Positions 1 to 52,553 of a stretch of 52,553 nucleotides of DNA are shown piece by piece. Position 1 is the first letter of the stretch, and each line of letters starts with the position of its first letter. Position numbers and translations under genes: made by a program. Origin of the DNA: Thermotoga sp. (GTDB lineage: Bacteria > Thermotogota > Thermotogae > Thermotogales > Thermotogaceae); assembly GCF_021162145.1 (NCBI RefSeq), contig NZ_JAGGZH010000010.1, positions 1 to 52,553 of the forward strand, read 5' to 3'. The notes under the pieces are model-generated. The model was not told where the DNA came from and made no database searches. It saw nothing but the letters and a program-made list of their open reading frames with translations.

Positions 1-1
1 C

Positions 2-358
2 AACGACGATCACATCATCGCTACCATACTCGCGACTGCGTCTTCTGAAGATCTTCTGGTTGCTATCTCACACACTGGAGAAACAATATCGATGGTGAAC
101 TTCGCCAAGAAGGCCAGAGAAAAGAGAGTACCAGTTGTTACAATAACGGGAAACAGGAAATCCACTCTTGCGAAGTACTCGGACGTTGTTCTTGTAACGA
201 ATACGAAAGAAACAAAGATAAGGACAGACGCCATGACTTCGAGAATCGTACAACTCGTCATCCTCGATACGATCTACACGCTCCTTGCGGCAAGAGACCC
301 AAGAGCCGTAGAAAACCTCAACAAAAGCAGGTTGGCTGTCTCAGAGCTTAAATACTGA
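2..358 (+). CDS. RpiR-family regulator, C-terminal SIS domain (partial)
   Basis: This is the C-terminal part of a sugar-phosphate-sensing regulator; the 5' end lies before the window. The open frame runs in from base 2, so the ATG at 92 is internal. Visible is the SIS (sugar isomerase) fold with the phosphosugar-binding stretch AISHTGETISMV, then VPVVTITGN and a helical C-terminus. In the RpiR family this half follows an N-terminal helix-turn-helix and binds a phosphosugar effector; the HTH is not in view, so a stand-alone SIS isomerase is possible but less likely. It ends 16 bases before the dehydrogenase gene, which has its own ribosome site, so the two are probably co-transcribed and the regulator may respond to a sugar or sugar-acid phosphate in that pathway. 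That last point is inference. Confidence 0.75.
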   Translation, partial: NDDHIIATILATASSEDLLVAISHTGETISMVNFAKKAREKRVPVVTITGNRKSTLAKYSDVVLVTNTKETKIRTDAMTSRIVQLVILDTIYTLLAARDPRAVENLNKSRLAVSELKY

Positions 359-374
359 ACGTGGAGGGAGAATC

Positions 375-1361
375 ATGTATAAAAGAGTGTTGATCGCCAC
401 GAGAACCTTCGGTAAGTATTCAGATGATCCGATAGAGTTTCTCAAAAAAGAAGGATTTGAAATTGTGAGAATCGATAGATTCAACCTTTCTGATCTTGAA
501 GGAGTAGATGCACTGATCGTTGGAACACACCATGTGACCGCAGAGATGATCGAAAGGTCAAAACTCAAGATCATCGCAAAGCACGGGGTTGGAGTGGATA
601 ACATAGACCTAGAGGCTGCTACAAGAAAAGGAATACCTGTCACCATCACAGCTGGAGCAAATTCGCTTTCTGTCGCAGAACTCACCATCGCTTTCGTTTT
701 CGCTCTGAGCAGGGGCTTGATATGGTCCCACAACAGGCTGTTTCATGAAAAGAGATGGGAAGGAACAGTGGGCCAGGAAGTTACTGGGAAGACGTTTGGT
801 GTGATCGGATTTGGAGCTATAGGTAGGGAAGTTGTCAGAAGGTCCATCTGCCTTGGTATGAATGTTTTGGTTTATGATCCTTACGTGAGTAAAGACACTA
901 TAAGAGTGTTTGGGGCAACCCCTGTGGATGAGCTGGACGATCTTTTAAAAGAAAGCGACTTTGTCTCTTTGCACGTTCCGCTGAATGAGAGTACAAGAAA
1001 CATAATAGGAGAAAGAGAGATTTCTCTCATGAAAAAAACAGCCTTTTTGATCAACACTTCTCGAGGTGGCTTAATAGATGAAGAAGCACTTATAAAGGCT
1101 TTGAGAGAAGGAATGATAGCCGGAGCTGCGCTCGACGTTTTCTCTGAAGAGCCCCCAAGTCCCGATTCGCCTTTGTTTGAGTGCCCAAATCTCATCACCA
1201 CGGCACACATAGGAGCTCACACAAAGGAAGCTATTTACAGGATGAACATGATGGCCGCCCAGGCGGTGGTGGATTTCTTCAACGGGAAAATACCGAAATA
1301 TGTGGTAAATGAGGAAGTGGTGAACCTTTTGAAACATAAAGGATACCAGGAAACATCTTGA
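375..1361 (+). CDS. D-isomer-specific 2-hydroxyacid dehydrogenase (SerA-like, no ACT domain)
   Basis: NAD-dependent dehydrogenase of 328 aa in the D-3-phosphoglycerate/glycerate dehydrogenase family. The Rossmann motif GVIGFGAIG is at residues 142-150, and the catalytic triad can be read as R230 (INTSRGG), E259 (SEEPP) and H278 (TTAHIG). The start is ATG behind GGAGGGAGAATC. It lacks the C-terminal serine-binding ACT domain of classical SerA, so the substrate may be another 2-hydroxyacid such as glycerate or a sugar acid rather than 3-phosphoglycerate. Linkage to an RpiR/SIS regulator upstream favours a catabolic role over serine synthesis (inference). The stop codon overlaps the -35 box of the tRNA-Thr promoter. 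Confidence 0.85.
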   Translation: MYKRVLIATRTFGKYSDDPIEFLKKEGFEIVRIDRFNLSDLEGVDALIVGTHHVTAEMIERSKLKIIAKHGVGVDNIDLEAATRKGIPVTITAGANSLSVAELTIAFVFALSRGLIWSHNRLFHEKRWEGTVGQEVTGKTFGVIGFGAIGREVVRRSICLGMNVLVYDPYVSKDTIRVFGATPVDELDDLLKESDFVSLHVPLNESTRNIIGEREISLMKKTAFLINTSRGGLIDEEALIKALREGMIAGAALDVFSEEPPSPDSPLFECPNLITTAHIGAHTKEAIYRMNMMAAQAVVDFFNGKIPKYVVNEEVVNLLKHKGYQETS

Positions 1362-1386
1362 ATCACAAGCGACAATATGTTAAAAT
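1358..1386 (+). promoter_or_regulatory. Promoter of tRNA-Thr
   Basis: TTGAAT at 1358-1363, a 17-base spacer and TAAAAT at 1381-1386, a good sigma-A promoter. Expected transcription start is about 1393, 8 bases before the mature tRNA. The -35 box overlaps the TGA of the preceding dehydrogenase gene. Confidence 0.75.
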
Positions 1387-1400
1387 AACCCTAGCAACGA

Positions 1401-1477
1401 GCAGGCGTAGCTTCAAGCGGTGGAGCGCCGCCTTGGTAAGGCGGAGGGTGTGGGTTCGAGTCCCACCGCCTGCTCCA
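1401..1477 (+). tRNA. tRNA-Thr (anticodon GGT)
   Basis: Complete cloverleaf: acceptor stem GCAGGCG/CGCCTGC, D arm GCT/AGC with a loop containing GG, anticodon stem CCGCC/GGCGG with loop TTGGTAA (anticodon GGT, reads ACC and ACT), a 5-base variable loop, T arm GTGGG/CCCAC with loop TTCGAGT, discriminator T and an encoded CCA. The high GC of every stem fits a hyperthermophile. A T-rich stretch follows (TTTTTTGTTTTTAG) without a separate hairpin, so transcription may continue into the methyltransferase gene 39 bases downstream. Confidence 0.96.
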
Positions 1478-1516
1478 TTTTTTGTTTTTAGTTTCCACCT
1501 TTCAGGAGATGGTAAT

Positions 1517-2449
1517 GTGAACGAAAGGAAAGGGACGCGAACAAGTTCCTTCGGTGTGAAAGGAAGAGAGAGTCATGACTCTTCTCCTTTTTACAACAGG
1601 GCATTGTATTCCGAATTTTCCCCTCCAAAACCTTCCAAAGAAGATCTTGTTGAAAACCCTCTTTCTGAAGATTTTCTGGACAGAATAGTTGTTGGAGATG
1701 CAAGAGAAGTTTTGAAAAAAATACCTGACCGCTCCATCCACTTGATGATCACCTCGCCTCCTTATAACGTTGGAAAAGAATACGATGAAGATCTCACACT
1801 CAAAGAGTACCTCAATTTCATTGAAGATGTGATGAGAGAAGTCTATAGAGTTCTTGTATGGGGTGGAAGGGTTTGCTTTAACGTGGCAAACCTTGGAAGA
1901 AAGCCGTACATTCCGCTTCATGCGTACCTCATGGAACTGTTCGAACGAATAGGTTTTCTTATTCGCGGTGAGATCATCTGGGATAAAGGGGAAGCGGTGA
2001 GTGGTTCTTCGACTGCCTGGGGGAGCTGGATGTCTCCAGTAAACCCTGTTCTCAGAGATCAGCATGAGTACATCATCGTGCTTAGCAAGGGAAGTTTCAA
2101 AAGGGAAAAACCAAAAGAGCACGAGGCAGCTTCCACCATAACGAAGGAGGAATTTCTCGAATTCACAAGGAGCATATGGCGTTTTCCACCCGAATCAGCA
2201 AAAAAGGTGAGACACCCTGCTCCCTTTCCAGAAGAGCTCCCTTACAGGTGTATTCAACTCTACACCTTCAAAGGGGACGTTGTCCTCGATCCCTTTGCGG
2301 GTGTTGGGACAACGTGCGTGGCGGCTGCAAAAACAGGAAGACATTTCATCGGAGTAGAGATAAATCCAGAGTACGCGAAAAAGGGCGAAGAAAGGGTCAG
2401 GGAAGTGATCAACCGGCCGTCTCTTTTTACAATTGATCATCGGCGATAA
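1517..2449 (+). CDS. Site-specific DNA methyltransferase (beta-class, probably N4-cytosine)
   Basis: A 310-aa S-adenosylmethionine-dependent DNA methyltransferase. The catalytic motif TSPPYNVG (SPPY at residues 80-83) precedes the AdoMet motif DPFAGVGTT (about residue 258), the order of the beta class; SPPY is more usual for N4-cytosine than N6-adenine enzymes. The frame is open back through the tRNA gene, but the credible start is GTG at 1517 with AGGAG 8 bases upstream. No own promoter is evident between tRNA-Thr and the start, so it may be read from the tRNA promoter. It converges on and overlaps by 13 bases the broken nuclease gene on the other strand, so the pair looks like a type II restriction-modification system. 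From memory, Thermotoga species carry CGCG-specific systems (TmaI, TneDI); whether this is one needs a database comparison. Confidence 0.88.
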   Translation: MNERKGTRTSSFGVKGRESHDSSPFYNRALYSEFSPPKPSKEDLVENPLSEDFLDRIVVGDAREVLKKIPDRSIHLMITSPPYNVGKEYDEDLTLKEYLNFIEDVMREVYRVLVWGGRVCFNVANLGRKPYIPLHAYLMELFERIGFLIRGEIIWDKGEAVSGSSTAWGSWMSPVNPVLRDQHEYIIVLSKGSFKREKPKEHEAASTITKEEFLEFTRSIWRFPPESAKKVRHPAPFPEELPYRCIQLYTFKGDVVLDPFAGVGTTCVAAAKTGRHFIGVEINPEYAKKGEERVREVINRPSLFTIDHRR

Positions 2450-2992
2450 TGATATTTTTTAGCAATTGCTTTTATCAATTCATACCAGTTTTCAAAGTAT
2501 TCTTTTTTTGCTCTAGCTTTTTCTTCTTCTGTGAACGGTTTGTAGTCAATCTCTAGATAATTTCCACTATTTTTAGATTCCTCAACAAGCTTTTTTACGG
2601 TTTTCTTTTTAAGACCGAATCCTCGAGGATTTGTGTTGGTTTTAGGTATCCACCAGTGCTCTTCTAATTTTGAAGGATACTTTTCTATTTCCTTTTGTAT
2701 GGAACTAAGTGCTTTTGAATTAATAACGCATATTTTAACCTTGTGCTCATCTTTCACAATATAAAGGAGATCTGCTTTAAATTTAAACCTCTTCTTTTTC
2801 AGTACTGGGTGCCTGTTTAACCGATAGTATATTGTTCGGGAATTCCCTTTCAAGCATTTCAACAACGAAGTTTTCACGTCTTTTTCCAACATCTGGAGCA
2901 TTTCCTTCAAAGTACAAAATATCCCAAACTTCTCCCAGAATTTTTGTTTTATCGATATTTCTTTTGAAAACTTTTATCAGAGGATCAGACAT
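2437..2992 (-). pseudogene. Probable type II restriction endonuclease, broken by a +1 frameshift
   Basis: Two overlapping minus-strand frames together make one protein. The first starts at ATG 2992 behind GGAGGTGT, overlaps the end of the amidohydrolase gene by 8 bases, and stops near 2783 after APSTEKEEV. The second carries on through RFKFKADLLYIV, KVKICVINSK and a Lys/Glu-rich C-terminus to the stop at 2437. Removing one base from the T5 run (plus strand) at 2795-2799 joins them into a single 184-aa frame reading STEKKRFKFKADLLY. KADLLYIV followed by ICVINSK resembles the D-(x)n-(E/D)xK core of PD-(D/E)XK nucleases, with the acidic residue replaced by Asn. Nuclease identity rests mainly on its position opposite the methyltransferase and is inferred. 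Real mutation, sequencing error and slippage are all possible. Confidence 0.65.
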
Positions 2993-4271
2993 ACACCTCC
3001 TCACCCTCCACGAACACAGCCACGGGATCGTCTTCGAAGAGAAGCGGATTTCTCTCGTACAGACAGAAGTCCGCCTTGAAACCCTTTTCTATCTTTCCTG
3101 CCTTTATTCCCACCTGCTTTGCCCCCGCCTCTGTCAGTAGGTAGAAAGTCTCTTCTCTGGAGAAGCCCATCTTCAGGGCGTGTTCGGCTATGTACTTTGG
3201 ATCACACGGAGAGACGGGAGAGTCAGACGAAAAAGAAATAGAAATTCCCATTTCGAACATCTTCCTGAAGGGATACAAAAGTGCGTTCACTGTCACACTC
3301 TTCAGGAGGGGTTGATCCTCGAAGTAGAAATGGGGTTGAACAGAAAAGAATATGTTTCTGGCTCTTTTTAGGTCTTCTTCTTTCACAAATTGGGCGTGTA
3401 CGATCCTGTGACCAGGATGTCTTTCCAGGACATCCAGAGCTAAGCTTACTGCTTCATCTCCTATTGCGTGGACGTTGAGAACAAGAGCATACCTGTCGCA
3501 GAATTCAGCAAGCTCTTCGAGTTTTTCTTGAGTGAGAAGAGAGATTCCCTGAGTTCCGTCGTCGTATTCTCCTGAGATGAGAGCAGTTCTGGCACCCAGA
3601 GAACCATCCATGAAGACTTTAACACCCTTTACATGAACCTTCGAATTGAGGTCTCCAAAGAATTCTGGTTTCAGATCTTTCGGTTTCAATTTTTCCAAAA
3701 GTCTTATTCTGGAACCTTTAAGCACTTCAAGAAGTTCCTCTACACCCACACCGTACAGATCGTCGCTTTGAACGAAAGTCACACCGTGTTTGAGAAACTC
3801 CTCCTCACCTGCTTTGTAAAACTTCGATATGTTCTTTTTGAACACGTACTTGTAGATCTTTTCCAGATTCTCCACAAGGTACCTTTCTTTCACGTTCAAA
3901 ACCTCCATCGCTTTTTTGTTGATCAAGGCTTTGTGCCCACAGCGTCTGATGAGAAAAACTGGTTTTTCCATCTCATCCAGTCTTCTGAGAACACTCTCAT
4001 CAGGTTCTTCAGACCAGCCTCTTCCAACAATCAGATCACCTTCCAGGTCTTTTTCGAGGAATTCGTCCCAGCTGCTAAAGAGAACGCTGAACCTGGAAAA
4101 GCCTGTTCCTACAACGTGGGTGTGTGAGTCGACGAATCCTGGAACGAGAAAGTATCCTCTTGCATCTAAGACAGAGCCTTCCGCTTTTTCGGAAAAAACA
4201 CCGCCCTCTACGAAGATATCCTTATGGGAAAATTTCCTCCCGTTCCACACCAGGGCGTTTTTTACAATCAT
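2985..4271 (-). CDS. Metal-dependent amidohydrolase (YtcJ-like family)
   Basis: A 428-aa TIM-barrel amidohydrolase. The N-terminal beta-sandwich strand MIVKNALVWNGRKF leads to the metal motif DSHTH (H50, H52), followed by VFMDGSLGARTAL, NVHAIGDEAV, HRIVHAQFV and SSDSPVSPCDP, the usual order in the YtcJ/Amidohydro_3 group; the C-terminus returns to the sandwich (KADFCLYERNPL). The substrate cannot be read from sequence; relatives hydrolyse amides or N-formyl and N-acyl compounds. The ATG overlaps the pyrE stop as ATGA, so it is translationally coupled to pyrimidine synthesis, and the broken nuclease starts inside its last codons. A role in pyrimidine or related cyclic amide salvage is suggested only by position. 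Confidence 0.8.
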   Translation of the reverse strand: MIVKNALVWNGRKFSHKDIFVEGGVFSEKAEGSVLDARGYFLVPGFVDSHTHVVGTGFSRFSVLFSSWDEFLEKDLEGDLIVGRGWSEEPDESVLRRLDEMEKPVFLIRRCGHKALINKKAMEVLNVKERYLVENLEKIYKYVFKKNISKFYKAGEEEFLKHGVTFVQSDDLYGVGVEELLEVLKGSRIRLLEKLKPKDLKPEFFGDLNSKVHVKGVKVFMDGSLGARTALISGEYDDGTQGISLLTQEKLEELAEFCDRYALVLNVHAIGDEAVSLALDVLERHPGHRIVHAQFVKEEDLKRARNIFFSVQPHFYFEDQPLLKSVTVNALLYPFRKMFEMGISISFSSDSPVSPCDPKYIAEHALKMGFSREETFYLLTEAGAKQVGIKAGKIEKGFKADFCLYERNPLLFEDDPVAVFVEGEEVYV

Positions 4272-4831
4272 TTCAATCCCCTGCTCCCTGGTTTTTCAGC
4301 GGGTATTCCCCGTTTACAAAGAGGACACTCTTCGGGTTCGTAAACCGGAAGTTCTAATCTGAGAAGGCTCTCAAACGGTACACCGAAATCCACCTTACCA
4401 CCGGAGCGATCGATTATCGATCCCACACACACCACGTCTGCTCCAGAGCTTTTCAGGAGTTCTATCACCTCTTTCACAGATCCACCTGTTGTTACCACAT
4501 CCTCCACCACAGCCACTCTTTCTCCACTCCTCACGGAAAATCCTCTTCTGAGTTTCATCACGCCGTTTTCTCTTTCTGCGAATAACGATCTTGCTTTCAG
4601 GTACCTTGCAACAACGTAAGAGAGAATCACTCCGCCCATCGCAGGACCAGCCACCGTTTCCACGTCGTACTTTTTCAGGAGCTCCGCGAGTTTTTCCCCG
4701 ACGATGTCCCCGTACTCCGGGAACTCGAAAAGACGGGCGCATTGAACATATCTGGAGGAGTGTTTTCCAGAAGAAAGGATGAAGTGCCCCTCGAGAAGAG
4801 CACCTGTTTTTTCCAGTATCTCCTCTATCAC
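4268..4831 (-). CDS. pyrE: Orotate phosphoribosyltransferase
   Basis: Transfers phosphoribose from PRPP to orotate giving OMP, the fifth step of UMP synthesis. It is 187 aa with the PRPP-binding loop VAVVEDVVTTGGS (about residues 106-118) and the substrate region AGPAMGGVILSYVVA near 61-75. The C-terminus adds a short CPLCKRGIPAEKPGS tail with a CxxC pair, seen in the shorter thermophile-type PyrE proteins. Start and stop overlap neighbours by 4 bases on each side (pyrF before, amidohydrolase after), so it is in the middle of a tightly coupled pyr run. Confidence 0.93.
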   Translation of the reverse strand: MIEEILEKTGALLEGHFILSSGKHSSRYVQCARLFEFPEYGDIVGEKLAELLKKYDVETVAGPAMGGVILSYVVARYLKARSLFAERENGVMKLRRGFSVRSGERVAVVEDVVTTGGSVKEVIELLKSSGADVVCVGSIIDRSGGKVDFGVPFESLLRLELPVYEPEECPLCKRGIPAEKPGSRGLK

Positions 4832-5433
4832 ATTACCATCCCCTTTATCTTTTCGATCTTTTCTTTTGGATCTTTGCAGAGATAGATCTCTCTCCCGAGA
4901 ACGGCAAAGTCGGCTATTCCTTTCATCTCCTCCAGACTCACCACGTCCTTTTGATCGTCCGCCTTCACTTCCATTCTGATTCCGGGAACGAGGATCTTAC
5001 CTTTGATTTTCTCCCTCAAAACCTTCGCCCAGAGACCTGGCAGGACAAAATCACATCCCATTTCGTTCAGTCTTTCTATTTTGTCAAGATAATCTTCCAG
5101 AGCTCCTTCCATGGATGTTAGCTTCACCACAACGAACACATGTTTGCTCGTTGTTTCGAGGGCCCTTTTCACACTCTCGTATCCCGCGCAGGAGTGAACG
5201 GTGAAACCGATGATAGCGGGATGATCCCAGCTTTTTATGGAACGCTCCACCGTCGAGGGTATGTCGCAGAACTTCAGGTCGAGGATGACTTTCAAGTTTC
5301 TTTTTGCGAGCTCGTCGAAGATCCTCTTCCCATAGACGGCAAGGTTGTGTCCCACCTTCACCACATCGAAACTGCCGTTTTCTTCGATGAACCTGATGGG
5401 GTCCTCCATGTCGAGACTTAAAACGGGAATCAT
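4828..5433 (-). CDS. pyrF: Orotidine-5'-phosphate decarboxylase
   Basis: Decarboxylates OMP to UMP, the last step of the pathway. The 201-aa protein is a single TIM barrel with the catalytic charge network DLKFCDIPST (D52, K54, D57) and the phosphate-binding region VPGIRMEVK near the C-terminal end. It overlaps pyrD by 4 bases upstream and pyrE by 4 bases downstream, so PyrF and PyrE, the two enzymes that form UMP from orotate, are made from adjacent coupled cistrons. Confidence 0.94.
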   Translation of the reverse strand: MIPVLSLDMEDPIRFIEENGSFDVVKVGHNLAVYGKRIFDELAKRNLKVILDLKFCDIPSTVERSIKSWDHPAIIGFTVHSCAGYESVKRALETTSKHVFVVVKLTSMEGALEDYLDKIERLNEMGCDFVLPGLWAKVLREKIKGKILVPGIRMEVKADDQKDVVSLEEMKGIADFAVLGREIYLCKDPKEKIEKIKGMVM

Positions 5434-6242
5434 CCTTTCACCTCCATCAGATATTTCCCGATTTCTTCAACGATACCGGGATCTTTGAAGAGGGCGCTTC
5501 CCACCCCTATCACGTCCGCGCCCACGTTCAGAAACTCTTTCGCATCTTTCATAGAATACACACCACCACTTGCGATCACAAGAAGCTTCGGAAACCTTCT
5601 CTTCACCTCGTACACTGCCCTGAGGGCGATGGGTTTCAACAGAGGACCAGAGAGTCCCCCTAGTATCATGCTTCCTTTTTCAAAGTGCAGTCCCCTCACC
5701 GTGTTCACAAGCGTAATCCCGTTCCATCCTGTGTCTACCACTATCTCGGCAGCCTCTTCCACGAAGATTCCCTCTATTCCTATCTTTGCTATGAGAAAGC
5801 TGTCTGGCAGTATTTTTCTGATTTCCACAATAAGAGTCTTCCAGCGTTTCCTGTCCTTGATAATGGAGAGCCCTCCCTCTTTCACGTTCGGGCAGGAAAA
5901 GTTGAATTCCACCGCGCAGAATTTATCCGACACCTTTTTGAACGTACGGGCCACTTCCAGGTACTCTTCGAACGAGTCTCCCCCAAGGCTTGCTATCATG
6001 GGAACGGGAAGTTCGGGTACGTTCTCAACAAACTCGTGTATCCCTGGATTTTCCAGTCCGATCCTGTTTATCACGTAGAAATCTCCGTCTGCCATTCTGG
6101 GTGTCGAATTTCCTTCTTTGGGGTTGAGTGTGACCGTTTTCAGAATGATCCCTCCAACGTACCGATGATCTATGAGCTTCAAGTACTCACCAAAGCCAGC
6201 AGGACCAGAGAGAAGAACAAGGGGTGGTTTTAGCTCCAGCAC
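5430..6242 (-). CDS. pyrD: Dihydroorotate dehydrogenase B, catalytic subunit
   Basis: Oxidises dihydroorotate to orotate with FMN. The 270-aa protein shows the class 1 signature FNFSCPNV with the catalytic cysteine C117, and the phosphate-binding strands IASGGVYSM and ADVIGVGSALF. A Cys base and an adjacent pyrK mark it as the class 1B, NAD-linked type. The start is GTG at 6242 with GAGGTGAT six bases upstream, overlapping the end of pyrK by 13 bases. It is slightly shorter than typical class 1B enzymes (about 300 aa); no motif appears to be missing. Confidence 0.93.
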   Translation of the reverse strand: MLELKPPLVLLSGPAGFGEYLKLIDHRYVGGIILKTVTLNPKEGNSTPRMADGDFYVINRIGLENPGIHEFVENVPELPVPMIASLGGDSFEEYLEVARTFKKVSDKFCAVEFNFSCPNVKEGGLSIIKDRKRWKTLIVEIRKILPDSFLIAKIGIEGIFVEEAAEIVVDTGWNGITLVNTVRGLHFEKGSMILGGLSGPLLKPIALRAVYEVKRRFPKLLVIASGGVYSMKDAKEFLNVGADVIGVGSALFKDPGIVEEIGKYLMEVKG

Positions 6243-6883
6243 AGTTCATCACCTCTGAATATGGGACCATCCGCGCAGACGTGTTTCACACCGTTTTTTG
6301 TGAAAACGGCACACGACTTGCACGCACCTATTCCGCATCCCATGTATTCCTCGAGTGAGAAATAGACTTCCTCTCCTTTCAGGTGTTCCCAGCACACCTC
6401 CTCCATTCCCCTGGATCCGGAGACGAGGTACCAGTCGTATTCGGGAAGATCAGAAAGCTTTTTCAGGAAGTTCTCGTCTCCAACGACCGTTTCATACCCG
6501 AGAGGGAAAAGAACAGGACTTTTACTTCCAACGAGAATGTCCACGTTCATTTTCTTTTCGAACGCCCTGGCCATCGTGAGACAGGTGGGAGAAATGATGA
6601 GAAGCCCCTTTCCATCTCTCCTAAAGCCATTTCCAAGAGGACCATGGCCTTTTATCTTTTTTGCTTCCTCTACGATCCACTTTGTTCCTTTTCCCTTTAC
6701 CTGAATGGAAACGGCAAGATTCTCTTCCCAGTAACCAAGGACGAAAGGCTTTCTGACGAGTTTGGGAGTCTCCAGCATTATGAACTGCCCCGGTGAAAAA
6801 TCGAGTTGTTCTTCAAAGAAAACGATCCAGGTGTTTTCATTCACTCTGATCGTTTTCTTCTTGGTCAGGCAAAACCTCTCCAT
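6230..6883 (-). CDS. pyrK: Dihydroorotate dehydrogenase B, electron-transfer subunit
   Basis: Carries electrons from PyrD to NAD through FAD and a [2Fe-2S] cluster. The 217-aa protein has the flavin-domain stretch PGQFIMLETPKLVRKPFVLG (about 31-50), a middle NAD-binding part, and the cluster ligands C183-x4-C188-x2-C191-x11-C203 near the C-terminus. The chosen ATG at 6883 follows GGGTGATGATAA and makes the gene overlap the end of pyrC by 47 bases in another frame. An internal GTG would reduce the overlap but lacks a ribosome site and would remove the first strand. Confidence 0.9.
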   Translation of the reverse strand: MERFCLTKKKTIRVNENTWIVFFEEQLDFSPGQFIMLETPKLVRKPFVLGYWEENLAVSIQVKGKGTKWIVEEAKKIKGHGPLGNGFRRDGKGLLIISPTCLTMARAFEKKMNVDILVGSKSPVLFPLGYETVVGDENFLKKLSDLPEYDWYLVSGSRGMEEVCWEHLKGEEVYFSLEEYMGCGIGACKSCAVFTKNGVKHVCADGPIFRGDELCWS

Positions 6884-7976
6884 TTATCATCACCCATCTT
6901 CCCTTGAGTTTCAACGCAACGACTTTTCCCCTCAATTTAACACCGTCGAACATCGTGTTCTTTCCCTTGCTTTTGAATTTCTTTGCAACCACCACAAACT
7001 GCACATTGGGATCTATGAAGACAAGGTCTTCTTTAGTGAGCTCTCCTTTCATTCCCAAAATTTCAAGGGGCCTTTTCGTCATCTTTTCTACCACCATCTC
7101 AAGGTCTTCAAGAACGGTGTAGTATACAGAAAAAGCGATCTCTATGGAAGTCGATCCGTAGGGTGCGGAGAGAAAGTCATCTGGTTTTTCAGGATGGGGG
7201 GCGTGGTCTGTTGCGAGCACATCGATCACACCCTCTCTCACCGCTTTGATGAGGGCTTTTCTGTCCTCGGGTGATCCAAGTGGTGGGTTGATCTTGAAGT
7301 TGGTATTTCTGATGTCTTCGTAGCAGAAAAACAGATGATGAGGTGTCACTTCGCAGCTGACCTTTGCAAGTTTCTTCAGGAAAGTAAGTGTTTCCACCGA
7401 ATACCTGGTTGTCACATGTTGAATGTGAAACTTCTCAAAACCGTACTCGATACCTGTAAAGACCGTTCTTGCGATCGCCACCGCTTCGTTTGAACGAGGA
7501 CGTTTTGGCAGATCGAAGCCCGCTCCTTCGTAGAAAATACCGCCTATCTCGTACATCTGGCTGTGGTCGAACCAGAGAGCCTTTTTCTTTTTCTTCATCG
7601 TCTCAACGAGCATGGGGTAGTCGTACTTTATTCCATCAGTTGAAAAACCAACAACCCTTTCACCGCATGCTTCGATCGAGCCGAAGGGAGACACAGTGAA
7701 GAGAAACTCTATCCTTCTGCTTCTGGAAAGATTCAGGTGTTCCTTTAAGATTTCTTCGCTGTCTATAGGTGGCCTGGTGTTGGGCTGTATAACCACTTTA
7801 TAAAAGCCTCCCATAAGGGAGGCTTCTTCTAGAGAATTATAATCTTCTCCACCGTTGAGACGAATGTGGGTATGGAGATCAATGAAAGGCGATGTGGCTA
7901 TCAGCCCTTTTGAAGGAAAAGGTGTTTTTATCTCCTCCTCCATCCATTTTCTCTCGAACGGGTCGTAGACCCTCAC
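6837..7976 (-). CDS. pyrC: Dihydroorotase
   Basis: Cyclises carbamoyl-aspartate to dihydroorotate. The 379-aa amidohydrolase has the metal motif DLHTHIR (H35, H37), later histidines in FHIQHVTTR and EVTPHHLFF, and the catalytic Asp in VLATDHAPH. The GTG start at 7976 is fixed by GGAGGG 7 bases upstream. There is a 37-base gap from the esterase gene before it, the only sizeable gap inside the run, so an internal promoter could sit in the end of the esterase gene; none is obvious. pyrB/pyrI and carAB are not in this window. Confidence 0.92.
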   Translation of the reverse strand: MRVYDPFERKWMEEEIKTPFPSKGLIATSPFIDLHTHIRLNGGEDYNSLEEASLMGGFYKVVIQPNTRPPIDSEEILKEHLNLSRSRRIEFLFTVSPFGSIEACGERVVGFSTDGIKYDYPMLVETMKKKKKALWFDHSQMYEIGGIFYEGAGFDLPKRPRSNEAVAIARTVFTGIEYGFEKFHIQHVTTRYSVETLTFLKKLAKVSCEVTPHHLFFCYEDIRNTNFKINPPLGSPEDRKALIKAVREGVIDVLATDHAPHPEKPDDFLSAPYGSTSIEIAFSVYYTVLEDLEMVVEKMTKRPLEILGMKGELTKEDLVFIDPNVQFVVVAKKFKSKGKNTMFDGVKLRGKVVALKLKGRWVMINGEVLPDQEENDQSE

Positions 7977-8013
7977 TTTATTCCCTCCGATTTCTTTTTC
8001 ATCTCTTTTTCAT

Positions 8014-9252
8014 CTATTTTACCATCCATTCGATGATCGCATCTATTACTCGTTTGTCAACGTGCCCTTTCTTCATGTATTCTACTGGTGTTGATCTTCC
8101 CTCTCCTACCATCATGAGGTGGTTGAGATCTTCGAAGACGAGGATCTTCACGTTTTCTTTGCCTGAAAGTTCTCTCGACCAGATTTTTTGATCTTTTTCG
8201 CTCACCTGATAATCTCTTCCACCGAAGATCAGTAGCATGGGAACAGTGAGTTTTTTTGCTGTCAAAACGGGTTGTCTTTCTTTCAGGTCGTAGAAGTATC
8301 GGGCGGATGTCCCAAGAACGATCTTATTCGGTGGGATTTCCTTTCTTTTGAGTTTTTCCAGAATCTTCAGAGTTTCTCCCACATTCTTGGCAAGCCCCAG
8401 AGACTGAAGGTATTTCAGCTGATCCTCCATGAGTTCTTCAAGTGGTCGAGCGGGGGGTGATATCATGATCACTCCATCTGCCTTTGATCTCTCTGCGATT
8501 TCTGGTGCAAGCATGGCACCGAGACTGTGGCCCAGAACATAGACTTCAGAAACGTCTTTCCTTTGTTTCAGTATATTCACCGCCTTTACAGCGTCTTTTA
8601 TAACCTCTTCTTCGACGGTCAGGGAAGCAGGATTCATCTTCTCTACAAGCGTTCTTTTGTGGTATCTAAGGACGATGATGCCGTTTGAGGACAGTCCGTA
8701 CGCGATGTCTTTGAAGATCTTGTTGGGACCTATTGTTTCATCCATGTCGTTGGGGCCAGATCCGTGAACGAGGGCAACGGCGGGGAAAGGCCCTTTGCTC
8801 TTCGGGATAGTGATCTTTCCAGGAAGACCGTTCACAGAGATGTCTTTTTCTTCAAAGCCCTCCAGGTCTACATAATCGGGAGGTTCGTACTTCGATCCTG
8901 TGGCCTGTGTGAAGAACAGGCCCGCAACTTTTCCTTCTCTGTTCATGGTAACCAGTGCTGAGATTTCTCCTCTTTCGAATCTCAAAGTGAAGTTGTAGAT
9001 TTCGTATTCGCCATGAATGGCTTTTTCATAACCGGTGATCTCTTTAAAACTGCCAAACTGAGTTTTCAGAGAATTCCAGATGTTTGAAAGACTCTGGACG
9101 TTAAGCTGCGCCCTCACCTGGTCTGTACACATAGCCAGAGCGGTTCCAAAATCTTCGCTGATGAGTTTCTGAACGAAGAGAAACGCTTCCTGATCGAGTG
9201 CACCGAATATCATCACACCGGGAAGAATCAGAAAGAAAACGATGAGTCTCAT
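8014..9252 (-). CDS. estD: Secreted or membrane-anchored alpha/beta-hydrolase, EstD-type esterase
   Basis: A 412-aa esterase matching, in length and catalytic positions, the characterised EstD of T. maritima. An N-terminal signal-like segment (MRLIVFFLILPGVMIFG) is followed by a small NTF2-like domain of the DUF3887 kind (about 20-115) and a C-terminal alpha/beta-hydrolase. The oxyanion strand is VALVHGSGPNDMDE, the nucleophile GHSLGA has S243, the acid is D347 (FGGRDYQV) and the base is in DLNHLM (about H378). It probably acts in the periplasm on short acyl esters; the natural substrate is unknown. It overlaps ygiQ by 4 bases and shares the pyr transcript, an unexplained pairing. Confidence 0.88.
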   Translation of the reverse strand: MRLIVFFLILPGVMIFGALDQEAFLFVQKLISEDFGTALAMCTDQVRAQLNVQSLSNIWNSLKTQFGSFKEITGYEKAIHGEYEIYNFTLRFERGEISALVTMNREGKVAGLFFTQATGSKYEPPDYVDLEGFEEKDISVNGLPGKITIPKSKGPFPAVALVHGSGPNDMDETIGPNKIFKDIAYGLSSNGIIVLRYHKRTLVEKMNPASLTVEEEVIKDAVKAVNILKQRKDVSEVYVLGHSLGAMLAPEIAERSKADGVIMISPPARPLEELMEDQLKYLQSLGLAKNVGETLKILEKLKRKEIPPNKIVLGTSARYFYDLKERQPVLTAKKLTVPMLLIFGGRDYQVSEKDQKIWSRELSGKENVKILVFEDLNHLMMVGEGRSTPVEYMKKGHVDKRVIDAIIEWMVK

Positions 9253-10952
9253 TTTTCTTCCCTCCTTTTCTTGAATAAGACATTCTCCTTCATTTTGTTT
9301 CTCACTTTCAGGGATCTTTCAACGTATACCCTCTCACCCGTGAACGGATCTATTCCGGAGTAGTACATGGCGGTGCTCACCGTTCCAGGGGTGGGTGTGA
9401 AGATCTGAATTTGCTGTGGGAAGTATCCGAGGTGTTTCAGGATGAACTTCCTCAGGTAGTTGTTCTCTTTCCAGCCCTCACCGGGATGGCCCACTATGAA
9501 GTAGCCGATCACGTACTTTTTCTTTCCCATCTTCCTTGCGATCGATTCGAACCTTCTTTTGAACTCCAAAAACAACTCCACCGGGGGCTTTCTCATCAGT
9601 GAAAGTACTTTTGGATGGGCATGTTCCGGGGCAAGTTTCAGCTGGCCAGGGGTGTATTTCACAAGTTCTCTGATGAAGATATCCGGATCATTCTCGGCGA
9701 AAACGAAATCGTGCCTGATGCCAGAAGAGACGAAGACGTTCTTCACGCGGGGCAATTTCTTGATTGACTCGAGAAGGGAGATGAACTCGCTGTGGTTCGG
9801 CCGAACGACTTTGCAGACACTGGGATACAGGCAAAATTTCTGGCACTGTCCTCTGGTTTCTCTGACGGTGCATCTGGAACCGTAGAAGTTCGCTGTCGGC
9901 CCGCCGACATCTGTAATGGTACCTTTGAAGTCTTTTCTTCTGGTGAGAATTTTCACTTCTTCCAGTATAGACTCCTTGCTTCGATAGGAAACGTGTGTGG
10001 TCTGGTGTTGTGTGAGGGCACAGAAAGAACAACTTCCAAAACACCCCCTTACGGCTGTGATCGAGAACTTTACAGTCTCTATCGCCTTCACCTTTCCCAT
10101 TTTCGCGTAAAACGGATGAATCTCTCTCTCAAAGGGAAGAAGGTAGATCTGGTCCAGCTCTTTTTGGGAAAGAGGTCGTTGGGGTGGGTTTTGACTAACG
10201 TACCTTGTGTCCTGCCTCTGATAAATCGAGACGTTTCTGTGAAAATCTGTGTACCAGGTCTGGAGTTTGACCGCTTCTGCGTACTTTTTCGGATCTTCGG
10301 TGATTTCGTCGAAGGAGGGAAGTTCTATCCCCGTAGAGGGCGGTTTTGACGACCACCAGACAGCACCGCGAATGTGCTTGCACCTTTCCAGATCCTCCGT
10401 TTCAGCAAGAGTCTTTGCAATTTCCAGGACGGCTTTTTCTCCCATTCCGTAAACAAGCAGATCTGCCTTTGAATCAACGAGAATGGACTTTCTCACCCTA
10501 TCGCTCCACCAGTTGTAGTGTGCAAATCTTCTAAGACTCGCCTCTATTCCACCGAGAACAACAGGTACTCCCGGGAAAAACCTTTTTATCAGGTTGGTGT
10601 AGACTATTGTTGCCCTGTCTGGTCTTTTTCCGAAGATTCCACCCGGTGTGTACTCGTCTGTCTTTCTCTTTTTCTTGGAGGCTGTGTAATTCGCCACCAT
10701 CGAATCGACATTCCCAGCGGTGACACCAAAAAAAAGGCGAGGTTTTCCAAGGCGCGTGATGTCCTTTCCCGATCTCCAGTCGGGCTGGGCGATTATTCCT
10801 ACTCTGAAACCGTGGGAAACGAGGTAATGACCGATGAGGGAAACACCAAAAGAAGGGTGGTCCACGTAAGCATCGCCCGTGACAAGGATTATGTCGAGTT
10901 CCTTCCAGCCCAGTTTTTCTATCTCTTCGCGAGTTGTAGGAAGAAACATCAT
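9249..10952 (-). CDS. YgiQ-family radical SAM protein
   Basis: A 567-aa radical S-adenosylmethionine protein of uncharacterised function. It has the YgiQ N-terminal domain (LPTTREEIEKLGW, VTGDAYVDHPSFG), a cluster motif RGCFGSCSFCALTQ (C304, C308, C311) in the middle, and a C-terminal extension typical of the family. Three starts are possible: GTG 10958, ATG 10952 and ATG 10949. GGGTG at 10956-10960 would lie too close to or inside the GTG, so one of the ATG codons is preferred. It is the first gene of the long minus-strand run that continues through esterase and the pyr genes. The promoter is probably the one at 11151-11179. Confidence 0.87.
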   Translation of the reverse strand: MMFLPTTREEIEKLGWKELDIILVTGDAYVDHPSFGVSLIGHYLVSHGFRVGIIAQPDWRSGKDITRLGKPRLFFGVTAGNVDSMVANYTASKKKRKTDEYTPGGIFGKRPDRATIVYTNLIKRFFPGVPVVLGGIEASLRRFAHYNWWSDRVRKSILVDSKADLLVYGMGEKAVLEIAKTLAETEDLERCKHIRGAVWWSSKPPSTGIELPSFDEITEDPKKYAEAVKLQTWYTDFHRNVSIYQRQDTRYVSQNPPQRPLSQKELDQIYLLPFEREIHPFYAKMGKVKAIETVKFSITAVRGCFGSCSFCALTQHQTTHVSYRSKESILEEVKILTRRKDFKGTITDVGGPTANFYGSRCTVRETRGQCQKFCLYPSVCKVVRPNHSEFISLLESIKKLPRVKNVFVSSGIRHDFVFAENDPDIFIRELVKYTPGQLKLAPEHAHPKVLSLMRKPPVELFLEFKRRFESIARKMGKKKYVIGYFIVGHPGEGWKENNYLRKFILKHLGYFPQQIQIFTPTPGTVSTAMYYSGIDPFTGERVYVERSLKVRNKMKENVLFKKRREEK

Positions 10953-11030
10953 GATCACCCTATGTATTTTAAAACGAAAGGGTCTCCTGTTGGGACTTGA
11001 TTAAAAAAACAGGGTGCATGGGAGCAACGC

Positions 11031-11105
11031 TTACTTCTTCTTTGTCTGCCCTATTTTTTCGTTGTGAATAGTTATCAGCACATCCACCAGTATCAACGTG
11101 ATCAT
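11031..11105 (-). CDS. Possible small ORF (24 aa) in the ygiQ leader
   Basis: ATG at 11105 follows GAGGTAAGG at 3 bases and opens a 24-codon frame starting MITLILVDVL and ending in Lys-rich KIGQTKKK. An in-frame ATG at 11138 would give 35 aa but has no good ribosome site. I do not recognise it. It would lie between the predicted promoter (11151-11179) and ygiQ, so it could be a short membrane peptide or a leader ORF. The rest of the gap 10953-11263 shows nothing else I can support. Confidence 0.2.
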   Translation of the reverse strand: MITLILVDVLITIHNEKIGQTKKK

Positions 11106-11150
11106 CTTCCTTACCTCTTTTTTGAGAATAATTCTCATCTCCCATGTATA

Positions 11151-11179
11151 AGTATACCACTGAGGGTTTAAGGATTTAA
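11151..11179 (-). promoter_or_regulatory. Predicted promoter of the ygiQ-estD-pyr run
   Basis: On the minus strand TTAAAT (11179-11174), 17 bases, TATACT (11156-11151). The -10 matches 5 of 6; the -35 is weak. It leaves a leader of roughly 190 bases before ygiQ. It is the only plausible promoter I see for the run. Confidence 0.4.
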
Positions 11180-11263
11180 TGAGGTAATACTAATTGTTTG
11201 TAAAAGGTCCTGGTTTGGCCGAAGAACAAAAGGATCGTGGCGTGAAAATATTTTTTTGGATGC

Positions 11264-11293
11264 TTGACAAAATATTTGGGTATATATTAAAAT
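11264..11293 (+). promoter_or_regulatory. Promoter of the DUF2089 operon with phased AAAATATTT repeats
   Basis: TTGACA at 11264-11269 and TAAAAT at 11288-11293, spacer 18. Four copies of AAAATATTT(T), the last degenerate, begin at 11245, 11269, 11289 and 11311, about two helical turns apart, so they lie on one face of the DNA across the promoter and up to the start codon. They are candidates for operators of the regulator encoded immediately downstream. Confidence 0.6.
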
Positions 11294-11315
11294 ATTTTGC
11301 GGGAGGTGACAAAAT

Positions 11316-11699
11316 ATGCTACCTAAGTGTCCTGTGTGTGGAAGAGAGATGATGGTGACAGAACTACATTGTGATAGAGATAACGTCACGGTGAAAGGTC
11401 GCTTCAAAACGAGTCCATTTGACTTTCTCGATAGAGAAGAGCTCGAGTTCGTCATTTTGTTCTTCAGGGCTAGGGGAAATCTTAAGGAGATAGAGCGTTA
11501 CACAGGGCAGGGTTACTTCGCTTTGAGAGGAAGACTGGAGAGAATTCTGGAAAAGATGAAGCTGCAACCACTTGGTGAGGTGAAAGAAGAGGTCTCGGAA
11601 GAAGATCTCTTCAAACAGGTGAAGGAGGGAAAGATCAGTGTTGAGGAAGCGCTGGAACTTCTTAGGAAGAAGAAAAAAGGAGGGGAAAACGATGTCTGA
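11316..11699 (+). CDS. DUF2089 family zinc-ribbon/helix-turn-helix protein
   Basis: A 127-aa protein of the DUF2089 family, which are small presumed regulators. A short zinc-ribbon-like start (C5-x2-C8, then C19) leads into a helical region (residues 36-90, DFLDREELEFVILFF and NLKEIERYTG) that looks like a sigma-70 region 4/HTH fold. The C-terminus (EEDLFKQVKEGKISVEEALELL) is a helical hairpin nearly repeated at the N-terminus of the next protein (EEIRKILEAVARGEISPEEGELLL), suggesting the two proteins interact through this module. ATG follows GGGAGGTGAC. It overlaps the next gene by 8 bases. Autoregulation through the phased AAAATATTT repeats is inferred. Confidence 0.8.
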   Translation: MLPKCPVCGREMMVTELHCDRDNVTVKGRFKTSPFDFLDREELEFVILFFRARGNLKEIERYTGQGYFALRGRLERILEKMKLQPLGEVKEEVSEEDLFKQVKEGKISVEEALELLRKKKKGGENDV

Positions 11700-12189
11700 A
11701 GAAATCAGGAAAATCCTGGAGGCTGTGGCAAGAGGTGAGATCAGCCCGGAAGAAGGAGAGTTGCTGTTAAAGGCCTTGCAAGAGAAGGAAAAGGAAGGAA
11801 AAGAGTGGGAGAAGGACCTTTCGGAAAAGAATTTCGTCCTGGAGGAAGATGAAGCGGTGGAGGGGGACCTTGTTCTCTCCAAGAAGAAAGTGATCGTAAA
11901 GGGAAAAGTGAAGGGAGATCTTGTTCTCATCAACTGTGAGACGTTCTTTTCCGGGGAAGTGGAAGGAGATCTTGCTGTAATCAGTGGAAAGATCGAGTTC
12001 GACGGAGGAAAAGTGAAAGGAGATCTTGCACTCATCGGTGCAAAAGAGTCCGGTAGGAAACCCTCAGTGGGAGGAGATGTTGCTAGAATATCGAACTTCT
12101 TTGTCAGCGGTATGTTGAAAATGTTCTCTACTTTCATCAGCAACATCTCCGTTTCCTCCAAGAAGAAAAATAGCGAAAGAGAGGGGTGA
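11692..12189 (+). CDS. Bactofilin-like/polymer-forming beta-helix protein with SHOCT-like N-terminus
   Basis: 165 aa. Residues 1-28 form the helical hairpin shared with the upstream DUF2089 protein. Residues about 55-125 contain repeating short strands with the pattern EGDLVLSK, KGDLVLIN, EGDLAVIS, KGDLALIG and GGDVARIS, spaced about 18-20 residues apart, a right-handed beta-helix as in bactofilins. The Ser/Lys-rich tail is probably disordered. Bactofilins polymerise at the inner membrane; this one may scaffold the small membrane protein and transporter encoded after it (inference). ATG at 11692 lies within the end of the previous gene, behind AGGAGGGG. Confidence 0.7.
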   Translation: MSEEIRKILEAVARGEISPEEGELLLKALQEKEKEGKEWEKDLSEKNFVLEEDEAVEGDLVLSKKKVIVKGKVKGDLVLINCETFFSGEVEGDLAVISGKIEFDGGKVKGDLALIGAKESGRKPSVGGDVARISNFFVSGMLKMFSTFISNISVSSKKKNSEREG

Positions 12190-12196
12190 TCACTCC

Positions 12197-12373
12197 ATGA
12201 AGGTATACCTGATGGTTTCAGCAATTCTGGTGGCAGGATTGTTTTCGCTGATATGGCTGTACGTGCTGCTTTTTTCCGCTACAGAAATAGTACCATCTAC
12301 CCCTGTTGTACAGGAGCTAAGCATCACCGAGACATCCAGCGCAATGATACCCGAAAGCTTCCGGAGTCGATAA
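12197..12373 (+). CDS. Small single-pass membrane protein (58 aa)
   Basis: ATG at 12197 behind GAGGGGTGATC, 7 bases after the previous stop, ending TAA at 12371. The protein has one strong transmembrane helix near the N-terminus (MVSAILVAGLFSLIWLYVLL) and a polar, Ser/Thr-rich tail. It is below common ORF length cut-offs. Tight spacing on both sides (the MFS gene starts 12 bases after its stop, with the ribosome site overlapping the stop) makes it a genuine member of the operon. Function unknown; a transporter accessory or regulator is possible. Confidence 0.72.
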   Translation: MKVYLMVSAILVAGLFSLIWLYVLLFSATEIVPSTPVVQELSITETSSAMIPESFRSR

Positions 12374-12385
12374 GGAGGGAACCTA

Positions 12386-13633
12386 ATGAACGATCTTGCT
12401 TTCTGGAAGAGGAACTTCGTTCTTCTTGCCCTCGGGAGGTTTGTATCCATTCTTGGAAGTTCCATTCAGGCGGTTGCGATTCCCCTTTTTGTTCTGGATT
12501 TAACGCATTCCGGAACGGCGGTTGCCACCATGAGCATTGCTTACATGATTCCAAGGATATTCCTTATGCCCATCGCGGGAGTTATCGGTGATCGTGGAAA
12601 CAGGAAGTTTCTCATGGTTTCGATGGATTTTCTGAGGGGATTTTTGATCTGTTTTCTCGCACTCCTTGCTGCTAGGGATTCCGTCACACTTTCCGTTCTC
12701 TACCTCTCTCAAGTTGCTATGGCGATCATGGACAATCTCTTTGAGATACCAACCGGTGCGATGTTTCCGGACATCGTCCCGGCTGATTTTTTGATGAAGG
12801 CGAACTCCATCATGGGTATGGTGAGGATCTTTCCACAAATTCTGGGCCCTGCTCTTGGAGGGGTGATCTACGGTTTCTATGGCATAGCAATTGTATTTCT
12901 GGTAAACGGAATCTCTTTTGTTCTTTCTGCCATCAGCGAGATCTTCATAGTTTACAAGCGAAGAGTTGAGAAGAAATCTGCCCATTTTTCACAGATATTC
13001 GAAGATCTGAAGGAAGGCTTCCTTTTCGTCTGGCAACACACCCTCATTCGAACCATTTTAATTTTTGCTCTGTTTTTGAACTTTCTCATCTCACCACTTT
13101 TCATGGTCGTCTACCCTTACACGATCAGAGAAGTAATGAAGTTCTCTGCTCAGGAGTTTGGCTTCCTCGAGACTTCTTTCACCACGGGAGCGCTCATCGG
13201 GAATTTTCTGATAGTGTCTTACCTTTCCAAGAGAAATATGTGGAAGGCTATGAAAATCTCCATTTTTCTCTTCGAGATCCCCATCGTGTTCCTGGGAATT
13301 CTGGTGATGCCAGGTGTTTCCTCAAACCTGGAAAGAAAGATCCTCTTTGCAGCGTTCTTTGTCACGTTCTTGATAATGGGGTTCTTGAATCCCTTGATCA
13401 ATGTGCCACTGGACACAGCGTTTCAGAAAATGACTCCTTCACATGTGAGAGCGAGGGCCTTTTCGTTTTTGATCCTCGTCAGCAACGGCATGATACCACT
13501 TGGTTCTGTTTTATACGGTTATCTGGTAGACAAAACGCCTGTGCACTTTTTGTACTACGGGGTTGGAGTGCTTTCTCTTTTGATCGCTGTGTTGCTTCTG
13601 GTGGTCCTGGAAGGGAAAGAACTTCCCACTTGA
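12386..13633 (+). CDS. Major facilitator superfamily transporter
   Basis: A 415-aa inner-membrane protein with about 12 hydrophobic segments and the MFS loop GVIGDRGNRKFLM between helices 2 and 3. The layout resembles the drug/macrolide exporter (Bcr/MefA-like, MFS_3) group. Substrate unknown. ATG follows AAGGAGGGAACCTA. As last gene of the DUF2089-bactofilin-small membrane protein operon, its expression may be controlled by the DUF2089 protein. The stop codon overlaps the -35 box of the aromatic operon promoter. Confidence 0.85.
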   Translation: MNDLAFWKRNFVLLALGRFVSILGSSIQAVAIPLFVLDLTHSGTAVATMSIAYMIPRIFLMPIAGVIGDRGNRKFLMVSMDFLRGFLICFLALLAARDSVTLSVLYLSQVAMAIMDNLFEIPTGAMFPDIVPADFLMKANSIMGMVRIFPQILGPALGGVIYGFYGIAIVFLVNGISFVLSAISEIFIVYKRRVEKKSAHFSQIFEDLKEGFLFVWQHTLIRTILIFALFLNFLISPLFMVVYPYTIREVMKFSAQEFGFLETSFTTGALIGNFLIVSYLSKRNMWKAMKISIFLFEIPIVFLGILVMPGVSSNLERKILFAAFFVTFLIMGFLNPLINVPLDTAFQKMTPSHVRARAFSFLILVSNGMIPLGSVLYGYLVDKTPVHFLYYGVGVLSLLIAVLLLVVLEGKELPT

Positions 13634-13658
13634 TTTTTTCAAGATACTTTGCTAGAAT
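13630..13658 (+). promoter_or_regulatory. Promoter of the aromatic amino acid operon
   Basis: TTGATT (13630-13635), 17 bases, TAGAAT (13653-13658); expected start about 13665. It overlaps the stop of the MFS gene. It places about 220 bases of leader RNA before aroF. Confidence 0.75.
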
Positions 13659-13683
13659 AGTAACCAAATAGAGGTGAAAAGTT

Positions 13684-13767
13684 ATGCAAAGCAAGAGAAT
13701 GATATGCATCGAATTTGTTGAGTGCGATTATTATTACTTTTGGTTTAACAGGGGCACCTGTCCGTGA
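13684..13767 (+). CDS. Aromatic leader peptide (27 aa) of the aro operon attenuator
   Basis: ATG at 13684 behind GAGGTG (13671-13676), TGA at 13765-13767. Residues 15-22 read DYYYFWFN: three Tyr, Phe, Trp, Phe in a row at codons 16-21 (13729-13746), plus an earlier Phe at codon 11. Such a run is not expected by chance and is the hallmark of a ribosome-stalling leader. Its final codons (NRGTCP and stop) are also the 5' arm of the first RNA hairpin, so the ribosome position decides whether that hairpin can form. Expected role: slow translation when charged tRNA for Tyr, Phe or Trp is scarce lets transcription run into aroF. Confidence 0.85.
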   Translation: MQSKRMICIEFVECDYYYFWFNRGTCP

Positions 13768-13857
13768 GTGCAACCGCTCCGGGCAGGTGCCTTTTTCGGT
13801 ATCTGCCCGGAGCGATAAAGAACACCAAAGGGCTCCGGGCAGCGGAGCCCTTTTTTT
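13753..13857 (+). promoter_or_regulatory. Transcription attenuator with alternative hairpins
   Basis: Five RNA segments can pair exclusively. Segment 1 (13753-13764) pairs with 2 (13780-13791), 12 pairs including one G-U. Segment 2 region (13775-13788) pairs with 3 (13801-13814), 14 pairs including one G-U. Segment 3 (13803-13813) pairs with 4 (13832-13842), 11 pairs. Segment 4 (13830-13837) pairs with 5 (13843-13850), 8 GC-rich pairs followed by T7, the terminator. Stalling at the aromatic codons leaves 1 free, so 1:2 forms, 3 takes 4 and the terminator cannot form. A ribosome reaching the stop covers 1, so 2:3 forms and 4:5 terminates. The 1:2 hairpin is itself followed by T5 and might also pause or terminate. 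Confidence 0.8.
13830..13857 (+). terminator. Intrinsic terminator of the attenuator
   Basis: GGGCTCCG, loop GGCAG, CGGAGCCC, then seven T. It lies between the leader peptide and the aroF ribosome site, so it controls read-through rather than ending an operon. AAA before and TTT after could extend the stem. Confidence 0.88.
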
Positions 13858-13887
13858 ATTATTAAAACTTCGGGAGGTGATAGGTCT

Positions 13888-14904
13888 ATGATAGTGGTTC
13901 TGAGACCCGGTTCTACGGAGGAAGACATAAAGAAGGTGGTGAAGTTGGCGGAGAGTTACAACTTGAGGTGTCACATTTCCAAAGGCCAGGAGCGTACGGT
14001 GATCGGCATCATCGGTGACGACAGGTATGTGGTGGCAGACAAGTTCGAATCTCTGGACTGTGTAGAAAGTGTTGTGAGGGTGCTCAAGCCCTACAAACTC
14101 GTCTCGCGTGAATTCCATCCAGAAGACACGGTGATAGACCTCGGGAACGTGAAGATAGGAAACGGATACTTCACCATCATAGCAGGACCCTGTGCGGTGG
14201 AAGACAGAGAGATGCTCATGGAAACCGCCCATTTTCTCAGCGGGTTTGGGGTGAAGGTTTTAAGAGGAGGAGCTTACAAACCGCGTACCTCACCTTACTC
14301 CTTCCAGGGACTGGGCGAGAAAGGGCTGGAATATTTGAGAGAGGCTGCAGACAGATACGGTATGTACGTTGTGACGGAAGCTCTTGGCGAAGAAGAACTT
14401 CCGAAAGTGGCGGAATACGCCGATATCATCCAGATCGGTGCAAGGAACGCTCAGAACTTCAGACTCCTGTCGAAGGCAGGAAGCTACGACAAACCAGTTC
14501 TTTTGAAAAGAGGTTTCATGAACACTATCGAAGAATTTTTGCTTTCTGCAGAGTACATCGCAAACTCCGGAAACACGAAGATCATACTGTGTGAGAGAGG
14601 AATCAGAACCTTTGAGAAGGCAACGAGGAATACGCTGGACATCTCCGCTGTTCCGATTATCAGGAAAGAATCACACCTTCCTGTTCTCGTTGATCCAAGT
14701 CACTCGGGTGGAAGAAGAGACCTCGTCATCCCGCTTTCCCGAGCGGCCATAGCCGTTGGAGCTCACGGAGTCATGGTGGAAGTTCATCCGGAACCTGAAA
14801 AAGCGCTTTCGGATGGAAAGCAAAGTCTTGATTTCAAGCTCTTTGAAGAACTTGTTCAAGAAATGAAAAAGCTCGCAGAAGCTCTGGGGGTGAAGGTAAA
14901 TTGA
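13888..14904 (+). CDS. aroF: 3-deoxy-7-phosphoheptulonate (DAHP) synthase with N-terminal regulatory domain
   Basis: Condenses phosphoenolpyruvate and erythrose 4-phosphate to DAHP, the entry to the shikimate pathway. 338 aa: residues 1-about 70 are a ferredoxin-like (ACT-like) regulatory domain (MIVVLRPGSTEEDIKKVV), then a type I-beta catalytic barrel with IAGPCAVE, LRGGAYKPRTSPYSFQG, QIGARNAQN, LKRGF and DPSHSGGRR. In T. maritima this enzyme is known to be feedback inhibited through the N-terminal domain by Tyr and Phe; the same layout here predicts it. ATG follows GGGAGGTGAT. Being first behind the attenuator, it is controlled at both transcription and activity by aromatic amino acids. Confidence 0.95.
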   Translation: MIVVLRPGSTEEDIKKVVKLAESYNLRCHISKGQERTVIGIIGDDRYVVADKFESLDCVESVVRVLKPYKLVSREFHPEDTVIDLGNVKIGNGYFTIIAGPCAVEDREMLMETAHFLSGFGVKVLRGGAYKPRTSPYSFQGLGEKGLEYLREAADRYGMYVVTEALGEEELPKVAEYADIIQIGARNAQNFRLLSKAGSYDKPVLLKRGFMNTIEEFLLSAEYIANSGNTKIILCERGIRTFEKATRNTLDISAVPIIRKESHLPVLVDPSHSGGRRDLVIPLSRAAIAVGAHGVMVEVHPEPEKALSDGKQSLDFKLFEELVQEMKKLAEALGVKVN

Positions 14905-15662
14905 CTGTATCCATACTGGGTGCAGGATGTATAGGGGGATCCATGGCTTTGGCTTTGAAAGAAAAACATCACATCAAAACCTTCGATCACAACGAAGAGG
15001 TTTTGGCCTCTTTGAAAAAAGAAGGAATAGAAGTTGTCGACGATCGTGAGAATCTCTACGACGCGGATCTTCTGATTCTTGCTCTTCCTATGAATGTAGA
15101 GGAACGTTTTCTGAGGGAAACAAATTTCGAAGGAAAGATCTTGGACGTGGCGAGCGTAAAGACACCCTTTGTGGAGATAGCAAGAGAGAGAAAGTTGAAC
15201 TTCATCGGTGGACATCCCATGGCAGGAAACGAAAGGAGGGGAAAAGCAGGTTGGGATCCTAGGATGTTCGAAAGAAGGATCTTCTTTCTCTGCTCTCTCG
15301 ATGGAAAAAAAGACGATATCGTTGAAGACATTGTGAAGGATCTTGGGGCCAATCCCGTTTGGGTAGATTACAGAAGACACGACGAGATCGTCGCCGCTGT
15401 AAGCCACGTGCAATACCTGATCTCCCTGAGTGCTCGATTCGTGGGGAAACCCTTCGAAGGGTACGCAGGGCCCGGTTATCAGTCGAACACGAGGCTCTCA
15501 AAACAAAACATGGAAATGGCACTGGATATGATCAGATATAATAAAGAAAACATCCTCAGATACCTTGAGAACGCAAAAAGTTTCCTGAACACCCTCTATA
15601 TCTTTATAGAGACGGAAGACTTTGAAGGCTTAGAGAAAGCCATAAGGGAAGTGATAGCGTGA
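14901..15662 (+). CDS. tyrA: Prephenate dehydrogenase
   Basis: Converts prephenate to 4-hydroxyphenylpyruvate with NAD, the committed step to Tyr. 253 aa: Rossmann start [19 protein letters not shown], then the substrate region [16 protein letters not shown] and the family segment around [13 protein letters not shown]. No ACT domain follows, so feedback control by Tyr is not evident in this chain. The start is TTG overlapping the aroF stop by 4 bases (TTGA), which couples its translation to aroF. A minority of arogenate dehydrogenases look alike; the cofactor-substrate choice is not proven. Confidence 0.9.
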
Positions 15663-16924
15663 AGATACTTCCTGCGAAGAAAGTCTCCGGAACACTGGAT
15701 GTTCCTCCGGACAAGTCCATAACCCACAGGGCATTCATTCTTTCAGCTCTCGCGGAGACCGAAAGCACTCTCTACAACCTTCTAAGGTGCCTTGACACGG
15801 AGAGAACATACGATATTCTCAAAACTCTTGGTACGGTGTTCGAAGGAGATTGGGAAAAGATGAAAGTAGTTCCTCGGCCGTTTGTTGAGCCAATCGATCC
15901 CCTCTTCTGTGGAAACTCCGGAACTACCACAAGATTGATGAGTGGTGTGCTTGCCTCACATGAGATGTTCACGATTCTCTATGGAGATCCCTCTCTTTCC
16001 AGAAGACCGATGAGAAGGGTGATGGAACCTCTGGAGATGATGGGAGCGCGCTTCATGGCGAGGCAGAACAACTTCCTTCCTATGGCCATAAAAGGCAATC
16101 ACCTTTCAGGTATCAGTTACAAAACCCCGGTGGCAAGCGCTCAGGTGAAGAGCGCCATTCTTTTGGCTGGACTCAGAGCGAGTGGAAGAACGATCGTCAT
16201 CGAGCCGGCAAAAAGCAGGGATCACACAGAAAGAATGCTCAAGAACCTGGGAGTTCCTGTTGAAGAGGAAGGAACGCGAGTGGTTCTCGAGCCATCTTCC
16301 TTCAAGGGTTTCAAGATGAGAATACCAGGAGATATTTCTTCGGCAGCTTTTTTCATCGTTCTCGGTGCGATTCATCCCAACGCCCGTATAACAATAACGG
16401 AAGTGGGACTGAATCCCACTCGAACTGGTCTTCTCGAAGTCATGAAACTCATGGGTGCGAACGTGGAGTGGGAGATCACAGAAGAAAATCTCGAACCGAT
16501 CGGAGTTGTGAGAGTGGAAACTTCTCCAAACATGAAAGGGATCATCGTACCGAAAGACATGATACCACTCATGATAGATGAACTTCCGCTTGTTGCACTT
16601 CTTGGTGTTTTTGCCAAAGGAGAAACTGTCGTCAGAGGTGCGGAAGAACTGAGGAAAAAGGAGTCGGACAGGATAAAGGTGCTGGTGGAGAACTTCAGAA
16701 GAATCGGTGTAGAGGTAGAGGAATTCAGAGATGGCTTCAAAGTCTCTGGAAAACAGAGAATAAAGGGTGGGGTAGTGGACCCGGAGGGTGACCACAGAAT
16801 GGCGATGCTCTTTTCAATAGCGGGCCTTGTGAGTGAGGAAGGTATTGATGTGAAGAACCACGAGTGTGTGGCTGTTTCGCTTCCAAATTTCTATGAGCTT
16901 CTTGAAAGGGTGATGATGGTATGA
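15659..16924 (+). CDS. aroA: 3-phosphoshikimate 1-carboxyvinyltransferase (EPSP synthase)
   Basis: Joins shikimate 3-phosphate and PEP to EPSP. 421 aa forming two six-fold domains, with [101 protein letters not shown] and [14 protein letters not shown] all in place. GTG start overlapping the tyrA stop by 4 bases (GTGA). Nothing appears missing. Confidence 0.95.
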
Positions 16925-17682
16925 GGTTTTGCATCATCGGATATCCGGTGAAACACAGCATATCCCCGCGGCTGTACAACGAGTACTTCAGGAGGGCAGG
17001 AATGAATCACCTGTACGTTATGGAGGAGATATTGCCAAGGGATTTCGATACCGAGATAAAAAGGGTGTTGAAGGAGTACGATGGTTTTAACGTCACCATT
17101 CCACACAAAGAGAGAGTTATGGATTATGTAGATCCCGACGAGAATGCAAGGAGAATAAAAGCAGTCAACTGTGTTTTCTGTGGGAAAGGATACAACACAG
17201 ATTGGTTGGGAGTGGTGAAGTCTTTAGAAGGAACGGAGGTAAAGGAACCCGTCATCGTTGTGGGAGCGGGTGGAGCGGCACGGGCAGTAATCTACGCCCT
17301 CCTTCAGCTGGGGGTTGAGGACATCTGGGTGACAAACAGAACGCTCGAGAGGGCCGAAAATCTGGAGTTTCCTGTAAAAACTTTTTCACTTGATCGTCTC
17401 GATGAAATGGTGAGAAAAGCAAAGAGTTTCTTCAACTCCACTTCCGTTGGTATGAAGGGCGAGAGACTGCCTGTTTCCGACACTTCACTGAAAAACCTGT
17501 ATCTCGTTTACGATGTGATCTATTTCGACACCCCGCTCGTTGTGAAAGCGAAGGAACTTGGTGTGAAACATGTCATAAAGGGAGATCTCATGTTCTACTA
17601 TCAGGCGATGGAGAATCTGAAAGTATGGGGAATATACAACGAGAAGGTTTTCAAAGAAGTGTTCGAGGAGGTTCTGAGATGA
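16921..17682 (+). CDS. aroE: Shikimate dehydrogenase
   Basis: Reduces 3-dehydroshikimate with NADPH. 253 aa: substrate-binding start [17 protein letters not shown], catalytic Lys in [11 protein letters not shown], and the nucleotide-binding [19 protein letters not shown] followed by [12 protein letters not shown]. The Asn/Arg after the second strand (TNRT) fits NADP preference. ATG overlaps the aroA stop by 4 bases, and the aroC start overlaps its own stop by 4. Confidence 0.94.
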
Positions 17683-18809
17683 AGATCACAATAGCAGGGG
17701 ATTCCCACGGAAAGTGCATGGTTGCGATTCTGGAGGGTATCCCTGCTGGGGTAAGAATCGATGAAGATCTCATAAGGAACGATCTTTTCAGGAGAAGAAA
17801 CTGTTACGGTAGAGGGGAGAGGATGAAAATAGAGGAAGATGCGTTCGAAATAGTTTCAGGATTGTGGAAAGGTGTCACAACGGGTGCTCCGGTGACGATC
17901 CTCGTTCCTAACAGGGCAGGGAACCCTGTGAAGGATGTTCGAAGTGTTCCAAGACCTGGGCATATCGATTACGCTGCATGGGTGAAATACAAACTTCCAG
18001 ACCTGAACGTCTACGTGGAGCGATCCAGTGCGAGGTGGACGGTGGCACTCACAGCGGCGGGGGCTCTTTTGAAGAGTCTTCTCAGAGAGTTCGGTATCGA
18101 AGTACTCGGATTCGTCACTAGACTCGGAGGTGTGGAGGCAAAGGACATCCCGAACGATTTCGAGGAACTGAAGAGAAAGAGGAACGAGTCTGAGGTTTTC
18201 TGTCCAGATCCTGTGGCAACGAAGGAAATGATCGTCGAGATCGACAGGGCAAAAAGAGAGGGGAACACTCTCGGTGGCAAGGTGAGGGTCGTTGCAAAAG
18301 GGATTCCCGCAGGTATCGGGAGTTATTCGGACCTGTTCAAAAAACTCGATTCGAAGATAGGTTCACTCTTTTTCACCATTCCTGCTGTTAAGGGTGTAGT
18401 GGTGGGAAATGAAGAGATGTGGTATGGGTTTGACTACCTGGACGAGTTCGAGATCCTGGATGGGAAGATTCGAAGAAAGACGAACAACTTGGGTGGAATA
18501 GAAGGTGGGATTTCTAACGGTGAAGATATCTGGGTGAACGTCTACGTGAAGCCCATTCCCACTACGGGGAAACCTCTGGATTCCGTTGATCTGCGAGCGA
18601 TGAAGCCCGAAAAAACACCGTACGTGAGATCGGATGTGACTGCTGTGCCTCCCGCTTCCGTTGTATGTGAAGCGGCTCTCGCTGTAGTGCTCTCAGACGT
18701 TTTGCTCGATCACCTGGGTGAGGGAAACATCAACGACCTGAAAAGGAGGTTCGAGAATGAGGATCTTCCTCGTTGGGATGATGGGTTCTGGAAAGAGCAC
18801 GATAGGTAA
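17679..18809 (+). CDS. aroC: Chorismate synthase
   Basis: Eliminates phosphate from EPSP giving chorismate, using reduced FMN. 376 aa beginning [20 protein letters not shown] with the conserved GDSHG; RRRNCYGRGERMKIE, RPGHIDYAAWVKY, ERSSARWTVALTAAGA, NLGGIEGGISNGEDI and RSDVTAVPPASVVCEA follow. The start at 17679 is the one that begins at the family N-terminus and overlaps aroE as ATGA; the open frame upstream is shadow. Its last 53 bases overlap aroKB in another frame, giving an atypical acidic, Trp-containing tail (RWDDGFWKEHDR). Confidence 0.95.
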   Translation: MKITIAGDSHGKCMVAILEGIPAGVRIDEDLIRNDLFRRRNCYGRGERMKIEEDAFEIVSGLWKGVTTGAPVTILVPNRAGNPVKDVRSVPRPGHIDYAAWVKYKLPDLNVYVERSSARWTVALTAAGALLKSLLREFGIEVLGFVTRLGGVEAKDIPNDFEELKRKRNESEVFCPDPVATKEMIVEIDRAKREGNTLGGKVRVVAKGIPAGIGSYSDLFKKLDSKIGSLFFTIPAVKGVVVGNEEMWYGFDYLDEFEILDGKIRRKTNNLGGIEGGISNGEDIWVNVYVKPIPTTGKPLDSVDLRAMKPEKTPYVRSDVTAVPPASVVCEAALAVVLSDVLLDHLGEGNINDLKRRFENEDLPRWDDGFWKEHDR

Positions 18810-20235
18810 AAAAGTAGCGGACGTACTCGATCTTGAGTTCGTGGACATGGACGCTGAGATAGAAAGAAGGGAAAAGAGAAGCATCAACCGAATCTTCGAA
18901 GAAGATGGAGAAGAATACTTCAGACTGAGAGAAAAGGCCCTTTTGAAAGAGCTCGTTCAAAAAGACAATATCGTGGTGTCAACGGGTGGAGGAGTGGTTC
19001 TTGATCCGGAAAGCAGAGAACTTTTGAAGAAAGAAAAGACACTTTTCCTCTATGCTCCTCCCGAAGTGTTGATCGAGAGAGTTACGGAAGAGAACAGACC
19101 CCTCCTCAAGGAGGGTAAAGAGAAAATATACGAGATTTGGGAAGGAAGAAAGCATTTTTACGCGGAGTTCAGAAGAATCGATACTTCCAGGCTGAATGAG
19201 TGGGAAACGACAGCACTCGTCGTTCTGGAAGCACTCGATGGAAAGGAAGTGTTGGTGATAGAAAAACCCCATCGTGTGGAGATCGTCCTTGGAGGCTTCA
19301 AAAGAGTTAGGGATGAAGAACTGGTCTTCACTACAGAGAGAGTTGAAAAGATTTACGGAAGGTACCTTCCAGAAAGGAGGTTGCTCTTTCCAGATGGAGA
19401 AGCCGTGAAGAGTCTAGAACACGTTACAAGAGCTTACTACGAACTTGTGAAGATGGACTTTCCAAGGGACAAAGTCATTGTCGGTGTCGGGGGAGGAGCC
19501 CTCACAGATTTTACCGGCTTTGTGGCCAGCACTTTCAAGAGGGGTGTGGGACTCTCCTTCTACCCAACTACCCTTCTCGCTCAGGTTGATGCCTCCGTTG
19601 GGGGAAAGAACGCCATCGATTTTGCAGGAGTGAAGAACATCATCGGAACTTTCAGAATGCCTGATTATGTGATCATAGATCCTGTCGTAGCACTCTCCAT
19701 GGACGAAGGTAGGTTTGAAGAGGGTGTGGTAGAAGCCTTCAAGATGACCCTCCTCTCCGGAAAGGGATTGGACCTCTTCGATGATCCGGAGAAGATAGAA
19801 AAGAGAAGTCTCAGAGTTCTCAGTGAGATGGTGAAGATATCCGTGGAAGAGAAGGCAAAGATAGTGGTGGAAGATCCCTACGATAAAGTGTTGAGACATG
19901 CTCTGAACCTGGGTCACACACTGGGGCATGTCTACGAGATGCTGGAAGAGGTCCCCCACGGTATAGCAGTGGCCTGGGGGCTCGAGAAAGAGACGATGTA
20001 CCTGTACAGAAAGGGGATAGTTCCAAAGGAGACCTTGAAGTGGATCGTTGAGAGAATAAAGCAGATCGTACCGATCCCGGTTCCGGCCATCGACAGAGAG
20101 AAGGCTAGAAATCTGATTCTGAACGACAAAAAAATCCTGAAAGGGTCCAGGGTGCGACTTCCTTACGTGAGAGAGATCGGAAAGGTGGAGTTTCTGGAAG
20201 TGGATCCCCTCGAACTTCTGGAGGTGGTAGATTGA
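18757..20235 (+). CDS. aroKB: Shikimate kinase - 3-dehydroquinate synthase fusion
   Basis: One 492-aa chain with two shikimate enzymes. Residues 1-about 165 are shikimate kinase (P-loop GMMGSGKS at 7-14, VDMDAEIERR, STGGGVVLD, TEENRPLL). Residues about 168-492 are dehydroquinate synthase (PDGEAVKSLEHV, GVGGGALTDFTGFVAST, PTTLLAQVDASVGGKNAIDF, LNLGHTLGH). The two catalyse steps 5 and 2 of the pathway, so the fusion links non-consecutive reactions. The ATG follows AAGGAGGTTCGAG inside the end of aroC. The order kinase-synthase is seen in Thermotogales from memory; it is not the bifunctional order of most bacteria, which keep the genes separate. Confidence 0.94.
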   Translation: MRIFLVGMMGSGKSTIGKKVADVLDLEFVDMDAEIERREKRSINRIFEEDGEEYFRLREKALLKELVQKDNIVVSTGGGVVLDPESRELLKKEKTLFLYAPPEVLIERVTEENRPLLKEGKEKIYEIWEGRKHFYAEFRRIDTSRLNEWETTALVVLEALDGKEVLVIEKPHRVEIVLGGFKRVRDEELVFTTERVEKIYGRYLPERRLLFPDGEAVKSLEHVTRAYYELVKMDFPRDKVIVGVGGGALTDFTGFVASTFKRGVGLSFYPTTLLAQVDASVGGKNAIDFAGVKNIIGTFRMPDYVIIDPVVALSMDEGRFEEGVVEAFKMTLLSGKGLDLFDDPEKIEKRSLRVLSEMVKISVEEKAKIVVEDPYDKVLRHALNLGHTLGHVYEMLEEVPHGIAVAWGLEKETMYLYRKGIVPKETLKWIVERIKQIVPIPVPAIDREKARNLILNDKKILKGSRVRLPYVREIGKVEFLEVDPLELLEVVD

Positions 20236-20669
20236 AGCTGCTCGTTGTGAACGGACCGAATCTGAACATGTTAGGAAAGAGAGACAAGAGTGTATATGGA
20301 AGTTTCGCGTACGATGAGCTGGTGAAGATGATAGAGGATTGGTCGAGAGAAAACAACGTGGAGGTGGAGGTCTTCCAGTCCAATCACGAGGGAGAGATCG
20401 TGGACAGGTTGCACAGACTCGACTTCGACGGCTTAGTCATAAACCCCGGCGCGTTCACGCACTACAGCTACGCCATAAGGGATGCCCTCGAGATCGTGAG
20501 AGTGCCGAAGGTTGAGGTTCACATATCGAACATACACAGAAGGGAAGAGTTCAGAAGAAAGAGTGTTACGGCAGAGGTCTGTGACGGTCAGATCAGCGGC
20601 CTTGGGGTTTATGGGTACATACTCGCACTAGAGTACGTGAAAAAAGTCTCCTCTGAAAGCACCGATTAA
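20232..20669 (+). CDS. aroQ: Type II 3-dehydroquinate dehydratase
   Basis: Dehydrates 3-dehydroquinate. 145 aa with the type II signatures VNGPNLNMLGKRDKSVYG (N-terminus with catalytic Tyr), FQSNHEGEIVDRLH, INPGAFTHYSYAIRDAL and VEVHISNIHRREEFRRKS. The start is TTG overlapping the aroKB stop by 4 bases. It is the last gene of the operon; its 3' end overlaps the converging exporter gene by 42 bases and no terminator is visible after it. Confidence 0.95.
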   Translation: MKLLVVNGPNLNMLGKRDKSVYGSFAYDELVKMIEDWSRENNVEVEVFQSNHEGEIVDRLHRLDFDGLVINPGAFTHYSYAIRDALEIVRVPKVEVHISNIHRREEFRRKSVTAEVCDGQISGLGVYGYILALEYVKKVSSESTD

Positions 20670-21251
20670 AAAGTAAACACCAAATCCTATCAGGATCATA
20701 GATGTTGATACGAGAACGATCCTGTACACACCTTTCCATGAAGGTTTCGTGAAAAGCTGTCCAACAACACCTAGAAGGGTGTACCAGGTTATGTCCGAAA
20801 GTATATGACCCAAATAGAACAGAAGAACACCGAGGAAAAGTTGTTCTCTTGCCCGGAAAAGAAAAGCACTCCCAACCGAAAACCACCAGAGAAGAAAATA
20901 GGGATTTGAAAGAGAAACGAGTGCCCCTTGAACAGGGAGTGAAAGTTTGGAGTTTCCGGTATTAGCGCTCAAGGATAGGTCTTTTACCTCATAAAGCTGG
21001 GAGATTCCCATGTACACAAGAAAGGCTCCTCCTATCAGTGAAATCACCTTCATGAGGAAAGGAGGAATCGTCTGAACACCAACCAGCAGTAACAGAACCA
21101 GGAGTGCTTCCAGAAGAACATGGCCTGTTATCAATTTCAGGGGCGCTTTCCAATCTTTTGTGCTTCTGGAGATAGCGATGGCCATTAAAGGACCCGGTGC
21201 CATCGCACCGGAAAGTCCAACGAGAAAACTTCCAAAGAATATGGAAAGCAT
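20628..21251 (-). CDS. LysE/RhtB-family amino acid exporter
   Basis: A 207-aa inner-membrane exporter with about six helices, starting MLSIFFGSFLVGLSGAMAPGPLMAIAIS with the GPL motif usual for LysE/RhtB. The ATG at 21251 has GAGAGG upstream; a GTG at 21290 is possible but has a poor ribosome site. It follows the ABC permease gene by 42 bases on the same strand. Its tail overlaps the end of aroQ. Members export basic, branched or other amino acids; an aromatic substrate is suggested only by the neighbour and cannot be concluded. Confidence 0.85.
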   Translation of the reverse strand: MLSIFFGSFLVGLSGAMAPGPLMAIAISRSTKDWKAPLKLITGHVLLEALLVLLLLVGVQTIPPFLMKVISLIGGAFLVYMGISQLYEVKDLSLSANTGNSKLSLPVQGALVSLSNPYFLLWWFSVGSAFLFRAREQLFLGVLLFYLGHILSDITWYTLLGVVGQLFTKPSWKGVYRIVLVSTSMILIGFGVYFLIGAFRGDFFHVL

Positions 21252-21293
21252 ACTTTTTTTCCTCTCGAGAATTTTGAAGAATTTTACCACGAA

Positions 21294-22508
21294 TCACTCG
21301 TATCTCAAAGCTTCTATTGGACTCAATCTGGAGGCTCTGTACGCAGGATAGAACCCAAAGAACAACCCGACACTTGCGGAGACGCCGAAAGCAATGATTA
21401 CGGAGAGGGGATCCACGACGGCCTTCAACCCATAAGAACTTCCGAAGGCACTAACGATCGTATTCGAACCCAGTATTCCCAGGGCGACTCCTATAACACC
21501 GGCAACGAACGTAATCGCGACACTTTCCACGAGAAATTCAAGGAGGATTCTGAGTCTCGAAGCACCTATCGCCATCTTTATACCTATTTCTCTGGTTCTT
21601 TCAACAACAGACACCAGCATGATGTTCATGATGCCTATGCCCCCGACGACCAGTGATACGGCGGCGATGGCAACAAGAACGAGGTTGATAATGGAGATAC
21701 TCTCGGACATCACGTTCAGAATAGCCTGCTGACTGATGATGTTGTAGTAACTCTCCTCTTCGTGGAACTTGGTGTAAAGCAAGTGGTCTATTTCCATGAC
21801 GGCCCTTTGAGCAACATCCGGTGATTTACTCGTCGCAAGGATCATCGAGATCTTTCCGTGAGTCTGGAAAACTCTGAACTTTCCCGTTTCGTAGGGGATG
21901 AGGATCATGTTGTCCGGATTGAACATGAGAATGCTACCCGTTCTTTCGAAGACACCAATGATTTCGAAGACGAGTTTTCTGTTTCCCTGGGCGAGGTATA
22001 TCTTCCTCCCCACAGGGTTCTCATTTTCGAAGAGGTTGTACGCTACCTCTTGACCAATGATGGCTACGTTTGCTGTGCCGTCTTCCTGTGTGAAAGTTCT
22101 ACCGAAGGAGACCTTCAGATTCAGTATCTGGAATATCTCGTAAGGTGCGGCGTAGACGTTTGCCCTTGAGTTCGTTTTTCCGTACTGGACAAGGAAGTTT
22201 CCGTTCACAAGACCGATGGCTTTCTCAACACTGGGACACATGTTCAGAATATCTGACACGTCTTCTTCGTTGAGGGATTCTACGGACTGGGCTATCGTGC
22301 CTCCTCTTCCTCCAACAAACCCGGGTGTGACCATGATGATGTTCGATCCAAGGGAGGTGAGTCTTTCGGTCACACTCTCCCTCATACCAGCACCGAGTGA
22401 CATCACCATGATGACAGCGGCCACTCCGATCACAATGCCAAGCATGGAGAGGAACGTCCTCATCTTGTTGGCAAACAGAGATCTCAGGACCTCTTTAAGT
22501 ATCTCCAT
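21294..22508 (-). CDS. MacB-type ABC transporter permease
   Basis: A 404-aa FtsX-family permease: one N-terminal transmembrane helix (FLSMLGIVIGVAAVIMVMSLGAG), a large periplasmic domain (about 45-270, the MacB core) and three C-terminal helices with GGIGIMNIMLVSVVERTREIGIKMAIGA, the usual family signature. The chosen ATG at 22508 has GAGGTG six bases upstream; an in-frame GTG lies three codons earlier. It overlaps the ATPase gene by 14 bases. Unlike E. coli MacB, the ATPase is a separate chain. Confidence 0.9.
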   Translation of the reverse strand: MEILKEVLRSLFANKMRTFLSMLGIVIGVAAVIMVMSLGAGMRESVTERLTSLGSNIIMVTPGFVGGRGGTIAQSVESLNEEDVSDILNMCPSVEKAIGLVNGNFLVQYGKTNSRANVYAAPYEIFQILNLKVSFGRTFTQEDGTANVAIIGQEVAYNLFENENPVGRKIYLAQGNRKLVFEIIGVFERTGSILMFNPDNMILIPYETGKFRVFQTHGKISMILATSKSPDVAQRAVMEIDHLLYTKFHEEESYYNIISQQAILNVMSESISIINLVLVAIAAVSLVVGGIGIMNIMLVSVVERTREIGIKMAIGASRLRILLEFLVESVAITFVAGVIGVALGILGSNTIVSAFGSSYGLKAVVDPLSVIIAFGVSASVGLFFGFYPAYRASRLSPIEALRYE

Positions 22509-23199
22509 ACACAACACCTCGGTGTTCTACATCCTCTATCTTTCCGTCCCTTATTCTCACGATGCACGTGCCTTCATTCACCATCTCGAGGTTGTGGGTA
22601 ACAACGACCAGGGTCTTTCCCATCTCGTGAAGTTTTTTGAAGAGTTCCAGAATCTCTTCTCCTGTCTTCGTATCAAGGTTTCCTGTTGGCTCGTCCGCGA
22701 GGATGAAAACGGGATCGTTCGCCAGAGCCCTTGCTATCGCTACCCTCTGTTGCTGACCACCTGAGAGCTGGTTGGGACGGTGGTAGAGTCGATCGCCAAG
22801 CCCGACAAGTTCCAGCAGTTCTTTTGCCCTTTTCCTTCTTTCTTTCGCTGGCACGCCTGCGTATATCATAGGAAGTTCCACGTTCTCCAGAGCGTTGAGG
22901 CGCGGAAGAAGGTTGTAACTTTGAAAGACGAATCCGATCTTTCTGTTTCTGACCTGGGCAAGTTTTCTGTCACTCATCTTCGACACATCTTCTCCTTCGA
23001 TGAGCACCCTTCCCCTCGTAGGTCGATCAAGACATCCCAGTATATGAAGGAGTGTGGACTTTCCACTTCCAGAAGGTCCTATTATGATCACGTACTCCCC
23101 CTGAAAGACCTCAAAAGAGACTCCACGAAGAGCTTCCACCTTCACCTCTCCAAGATCGTAGATCTTCCATACATCGACGAGTTCCATCACCTTCTTCAT
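22495..23199 (-). CDS. MacB/LolD-type ABC transporter ATP-binding protein
   Basis: 234-aa nucleotide-binding subunit. Walker A GPSGSGKSTLLHILG, Q-loop FVFQSYNLLPRL, signature LSGGQQQRVAIARALAN, Walker B VFILADEPTGNLD and the switch His in VVVTHNLEMV are complete. The family (MacB, LolD, FtsE) couples ATP use to mechanical opening of a periplasmic tunnel. The ATG overlaps the stop of the membrane fusion gene (ATGA). Confidence 0.94.
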   Translation of the reverse strand: MKKVMELVDVWKIYDLGEVKVEALRGVSFEVFQGEYVIIIGPSGSGKSTLLHILGCLDRPTRGRVLIEGEDVSKMSDRKLAQVRNRKIGFVFQSYNLLPRLNALENVELPMIYAGVPAKERRKRAKELLELVGLGDRLYHRPNQLSGGQQQRVAIARALANDPVFILADEPTGNLDTKTGEEILELFKKLHEMGKTLVVVTHNLEMVNEGTCIVRIRDGKIEDVEHRGVVYGDT

Positions 23200-24203
23200 C
23201 TTGTTCGTCCTCCTCTGGGACTGAATATCGGAAGTCCCTGTCTTGTTCTCAGTCTTTGAATTTCCTGCTGGGATGGAATGAGAAGGAGGACATCTCCTTC
23301 GGAGATTCCTTTTTTGATCTCTATTCTGTCGTTCACTTCTTCTCCGATCTCCACGTACACCTTCTGGGGTCCCTCAGGTGTTTGCTTCATTACGTAGTAC
23401 CCGCTCTGGTCCTGCCTGACTGCTTCTCTGGGAACGAGGAAAGAACTGGTTGCTTCCTTCACGATGATCTCCACGTTACAAGTGAGCCCTGGGATTACAA
23501 TTTCGGGCGGTGTCTGATCGAAAGAAAACTCAACAGGTATCACTGTAACTCCACCTGACGTTTCCGCAACAGGACTGATCCTCTTCACTTGTCCAGTCAG
23601 AGTGAGTCCAAGTTGTTCAAAGGTGAAAACGGCTTTCATTCCTTCTTTGACGTTTTTTAGATCGTATTCGTCGATAGCCCCTTCCACTCTCAGAGTAGCC
23701 GTTTCTACGATTTCAACGATGGCTGTTCCCACGGAAACCCTGTCTCCCTCAGACACGTTAACCGACTGAACCACACCACTCACTGGAGAAATCACAGTGG
23801 TGTTTTCAAGATTCTTTTTTGCCTTCTCCAGATTCAAACGGTTGATCTCAGTAGGTGAGGTTTTGTAGTTGTTCAAGGCGGAAAGATACTCGATCTGATA
23901 GTCCGTGTCGTCTATTTTGGCAATTTTCTGGCCAGCCTGCACGTAATCTCCCTCTTTAACATAGAGTTCCAGAACATCTCCAGAAACCTTGGAAACGACT
24001 CTTCTGGTATCGGCTGTTACACGGCCCACGATTTCAACGATTTCGTTTTCTCTCGTCACAGTGTAGGTGAGATGGACAGGAAGTTGAGTGGAAGTAGCTG
24101 TTTTTTCAGAGACACTCTGAGCGCTGGCTTTGTTCAGAAAGATCACAACGATCAGCAGAACCACCAGTACCGCTATGATCAGCAGTACTATCCATTTCTT
24201 CAA
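23196..24203 (-). CDS. Membrane fusion (MacA/HlyD-type) periplasmic adaptor
   Basis: 335 aa with an N-terminal anchor (IVLLIIAVLVVLLIVVIFL), then lipoyl-like halves (VSGDVLELYVKEGDYVQAGQKIAKIDD and ISPVSGVVQSVNVSEGDRVSVG), a very short alpha hairpin between them (about 100-125), and beta-barrel and membrane-proximal domains. The short hairpin is unusual for a MacA that meets a TolC tip. It overlaps the outer-membrane protein gene before it and the ATPase gene after it by 4 bases each. Confidence 0.88.
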   Translation of the reverse strand: MKKWIVLLIIAVLVVLLIVVIFLNKASAQSVSEKTATSTQLPVHLTYTVTRENEIVEIVGRVTADTRRVVSKVSGDVLELYVKEGDYVQAGQKIAKIDDTDYQIEYLSALNNYKTSPTEINRLNLEKAKKNLENTTVISPVSGVVQSVNVSEGDRVSVGTAIVEIVETATLRVEGAIDEYDLKNVKEGMKAVFTFEQLGLTLTGQVKRISPVAETSGGVTVIPVEFSFDQTPPEIVIPGLTCNVEIIVKEATSSFLVPREAVRQDQSGYYVMKQTPEGPQKVYVEIGEEVNDRIEIKKGISEGDVLLLIPSQQEIQRLRTRQGLPIFSPRGGRTR

Positions 24204-25462
24204 TTTCGATCACCTTCCTTGAGAAATTTCTCAAGATCGTATCCCAGGGTGCTTATGTACTTCAATTTTTCCAGAATTAGAGAATTTTCGAAATTTTCCA
24301 TAGCGAGTTTTCCTTCCATGTAATCGAGTTCTGAAAGGATGAGATCTTCTTCGCTCAAAAAACCCTTTTTGAACAACTGTTTGTTTGTTTCATAAGTCTC
24401 CCTGAGATCGTTCACCTCAATATCTTTTTGCTTCATCTGGGATTCAAGATTTTCGATGTTGACAAGTAATTCGCTTATCGAATCGTTTATCTCTTCCATC
24501 CTTTCTCGATATTCCAGCGAGGCAATCTGAGATTTTCTCTTCTCTGACTCCAGTTTCCTTTCTCCAAAGTCCCAGAGGGTAACCTGAAACCCGATACCTA
24601 CCGACCAGTTGCTCTCTTCAAAATCGTAGTTGAAGGAAAAGGTCAGATCTGGCAAATATGGCAGAAACCACGTCCTTTTTTCAATTTCCTCTGCTCTCTT
24701 TTGAATTTCCAGCGCTTTCAGGTCTTCTCTGTATTCCAGTATGGTGGCTGGAAGGGTGATGTTCACAAGAAGATTCTTTGTCTCCCTGTAGATTTCTTCA
24801 TTTATGCTCTCTGTTTGAATCGTTTTGAGTTTCAGTTCTGTGTTCCTCAGGGTTTGTTCAACAGAGAATATTTGTTTTTCCAAAGATTCTTTTTCGTCTT
24901 CGTTCACTGTCTTGGTGAGTTTTTCTTTCAGTACCTGGAGTTTTTGTGAAAGAATCTCGATCTCCTTCGTGTAGTAGTACCAGTTGAATACATCCTGAAC
25001 TGTCTGGATGAAGATACTGTTCTTCACGGACCTCATAGAGTACCGTGCGGAGAGGTAATTTGCCTCCATCTTCAGTCTGCTCACCATGTAATCTGCTTTG
25101 AGATTCTTTGAGATACTCAACTGTGTGTCATTGAAGTTGAATGACCAGTCTTTTGTATTCACCGAGATCGGAAAGGAAAGTCCAAGTTTGAATCCATAGA
25201 TGTTCACAAAATTGATGGTGGGGAGCACGGAGAAATTCTGAACTCCTTCTTCTGTTATAGTGATACCGTTTGCGCCAAGTGAAACAGATACCTCTGGATT
25301 CCAGAAACTCGTGTACCGTTTGTAAGAAATTTCTGCCTCTTTGAACGATTCCACACTGGACCAGTAACTCGATGAGTTATTCAGATTCTCTTCGAACAAA
25401 TCGAACACGTTCCCTGCGAGGAAAACGGGTATGAAAAGAAACACCAGAAAGAATTTCTCCAT
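24200..25462 (-). CDS. TolC-like outer membrane efflux protein (second of two)
   Basis: 420 aa with a signal peptide (MEKFFLVFLFIPVFLAG), a beta-rich segment and long coiled-coil helices (about 170-230 and 300-400) as in TolC. The strands around SFNYDFEESNWSVGIGFQVTLWDFGERKL fit the outer-membrane barrel part. It would form the exit duct in the outer 'toga' membrane. It shares overlap with the adaptor gene (4 bases) and follows the other TolC-like gene by 15 bases. Confidence 0.82.
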   Translation of the reverse strand: MEKFFLVFLFIPVFLAGNVFDLFEENLNNSSSYWSSVESFKEAEISYKRYTSFWNPEVSVSLGANGITITEEGVQNFSVLPTINFVNIYGFKLGLSFPISVNTKDWSFNFNDTQLSISKNLKADYMVSRLKMEANYLSARYSMRSVKNSIFIQTVQDVFNWYYYTKEIEILSQKLQVLKEKLTKTVNEDEKESLEKQIFSVEQTLRNTELKLKTIQTESINEEIYRETKNLLVNITLPATILEYREDLKALEIQKRAEEIEKRTWFLPYLPDLTFSFNYDFEESNWSVGIGFQVTLWDFGERKLESEKRKSQIASLEYRERMEEINDSISELLVNIENLESQMKQKDIEVNDLRETYETNKQLFKKGFLSEEDLILSELDYMEGKLAMENFENSLILEKLKYISTLGYDLEKFLKEGDRN

Positions 25463-25477
25463 TTTCTATCACCTTCT

Positions 25478-26464
25478 TCAGAAGGAGATGTCTTTTCCAG
25501 CATCGATAAGGAGGTTCACGATTGTGATGTAGTAGTTCTGAAGCGTGCTCAGGTAATTCTTTCTGGTGTTGAGAAGATAGATTTTCTGGGTGTTCAGTTC
25601 TTTTTTCGAGATCAAACCCTTTTCATATCTGTCCTGGTAATCTTTCAGTATGTTCTCGTTGAGACCCACTCTTTCTTTCAGCACTTTAAGATTCGAAAGA
25701 GTAACCTCCAGGGAATTCATGGTGCTTCTATAGTTATCCTTTGCCTCTTTCAGCGCTTTTTCGTAGTTCATCTTTGCTTTCTGATAGGTTAGTTCTGCTG
25801 TTCTTTTTTCGTACTTCGAAGCGGCAGCGGAGAGGTTGTTGAGATCGTACTCTGCGATCTTCATGTTTATCTCCGCGATCTTTACGGAGAGGAGGTTGTT
25901 CAGGTATTCGTTTTCATTCACAAGGCTGTGGAAATCCACCAGGGGAAGCTCTATCTCGCTTGCATCCACACTGAAGAGTTCTTCGTAGTCTTTTCGTGCT
26001 TCTTCAAGGTCGTTCTGAGCGGAGAGAAGACTGTTACTGGCCTCCTCAAGGGTGAGTTCAGATTCTTTCAGATCGTTCTCTGATATGAGATTCTTTTTGA
26101 AAAGCTCCTGATTCGCTCTGTGATCCTCCCGAGCGTTTTCGAAGTTGTGCTGAGCGATCTCGTAAGAGATCTCGGCTGTCAGGAAATCGAAGATTCTTCC
26201 AAGAATGTCCTGGTATGTGGATTTCAACGAACTTCTGTAACTCTGAAGGTTGTTATAGTAGCTGAGTTCTGCAGAGAGTTCTGCTCTCTTATTCGTTGCT
26301 TCGAGTTTGGCCTTTTCGTAATCCATCGTTGTCTTCTCAAGATCGATTTGAGCGATCTGATAGTCTGTGCTGCTTGCGAGTGCTGTCTGAAGAGCATCGT
26401 TCAGAGAAATCGAAAAACCCACCACGGAAGTTAACAAAACCAGTGCTGCAAAAAGATTCTTCAT
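25478..26464 (-). CDS. TolC-like outer membrane efflux protein (first of two, short)
   Basis: 328 aa with a signal peptide (MKNLFAALVLLTSVVGFSIS) and long heptad-rich helices: two repeated units about 20-180 and 190-328, each ending in a KKxLI segment (LFKKNLISENDLKESELTLEE; EKGLISKKELNTQKI). It is shorter than classical TolC (about 470 aa) and the barrel strands are hard to see, so it may be a periplasmic TolC-fold partner rather than a full duct. ATG follows AAAAGGAGGTATTTAC. First gene of the pump operon. A promoter should lie in 26470-26540; I see no clear -35/-10 pair. Confidence 0.75.
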   Translation of the reverse strand: MKNLFAALVLLTSVVGFSISLNDALQTALASSTDYQIAQIDLEKTTMDYEKAKLEATNKRAELSAELSYYNNLQSYRSSLKSTYQDILGRIFDFLTAEISYEIAQHNFENAREDHRANQELFKKNLISENDLKESELTLEEASNSLLSAQNDLEEARKDYEELFSVDASEIELPLVDFHSLVNENEYLNNLLSVKIAEINMKIAEYDLNNLSAAASKYEKRTAELTYQKAKMNYEKALKEAKDNYRSTMNSLEVTLSNLKVLKERVGLNENILKDYQDRYEKGLISKKELNTQKIYLLNTRKNYLSTLQNYYITIVNLLIDAGKDISF

Positions 26465-26548
26465 GTAAATACCTCCTTTTCAAAATATTTGCTGATGAAA
26501 TCTTACATCTTCCTTTGTGAAAAAAGTGTGAATTTTCGTTCGTTCATG

Positions 26549-26655
26549 TTATGTCTCAACCTGTTCCTTCACAATCTCTTTGTAGGCAGGAGTCCTTTTC
26601 AGGGGCTCCTCATGTGTTCCTTCAGCTTCCACTTTCCCATTGTTCAGTAGGATAT
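26549..26655 (-). pseudogene. C-terminal remnant of an ABC exporter ATPase
   Basis: On the minus strand a short frame reads NILLNNGKVEAEGTHEEP, continues LKRTPAYKEIVKEQVET and ends TAA at 26549. This matches the end of fused permease-ATPase (ABCB/MsbA-type) exporters, where the D-loop/H-loop strand is followed by NGKVxEEGTHEELL and a short helix. No Walker A, signature or membrane part is present upstream, so it is a scar of a deleted gene. It lies just upstream of the pump operon, pointing the same way. Confidence 0.6.
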
Positions 26656-26799
26656 TTAGAAAAGCATGAGAAAGGAATCAAACTTTACTCTCACTTGCGC
26701 AGCAGAATAAAGAACGTCTCACCGAAGCTCAGAAGCATATTTATTGGGAACCTGCTAAACTATTGTTCCGTGCATCTGCACAATGTTTTTGAATGTTTA

Positions 26800-27130
26800 G
26801 GGAGAATAAAACCAGAGGCTCACTATTTGGAGAAAGCCTCTTACGCTTATATACTAATCTATACTAGAAAGCAAAATACATGGCAAGAACAGGAAATATC
26901 GAGGAAGCGATGGAGTGTTATGGGAAAATACTGAAGATGCTGCGAGAGATTCCTCACCCTTCTGGGATAATTGCTTGCCTTAACGACATAGCGTGGTACA
27001 CAAAAGAGAAAGATTCAAAAGGGCAGCAGAAGAGGTACTCTACTACAAAAACACAAAAACTCTCCGGGAGTTTCTGAAGAAAAACGCCATATTCATCAAA
27101 CATCACTTTTGTTGCCTTCTAGTGCGAAGA
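26800..27130 (+). pseudogene. Remnant of a TPR (tetratricopeptide) protein
   Basis: Broken frames on the plus strand carry TPR-like stretches: IKPEAHYLEKASYAYILIY (frame ending 26934), then in another frame MARTGNIEEAMECYGKILK, PHPSGIIACLNDIAWYTK (26880-27080), then in a third EEVLYYKNTKTLREFLKKN (27030-27090). They follow each other in the order expected for one protein with at least two frameshifts. No start codon with a ribosome site is evident. Limits are approximate. It looks like a decayed TPR regulator or scaffold. The rest of 26465-27150 holds only the ABC remnant next to it. Confidence 0.45.
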
Positions 27131-27152
27131 AGATGGAAGAGTCAGAAGAAGG

Positions 27153-27180
27153 TTGATAAGAATACTGAAGGGTTTATAAT
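27153..27180 (+). promoter_or_regulatory. Promoter of ilvA
   Basis: TTGATA (27153-27158), 16 bases, TATAAT (27175-27180). Expected start about 27187, giving a 60-base leader before the threonine ammonia-lyase start. I see no leader peptide or terminator in the leader. Confidence 0.65.
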
Positions 27181-27246
27181 CGCTTCCCGTTTGTTCCACT
27201 TGATACTTCCGTGTTGTACAATTCAATCAGTCAAGGGGGTGGCTTC

Positions 27247-28452
27247 ATGATTACTATAGAAGACATAAGAAAAGCCCAGGCAATTTTGAAAAATGTTGTT
27301 CACAGAACTGCCCTTACCTATTGTTCTGTTCTGAGCGAGATCACAGGTGGGGAGATATACCTGAAGATGGAGAATCTCCAAAAGACTGGGGCTTTTAAAA
27401 TAAGGGGCGCGTACAACAAGATAGCCCATCTGAGTGAGGAAGACAAGAAAAAAGGGGTTGTCGCTGCTTCCGCTGGAAATCATGCTCAGGGTGTGGCGCT
27501 TGCTGCCAAAACTTTTGGCATTCCTGTAACTATCGTAATGCCGAGGTACGCTCCTCTTTCGAAGATCACAAGAACGAAAAATCTAGGAGCGCAGGTGATT
27601 CTGGAGGGAAACGTGTTTGATGAGGCGTACGAGGCGGCGTTGAGAATACAGGAGAAAACAGGTGCGGTTTTCGTTCATCCGTTCAATGACCCTTACGTTA
27701 TAGCGGGACAGGGAACCATAGGTCTTGAAATAATGGAAGACCTATCCGACGTGGAAATGGTCGTTGTGCCGGTGGGTGGAGGTGGTCTAATCTCCGGGGT
27801 TTCCATTGCAATCAAGTCCATGAACCCGAATGCTCGAATAATAGGTGTTCAAGCGGAGAACATGCCCTCCATGGTTGCTTCTCTGAGAAAAGGAAGGACA
27901 GAAAGAATAGAAGGAAAACCCACACTCGCCGACGGAATAGCCGTGAAAAAACCAGGGGAGTTGACACTTGAGATCGTAAAAAAGTATGTCGATGAGATGG
28001 TCACGGTGAGTGAGGAAGAGATAGCAGACGCTATTCTGTTTCTTTTGGAACAGGCAAAGGTGGTGGCTGAAGGAGCGGGTGCAGTGGGGGTGGCAGCGCT
28101 TTTGAACAAACTGGATGTGAGAGGAAAGAAAGTGGTGGTCGTCATAAGCGGAGGAAATATAGATGTGAACATGATCGATCGGATTATAAACAAAGGGCTT
28201 GTAAAGAGTGGAAGGAAGGCGTTCATAGAAACGTTCGTGATGGACAGGCCTGGTGCATTGAAAGAGTTACTCGGAATCATTGCTGAACTTGGGGCAAATG
28301 TGCTTTCTGTTTTTCATAACCGCTCCGCGAAGGACGTTCCTATTGGCTTCGCCAAGATAGAGCTCGAACTCGAAACGGTCGATGAAAAACACGTCGGGGA
28401 AATCGAAAGGGTTCTCATTGCAAAAGGATATGAGGTAAAGAAAGTAGGATGA
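27247..28452 (+). CDS. ilvA: Threonine ammonia-lyase (threonine dehydratase) with ACT domain
   Basis: PLP enzyme deaminating threonine to 2-oxobutyrate. 401 aa: the PLP lysine is K51 in KTGAFKIRGAYNK, the phosphate loop is AASAGNHAQG and the Gly-rich loop VVPVGGGGLISG. Residues about 325-400 form a single ACT domain (VMDRPGALKELLGIIAELG). One ACT domain of this type is found in the catabolic/short forms; whether it feeds isoleucine synthesis cannot be told from here. ATG 27247 follows AAGGGGGTGGCTTC; the frame open upstream is not used. Confidence 0.92.
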   Translation: MITIEDIRKAQAILKNVVHRTALTYCSVLSEITGGEIYLKMENLQKTGAFKIRGAYNKIAHLSEEDKKKGVVAASAGNHAQGVALAAKTFGIPVTIVMPRYAPLSKITRTKNLGAQVILEGNVFDEAYEAALRIQEKTGAVFVHPFNDPYVIAGQGTIGLEIMEDLSDVEMVVVPVGGGGLISGVSIAIKSMNPNARIIGVQAENMPSMVASLRKGRTERIEGKPTLADGIAVKKPGELTLEIVKKYVDEMVTVSEEEIADAILFLLEQAKVVAEGAGAVGVAALLNKLDVRGKKVVVVISGGNIDVNMIDRIINKGLVKSGRKAFIETFVMDRPGALKELLGIIAELGANVLSVFHNRSAKDVPIGFAKIELELETVDEKHVGEIERVLIAKGYEVKKVG

Positions 28453-28479
28453 CAGAATATCTCCCACGGAGGTGGAAAG

Positions 28480-28686
28480 TTGAGACTCGTCTCAGATCTT
28501 TTTTTCTTCACAGGGTTTGGAGCTCTTTTTGTTTCGATCGTCTTTTTTGATCTTGGGACGCGAGCCATCAAAAGGAAGCAGAGTCAAAGGAAAAAATTCT
28601 ACGATAAAAAAGGATGGCAGTTCCTCTCTGTGAGTCTTACCTCCTTCGCGGTGTCCATAATACTGGCCCTTGTTGGAAGGAGTTAG
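28480..28686 (+). CDS. Small two-helix membrane protein (68 aa)
   Basis: TTG start at 28480 behind GGAGGTGG, 27 bases after ilvA. Two hydrophobic segments (FFFTGFGALFVSIVFFDLG and FLSVSLTSFAVSIILALVG) are joined by a very basic loop (RAIKRKQSQRKKFYDKKG). I do not recognise a family. It ends 3 bases before the lipid kinase start, so the two are probably coupled and it may act with the kinase at the membrane. Confidence 0.7.
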   Translation: MRLVSDLFFFTGFGALFVSIVFFDLGTRAIKRKQSQRKKFYDKKGWQFLSVSLTSFAVSIILALVGRS

Positions 28687-28689
28687 AAC

Positions 28690-29598
28690 GTGGTGTTTCT
28701 GATCTACAACCCGGCTGCAAACAGTGGGAAGGCTGGAAGACTTTGGGAGAGAGTGAAAGATCTTCTGGAGAAATATAGAATAGAGTACAAAATCGCCTTT
28801 ACAAAAAGGCCAGGTCATGCGATAGAGCTTTCGAAGAAGGCTTTCGAAGAAGGCTATAGAGAGATCGTGGCGTTTGGTGGCGACGGTACGGTGAACGAGG
28901 TGGTGAACGGAGTCTTTCTGGGTGGATTCAATCTTGGAGAGGTTACGTTCGGCTGGATTCCGTTCGGCAGTGGAAAGGACTGGGCACGAACTACCGGTGT
29001 TCCTCTGGGGATTGAAGAAGCGATCAAGACTTTGAAAGAAGGAAAGGTGTTCGTTCAGGACCTGGGAATTACCGAGTACGAAACGTCCAGTAGGGAGATA
29101 AAGAAACGGGCGTTCGTCAACGTTGCTGGGCTCTTTTTCGATGGTTTTGTAACATACAGAACGAACTTGCTCCGAAGGAAAAATCGTGTTTCTTACTTTT
29201 CAAGAATATTCTCTTCCATTATCAAGTACAAACCACCTGCTGCGAGGATACAAATCGATGGAAGAGTGTGGAAAAAGAAGATCTTTTCCATGAACGTTGG
29301 AATCTGCAAGTACAACGGTGGAGGTATGAATCAGCTTCCCCACGCAGTTCCAGACGACGGGCTCCTCGCCGTTACCGTGATAAACGACATAGGAAAACTC
29401 AGAATCCTGGCGAACTTGTACAGGGTGTTCAACGGAACGCTTCTGGAACATCCAGGTGTAGAGGGATACCAGGCGAAAAGAGTGGTGGTGGAGTTTCAGA
29501 AGAGTGAACCGGTTGAACTGGATGGAGAGTCTTTCTGGACAAAGAAAGTGACTTTTTCCATCGTACCGAAAGCGTTGAAAGTCCTGGTGAAAAAGTGA
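28690..29598 (+). CDS. Diacylglycerol kinase-family lipid kinase (YegS/DgkB type)
   Basis: 302 aa with the catalytic motif AFGGDGTVNEVVNGV (GGDGT at 63-67), the nucleotide loop NPAANSGKAGR at the N-terminus, and the second-domain strand motif VNVAGLFFDGFV. These soluble kinases phosphorylate diacylglycerol or related lipids with ATP at the membrane face. GTG start with GAAGGAG upstream; a second GTG follows directly. The stop codon lies inside the stem of a terminator shared with the converging gene. Confidence 0.88.
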   Translation: MVFLIYNPAANSGKAGRLWERVKDLLEKYRIEYKIAFTKRPGHAIELSKKAFEEGYREIVAFGGDGTVNEVVNGVFLGGFNLGEVTFGWIPFGSGKDWARTTGVPLGIEEAIKTLKEGKVFVQDLGITEYETSSREIKKRAFVNVAGLFFDGFVTYRTNLLRRKNRVSYFSRIFSSIIKYKPPAARIQIDGRVWKKKIFSMNVGICKYNGGGMNQLPHAVPDDGLLAVTVINDIGKLRILANLYRVFNGTLLEHPGVEGYQAKRVVVEFQKSEPVELDGESFWTKKVTFSIVPKALKVLVKK

Positions 29599-29621
29599 GG
29601 GGGTGTCCCCTCACTTGGTGA
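29593..29621 (-). terminator. Terminator of the glycosyltransferase gene
   Basis: AAGTGAGGGG, loop, CCCCTCACTT: 10 pairs with a 4-base loop (29593-29616). Read on the minus strand it is followed by a T run, so it ends the glycosyltransferase transcript; the plus-strand lipid kinase stop overlaps it. Confidence 0.75.
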
Positions 29622-30681
29622 TGGATTTCGCAAGGTTCAGGAATTCTTGAGCAATCTTGTCCCCGCTGTACTTTTCCACAAAAGTTCTCACTTCTTTCTT
29701 TATGTCTTCTATCAGGTCTTCGTCTAGAATCAAAAGTTCCAGCTTGTGTACCAGATCGTGAACATTTTTGTATTTCACAATGGGGCCAAAACCGTAAGCG
29801 TCCGTTTGAATAGTTTCAACGAACCTGCTGTCCCTTATGACTATGGGAGTTTCACTCGCTATAACCTGATAAAGAGTGGATGAGACCACAACGTTTGGAG
29901 TGTTTCCTTTTGGGAGCAGGTGTACGTTCGATCCTTTCAAATAGCTGTATAGCTTCTCAACAGTGGGTCTTTTTTGCCACTGTGTGATCCATTCTGCTTC
30001 GTAATCTATCCTACCGTCGGATCTGACAATCCAATAATGCACGCTGGAGAATTTCTTTCTCAACTTTTTCAGAGCGTTCAGGAAATCACAGTACTCTTCA
30101 GTGGGCTGTCTTCCGAAGGAGAAAAACAGGAATTTGTCCTCACCGATGGGTCTTTCGGGTTCTACCTCATAGGGTTTCATCACAGGATAACTGATCACTT
30201 CCACTTTTTCTCTGGGGATACCGTAAAATTCGAGGATCTCATCGTAGAACCTTCTATCAAACACAACGATTTTGTCGCAGGGCAGTTTTACAATCTCTTT
30301 TGCCCTGAAGATGTTCGCTTCATGAAAAACAGAGATAACGGGAATTTTCAGCTTTTCTATGAGGCTGGAGAGAGGTTTCACGGGGATTCTCCAGAAGGTC
30401 TCTATTATGAGCAGGTCCAGGTCTTCTTTCAAAATCTCTTCTTCTTTCACCCAACCTTCTTCGGTCACATTGTCCACTTCTGTGTAGATTTCCCTCTTCA
30501 CGAACTCCGGGTCCTGAGCCTCTGTTCTCTTGTAGTACTTAACTTCCTTTTTGGCACTTTCCTCGGTTGGAGCAAAAACCACCACTTCGTGTCCCATGTT
30601 GATGAATACTCGTGCAAGTATCTCTGCGTGCATTCCCACACCACAGGTTGCACCCCATCTACTGAGGAAACCGATCTTCAT
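29611..30681 (-). CDS. Glycosyltransferase, GT4/GT-B type
   Basis: 356 aa with the GT-B layout: N-terminal MKIGFLSRWGATCGVGMHAEILARVF (acceptor domain with the Gly-rich loop), and in the C-terminal half FFSFGRQPTEE, SNVHLLPKGNTPNVVVSSTLYQVIASETPIVIRD with the usual late Glu (E-P substituted by SETPI). It moves a sugar from an activated nucleotide sugar to an unknown acceptor. ATG follows AAAGGAGGTGATCAT. It is monocistronic. Its start region is shared with the front of the decayed biotin synthase gene on the other strand. Confidence 0.75.
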   Translation of the reverse strand: MKIGFLSRWGATCGVGMHAEILARVFINMGHEVVVFAPTEESAKKEVKYYKRTEAQDPEFVKREIYTEVDNVTEEGWVKEEEILKEDLDLLIIETFWRIPVKPLSSLIEKLKIPVISVFHEANIFRAKEIVKLPCDKIVVFDRRFYDEILEFYGIPREKVEVISYPVMKPYEVEPERPIGEDKFLFFSFGRQPTEEYCDFLNALKKLRKKFSSVHYWIVRSDGRIDYEAEWITQWQKRPTVEKLYSYLKGSNVHLLPKGNTPNVVVSSTLYQVIASETPIVIRDSRFVETIQTDAYGFGPIVKYKNVHDLVHKLELLILDEDLIEDIKKEVRTFVEKYSGDKIAQEFLNLAKSITK

Positions 30682-30777
30682 ATGATCACCTCCTTTTTTT
30701 AGTTTGTCTTGTGATCGTGAGCATTAATAAGATCTATAATTATTATAGGACTTTTTCAATACAGGAGGTTGAAGATT

Positions 30778-31605
30778 TTGAAAGAAGTTTTGAGCATGGG
30801 TACGAGGGAACCAATACTTGGAACCAACAAGATTGTTAGCAATGCCAAAATGAACCTCTGTGGTATTGTAAATGCAAAATCTGGCATCTGTGATCAGGAC
30901 TGTAGGTTCTATGCTCAGAGTTCTCTGTACGACACCAGTGTGATTGGATAAAGGAAGCGTTCTCATGAAGGCAAAAGAATCAGAGAAGGTGAGTGTCGTT
31001 AGATTCGGTATCGTCACGTCCGGAAGAAGGCTCACAAAAAAAGATGTGTCCAGAGTGGCTGATGTTTTTGAAAATTTGCGCGTCTTTGGGAACTCTTGAA
31101 AAAGACGAGCTTAGGTACTTCAGAAATCATGGACTCGACAGATATCACCACAATTTAGAATCTTCCCCAAGTTTTTTTGAAATATTTGCACTGCCCACTC
31201 TTTTCACAATAGGATGAGGACCGTGGAAATGCAAAGGATGCTGGACTAGAGGTTTGTAGCGGAGGAATATTCGGCCTGAGAGAAAGTTCCGAAGAATGAC
31301 TGGAGCTGGCAAAAATTCTGAAAGACATGAAGGTAGATTCTGTTCCCATCAATTTTCTTATACCGATAAAAGGAAGTCCCTAAAACTTTCCAAAACTCAG
31401 TATCGTGGAGAGAATTCGAACAATAGCGATATTTAGAATTGTTCTCGGTGAAAGAACGGCGATAAAGATCGTAGTGGACAGAGAAGATTTTAGAGATTTT
31501 CAAGCGCTTGCCTTTTTTGCAGGTGCAAATGGGATGATAGTAGGTGGATACCTGACCATAAAAGAAAGAGTTATGAAGACGACAGAAAGCTCATTGAAGG
31601 TTTAA
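30778..31605 (+). pseudogene. bioB: Decayed biotin synthase (radical SAM)
   Basis: Frames in sequence match biotin synthase from end to end: [23 protein letters not shown] (first part: [16 protein letters not shown]), RFGIVTSGRR, ELRYFRNHGLDRYHHNLES, ICTAHSFHNRMRTV, LAKILKDMKVDSVPINFL, and at the end FFAGANGMIVGGYLT. They fall in at least three frames with stops between them. The [4Fe-4S] motif CxxxCxxC has lost its third cysteine (Tyr in CDQDCRFY), so even the intact front would be dead. GGAGG and a TTG start are still present, and TATAAT lies at 30735-30740. Total span is about 830 bases against about 960 in an intact gene. Confidence 0.85.
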
Positions 31606-31618
31606 AGGAGTTGATGAA

Positions 31619-31969
31619 ATGGTAGAAAAACTCATCGATATCATCGAGAGAAGTTTGAAAAAATGTCCCTGGCTCGAAAAGCAGAACATCGAGTCCCTTC
31701 TCGATGCACTCACATCCGAGGTCGAGGAAGTGAAAGAAGCGATAAAGAGAAAGGACCTGACTAACCTCGAGGAAGAGATAGGAGATTTGATTTACGATGC
31801 TTTTCTCGTGGGAGCCGTTGCAGAAAGAGATCACGGAGTGGATCTAAAGAGGGCTATTCAGAGGGTCGTGGAAAAGGTCTCTCACAGAAAACCATGGTTG
31901 TTTTGGGACAGAAAGATCTCTTTGGAAGAGGCAGAGAGAATCTGGAAAGAGCGAAAAAAAGAGATCTAG
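31619..31969 (+). CDS. MazG-family nucleotide pyrophosphohydrolase
   Basis: 116 aa, all-alpha NTP pyrophosphohydrolase. The metal-binding pattern EVEEVKEAI ... LEEEIGDLIYDAF (EExxE, ExxD) is intact, with the C-terminal EEAERIWKERK helix. It hydrolyses NTPs or modified nucleotides to NMP and pyrophosphate. ATG follows AAAGGAGTTGATGAA. It starts 13 bases after the biotin synthase remnant and may be read from that old promoter. It overlaps the converging small gene by 4 bases. Confidence 0.85.
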   Translation: MVEKLIDIIERSLKKCPWLEKQNIESLLDALTSEVEEVKEAIKRKDLTNLEEEIGDLIYDAFLVGAVAERDHGVDLKRAIQRVVEKVSHRKPWLFWDRKISLEEAERIWKERKKEI

Positions 31970-32289
31970 TCCATCTTATCCAAAGGTTTTTCTCCGAAAA
32001 GTTTTGTAGGCAAAAAGAATATCGAAGAAGAGAGTTTTCGATTGAACTTTTCAACTTCTGAGTTGTACTCTGCTTTTGCTTCCTTCAGCAGTTTTAGTAT
32101 TTCGGTGTGTTTTTCTTCAACGAGGGTGTTGCCGGATTCCACTTCTTTTCTGAACAACTTTTCTCTTTCCTCGAGTTCCATGACATCTCTTTCTATGTAA
32201 CCGATGATCTTTCTGTGGCGGATCAGAAAGGCCCAAGTGTAAAATGAATATATGGTGAAGCCAAGAACGATCAGAGCAACGATCCACAT
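31966..32289 (-). CDS. Single-pass membrane protein with coiled coil (107 aa)
   Basis: ATG at 32289 behind CGGAGGTGAAAAC. One N-terminal helix (WIVALIVLGFTIYSFYTWAFL), then a long charged helix (ERDVMELEEREKLFRKE through NSEVEKFNRKLS) likely to be a coiled coil, and a polar end. No family recognised. The upstream frame extension has no ribosome site. It converges on mazG and diverges from nfo, so it is a single-gene unit. Confidence 0.65.
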   Translation of the reverse strand: MWIVALIVLGFTIYSFYTWAFLIRHRKIIGYIERDVMELEEREKLFRKEVESGNTLVEEKHTEILKLLKEAKAEYNSEVEKFNRKLSSSIFFLPTKLFGEKPLDKMD

Positions 32290-32344
32290 GTTTTCACCTC
32301 CGGAGGAATGATACCACGGGGGTGATTGAAAAGGGGGAAAGAGA

Positions 32345-33208
32345 ATGATAAAAATAGGCGCCCACATGCCGATTTCGAAAGGGTTTGACAGAGTACCGGG
32401 AGATACAGTTAGTATTGGAGGAAACTCCTTCCAGATATTTCCTCACAACGCCAGATCCTGGAAGGCAAAGCTTCCCGCGGACGAGGTAGCCACAAAATTC
32501 AAAAGAGAGATGAAAAGACACAGAATCGATTTGGAAAACGCTTTCTGTCACTGCGGATACCTCATAAACCTTGCCAGTCCCAAAGGAGACATCTGGCAAA
32601 AATCTGTAGAACTGTTGAAAATAGAAGTGGAGATCTGCAGGAAGTTGGGTATAAAGTACTTGAACATCCATCCTGGGAGTCACCTTGGAACAGGTGAAGA
32701 AGAGGGAATAGACAGGATCGCACGCGGGTTAAACGAGGTGCTGAACAACACGGAGGGTGTGATCATTCTCCTGGAGAACGTTTCCCAGAAGGGTGGAAAC
32801 ATCGGTTACAAACTTGAGCAGCTGAGAAAAATAAGGGATCTTGTTGACCAAAAAGATAGAGTGGCGATCACGTACGACACGTGCCATGGGTTTGATTCTG
32901 GATACGACATAACAGAGAAAGAGAGAGTGGAAGCTCTTTTGAGTGAAATCGAAAACCTCTTTGGTCTTGAAAGACTCAGGATGATCCACTTGAACGATTC
33001 GAAATATCCCCTCGGTGCGGCAAAAGACAAGCACGAGAGAATAGGAAGCGGGTTCATAGGCGAGAAAGGTTTCGCAGTGTTTTTCTCGTTCAAAGAGATC
33101 CAGAGAGTTCCCTGGATTCTGGAAACGCCTGGTGGGAATGACGAGCACGCGGAAGACATAAGGAAAGTCTTTGAGATCATAGAGAAATACGGAATAGAGG
33201 TCGATTGA
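32345..33208 (+). CDS. nfo: Endonuclease IV (AP endonuclease)
   Basis: 287 aa TIM-barrel enzyme that cuts DNA at abasic sites. The zinc ligands lie in NIHPGSHLGTG, VIILLENVSQ, ITYDTCHGFDSGYD, RMIHLNDSKYPLG, DKHERIGSGFIG and WILETPGG, complete for the family. ATG follows GGGGGAAAGAGA. It precedes the rqcH gene by 1 base. Confidence 0.95.
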   Translation: MIKIGAHMPISKGFDRVPGDTVSIGGNSFQIFPHNARSWKAKLPADEVATKFKREMKRHRIDLENAFCHCGYLINLASPKGDIWQKSVELLKIEVEICRKLGIKYLNIHPGSHLGTGEEEGIDRIARGLNEVLNNTEGVIILLENVSQKGGNIGYKLEQLRKIRDLVDQKDRVAITYDTCHGFDSGYDITEKERVEALLSEIENLFGLERLRMIHLNDSKYPLGAAKDKHERIGSGFIGEKGFAVFFSFKEIQRVPWILETPGGNDEHAEDIRKVFEIIEKYGIEVD

Positions 33209-33209
33209 T

Positions 33210-34856
33210 GTGCCAGTGGATGGAGTTCTTCTCTACAAGGTTGTGCGCGAGCTGAAAGGTCTGATAGGAGAGCATCTCAAACAGATCTATCAGCCCACAA
33301 CGGTCGATTACTATTTTCTGTTTCGTAGTGGTACCATCCGGGTGTGTTTGAAACCGGACGTATCACACGTTACACTTGCCAAAAAGGAACAAGCATCGGA
33401 AAAGATGCCCTCTTCTTTTACAATGCTTTTGAGGAAGGAGTTGAAGGGTGCGAAACTTTTGAAGATGGAGCAGATTGGTATGGACAGGACGGTCCGGTTT
33501 GTGTTCGAAAAATTCGACGAAATAGAAGGAAACGTTCAAAAAGAGCTCTTCGTTGAGATAATGGGTATGCATTCGAACATGATCCTCGTGAAAGATGGAA
33601 AGATCGTCGACGCGCACAGAAGGATAGTGACAAGAAAAAGGGAGATCCTTCCAGGGAAAGAATTTGTGATCTTTCCGTCGGGAAAAACTTCCGTGTTTGA
33701 ACTGAAAGAACTCCCAGTCGGCAGTTCCAAAACAGCCCGAAACGTGCTTCTTTCAATACTGGAGGGTTTTTCACCACTATCTGTGGAGGAGCTGCTGCAC
33801 CGAAGTGGAAACGACCCAGACACTCCCTGGGAGGCAGTTGACAGGGAAAAGGTGCTCAAGGTTTTGGAGGATGTGAGGGCAGAACTGGAAAGTCCCGGCG
33901 TGTTTGTTTACTACGAGAAGGCATATCCTGTAGAAATTTCGGCGTTCAGGTTCACCATGCTGGGTTTAAAGGAGAGGTACTTCGAGAGTGCATCTGAAGG
34001 ACTCAACGAATTTGTGAGCTGGAAGGAGAAAAAGTCCACGTTCGAGAACATGAAACATCGTCTCTCGAAAATCGTGATGAGAAAGATCGAGGACCTTGAA
34101 GATCTGGAAGAAAGGCTCTTGGCGGAGCTTTCTGATGTGGAGGAGGCAAAGAAATACAAAAGGATCGGGGATCTCATCGTTCAAAACCTCTGGAACATCA
34201 AAGAGAGGTCGGGGAAAGTGGAGCTTGTAGACTGGGAAACTGGCAAAAAAGTATTGGTCGACGTTGGGGAAGATCCCTCCCAGACGGCTCAAAAGTACTA
34301 CAACATCTACAAGAAGCTTCAGAGGAAGAAAGAGCAGGTTGGGAAAAGACTTCAGGAGATCCAAGGGGAAAAAGACTACCTCTACCAGCTGTGGCAGACC
34401 ATAGAAGACGCAGAAGACATGGAATCGCTCGAAGAAATAGAAGAAGAGATGAGGGAGTTTGGGCTTCTGAAAGAAAAGAAGGAGAGAAAGAAGGAGAGGA
34501 GATCCCGATTCAGAGAGACTGAATACATGGGCTTTAAGATACTCGTAGGAAGAAACAACAAACAGAACGATGAACTCGTGAGGAACTCTTCGAAAGAAGA
34601 CCTCTGGTTTCACGCCCACGAAATGCCGGGTGCTCACGTGGTTGTGAAGACAGAGGGAAAGAACGTCCCCCAGGAGGTGATAGAGTACGCTGCGAGTCTA
34701 GCGGCCGGTTACTCAAGGGGAAAAGATTCTGGGAAAGTGCTGGTGGATTACACCTTCATAAAGTACGTGAGGAAACCGAAAGGTTTCAAACCCGGTATGG
34801 TCATATACACGAATTACAAGACGATCCTTGTGCAACCTAGGAGGTTGGAAAAATGA
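33210..34856 (+). CDS. rqcH: RqcH/NFACT-family ribosome quality control protein
   Basis: 548 aa of the family once called fibronectin-binding protein. The N-terminal NFACT-N domain (1-about 260) starts PVDGVLLYKVVRELKG; a coiled coil spans about 270-430 (KIEDLEDLEERLLAELSDV, KKLQRKKEQVGKRLQEIQG); the C-terminal NFACT-R domain carries SKEDLWFHAHEMPGAHVVVK. In B. subtilis the protein binds stalled 50S subunits and recruits tRNA-Ala to tail nascent chains for decay. GTG start with GAGGT 8 bases upstream, overlapping mgtA by 4 bases at the end. Confidence 0.9.
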   Translation: MPVDGVLLYKVVRELKGLIGEHLKQIYQPTTVDYYFLFRSGTIRVCLKPDVSHVTLAKKEQASEKMPSSFTMLLRKELKGAKLLKMEQIGMDRTVRFVFEKFDEIEGNVQKELFVEIMGMHSNMILVKDGKIVDAHRRIVTRKREILPGKEFVIFPSGKTSVFELKELPVGSSKTARNVLLSILEGFSPLSVEELLHRSGNDPDTPWEAVDREKVLKVLEDVRAELESPGVFVYYEKAYPVEISAFRFTMLGLKERYFESASEGLNEFVSWKEKKSTFENMKHRLSKIVMRKIEDLEDLEERLLAELSDVEEAKKYKRIGDLIVQNLWNIKERSGKVELVDWETGKKVLVDVGEDPSQTAQKYYNIYKKLQRKKEQVGKRLQEIQGEKDYLYQLWQTIEDAEDMESLEEIEEEMREFGLLKEKKERKKERRSRFRETEYMGFKILVGRNNKQNDELVRNSSKEDLWFHAHEMPGAHVVVKTEGKNVPQEVIEYAASLAAGYSRGKDSGKVLVDYTFIKYVRKPKGFKPGMVIYTNYKTILVQPRRLEK

Positions 34857-36178
34857 TAGGCTATCAGATCTATGTGAGATCTTTTAGAGATGGAAACTTC
34901 GACGGGCTGGGAGATTTCAAAGGATTGAAAAATGCGATTACTTATTTGAAAGAACTGGGGGTTGACTTTGTATGGCTCATGCCCATTTTTTCTTCTATAT
35001 CTTTTCACGGGTACGATGTGGTGGATTTTTATTCCTTCAAAGCCGAGTATGGAAACGAAAAGGACTTCAGAGAGATGATCGAAGCGTTCCACGGCAGCGA
35101 TATAAAAGTCGTTCTAGATCTTCCCATTCATCACACCAGTCTCCTGCATGTGTGGTTTCAGAAGGCTCTGAAAGGTGACCCGCACTACAGAGATTACTAC
35201 GTGTGGGCCACCGGAAAGACCGATCTCAACGAAAAAAGGGAATGGAACGGAGAGAAAATCTGGCATCCTCTGGATGATGGGAGATTCTACAGAGGTCTCT
35301 TCGGGCCTTTTTCTCCTGATCTGAACTACGACAATCCTCAAGTACTGGGAGAGATGAAAGAGCTGGTTCGGTACCTTTTGAGTCTGGGGGTTGATGGTTT
35401 CAGATTCGATGCGGCAAAACATATGAGAGATTCACTGGAGCAAAATGTTCGTTTCTGGCAATATTTTCTCTCCGATATAGAAGGAATCTTTCTTGCAGAG
35501 ATCTGGGCAGAAACCAGGATAGTGGATGAACACGGCAAAATCTTTGGTTATATGCTCAATTTCGACACATCGCACTGTATAAAGGAAGCCGTCTGGAAAG
35601 AAAATACCAGAATGCTGATCGAGTCGATCGAAAGAGCTTTGATTGGGAAGAGCTACATTCCCGTCAACTTTACCTCGAATCACGATATGTCGCGGCTCGC
35701 CAGCTTCGAAAATGGCCTGAGCAGGGAAAAGGTGAAACTTTCTTTTTCTATTCTTTTCACGCTACCAGGAGTCCCGCTGATCTTCTACGGTGATGAACTC
35801 GGAATGAAAGGAGTCTATCGAAAGCCGAACACAGAGGTAGTTTTAGACCCGTTCCCCTGGAGTGAAAATATGTGCACCATGGGGCAAACTTTCTGGAAGT
35901 GGCCCGCGTACAACGGACCTTTCTCGGGAGTGTCGGTTGAGTATCAAAAAAAAGACCCAGATTCTGTATTATCCCACGTCGCAAGATGGGCGAGTTTCAG
36001 GAGAGAAAATCCCTGGCTGGATAGAGCAAGTATCAAGTTCTTACATGTGGAAGAAAAGTTCCTGATGTATCGGCTGTTCGATGATGAGCGTTCGCTCAAG
36101 GTGTTTCACAATCTCTCAAGTGAAGGATGGATCTTCGAAGGAGTTCGTGTTCAACCCTATGGTACGGAGGTGGTTTGA
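34853..36178 (+). CDS. mgtA: 4-alpha-glucanotransferase (GH13)
   Basis: 441 aa, the same length as the characterised MgtA of T. maritima, with catalytic D186 (GFRFDAAKH), E216 (FLAEIWAE) and D278 (TSNHDMSR) at the positions known for that enzyme. It transfers malto-oligosaccharide segments between 1,4-glucans in the cytoplasm. ATG overlaps the rqcH stop by 4 bases. No signal peptide. Several residues differ from my memory of the MSB8 sequence (for example NFDGLGDFKGLKN), which is why I do not assign this strain to MSB8. Confidence 0.94.
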   Translation: MIGYQIYVRSFRDGNFDGLGDFKGLKNAITYLKELGVDFVWLMPIFSSISFHGYDVVDFYSFKAEYGNEKDFREMIEAFHGSDIKVVLDLPIHHTSLLHVWFQKALKGDPHYRDYYVWATGKTDLNEKREWNGEKIWHPLDDGRFYRGLFGPFSPDLNYDNPQVLGEMKELVRYLLSLGVDGFRFDAAKHMRDSLEQNVRFWQYFLSDIEGIFLAEIWAETRIVDEHGKIFGYMLNFDTSHCIKEAVWKENTRMLIESIERALIGKSYIPVNFTSNHDMSRLASFENGLSREKVKLSFSILFTLPGVPLIFYGDELGMKGVYRKPNTEVVLDPFPWSENMCTMGQTFWKWPAYNGPFSGVSVEYQKKDPDSVLSHVARWASFRRENPWLDRASIKFLHVEEKFLMYRLFDDERSLKVFHNLSSEGWIFEGVRVQPYGTEVV

Positions 36179-37534
36179 ATGAAGATGGAAAGAAAAAGCG
36201 TATGGCAGCACAGAAGCCGAGAGGAGATAGAGTCCTTTGCCAGAAAGTACATGGAATTCATCGGAAAAGCGAAGACCGAACGGCTCGCTGTGAAAGAGAT
36301 CAGGGAAATCCTGGAAAGAGAGGGGTTTGTCTCTCTGGAGGATTTTGCTGGAGACCCTGTGGACATGGCAGTCTACGCGGTAAACAGAGGGAAAGCGATA
36401 GCCGCCTTCAGAGTGGTGGATGATCTGAGAAAGGGATTGAACCTGGTGGTAGCCCACATTGACGCTCCCAGGTTGGATCTCAAACCGAGTCCCTTAGTAG
36501 AGGATGAGCAGATAGCCCTCTTTAAAACTCACTATTACGGCGGAATAAAGAAGTATCAATGGTTCAGTATACCTCTCGAAATACACGGGGTGCTCTTCAG
36601 AGGAGATGGAACGGAGGTAGAGATACACATGGGGAACAAACCGGAGGATCCCGTCTTCACGATACCAGACCTTTTGCCTCATCTAGACAAAGAGGACGCG
36701 AAGGTCTCTGAGAAATTCAAAGGAGAAAACCTTGTGCTCATAGCTGGTACTATTCCTCTCAGTGAAGAAGAGAAAGAGGCAGTGAAAACGAACGTCTTGA
36801 AAATTCTGAACGAGATGTACGGTATCTCAGAGGAGGACTTTGTGAGCGGTGAGATAGAGGTAGTTCCTGCTTTCCCACCAAGGGAAGTGGGGGTGGACAG
36901 GAGTCTCATAGGAGCCTACGGACAGGACGATAGAATATGTGCCTATACGGCACTTCGAGCGCTTTTGTCGGCAAGTCCAAAAAAATCTATCGGTGTGATC
37001 TTTTTCGATAAGGAGGAGATAGGAAGCGATGGGAACACCGGTGCAAAGGCAAGATTTTATCTGAGAGTTCTCAGACAGATCCTGAAGATGCAGGGGGCAA
37101 AAGACTCGGAGTTCGCGCTCGATGAAGTGCTGGAAAAATCCTCTGTAATCTCCGCTGATGTGTGTGCTGCGGTGGATCCTCCTTACAAGGACGTTCACGA
37201 TCTTCACAATGCACCCAGGCTTGGATACGGTGTGGCTCTTGTCAAGTACACGGGTGCCCGAGGAAAGTATTCCACGAACGACGCCCACGCCGAGTTCGTG
37301 GCACGCGTAAGAAGGGTTCTCAACGAACGTGATGTCATCTGGCAAGTGGCAACACTCGGAAAGGTTGATCAGGGTGGTGGGGGAACGATCGCGAAGTTCT
37401 TCGCGGAAAGAGGAACAGACGTGATCGATATGGGACCTGCGCTTCTTGGTATGCATTCTCCATTTGAAATTTCCTCGAAAGCAGATCTGTTAGAAACTTA
37501 CAACGCCTACAGATCCCTTCTGGAAGATCTGTGA
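36179..37534 (+). CDS. M18-family aminopeptidase
   Basis: 451-aa zinc aminopeptidase. Metal ligands and catalytic acids appear in NLVVAHIDAPRLDLK, FFDKEEIGSDGNTGAKA, ISADVCAAVDPPY and at the end MGPALLGMHSPFE; HYYGGIKKYQW is a family segment. Forms large oligomers and removes N-terminal residues from peptides. ATG starts right at the mgtA stop with GGAGGTGGTTTGA upstream. Confidence 0.92.
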   Translation: MKMERKSVWQHRSREEIESFARKYMEFIGKAKTERLAVKEIREILEREGFVSLEDFAGDPVDMAVYAVNRGKAIAAFRVVDDLRKGLNLVVAHIDAPRLDLKPSPLVEDEQIALFKTHYYGGIKKYQWFSIPLEIHGVLFRGDGTEVEIHMGNKPEDPVFTIPDLLPHLDKEDAKVSEKFKGENLVLIAGTIPLSEEEKEAVKTNVLKILNEMYGISEEDFVSGEIEVVPAFPPREVGVDRSLIGAYGQDDRICAYTALRALLSASPKKSIGVIFFDKEEIGSDGNTGAKARFYLRVLRQILKMQGAKDSEFALDEVLEKSSVISADVCAAVDPPYKDVHDLHNAPRLGYGVALVKYTGARGKYSTNDAHAEFVARVRRVLNERDVIWQVATLGKVDQGGGGTIAKFFAERGTDVIDMGPALLGMHSPFEISSKADLLETYNAYRSLLEDL

Positions 37535-37543
37535 GGTGGTAGT

Positions 37544-38155
37544 TTGATAGAAAAGATTGCAAAAGAGATCATAAAACATTTCCCAAGGGATCACAAAGAG
37601 AAAGACCCATTCAGAGTCTTGATCGCAACAGTCCTGAGTCAGAGAACTCGTGATGAGAACACTGAAAAAGCAGCAAACAAGCTCTTCAGAATATACAGAT
37701 CGCCGAGAGAACTGGCAAAGGCAAGACCCGAGAACCTTTACGATTTGATAAAAGAGTCGGGTATGTACAGACAGAAGGCAGAAAGAATAGTGGAGATATC
37801 GAAGATCATCATAGAAAAGTACGAAGGAAAGGTGCCGAACACACTGGAAGAGTTGTTGAAACTACCTGGTGTTGGAAGAAAAACAGCGAACATAGTGCTC
37901 TGGGTTGGCTTTAAAAAACCTGCCCTCGCCGTGGATACGCACGTCCACAGGATCAGCAACAGACTGGGTTGGGTGAAAACGAAGACACCAGAAGAAACAG
38001 AAAAAGAACTGAAAAAACTTCTTCCAGAGGAGCTTTGGGGACCGATAAACGGTTCTATGGTAGAGTTTGGAAGAAGAATATGCAGGCCTGTAAACCCAAA
38101 GTGTGAAGAGTGCTTTTTGAGGGAACACTGCAAGTTCTACAACGAGCGGTACTGA
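37544..38155 (+). CDS. nth: Endonuclease III
   Basis: 203 aa DNA glycosylase/AP lyase for oxidised pyrimidines. Helix-hairpin-helix LPGVGRKTANIVL with catalytic K113, then D131 in AVDTHVHR, and the [4Fe-4S] ligands C180-x6-C187-x2-C190-x5-C196 at the C-terminus. TTG start with GAGGTGGTAG upstream, 9 bases after the aminopeptidase. With nfo it gives the gene block two base-excision repair enzymes. Confidence 0.95.
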   Translation: MIEKIAKEIIKHFPRDHKEKDPFRVLIATVLSQRTRDENTEKAANKLFRIYRSPRELAKARPENLYDLIKESGMYRQKAERIVEISKIIIEKYEGKVPNTLEELLKLPGVGRKTANIVLWVGFKKPALAVDTHVHRISNRLGWVKTKTPEETEKELKKLLPEELWGPINGSMVEFGRRICRPVNPKCEECFLREHCKFYNERY

Positions 38156-38178
38156 TTGAAGAGGGTTGCGCTTGATAT

Positions 38179-38205
38179 TTGATGTCTTCCAACTCATGAT
38201 AAAAT
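38179..38205 (+). promoter_or_regulatory. Predicted promoter of the MFS gene
   Basis: TTGATG (38179-38184), 15 bases, TAAAAT (38200-38205). The spacer is short, so this is tentative; another TTGATA at 38172 would need a 22-base spacer. Confidence 0.35.
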
Positions 38206-38223
38206 AGTTCTAACAACGAACTA
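38205..38223 (+). promoter_or_regulatory. Inverted repeat at the MFS transcription start
   Basis: TAGTTC, 7 bases, GAACTA, a perfect inverted repeat beginning inside the -10 box and covering the expected start. It fits a repressor site for the transporter gene. No cognate regulator is encoded next to it. Confidence 0.4.
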
Positions 38224-38250
38224 TTGTTCTATTGTGCAGGAGGAAGAGAA

Positions 38251-39357
38251 ATGCTCTTTCTCTCCAACATCCTCAGATCTATGGGTACCATGAGCTTCAA
38301 TCTTCTCATACAGCTTCGTATGAAGGAGTTGGGCGCAGCTCTCTTTTTAATAGGGTTTCTCTCCAGTCTCAGGGGCGCTGTGAACACCTTCTCTAATCTT
38401 TTCTGGGGAAAAGTATCTGATGGACTGGGAAAGAGGAAGCCGTTTCTCATCGCGAGCCTTGCGCTGGCGTCCGTTTTCTATCCTCTCTACGCCGTTGAGG
38501 AAAGTCCTCTTGCCATTTTGATGTTATCCGCGGTGATAGCGTTTTTCAACGGGATGTATCCTCCCGCGGCCATGGCGCTCAGCAGTAACAGAAAGAGGAT
38601 GTCACTTGGTTTTTCGTTGTACAACTCTTCGAATTCACTCGGAATGCTTTTGAGTAGGTTGTCCATCGGATTTCTGCTCATGTTCGTTGATTTGAGATTC
38701 GCCTTCGTGTTTTTCTCGATCGTCATAGCAACAGCCGTTATACCGGCACTCATGATAAAGGAGGAAAGAGTGGAACGAAAAGTTAAAAATCTGCATTTCA
38801 GAAAACAGCTTCTTGAAGGTGGCACCTGGGCGATTTACCTTGGAAGTTTTTTAAGGCAAATGGGAACTTCCGGCTCTATGTCTCTGATAGCAGTCTACCT
38901 TAGTGATACATTCAAATACAGTGCGTCTACAATAGGCTTTGTGACTGCTGTCAATCCCCTTGTACAGATTCCTTCCCATTTCCTTTTCGGCAGGTTGGTG
39001 GAGAAAACAAGCCCAAGAGCAATTGCTGTTTTAGGGATCTTCATGTCCTCGTTGACGCCGCTTCTCATGATGATACCAAAAAACTGGGCACCTGTAGTAT
39101 CTTACATCGCACTTGGCATGAGCTTTGGAGCCTTCATAAATGGAACGAGCAACTTCCTCGGAAGAAAGTTTCACTACTTGCAAAGAGGACAGGCTCTTGG
39201 CCTTTTGAGTTCAGCGAGGTTCCTTGGTGCCACTTTGGGTCCGTTTTTGGCAGGGATGCTCGCAGAGAAATCATATTTACTCATGTTTTCAACTCTTGGG
39301 ATAGTGATCGCCACGGGAGGGTTTGTGGTGCTTCTCTTCACAAAAGGCGGGGAGTGA
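38251..39357 (+). CDS. Major facilitator superfamily transporter
   Basis: 368-aa membrane protein with about 10-12 helices and the loop GKVSDGLGKRKPFL after helix 2, the MFS signature. It is small for the family. Substrate unknown. ATG at 38251 behind AGGAGGAAGAGAA; the frame open upstream is not used. The stop lies in the loop of the terminator that follows. Confidence 0.83.
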   Translation: MLFLSNILRSMGTMSFNLLIQLRMKELGAALFLIGFLSSLRGAVNTFSNLFWGKVSDGLGKRKPFLIASLALASVFYPLYAVEESPLAILMLSAVIAFFNGMYPPAAMALSSNRKRMSLGFSLYNSSNSLGMLLSRLSIGFLLMFVDLRFAFVFFSIVIATAVIPALMIKEERVERKVKNLHFRKQLLEGGTWAIYLGSFLRQMGTSGSMSLIAVYLSDTFKYSASTIGFVTAVNPLVQIPSHFLFGRLVEKTSPRAIAVLGIFMSSLTPLLMMIPKNWAPVVSYIALGMSFGAFINGTSNFLGRKFHYLQRGQALGLLSSARFLGATLGPFLAGMLAEKSYLLMFSTLGIVIATGGFVVLLFTKGGE

Positions 39358-39373
39358 ATCCCCGCCTCAGAGT
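39346..39373. terminator. Bidirectional terminator between MFS and HTH genes
   Basis: GGCGGGGA, loop GTGAA, TCCCCGCC (39346-39366). The plus side is followed by TCAGAGTTTTT and the minus side by TTTTG, so it probably serves both converging units. Confidence 0.65.
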
Positions 39374-39804
39374 TTTTGAATGACACTCTCCAGCTTTCGT
39401 TTCACTTCCTCGAGTTCTTTCTTGATCTCCTTAAGTTTTTCATCGCTCGTGGTAGTGGTTGTCGTAACATCTTCACCTATCAACCCCTCTACACTCAGTT
39501 TTCCTTCTTTTAAAAGTTCATAGGTCTCGTTCACCAGTTTTCCAGCCTTGGTTTCGCCTTTTACATGTTCTCTGATGGTTGTCTCCGTTCTTCCAAGCTC
39601 TTCAGCGATCTCAGAAGCGGTCATACCGGCTTTTGCTCTCGCAAGAGCCCCCGCTGCAACTGCCAGACTGTCCACCCAAGTGAGCCTCTCAGAAGAATTT
39701 CTGACTTCCTCCAGTACTTCCTTCCTGAAGAGGGTACCAACGAGCAGAGCTGTTTCGAGCCGGTGGATTTCCTCTTTCGTCACCGGATTGAAGTTGAGTT
39801 TCAT
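39367..39804 (-). CDS. Helix-turn-helix protein, partner of the KaiC-like ATPase
   Basis: 145 aa. Residues about 45-82 have an HTH ([34 protein letters not shown] region: [20 protein letters not shown]), followed by a helical linker, a threonine run ([10 protein letters not shown]) and a C-terminal coiled coil ([19 protein letters not shown]). The coiled coil suggests dimerisation. It overlaps the KaiC-like gene by 4 bases. The same gene pairing is known in Archaea and Thermotoga; its output is uncharacterised as far as I know. Confidence 0.72.
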
Positions 39805-40529
39805 TTCTCTTCGCCCCCCTCCGAAGGATGTATGACGATACCTCTGTCAGTTATTTCGAACGGATGCCTTTTCATCGAGTGAGATGTTCCCCTCATCTTC
39901 CAAATGATCAGGCTTCTTCTGAGTTCGCCGTCTATTTCGTCGAGATCTAGCCTGATGATACCATCCACCCCGTGTTCGACACCAGGTCCACCAAAACCCT
40001 TTTCCGTTACCGACACCTGACTCACAAAGAGTGAAGTACAACCGAGTCCTGAGAGGATCCTTTTGAGCTGGAATACGATGCTTCTTGCCATCACTGGTTT
40101 CGTTATGTAGAGAGTTGTAACGGAATCAATCACCACCCTTTTGGCCTGTGTATCTCTTATTGCCCTCTTCAATACCTCGGCGAGCTCTCTGACGTCGTCT
40201 ATGTCTTTCACCACGTACTTTTCTTTCTCCGCATATTCACCGATTCCACCTGTGAATGCATCCACTATGGCAAATTTACCTTCCTTTTCAAAGGAATCAA
40301 TGTTCCAACCGAAGACTTCCATGTTCTTTTTCACCTGTACTGGATGTTCTTCGAGGGCAACATAGATGGCAGGCTCTCCTAGCTGGAGCCCGTTCCATAT
40401 GAACTGTTGTGAAAAGATCGTCTTTCCGGTACCAGGTCCTCCAGAGATGAGGACAATGTTTCTTTCCGGAATTCCCCCATGGAGAATCTCGTCCATCCCC
40501 GGGATACCAGTTTTGACCCTTCTAATCAT
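39801..40529 (-). CDS. KaiC-like RecA-superfamily ATPase, single domain
   Basis: 242 aa with one KaiC domain: the leader [19 protein letters not shown], Walker A GGPGTGKT (30-37), catalytic Glu pair in VALEEHP, and Walker [13 protein letters not shown]. Such single-domain KaiC proteins are common in Archaea (Pyrococcus) and rare in Bacteria, so archaeal transfer is likely. It lacks the second domain of circadian KaiC and there are no kaiA/kaiB genes here. The ATG at 40529 follows AAGGGGTGAGAAG. Confidence 0.85.
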
Positions 40530-40556
40530 CTTCTCACCCCTTGGAAAATATATTAG

Positions 40557-40587
40557 CAATCATTAGTATCGATTGATAAACAATCAT
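40557..40587. promoter_or_regulatory. CAATCAT direct repeat with inverted half-site
   Basis: CAATCAT at 40557-40563 and 40581-40587, with GATTGAT (40571-40577) between them. It lies between the divergent KaiC-like and argR genes, near a TAATAT -10 for the minus gene, so it may be an operator. No regulator is known for it. Confidence 0.3.
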
Positions 40588-40653
40588 ATCACTTCTTGGT
40601 TACAAACACAATAACAAATGAATTTTTCTTCCGCTTCTGTTATATTTATGCTG

Positions 40654-40676
40654 TATAATTGTATGTGTTTTCAATT
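40654..40676 (+). promoter_or_regulatory. argR -10 box and overlapping inverted repeat
   Basis: TATAAT at 40654-40659; no good -35 at 17 bases. AATTG (40657-40661), 10 bases, CAATT (40672-40676) overlaps the -10 and the expected start, a candidate autoregulatory ArgR site though it is not a clean ARG box. Confidence 0.35.
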
Positions 40677-40697
40677 CAAAGAATGGAGGTGTTTTCC

Positions 40698-41156
40698 TTG
40701 AAGGTATCGAAAAAAAGGAGACAGGAACTCATAAAGAAGATCATACACGAAAAAAGAATAAGCAACCAGTTTCAAATCGTCGAGGAGTTGAAAAAATATG
40801 GTATAAAGGCTGTTCAGCCCACCATCGCTCGAGATCTGAAAGAAATAGGAGCGGTGAAAATAATGGACGAGAGCGGCAACTATGTCTATCGTTTGCTGGA
40901 TGAAACACCGGTGATCGATCCCTGGAAGGAATTGAAGAGAAACTTCAAGTCTTTCGTTGAAAGCATAGACAGAGCTGGGAACCTCATAGTCATAAAGACG
41001 ATACCAGGAACCGCTAGTGGAATCGCTCGTGTCATCGACAGACTCGACATAAACGAGATCGTGGGAACGTTAGCGGGAGACGACACCATATTCGTTGCAG
41101 TGCGAGACCCGGAAAGCTGCGAGAAGATTGTGGAAAAACTATCGTCTATACTCTGA
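40698..41156 (+). CDS. argR: Arginine repressor
   Basis: 152 aa. Winged HTH at the N-terminus (KKRRQELIKKIIHEKRI, QIVEELKKYGIKAVQPTIARDLKE) and the hexamerisation/arginine-binding core GTASGIARVIDRLD and GTLAGDDTIFVAV. TTG start at 40698 behind GGAGGTGTTTTCC; the ATG at 40683 overlaps this ribosome site. No arg genes are nearby, so it acts in trans. It overlaps the converging RND gene by 11 bases. Confidence 0.95.
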   Translation: MKVSKKRRQELIKKIIHEKRISNQFQIVEELKKYGIKAVQPTIARDLKEIGAVKIMDESGNYVYRLLDETPVIDPWKELKRNFKSFVESIDRAGNLIVIKTIPGTASGIARVIDRLDINEIVGTLAGDDTIFVAVRDPESCEKIVEKLSSIL

Positions 41157-44148
41157 TCTTCTCTCTCACGAGGGTGTAGATCACCGGTATTACGAACAGT
41201 GTGAACAACATGGAGATCAACATGCCAAAGATCACAACCCATGAAATGGGTGATTCTATTTCTGCACCCTCCCCCTGACTCAACGCAGTGGGAAGCAATG
41301 CCACGATGGTGGTGAAGGTGGTCATCAGAATAGGTCTCAACCTGCTCTGAGCCCCTTCCAGGGTGGATTCCAGAAGGCTCTTTTCTTTTCTTATCTGTTC
41401 TATCCTCGTTAGCATCACGATGGCGTTGTTTACAACCGTTCCTGAAAGAGTCAAAAAACCCACAAGAACGGGGACATTAAGAGAATACCCGTTCACAAGT
41501 ACAGCGAAAGCAATCCCAACGACCGCGAAAGGAATTGTGAAGAATATGACGAACGGAAGTATGAAGGATTCAAACTGGGCAGCAAGGATCATGTAAACGA
41601 GAGCAATTGCTATACAGATTACAGACCGAAGTTCCGAGAAAGCTTCATCCATGAATTCTTTCTGTCCTGAGATGTTCACTTTAACACCCGAAAGATTCAT
41701 TCCATCCAAAGTTTTCTCCACTTTCTTTGCGACATCACCTATCGTACCTTCTATACTTACCAAATCCACGTAAACGACTCGCTCGCCGTCGGAGTGATCT
41801 ATCACTGAGGGAACGGTTTTTTGAGAGACGGTTGCGATGGCTCCGAGGGGAACTTCGCCTTTCAATCCCTCCAGTGGTGTTTTGGGTAGATCCTCTAGAG
41901 ATACAGTTTCCGCTTTCTTAAGAACGATCGGCAATGTTCCCTGGTTTGTTCTCAAAGTTCCTATGTTCTTTCCAAGCATGTAGGTTTGCAGGTCCAGAAA
42001 AACCTGACCCGCCACTACGCCACTCATGAGGGACTTGTTTCTGTCTATTTTCACGTGCATCACACTTTTCTCGTAAGAGTTTCGGATCTGGATTTTCTTG
42101 ACCTCTGGAAGACTCTTCAAGCGTTCAAATATCTCTTTGGCTTTCTTCTGAATGAGAGAGAGATTCTCTCCTCTTATCTCAACTGTTATCGGATAACCCA
42201 GAACTTCGTATATTTGCTGGGACTGTTCCAGAACCTCTAACTTTGCATTTGGTATATTCAGAGACATGATTTCTCTCCTCAGTTTCTCTCTGTTTCTCGC
42301 GAATTCTCTTCTGCTCCCTCTCAGATTCACCATTATCCTTGCTTCGTTCTGCCCCCGACCCATTATCTGGGAGTACTCACTGGTTACTCCCACTTCCGAG
42401 TAGAAAGAAGAGATGTTGTAGGTGGATCTGTGCCCGTTCAGGTATTTCTCTATTTTCTGAACTGCTTCAGACGTTTTCTCATAGGAAGTCTGAGGTGGCA
42501 GTTTCACATCTATCACCACGAGGTTTGTCTGGAAAGAAGGAAGAAATCCCATGGGTTTTGACAGGAGAAACACCACGGAGATGATAACCAGAGTAAATGC
42601 CACAGTGAGAACCAATCCCTTCTTATTCATGCACCATTCCAGGACCCTTCGATAAGACCTCTGAAGTTTTTCGGTGATTCTTCCCTTTCTTGGTTTTATC
42701 CATCGCGTACCGGCTGGAACGATGACGGTTGAAACGAAAAGAGAAGAAGAAAGGGCAAGGGCGAAGGCAAGGGCAAAGTACTTGAACAACCTCACTACAA
42801 ACCCTGTAAAGAACACGATGGGTAAGAACACAGAAACGGTGGTGAGAGTGGAGGCCAGAATGGCAACCCATACTTCTCCTGCTCCCTCTCGAGCGGCATC
42901 GGGAATATCCTTCCCTAAAGATCGGTGGCGGTATATGTTTTCGAAGACAACGACAGAATTGTCCACCAGCATTCCCAGTGCCATGATGAGTCCACCAAGG
43001 GTCAGTGTGTCAAGATTTATTCCGAACGCGTACAGAAAGACGAAAGTGACGGTGAGAGAGAGCGGTATGGAAAAGGAAGTAACGAGCGTGGAAGTGATGT
43101 CTTTCAGGAAGATCAGAACTACCACAAATGCTGCTATGAATCCATAAAACAAATTCTTAAGCAGGTTGTCAATGGCTCTTTCAGTATAGTAAGCCTGGTT
43201 CATGGCTTCCACGTACTCTATTTTGGAATCACTCAGTATTTTCTTTATTTCACGAACTGTTTTGACAGTGTTTGCACCGCTTCTTTTGTAAATAGCGATG
43301 AGTGATGCCTTCTTTCCGTTGACCCTGACCTCTCCTTGCACATTTTCTTCTACTATCTTCACCTCTGCAATGTTCTTCAAACGAACAGGAATCAGGAGTT
43401 TCGGTACTTCACCTCGAAGCAGAGACTGATATTTTACTCCTCTGAAGCCCACGATAGTGTTCTTCAGATCATCGAGATTCTCAAAACGTCCATCGATGGA
43501 AACAGGGTAGATGTTTCCCTCTGAATCCCTCACATAACCGAACGGGTAGACGAGGTTTCCCGAGAGAATGGTTTCTATCAATGAGGGATCAACATCGAGC
43601 TTCTTTATCTTATCGTGGTCCAGAATGATTTCAACGATCTTCTTTGGTTCTCCCATTACTTCAACGCTAGCGACATCTGGAAGTCTTCTGATCTTCGAGA
43701 CGACCTCTTCGTAATCTTCTTCCGTTGAAAAAGCATACACCGGGAGCAGAGAGGGATCGAATTCCACAACCACCGGTTTTGCTTCCTCCGGGAGTTCCCG
43801 AGAAGCGAGATTTACATACCTAGACAATCTTCCCACAGCGTCAGCCGTCTTCACATTCCAGTCGAATTCCGCGAGGATAAAGGAAACAGAATCCATAGAT
43901 ATGGAGGTGAACCTTCTAACTCCTGGTGTGGATGAGATATGCTTTTCAAGAGGAGAGGTTACGAGTTCTTCCACCTCTTCCGCTCCCGCGCCCATGTAAG
44001 TGGTTAGGACAACTGCGTAAGGATACTCAATTTGTGGAAGAAGATCCAGTTTGAGATGCTGAAAAGAGATGAATCCAAGAAAGACTATGGCAGTTAATAG
44101 CATCAAGATTGTTACGGGTCTTTTCGATGATATTTCCGCCAACTTCAT
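41146..44148 (-). CDS. RND-family efflux pump (AcrB/HAE1-like)
   Basis: 1000-aa inner-membrane exporter of two homologous halves. The first helix is PVTILMLLTAIVFLGFISF; the periplasmic docking and porter loops follow each half's first helix. The helix-4 proton-relay region (ALGMLVDNSVVVFENIY) and its second-half counterpart (GFLTLSGTVVNNAIVMLTRI) are present; the second half lacks the Asp pair, as expected. ATG follows GGGAGGGATCCAA. No adaptor or outer-membrane gene is adjacent, so it would have to borrow them, possibly from the MacAB locus (inference). A -10 TATAAT lies at 44173-44178 on the minus strand. Confidence 0.88.
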   Translation of the reverse strand: MKLAEISSKRPVTILMLLTAIVFLGFISFQHLKLDLLPQIEYPYAVVLTTYMGAGAEEVEELVTSPLEKHISSTPGVRRFTSISMDSVSFILAEFDWNVKTADAVGRLSRYVNLASRELPEEAKPVVVEFDPSLLPVYAFSTEEDYEEVVSKIRRLPDVASVEVMGEPKKIVEIILDHDKIKKLDVDPSLIETILSGNLVYPFGYVRDSEGNIYPVSIDGRFENLDDLKNTIVGFRGVKYQSLLRGEVPKLLIPVRLKNIAEVKIVEENVQGEVRVNGKKASLIAIYKRSGANTVKTVREIKKILSDSKIEYVEAMNQAYYTERAIDNLLKNLFYGFIAAFVVVLIFLKDITSTLVTSFSIPLSLTVTFVFLYAFGINLDTLTLGGLIMALGMLVDNSVVVFENIYRHRSLGKDIPDAAREGAGEVWVAILASTLTTVSVFLPIVFFTGFVVRLFKYFALAFALALSSSLFVSTVIVPAGTRWIKPRKGRITEKLQRSYRRVLEWCMNKKGLVLTVAFTLVIISVVFLLSKPMGFLPSFQTNLVVIDVKLPPQTSYEKTSEAVQKIEKYLNGHRSTYNISSFYSEVGVTSEYSQIMGRGQNEARIMVNLRGSRREFARNREKLRREIMSLNIPNAKLEVLEQSQQIYEVLGYPITVEIRGENLSLIQKKAKEIFERLKSLPEVKKIQIRNSYEKSVMHVKIDRNKSLMSGVVAGQVFLDLQTYMLGKNIGTLRTNQGTLPIVLKKAETVSLEDLPKTPLEGLKGEVPLGAIATVSQKTVPSVIDHSDGERVVYVDLVSIEGTIGDVAKKVEKTLDGMNLSGVKVNISGQKEFMDEAFSELRSVICIAIALVYMILAAQFESFILPFVIFFTIPFAVVGIAFAVLVNGYSLNVPVLVGFLTLSGTVVNNAIVMLTRIEQIRKEKSLLESTLEGAQSRLRPILMTTFTTIVALLPTALSQGEGAEIESPISWVVIFGMLISMLFTLFVIPVIYTLVREKIRV

Positions 44149-44313
44149 TTGGATCCCTCCCCGACAGGTTTAATTATAGCTTATCTCCTGAAGGAAAACG
44201 TATTATCATTCATAGATTTCGTTTGCTATACAATATAATTTCATATACATTATGGTCAGAATTTATCCGATGATAAATGGAATTTGTGGGTTAGCGAATT
44301 ATTCACCGATCTC

Positions 44314-44342
44314 TTGACATACCATCCTGGGCTTTCTATAAT
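44314..44342 (+). promoter_or_regulatory. Consensus promoter of dnaK-hsp20
   Basis: TTGACA (44314-44319), exactly 17 bases, TATAAT (44337-44342): a perfect sigma-A consensus. No CIRCE inverted repeat (TTAGCACTC-N9-GAGTGCTAA) is present around it, so HrcA control is not supported. The stretch 44149-44313 otherwise holds only the -10 of the RND gene. Confidence 0.85.
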
Positions 44343-44376
44343 TTCTCACGGAGAAAGAAATTGAGGAGGTGGAACG

Positions 44377-46167
44377 ATGGCTGAAAAGAAAGAATTTGTT
44401 GTTGGTATAGACCTTGGAACAACAAATTCTGTTATTGCCTGGATGAAACCGGATGGCTCAGTTGAAGTAATTCCCAACGCGGAGGGAAGCAGAATAACTC
44501 CTTCTGTGGTTGCCTTCACGAAGAGTGGAGAGATCCTCGTGGGAGAGCCCGCGAAGAGGCAAATGATTCTCAATCCTGAAAGGACGATAAAGTCCATAAA
44601 GAGAAAAATGGGTACTGATTACAAGGTCAGAATAGATGACAAGGAATACACACCCCAGGAAATCAGTGCTTTCATTTTGAAGAAGCTCAAAAAAGACGCT
44701 GAAGCTTACCTGGGCGGCGAGATAAGAAGGGCAGTCATTACCTGTCCCGCTTATTTTAACGACGCTCAGAGGCAGGCAACCAAGGAAGCGGGGATCATAG
44801 CCGAGCTCGATGTGTTGAGAATCATCAACGAACCGACGGCAGCAGCACTCGCTTACGGACTGGACAAGAGTGGGAAAGAGCAAAAAGTTCTGGTCTACGA
44901 CCTCGGTGGTGGTACTTTCGACGTGTCCATCCTCGAAATTGGAGATGGTGTGATCGAGGTCATCGCAACATCCGGTAACAACCACCTCGGTGGAGATGAT
45001 TTCGATCAGAGGCTCATCGAGTGGATGGCAGAAGAGTTCAAGAAACAGCATGGGATAGATCTCAGGGAAGACAGGCAAGCGCTCCAGAGACTGAGGGACG
45101 CCGCCGAGAAGGCTAAGATAGAACTCTCAACGAAGATGGAAACGGATGTGAGTCTTCCGTTCATAGCAGTTTCACCGAGTGGACAGCCACTCCATCTTGA
45201 GATGAGAATCACCAGAAGTCTCTTTGAATCACTGACCAAAGATCTCGTTGAGATGACGAGAGGACCAATAGAACAGGCATTGAACGATGCAAAACTTTCA
45301 CCACAGGATATAGACGAAATCATACTCGTGGGTGGTATGACCAGAGTTCCGATGGTGCAAAGATTCATAAAGGAGTTCTTCGGGAAGGAGCCGAACAAGA
45401 GTGTAAACCCGGACGAGGCTGTCGCCATCGGAGCAGCGATTCAGGCGGCCATCCTTGCAGGAACCGAGGGTGCGAAAGGAAGGGATATTGTCCTCGTGGA
45501 TGTGACGCCGCTCACACTCGGAATAGAGGTAAAAGGAGGGCTCTTTGAGCCAATCATATCCAGAAACACGAAAATTCCTGTGAGGAAGAGCAAGATCTTC
45601 ACTACCGTTGAAGACGGACAGACCGAGGTGGAAATCAGAGTTTACCAGGGTGAAAGACCAATAGCAAGGGAGAATATCTTCCTTGGAAGCTTCAAACTCG
45701 TCGGAATCCCACCAGCGCCAAGAGGAGTTCCTCAGATAGAAGTCGCGTTCGATATAGACAGTGATGGAATCGTTCATGTCTCCGCAAAAGATCTTGGTTC
45801 TGGAAGGGAACAGTCCATGGTGGTAACTGGAAGACACAAGCTTTCTGAAGATGAGATAAAGAGAATGATAGAAGACGCGAAAAGATACGAGGAACAAGAC
45901 AAACGCCTCAAAGAAGAGATCGAGCTCAAAAACAGAGCAGACGACCTCGCCTACAGTGTGGAAAAAACTCTTAAAGAGCACGGAGACAAAATACCAGCAG
46001 ATCTCAAGTCCAGGCTCGAAGACATGATCAAAGAGCTCAGAGATGCTATCAACAGGAACGATATACCAAAAGTGAAAATGCTCTTCGATGATCTCCAGAG
46101 GGAGAGCATGAAGATAGGAGAATACCTCTACAAGTCTGCAACGGGAGGAGAAGCCACAAATCAGTGA
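44377..46167 (+). CDS. dnaK: Molecular chaperone DnaK (Hsp70)
   Basis: 596 aa. The ATPase half has [25 protein letters not shown] and LVGGMTRVP; the substrate domain follows ([18 protein letters not shown]) and an acidic helical lid. It lacks the roughly 22-residue insert in ATPase quadrant I of Gram-negative DnaK (between [12 protein letters not shown] and [11 protein letters not shown]), the Gram-positive/archaeal type. The C-terminus ends in Gly/Thr residues without EEVD. ATG behind GAGGAGGTGGAACG. grpE and dnaJ are not adjacent. Confidence 0.97.
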
Positions 46168-46184
46168 AGAGGGGGGGTGATACG

Positions 46185-46628
46185 ATGCTTTTAGGAAGAA
46201 GAGAAGACATTTTTAGACCGTTTAGGGAACTCCAGAGAGAGATTGACAGACTCTTCGATGACTTCTTCAGAACTGAGATCAGATCTTCCGGGGAAATGCT
46301 TGCGCCGGACATGGACGTGTATGAGACAGACAACGAAGTGGTGGTGGAAGCAGAAATACCGGGTCTGGACAGAAAAGACATCAAGATAACGGTTGAAGAG
46401 AATATTCTGAAGATCACTGGAGAAAAAAAGATCGAAAGAGAGCAGAAAGGCAGAAACTACTACTTTGTTGAAAGAAGTGCGGGTAAGTTCGAAAGGGCTA
46501 TTAGATTGCCAGACTACGTGGATGTGGAACAGATCAAAGCAGAGTACAAAAACGGGGTGCTTACTGTCAGAATACCAAAGAAAGAGGAGAGAAAGAAAAA
46601 AGTGATTGAGGTGGAAGTTCAGGAATGA
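46185..46628 (+). CDS. hsp20: Small heat shock protein (Hsp20/alpha-crystallin)
   Basis: 147 aa. The N-terminal arm (LGRREDIFRPFRELQREIDRL) is followed by an alpha-crystallin domain (about 38-125: MLAPDMDVYETDNEVVVEAE, VEENILKITGEKK, EYKNGVLTVRIPKK) and a short tail with an IEV motif. The ATG at 46185 follows AGAGGGGGGGTGATACG; 17 bases separate it from dnaK, so they share a transcript. Holds unfolded proteins for DnaK refolding. Confidence 0.95.
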   Translation: MLLGRREDIFRPFRELQREIDRLFDDFFRTEIRSSGEMLAPDMDVYETDNEVVVEAEIPGLDRKDIKITVEENILKITGEKKIEREQKGRNYYFVERSAGKFERAIRLPDYVDVEQIKAEYKNGVLTVRIPKKEERKKKVIEVEVQE

Positions 46629-46629
46629 A

Positions 46630-46653
46630 GGGGAGCGCTCGCTCCCCTTTTTT
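46630..46653 (+). terminator. Terminator of dnaK-hsp20
   Basis: GGGGAGC, loop GCTC, GCTCCCC, then six T (46648-46653). It ends the heat-shock operon; its T run overlaps the stop codon of the converging PduL gene. Confidence 0.85.
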
Positions 46654-47240
46654 CAAAGCTCTACTATATAAACAATGTCTCCAGTATTCAACATTGCAGC
46701 ATTTGCCTCATCGGTATCGACATGGAACTCCAGAGCGAAATCTTCCCTCACCCTTATGAGAACGTCGTCGAATATCAACCTTCTATCTCCCTTTTCAACG
46801 AGCACTTTTACTATGTCCTTATCTTTCACTCCGTAGTGCTCTCCATCCTTTGGGTGCATGTGTATGTGTCTTTTCGCGATTATAACACCCTTTTCCTTCA
46901 CCAGGATACCGTTTGGACCGATGATAACGATTCCCGGTGTTCCCTCAAGATCTCCAGAGTCCCTCACTGGGGGTCTGAGACCAAGTTTGAAAGCATCGGT
47001 CCTTGAGATCTCCACCTGGGTCTCTCTTCTGACAGGGCCGAGTACTCTCACGTTCTCGATGGCACCCTTTGGACCCACTATGGTCACAGTTTCTTTTGCA
47101 GCGTACTGACCAGGTTGTCTGAGATCTTTTATCGGCGTGAGTTCGTAACCTTCTCCGAAAAGCGTTTCCAAGTCCTCTTTGGAGAGGTGAACGTGTCTGT
47201 TGCTCACACCTACAATTATACCTGGTTCCTTCTTGACCAA
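46653..47240 (-). CDS. PduL-type phosphate acyltransferase
   Basis: 195 aa, two PduL half-domains. The zinc-site histidines are in SNRHVHLS (H16, H18) and AKRHIHMHP. It exchanges acyl groups between CoA and phosphate. There is no microcompartment gene or encapsulation peptide here, so it is likely a cytosolic phosphotransacetylase making acetyl phosphate for acetate formation (inference). TTG start with GGGAGGTG 7 bases upstream. Monocistronic and convergent with hsp20. Confidence 0.88.
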   Translation of the reverse strand: MVKKEPGIIVGVSNRHVHLSKEDLETLFGEGYELTPIKDLRQPGQYAAKETVTIVGPKGAIENVRVLGPVRRETQVEISRTDAFKLGLRPPVRDSGDLEGTPGIVIIGPNGILVKEKGVIIAKRHIHMHPKDGEHYGVKDKDIVKVLVEKGDRRLIFDDVLIRVREDFALEFHVDTDEANAAMLNTGDIVYIVEL

Positions 47241-47320
47241 TTCGGTACACCTCCCTTACTTTATGCATTATTCCACCCATTATCATCTCATACTTCCATT
47301 TCTTTCTGATTGAAAGTTAA

Positions 47321-48046
47321 TTAAAAAATGTATCTTATTCCGACGACAATTATCGCGGCAAAGACGACCCACCTTACCCATTTTGCCCCTTTCTTAACAG
47401 AGAGATTGGCAGCGATCCACGCCCCAGTCATGTTTCCAAGGGCAAGGACGAGTCCATAAAGAAAATTCACCTTTCCACCTATAATGAATATCAGAAGGGA
47501 AATCAAATTGTAAGATGCTACGATGAACACCTTAACGGCGTTCGTCTTGACCAGTTCGTATCCAAGAAGAAAGGCAATAGCTGGCATGAGGAGAAATCCC
47601 ACTCCTGCCTGTATGAACCCACCATATATTCCTATCAAGAAGAAGATCGTGTATATCAGGATCCAGTTTCTTTTCACATTTCTGTCCTCTATCCAGATCT
47701 TAGGTTTCCACACTAGGGAGATCGCCATTATGAGAAATATGATACCAACCACTCTCTGAAGTAGCTCCTTTTCTATCTGAACTGCTATAGAACTTCCCAC
47801 CAGTGCTCCAGCAATAGTTGGTATAGAAACCAAGAACGCCTCTTTTGCTTTCAAAACATTTTTCGATTTGAATCTCTCGGTGGCGACAAGGTTCTGAAGG
47901 ATGATAGCTATTCTGTTTGTGCCGTTTGCCACGTCTATTCCCAGGCCCAGTGCAGTAAGTATGGGGAGCGTGATCATGGAACCGCCACCTGCCATCACGT
48001 TCAAAAAGCCAGCGAGAATTCCTCCAAGGAACGCTAGAAATGGCAC
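47321..48046 (-). CDS. TauE/SafE-family membrane permease
   Basis: 241 aa with 7-8 hydrophobic helices and the family motif GGILAGFLNVMAGGGSMITLP at the N-terminus. These proteins export sulfite or related sulfur oxyanions or organosulfonates; substrate here unknown. GTG start at 48046 behind GGGAGGTG. It is divergent from the ABC operon; the intergenic segment is short (about 75 bases). Confidence 0.83.
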   Translation of the reverse strand: MPFLAFLGGILAGFLNVMAGGGSMITLPILTALGLGIDVANGTNRIAIILQNLVATERFKSKNVLKAKEAFLVSIPTIAGALVGSSIAVQIEKELLQRVVGIIFLIMAISLVWKPKIWIEDRNVKRNWILIYTIFFLIGIYGGFIQAGVGFLLMPAIAFLLGYELVKTNAVKVFIVASYNLISLLIFIIGGKVNFLYGLVLALGNMTGAWIAANLSVKKGAKWVRWVVFAAIIVVGIRYIF

Positions 48047-48120
48047 ACTGGAGCACCTCCCATATTGATGTATCGCACAAAAATTATGATAACATTATGT
48101 CTAAAGAAAGGGGGATTAAT

Positions 48121-48993
48121 TTGGAAATACTGAAAGTTGTGAATCTTAAAAAGTACTATAGTAATGTGAAAGCGGTGGATGGGATAAGTTTCACTGTGGA
48201 GCGGGGAACTGTCTTTTCCCTGCTGGGACCCAACGGTGCCGGAAAAACTACAACTGTGGAGATTCTCGAAGGCCTCAGGAAGAAAGATGAGGGAGAGATA
48301 TACTACTTCGGGGAAAGGAAAGAATCTCTGGATAGTGAAACGAAGAGGAAAATTGGAGTATGCCTGCAGAAAAGCGCTTTTTTTGAGAATCTCACGGTTT
48401 GGGAAACATTGAAACTTTTCCGAGGTCTCTACAGAAAAGGATTGAAATTACCAGAGGTGGTAGAGCTCTTTCGACTTGAAAGAATCGAAAGAAAAAGGGT
48501 TAAGACCCTCTCTGGGGGGCAACTTCAAAGACTCGCAGTTGCTGTGGCTTTCGTTAACGATCCCGAGATCGTGTTTCTCGACGAACCCACTACAGGACTC
48601 GATCCGCAGGCAAGAAGACAGATCTGGGACGTTGTAGAGCATTTCAAAAGTCGAGGGAAAACGATCTTTCTGACCACCCATTACATGGAGGAGGCGGAAA
48701 AGCTCTCCGATCACGTCTGCATAATAGACCACGGAAAGATCATATCAGAAGGCTCGCCCTCTTCCCTCATAAATTCTTCTGGGCTGAAGACCGTCGTTGA
48801 ATTCGACAGCGATCAGGTTGTGAATGTGAATTACTTGGAGAAAAAGGATAGCCATTACATTGTGGAAACAGACAACCCAGAAGAATTGATAAAAGATCTG
48901 CTGAGAAAATGGGACGTTTCCAACATAGTGATAAGAAAACCAAATCTTGAGGATGTTTTCTTGAAACTCACAGGTAGGGATTTGAGAGAATGA
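48121..48993 (+). CDS. ABC-2 exporter ATP-binding protein
   Basis: 290 aa: Walker A LLGPNGAGKTTTVEIL, Q-loop VCLQKSAFF, signature TLSGGQLQRLAVAVAF, Walker B EIVFLDEPTTGLD, switch His in FLTTHYMEEAE. It belongs to the drug/lipid-type (DrrA/CcmA-like) group. TTG start at 48121 with AAAGGGGGATTAAT; ATG 48097 has no ribosome site. The ATGA overlap couples it to the first permease. Confidence 0.9.
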   Translation: MEILKVVNLKKYYSNVKAVDGISFTVERGTVFSLLGPNGAGKTTTVEILEGLRKKDEGEIYYFGERKESLDSETKRKIGVCLQKSAFFENLTVWETLKLFRGLYRKGLKLPEVVELFRLERIERKRVKTLSGGQLQRLAVAVAFVNDPEIVFLDEPTTGLDPQARRQIWDVVEHFKSRGKTIFLTTHYMEEAEKLSDHVCIIDHGKIISEGSPSSLINSSGLKTVVEFDSDQVVNVNYLEKKDSHYIVETDNPEELIKDLLRKWDVSNIVIRKPNLEDVFLKLTGRDLRE

Positions 48994-50072
48994 AGAGCTT
49001 GATCATTTCCATTCTTAGAAACAACTACTTCAGAAACAAGGGAGTTCTCTTTTGGAATTTTGCGTTCCCGATGCTTCTGTACTTGATCCTCGTGTCGATC
49101 TTCGGGGATATATCTTCCCACATGAATCTGAGAATAGGTGTTGTCGGTGAAAGCAAAACGTTGAAGGGTGTCTTTGAAAAACTCCCGTCCGGTATAGAGA
49201 TCGTGGATACGAAAGATCCGGAGAAAGATCTGAAGTACGGAAAGATAGACGTGTGCATCGTTATGCCTGAAAATTTCGGTTCCCTTTTCACAAGAGCACT
49301 CCTGCTCTCCAGAACAAAACTCTCCATGCCTGTCAAGGTAATTGTCGTCTACGCCCCAGAAAGGCAGGAATCATCCATTCTTGCAAATGTCGTAGCAAAC
49401 ATCCTTGAGTCCCTCGATCTACAGATCAGGAAGAAGAAGGAGATAGAGGTGGAATACAGGAGTAAAGAGAGAAAGGATATAAACTACCCACACTACGTTT
49501 TTCCCGCCATCTTGCTTGTAGGTGTGATGTCGGTAGGGCTTTTCACCGTTCCGTACCAGCTGGCCCTTTACAGAGAACAAGGCATCCTGAAAAGGCTCTT
49601 CGCATCTCCTTTGAAAGGTCATCATTATCTTATTTCGACTGCGGTTTGTGGCCTACTGGCCATGTCTATCACCTCACTCGCTGTGACGCTCTTTGCAAAA
49701 ATTCTCTTCGGGGTGCCTGGACTTTCTCTTTCTTTTTTGACGGGTACTGCCTTTTCTTTCTTCACTTTCTTGAGCATCTCGTTTCTCATGGTTTCTCTGT
49801 TCAAAAGTTTCTCTGCATTGAACGCTGTGTCTCAGATATTCAATCAAGTATTTATGTTCATGGGAGGATTCTACTTCGATGTCTCGAACGTTCCCTGGCC
49901 TTTGAAAGCACTCGTTGTCGGAAATCCGGCGACCTATCTTGTGGATTACCTGAGAGGAAGTCTTGGTTACGAGACGATTTACACACACCATTTTGCAGTG
50001 CCCTTTATCTGGATAGTTGTTTCTCTCACTCTCTTTTCGTTGAGCTGGAGGCAGGTGATAATGGTTGAGTAG
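48990..50072 (+). CDS. ABC-2 type permease (first)
   Basis: 360 aa. One N-terminal helix (NFAFPMLLYLILVSIFG), a periplasmic domain of about 140 residues and five C-terminal helices; LFTVPYQLALYREQGILKRLFASPLKG is the usual ABC-2 coupling region. It overlaps the ATPase gene by 4 bases and the second permease by 8. Confidence 0.85.
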   Translation: MKSLIISILRNNYFRNKGVLFWNFAFPMLLYLILVSIFGDISSHMNLRIGVVGESKTLKGVFEKLPSGIEIVDTKDPEKDLKYGKIDVCIVMPENFGSLFTRALLLSRTKLSMPVKVIVVYAPERQESSILANVVANILESLDLQIRKKKEIEVEYRSKERKDINYPHYVFPAILLVGVMSVGLFTVPYQLALYREQGILKRLFASPLKGHHYLISTAVCGLLAMSITSLAVTLFAKILFGVPGLSLSFLTGTAFSFFTFLSISFLMVSLFKSFSALNAVSQIFNQVFMFMGGFYFDVSNVPWPLKALVVGNPATYLVDYLRGSLGYETIYTHHFAVPFIWIVVSLTLFSLSWRQVIMVE

Positions 50073-51075
50073 GTTCTTTGCCTTGTTTTCTGCCATGTGG
50101 AAAGAATCTTGGAGGGATAAGGTCGCCACGTTCTTCACCATAGCGTTTCCTGTGATGTTTCTTTTGATATTCGGCTTTATCTTCGGTGGGTCCAGTGGGT
50201 CGGTAAGAACAACTGTGGTGACGACCGACTACGACCTCTCTGATTTTGGTGATGTGTACTCTTCCACTGAGGAGGTAAAAGGATATTATCACGAAATCGC
50301 GGTGGTGAAAAAAGACAAGATTATCTTTATAAGAAACACAACGGACGAGTACTATCAATCCTTGCTTGATTCCTGGGAAATATCTTTGAAAAACAAAGTC
50401 GAAAGACTTGTCAATGGTCTGAACCCTGTAATAGTTGTTGAGAAGAAAGTAATAGAAAGCTCTCGGGATCTCACATCTTTTGATTACACACTCACCGGCG
50501 TGATAGCGATATCTCTTCTTTCTATTGGTCTTTTTGGAACGGTGGACGTGTTTTCACACTACCGGGAAAGAGGGTTTCTGAAAAGGCTTAAAGCCGCACC
50601 AGTTGGAAACTTCTCTTTTGTTTTCGGATTGATATCGGCGAGGATGTTTTACGGGATCATCAGTACTACGATCATCATGGTACTGGGTATCCTTCTTTTC
50701 AACGCGAAGTACCAGTTAAACGTTTCCCTCTTTCTTTTGTCCGTGGTGAGCTCTGTTCTTTCTTTTATCGCTTTGGGCGCTTTGATATCGCTTTTGTTCA
50801 AAAAATCTGATGTAGCAATTGAAGTATCCGTTATTCTGTTCACTATCATGATGTTTCTATCCGGTGTCTACTTTCCGGTTTCCTTTCTGCCGAACTATCT
50901 ACAAATCGTCTCTTACTTTCTACCTGTAAGGTACGGCGTGGAGATCATCAGGTACTCTCTGGGCTTTGAAATCTTTCCACTGAGCAGATACTTCTTCACA
51001 ACCTTACTCATGTTCGGGGGTGGCCTTCTTTTTGTGTTCTGCACGGCTTCCATCGTTTTGAAAAAGGAAGACTAG
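50065..51075 (+). CDS. ABC-2 type permease (second)
   Basis: 336 aa homologous to the first permease: N-terminal helix (TIAFPVMFLLIFGFIFGG), a periplasmic domain of about 120 residues and C-terminal helices with HYRERGFLKRLKAAPVGN. The pair would make a heterodimeric exporter with the ATPase. TTG start inside the previous gene with AGGTGAT upstream; an ATG at 50095 is an alternative. Substrate unknown (lipid, drug or peptide). Confidence 0.83.
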   Translation: MSRFFALFSAMWKESWRDKVATFFTIAFPVMFLLIFGFIFGGSSGSVRTTVVTTDYDLSDFGDVYSSTEEVKGYYHEIAVVKKDKIIFIRNTTDEYYQSLLDSWEISLKNKVERLVNGLNPVIVVEKKVIESSRDLTSFDYTLTGVIAISLLSIGLFGTVDVFSHYRERGFLKRLKAAPVGNFSFVFGLISARMFYGIISTTIIMVLGILLFNAKYQLNVSLFLLSVVSSVLSFIALGALISLLFKKSDVAIEVSVILFTIMMFLSGVYFPVSFLPNYLQIVSYFLPVRYGVEIIRYSLGFEIFPLSRYFFTTLLMFGGGLLFVFCTASIVLKKED

Positions 51076-51114
51076 GGATTCTTTTCGTACTTTCTAGGTT
51101 TCCATTGGGGCCAC

Positions 51115-51138
51115 AAAAAAGCCCCGCTTGTGCGGGGC
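51115..51138 (-). terminator. Terminator between ABC operon and nrdD
   Basis: GCCCCGC, loop, GCGGGGC (51121-51138), followed on the minus strand by six T (51115-51120). It ends nrdD and may also stop the plus-strand ABC operon. Confidence 0.8.
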
Positions 51139-51142
51139 GAGT

Positions 51143-52553
51143 TCATTTCCTCACGATTTCTGAACTGTAGAACTGTCTCTTCGGATATTCTTTTTCTCTT
51201 CTTTCCTTGTTGAAGGCAGAGACAGGCACGAGATATCCGACGATCCTCACGTACTCATCTACTTTTGGCTTTCCACAAACAGGACATCTTTCCCCGTAGA
51301 ATGCGTGGTTGTGCTCACAAACGCTGATCTTCGTGTTGAAAGCAAAGTACATAACCCCCATGTCAGCGATCATTTTCACCATGTTGAAGGATTCCTCTTC
51401 TGTTTTGAAGGGTTCACCGAGGTTGATATGCAGGATAGCTCCACCACTCACTTTCCTGTCCCACTTTCCAGAGTAGCGGATTCTGTTCAGGACATCTGTG
51501 TTCGCGGCAAGTGGCACCCATTGATTGGAGTAAATTTCAAAGGGTTGTTTTTCGCCAAAAATGAACTTATCCTTGAGTGCAAGTGTCACAGCCGCTTTTT
51601 CTGCAGGCACCTGCTCAATATTGAACGTGAAGTTGTATTCTTCATATCCTTTTTCTGCTTCTTCCCTTATCAGATCCAGAAGATCGTCTACAAACTTTTC
51701 TCCTTCTTTCGTGTATTTCAATCCATCTACATCTTCTGTTGTCATGCCCATGATTGAGGCACTTTCCCAGACACCTGTGATACCGATTGTACCGTACTGT
51801 CTTTCCAAAAGCATGAGACCATTTTCATAGAGGGGAAGAAGTCCCTCGGAGATTCTCTCCTTTATGATTTCTCTGATTGCGGATAGAGCTTTTTTAACGA
51901 GCTGTACCCTGTGTTTCAAGATCTGTAGATACTTCTCCCTGTCTCCGTTGCTTTCAAGGGCAATTCTGGGAAGATTTATCGTGATGACTTTGAAGGATCC
52001 TATGTTCAGGTCTGAACCCCCAATGGAGTTCATTCTTCCTTTGAGCTTTTTATCTTCTTCGTTGCTGAGAGAGAATTTTTTCAATGTCTGGGTGGAAGAT
52101 GTCAATCTGCAGCACGAAGCCACAGCATCGATGGAATCGGAGATGTACCAGTTGGTATCCTGCCATTTCATGTTCACCCTGTTTATGAAACGGGCGCTGT
52201 CTTCGTCGAGGAACTTTCCATCTTTGTACAGAAGGCTTGCCGTCAGCACTGGGAAGGTGAACATCTGCCTTTTCCTTTCTTTTGCGACCCATTCCCAGTA
52301 GTGCTTCTGAAGAGTTATTATATCTTCCACATGATCTGTGATGAGAGAACCATCAGGATAGCGATCTCCCTCGAAAATTGCCCTGATGTAGTTTCTGTCC
52401 AGATAAGTGAAGTTCGTGTATGGAGACTGTGTTGTTCTGATGGGCTGATTGAGAGAGTAAGTGAGTATCTGGAAATGCTGTTCTATATACCAATTGAGTT
52501 TCTCACGCGGAATGATGCCCTCTTCCAAGTCTTTTTTCACGAAATACCACATC
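51143..52553 (-). CDS. nrdD: Anaerobic ribonucleoside-triphosphate reductase, C-terminal part (partial)
   Basis: The C-terminal 469-470 aa of NrdD; the start lies beyond the window, so the frame is open to the edge. The glycyl radical motif RIVGYLVP has its Gly 31 residues from the end. The zinc site reads CEHNHAFYGERCPVCG, with C, C and C visible and one ligand position apparently filled by His instead of the second Cys of CxxC. NrdD reduces NTPs to dNTPs without oxygen after activation by NrdG, fitting a strict anaerobe. NrdG is not in the window. Confidence 0.95.
   Translation of the reverse strand, partial: MWYFVKKDLEEGIIPREKLNWYIEQHFQILTYSLNQPIRTTQSPYTNFTYLDRNYIRAIFEGDRYPDGSLITDHVEDIITLQKHYWEWVAKERKRQMFTFPVLTASLLYKDGKFLDEDSARFINRVNMKWQDTNWYISDSIDAVASCCRLTSSTQTLKKFSLSNEEDKKLKGRMNSIGGSDLNIGSFKVITINLPRIALESNGDREKYLQILKHRVQLVKKALSAIREIIKERISEGLLPLYENGLMLLERQYGTIGITGVWESASIMGMTTEDVDGLKYTKEGEKFVDDLLDLIREEAEKGYEEYNFTFNIEQVPAEKAAVTLALKDKFIFGEKQPFEIYSNQWVPLAANTDVLNRIRYSGKWDRKVSGGAILHINLGEPFKTEEESFNMVKMIADMGVMYFAFNTKISVCEHNHAFYGERCPVCGKPKVDEYVRIVGYLVPVSAFNKERREKEYPKRQFYSSEIVRK

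Follow-up and report, generated by a model that had tools for sequence, protein, structure and literature searches.

The region ahead of aroF in this Thermotoga DNA raises the question of whether one short leader peptide can report on tyrosine, phenylalanine and tryptophan together. A leader peptide is commonly taken to read a single amino acid; the one described here seems to integrate all three end products of a branched pathway at the point where that pathway begins, and it comes from a thermophilic phylum for which no published leader-peptide attenuation was found. Sequence comparison points to transcription attenuation by a translating ribosome, with OR logic over whichever aromatic amino acids the cell makes (probability about 0.85), and the leader is very probably a combined starvation sensor for Tyr, Phe and Trp.

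The aro operon and its leader

In the window (the whole stretch of 52,553 nucleotides that was analyzed, from genome G000), seven genes that overlap or abut form an operon, with the leader at its head:

13888..14904, + strand, aroF, DAHP synthase with ferredoxin-like N-terminal domain (PF00793, PF18152)
14901..15662, + strand, tyrA, prephenate dehydrogenase (PF02153, PF20463)
15659..16924, + strand, aroA, EPSP synthase (PF00275)
16921..17682, + strand, aroE, shikimate dehydrogenase (PF08501, PF01488)
17676..18809, + strand, aroC, chorismate synthase (PF01264)
18757..20235, + strand, aroKB, fused shikimate kinase and 3-dehydroquinate synthase (PF01202, PF01761, PF24621)
20232..20669, + strand, aroQ, type II dehydroquinase, operon end (PF01220)

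The operon comprises all the common-pathway genes and tyrA, without trp genes and without prephenate dehydratase. These Pfam assignments agree with the sequence-only reading, which had placed the leader in front of the common pathway plus tyrA. Neither trpE nor the dehydratase gene was found to be preceded by an attenuator in the window's genus, which may leave the aro leader as the sole Trp-reading attenuator there. Two minor observations concern the genes themselves: aroKB begins about 50 bases before aroC ends (18757-18809), and the trpA match of this genome (C82:3082-3800) is divided into two neighboring parts that lie in different frames (E 4.7e-49 and 5.8e-12), which would fit a frameshift or a draft-assembly error.

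Between the upstream transporter gene (12386-13633) and aroF, the following elements were located:

13630..13658, + strand, promoter-like TTGATT-N17-TAGAAT with TG before the -10 (consensus scan), likely start about 13665
13671-13677, + strand, ribosome-binding site GAGGTGA, preceding the leader ORF
13684..13767, + strand, leader peptide ORF of 27 codons, MQSKRMICIEFVECDYYYFWFNRGTCP followed by a stop (sequence, leader scan)
13729..13746, + strand, putative sensor codon run TAT TAT TAC TTT TGG TTT (Tyr3-Phe-Trp-Phe), codons 16-21 of the leader
13753..13764, + strand, segment 1, the last four sense codons of the leader, pairing with segment 2
13775..13791, + strand, segment 2, pairing with 1 over 13780-13791 or with 3 over its full length (inverted repeats)
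13798..13814, + strand, segment 3, pairing with 2, or with 4 over 13803-13813 (inverted repeats)
13827..13842, + strand, segment 4, antiterminator with 3 over 13832-13842 or terminator with 5 over 13827-13837
13843..13860, + strand, segment 5 (13843-13853) and T7 tract, intrinsic terminator (stem and T run)

The 27-codon ORF with a Tyr-Tyr-Tyr-Phe-Trp-Phe run that had been proposed before aroF was confirmed with its ribosome-binding site, and the transcription start near 13665, previously assumed, fits the promoter-like site, whose TTGA...TAGAAT arrangement stands at the equivalent place in six congeners and in L009. A short predicted ORF with start codon and ribosome-binding site is thus found ahead of the operon, and its six consecutive aromatic codons represent an excess of codons for the amino acids of the pathway. 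YYYFWF is the only run with at least six aromatic codons in all six frames of the whole window, compared with 0.08 such runs expected per Markov-randomised window and 0.04 runs containing Tyr, Phe and Trp. The frame of the ORF is kept in all congeners; species differ in the N-terminal half of the peptide, and its C-terminus, YYYFWFN(R/K)GTCP, is constant inside the genus.

Alternative pairings and the proposed mechanism

The pairings 1:2, 2:3, 3:4 and 4:5, each excluding its neighbors and the last forming a terminator with T7, had been predicted, and the repeats were found as claimed. Segment 1 (13753-13764) pairs with 13780-13791 at 11/12 positions according to the repeat finder, or 12/12 counting one G-U pair, and this stem can be extended inward (GAGTG/CGCTC), then enclosing the stop codon. 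The inverted-repeat search pairs 13775-13791 with 13798-13814, and 13803-13813 with 13832-13842 (11/11). For the repeat unit, the pairing that had been described held and the length did not, as 2:3 spans 17 nt, beyond the 11-nt repeat. The terminator (13827-13853) has an 11 bp stem with 7 G-C pairs followed by T7, and lies 35 nt before aroF. Hairpin 1:2 of G000 has TTTTT behind it (13792-13796), a T run that is broken (TCTTT) in some congeners, and the hairpin with this run might itself pause or terminate transcription.

The leader region is present once in the genome, and it folds much better than shuffled sequences do (z = -5.98). At 80 °C the energies are -23.0 kcal/mol for 2:3 with 4:5, -8.4 kcal/mol for 3:4 and -13.0 kcal/mol for the extended 1:2. 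Folding at this temperature had been suggested as a check, and in the model the two alternative states are comparable in energy, close enough for switching. The fully folded RNA favors the terminated state (2:3 with 4:5), so the ON state would depend on kinetics.

The mechanism is very likely the one that had been proposed, and from the arrangement described above we infer that the ribosome stalls, in what order the helices fold, that transcription terminates in vivo and that each of the three amino acids is sensed. A ribosome would translate the leader behind the RNA polymerase and, when Tyr-, Phe- or Trp-tRNA is short, would stall in codons 16-21. As a rule of thumb, a ribosome reaches about 12 nt past the start of its A-site codon; the stalled leading edge would then lie at about 13741-13756, leaving segment 1 (from 13753) mostly or wholly free. 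Free segment 1 would allow hairpin 1:2, segment 3 would pair with 4, the 4:5 terminator would not form, and the aro operon would be read. With all three tRNAs charged, the ribosome would reach the stop codon at 13765 and cover segment 1, so that 2:3 and then 4:5 would form and transcription would end near 13857. Ribosome reach and segment coordinates together thus predict 1:2 and 3:4 under starvation, and 2:3 and 4:5 under plenty, the state being chosen by the order of synthesis. The same anatomy predicts that in untranslated RNA 1:2 would form first, giving read-through by default, opposite to E. coli trp.

Distribution and covariation in Thermotogota

Homologues of aroF were sought in 103 Thermotogota genomes and are present in 59. 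Reading the upstream sequences gave 43 leaders at primary aroF genes and three at second copies. Such leaders, each with aromatic codons densely clustered and then a terminator, precede aroF in families f1, f2, f3, f5, f7, f8, f9, f10 and f11. Runs containing Tyr, Phe and Trp occur in seven families of the phylum, and those of other genera include YYYYWF, FFYAYWF, YWWFYYY, FWWFYY, YYYYFRW, FWFYSY, YFWFYY, YYWYF and YYYYYWF. The automatic leader scan missed seven leaders (in f8, f9 and f10, and one on a truncated contig) for threshold reasons; except for the truncated one, these were recovered from the upstream sequence and their frame was checked. Where aroF lies behind a chorismate mutase gene, the leader precedes the latter in G046 and G100, and none was found in G048 or for the first copy of G097. 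Leaders before pheA were also looked for and not found, and a separate contig scan returned three loci, two of them outside Thermotogota and without a leader.

Helices of the five-segment type (f1, f5, f7, f9 and f11) were registered by hand because MAFFT misaligned segments 3 and 5 of f9 and f7. For the covariation counts, segments of equal length were joined by A linkers and one bulged T (segment 3 of f9) was omitted. On this basis, helices 1:2 and 4:5 are paired in 98.0% of cells, with 10 pairs changed on both sides against 4.7 in shuffles; 0/500 shuffles were as good, and slid controls reached at most 50% paired. Changes on both sides in relatives affect 6/12 pairs of helix 1:2 and four pairs of helix 4:5. 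Helix 2:3 is 90.0% paired, with 7 pairs changed on both sides compared to 2.8 in shuffles (again 0/500 as good), and sliding its partners destroys the pairing. Little variation is seen in the central CTCCGGGCAG, as would be expected of bases that each take part in two pairings. In f1, f5, f7 and f11, the sequence behind the stop codon pairs with the 5' arm of the terminator better than shuffles do; in f9 the 3:4 pairing is no better than shuffles. A mutually exclusive antiterminator and intrinsic terminator are thus found in the pairings, in their covariation and in an antiterminator above shuffles. Relatives share both the aromatic run and the stems, the latter with covariation, so that the main conservation check proposed in the sequence-only reading was passed.

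A simpler three-segment fold occurs in f2, f3, f8 and f10, in which the last part of the leader ORF itself pairs with the 5' arm of the terminator (-23 to -42 kcal/mol), with 0/200 shuffles as good, or 2/200 for one leader. The leader of G097 stands outside this shuffle scoring; by eye, GACATCTGAT of its ORF pairs with ATCAGGTGTC before the terminator. These pairings suggest that two RNA folds serve a single logic, in which the antiterminator would form while a ribosome waits in the run and would not form once the ribosome is at the stop codon.

Codon run and pathway genes

Pathway genes were identified with profiles for trpE (TIGR00564), trpA (PF00290), prephenate dehydratase (PF00800) and tyrA (PF02153). 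With the run taken as the densest stretch in which non-aromatic residues never occur two in a row, a rule set after the sequences had been seen, Trp is in the run of 27/29 primary leaders from genomes with trpE against 0/14 from genomes without it (Fisher 1.5e-9; genus-collapsed 6.9e-5); counting Trp anywhere in the peptide weakens this link (p 0.0026). The absences of trpE agree with those of trpA. For Phe the association is looser, with 25/31 leaders where prephenate dehydratase is present and 2/12 where it is absent (Fisher 1.9e-4; genus-collapsed 0.003); G049 and G058, two genomes 86-87% complete, have Phe in the run without a detected dehydratase. Trait simulation on the aroF tree, which is a gene tree, reached the Trp association in 0/4000 cases and gave 0.0125-0.017 for Phe. 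Tyr is in the run of 45/46 aroF leaders, the exception being the leader of the aro-trp operon of G097. It had been argued that all three residues are present since all three products are needed; the loss of Trp and Phe from the run in lineages lacking trpE or prephenate dehydratase lends this independent support.

Individual lineages display the same correspondence. In genus g22, the leader of G059, which has trpE and pheA, reads NFWYYHRTRF, compared with NYGYYQRTRF in G060, where both genes are absent. The aroF genes of G023 and G025 (f3; L011, L014) nest inside f10 in the AroF tree, which suggests horizontal transfer of the gene together with its leader, and their run reads YYYYYCSTP versus YYWYFSKTP in f10, in hosts without trpE, trpA and prephenate dehydratase. 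Trp is in the run in genus g20 where aroF adjoins trpA-trpE-trpG (G052, G053), and is absent from it where aroF and trpE are on different contigs (G054, G055). The G083 operon aroF-aroA-tyrA-aminotransferase has the run YCYYY, with Tyr as its only aromatic residue. In G097, the operon aroF-aroB-aroA-aroC-trpE-trpGD-trpCF-trpB-trpA is headed by a leader with Trp only, SWWNSKTSDRWL:

G097:C1:1250700-1262000 (L063, L136), aro-trp operon with Trp-only leader MKYNINKKLNNVISWWNSKTSDRWL

Family f9 has prephenate dehydratase, yet Tyr alone is in the run adjacent to the stem. A second conserved cluster, ending in F-S-W-I-N-A, is also seen upstream of the Tyr run in f9 leaders (L025, L027-L032), though these genomes lack trpE.

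As far as sequence comparison goes, this tracking of codons with pathway genes is the strongest evidence for the attenuator reading. Evolution would have fitted the choice of aromatic codons in the run to the end products that the pathway of the cell or of the operon yields. Somewhat less firmly than the mechanism, we think it probable that these leaders form an old, phylum-wide Thermotogota attenuator family before DAHP synthase, in which one OR-type peptide for Tyr, Phe and Trp had its codons rewritten one by one upon loss or gain of a terminal branch or a move to a new host or operon; this would be the first multivalent aromatic leader, with two folds and ON when untranslated. As the codons go with the presence or absence of trpE and pheA, the sequence of a leader is by itself of help in predicting which aromatic amino acids a strain makes from chorismate, and the family offers a natural substitution series for testing the evolution of regulatory specificity.

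Alternative explanations

The same leader could be an attenuator that senses Tyr only, the Phe and Trp codons being passengers or fine tuning. Tyr is indeed the most constant and most repeated residue in the aroF leaders, tyrA sits in the Thermotoga aro operon, and the C. glutamicum aroR leader, which reads Phe-Tyr-Phe, answers Phe limitation and not Tyr limitation (PMC11802643). However, across the tree Trp goes with trpE and Phe with prephenate dehydratase, which would not be so for passengers, and substitutions at aligned positions accompany the loss of the pathway (G059/G060; f10/G023), which makes this explanation unlikely. An arrest peptide of the TnaC kind, in which a free aromatic amino acid, bound by the nascent chain within the ribosome tunnel, causes stalling at one set position, would agree with a short aromatic-rich ORF before a terminator and with the C-terminus that is constant within the genus. 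But the N-terminal half, which would be located in the tunnel, varies freely between congeners, so that no conserved tunnel peptide is found, the order of residues in the run changes from family to family (YYYFWF, FFYAYWF, YWWFYYY, YYWYF, FWFYY), and the constancy of the C-terminus is explained by its encoding an RNA stem; an arrest peptide is therefore very improbable.

Two further candidates were rejected. The strong terminator that follows the transporter gene might simply serve that gene, with the ORF and repeats incidental; this is contradicted by the conserved association with aroF, since the promoter-like site, ribosome-binding site, ORF, covarying helices and codon run are all conserved before aroF despite differing upstream sequence. 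A T-box or another aptamer antiterminator for an aromatic tRNA or amino acid, the T-box being what Firmicutes usually employ for amino acid operons, is just as implausible: the only Rfam match in the whole window is one tRNA, with none to the Rfam amino-acid leaders (Trp, Phe, His, Thr, Leu), the T-box covariance model has no match in the window, and the leader-peptide scheme accounts for all the helices.

Relation to known leaders

Leader-peptide attenuation is a classical mechanism. In E. coli trpL and pheL, likewise, stalling at codons for a scarce aminoacyl-tRNA picks the antiterminator or the terminator, but each of these leaders reads one amino acid, stands before a terminal branch and has four segments, and the untranslated RNA gives termination. 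Multivalent leaders are known in E. coli from ilvGMEDA (Ile, Val, Leu) and thrABC (Thr, Ile), which read several amino acids per leader as here, but other ones, and in the E. coli his leader more than four alternative segments form a chain.

Two aromatic leaders before aroF have been described, and these come closest to the present one among known cases. The aroR leader of C. glutamicum (Neshat et al. 2014, as reviewed), with Phe-Tyr-Phe and ribosome-mediated attenuation, is likewise an aromatic leader peptide before DAHP synthase (PMC11802643), but it belongs to another phylum and has no reported Trp; compared by description only, the Thermotogota leader differs from it in the combination of Tyr, Phe and Trp, the five-segment fold and the phylum-wide adjustment to the pathway genes. 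The uORFC-13-1 motif of Acholeplasma, a prediction for which Phe was proposed (PMC8632094), also consists of a small upstream ORF and a terminator before aroF, but involves Phe only and another structure. Since both were already described, the novelty is narrower than had been stated: within the literature searched, the statement that no published description was known holds for a Tyr-Phe-Trp leader, but not for aromatic leaders before DAHP synthase. The apparent novelty lies in the reading of three amino acids, in its distribution across the phylum and in the match between codons and pathway.

The earlier-known leader-peptide systems came only from Proteobacteria and Actinobacteria, to which Naville and Gautheret added Firmicutes (PMC2965389), and the T. 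maritima transcriptome paper does not mention attenuation in its main text (PMC3636130). Our literature search returned nothing specific on leader peptides or attenuation in Thermotoga, nor on any Tyr-Phe-Trp leader. The abstract of the attenuator survey by Vitreschak et al. in FEMS Microbiology Letters in 2004 reportedly names Thermotogales, and an earlier prediction of the Thermotogota aro leader in that survey is possible.

Within the phylum, f10 genomes also have dedicated Trp leaders (...NIINWWWHLG and variants), then a terminator, before trpE, in addition to the aro leader (L089, L093-L095, L098, L099, L101, L103 and L104; 200-590 nt before the trpE match). These share the combination of leader peptide and terminator with the aro leader, but their ...NWWWHLG peptides read Trp only and precede trp genes.
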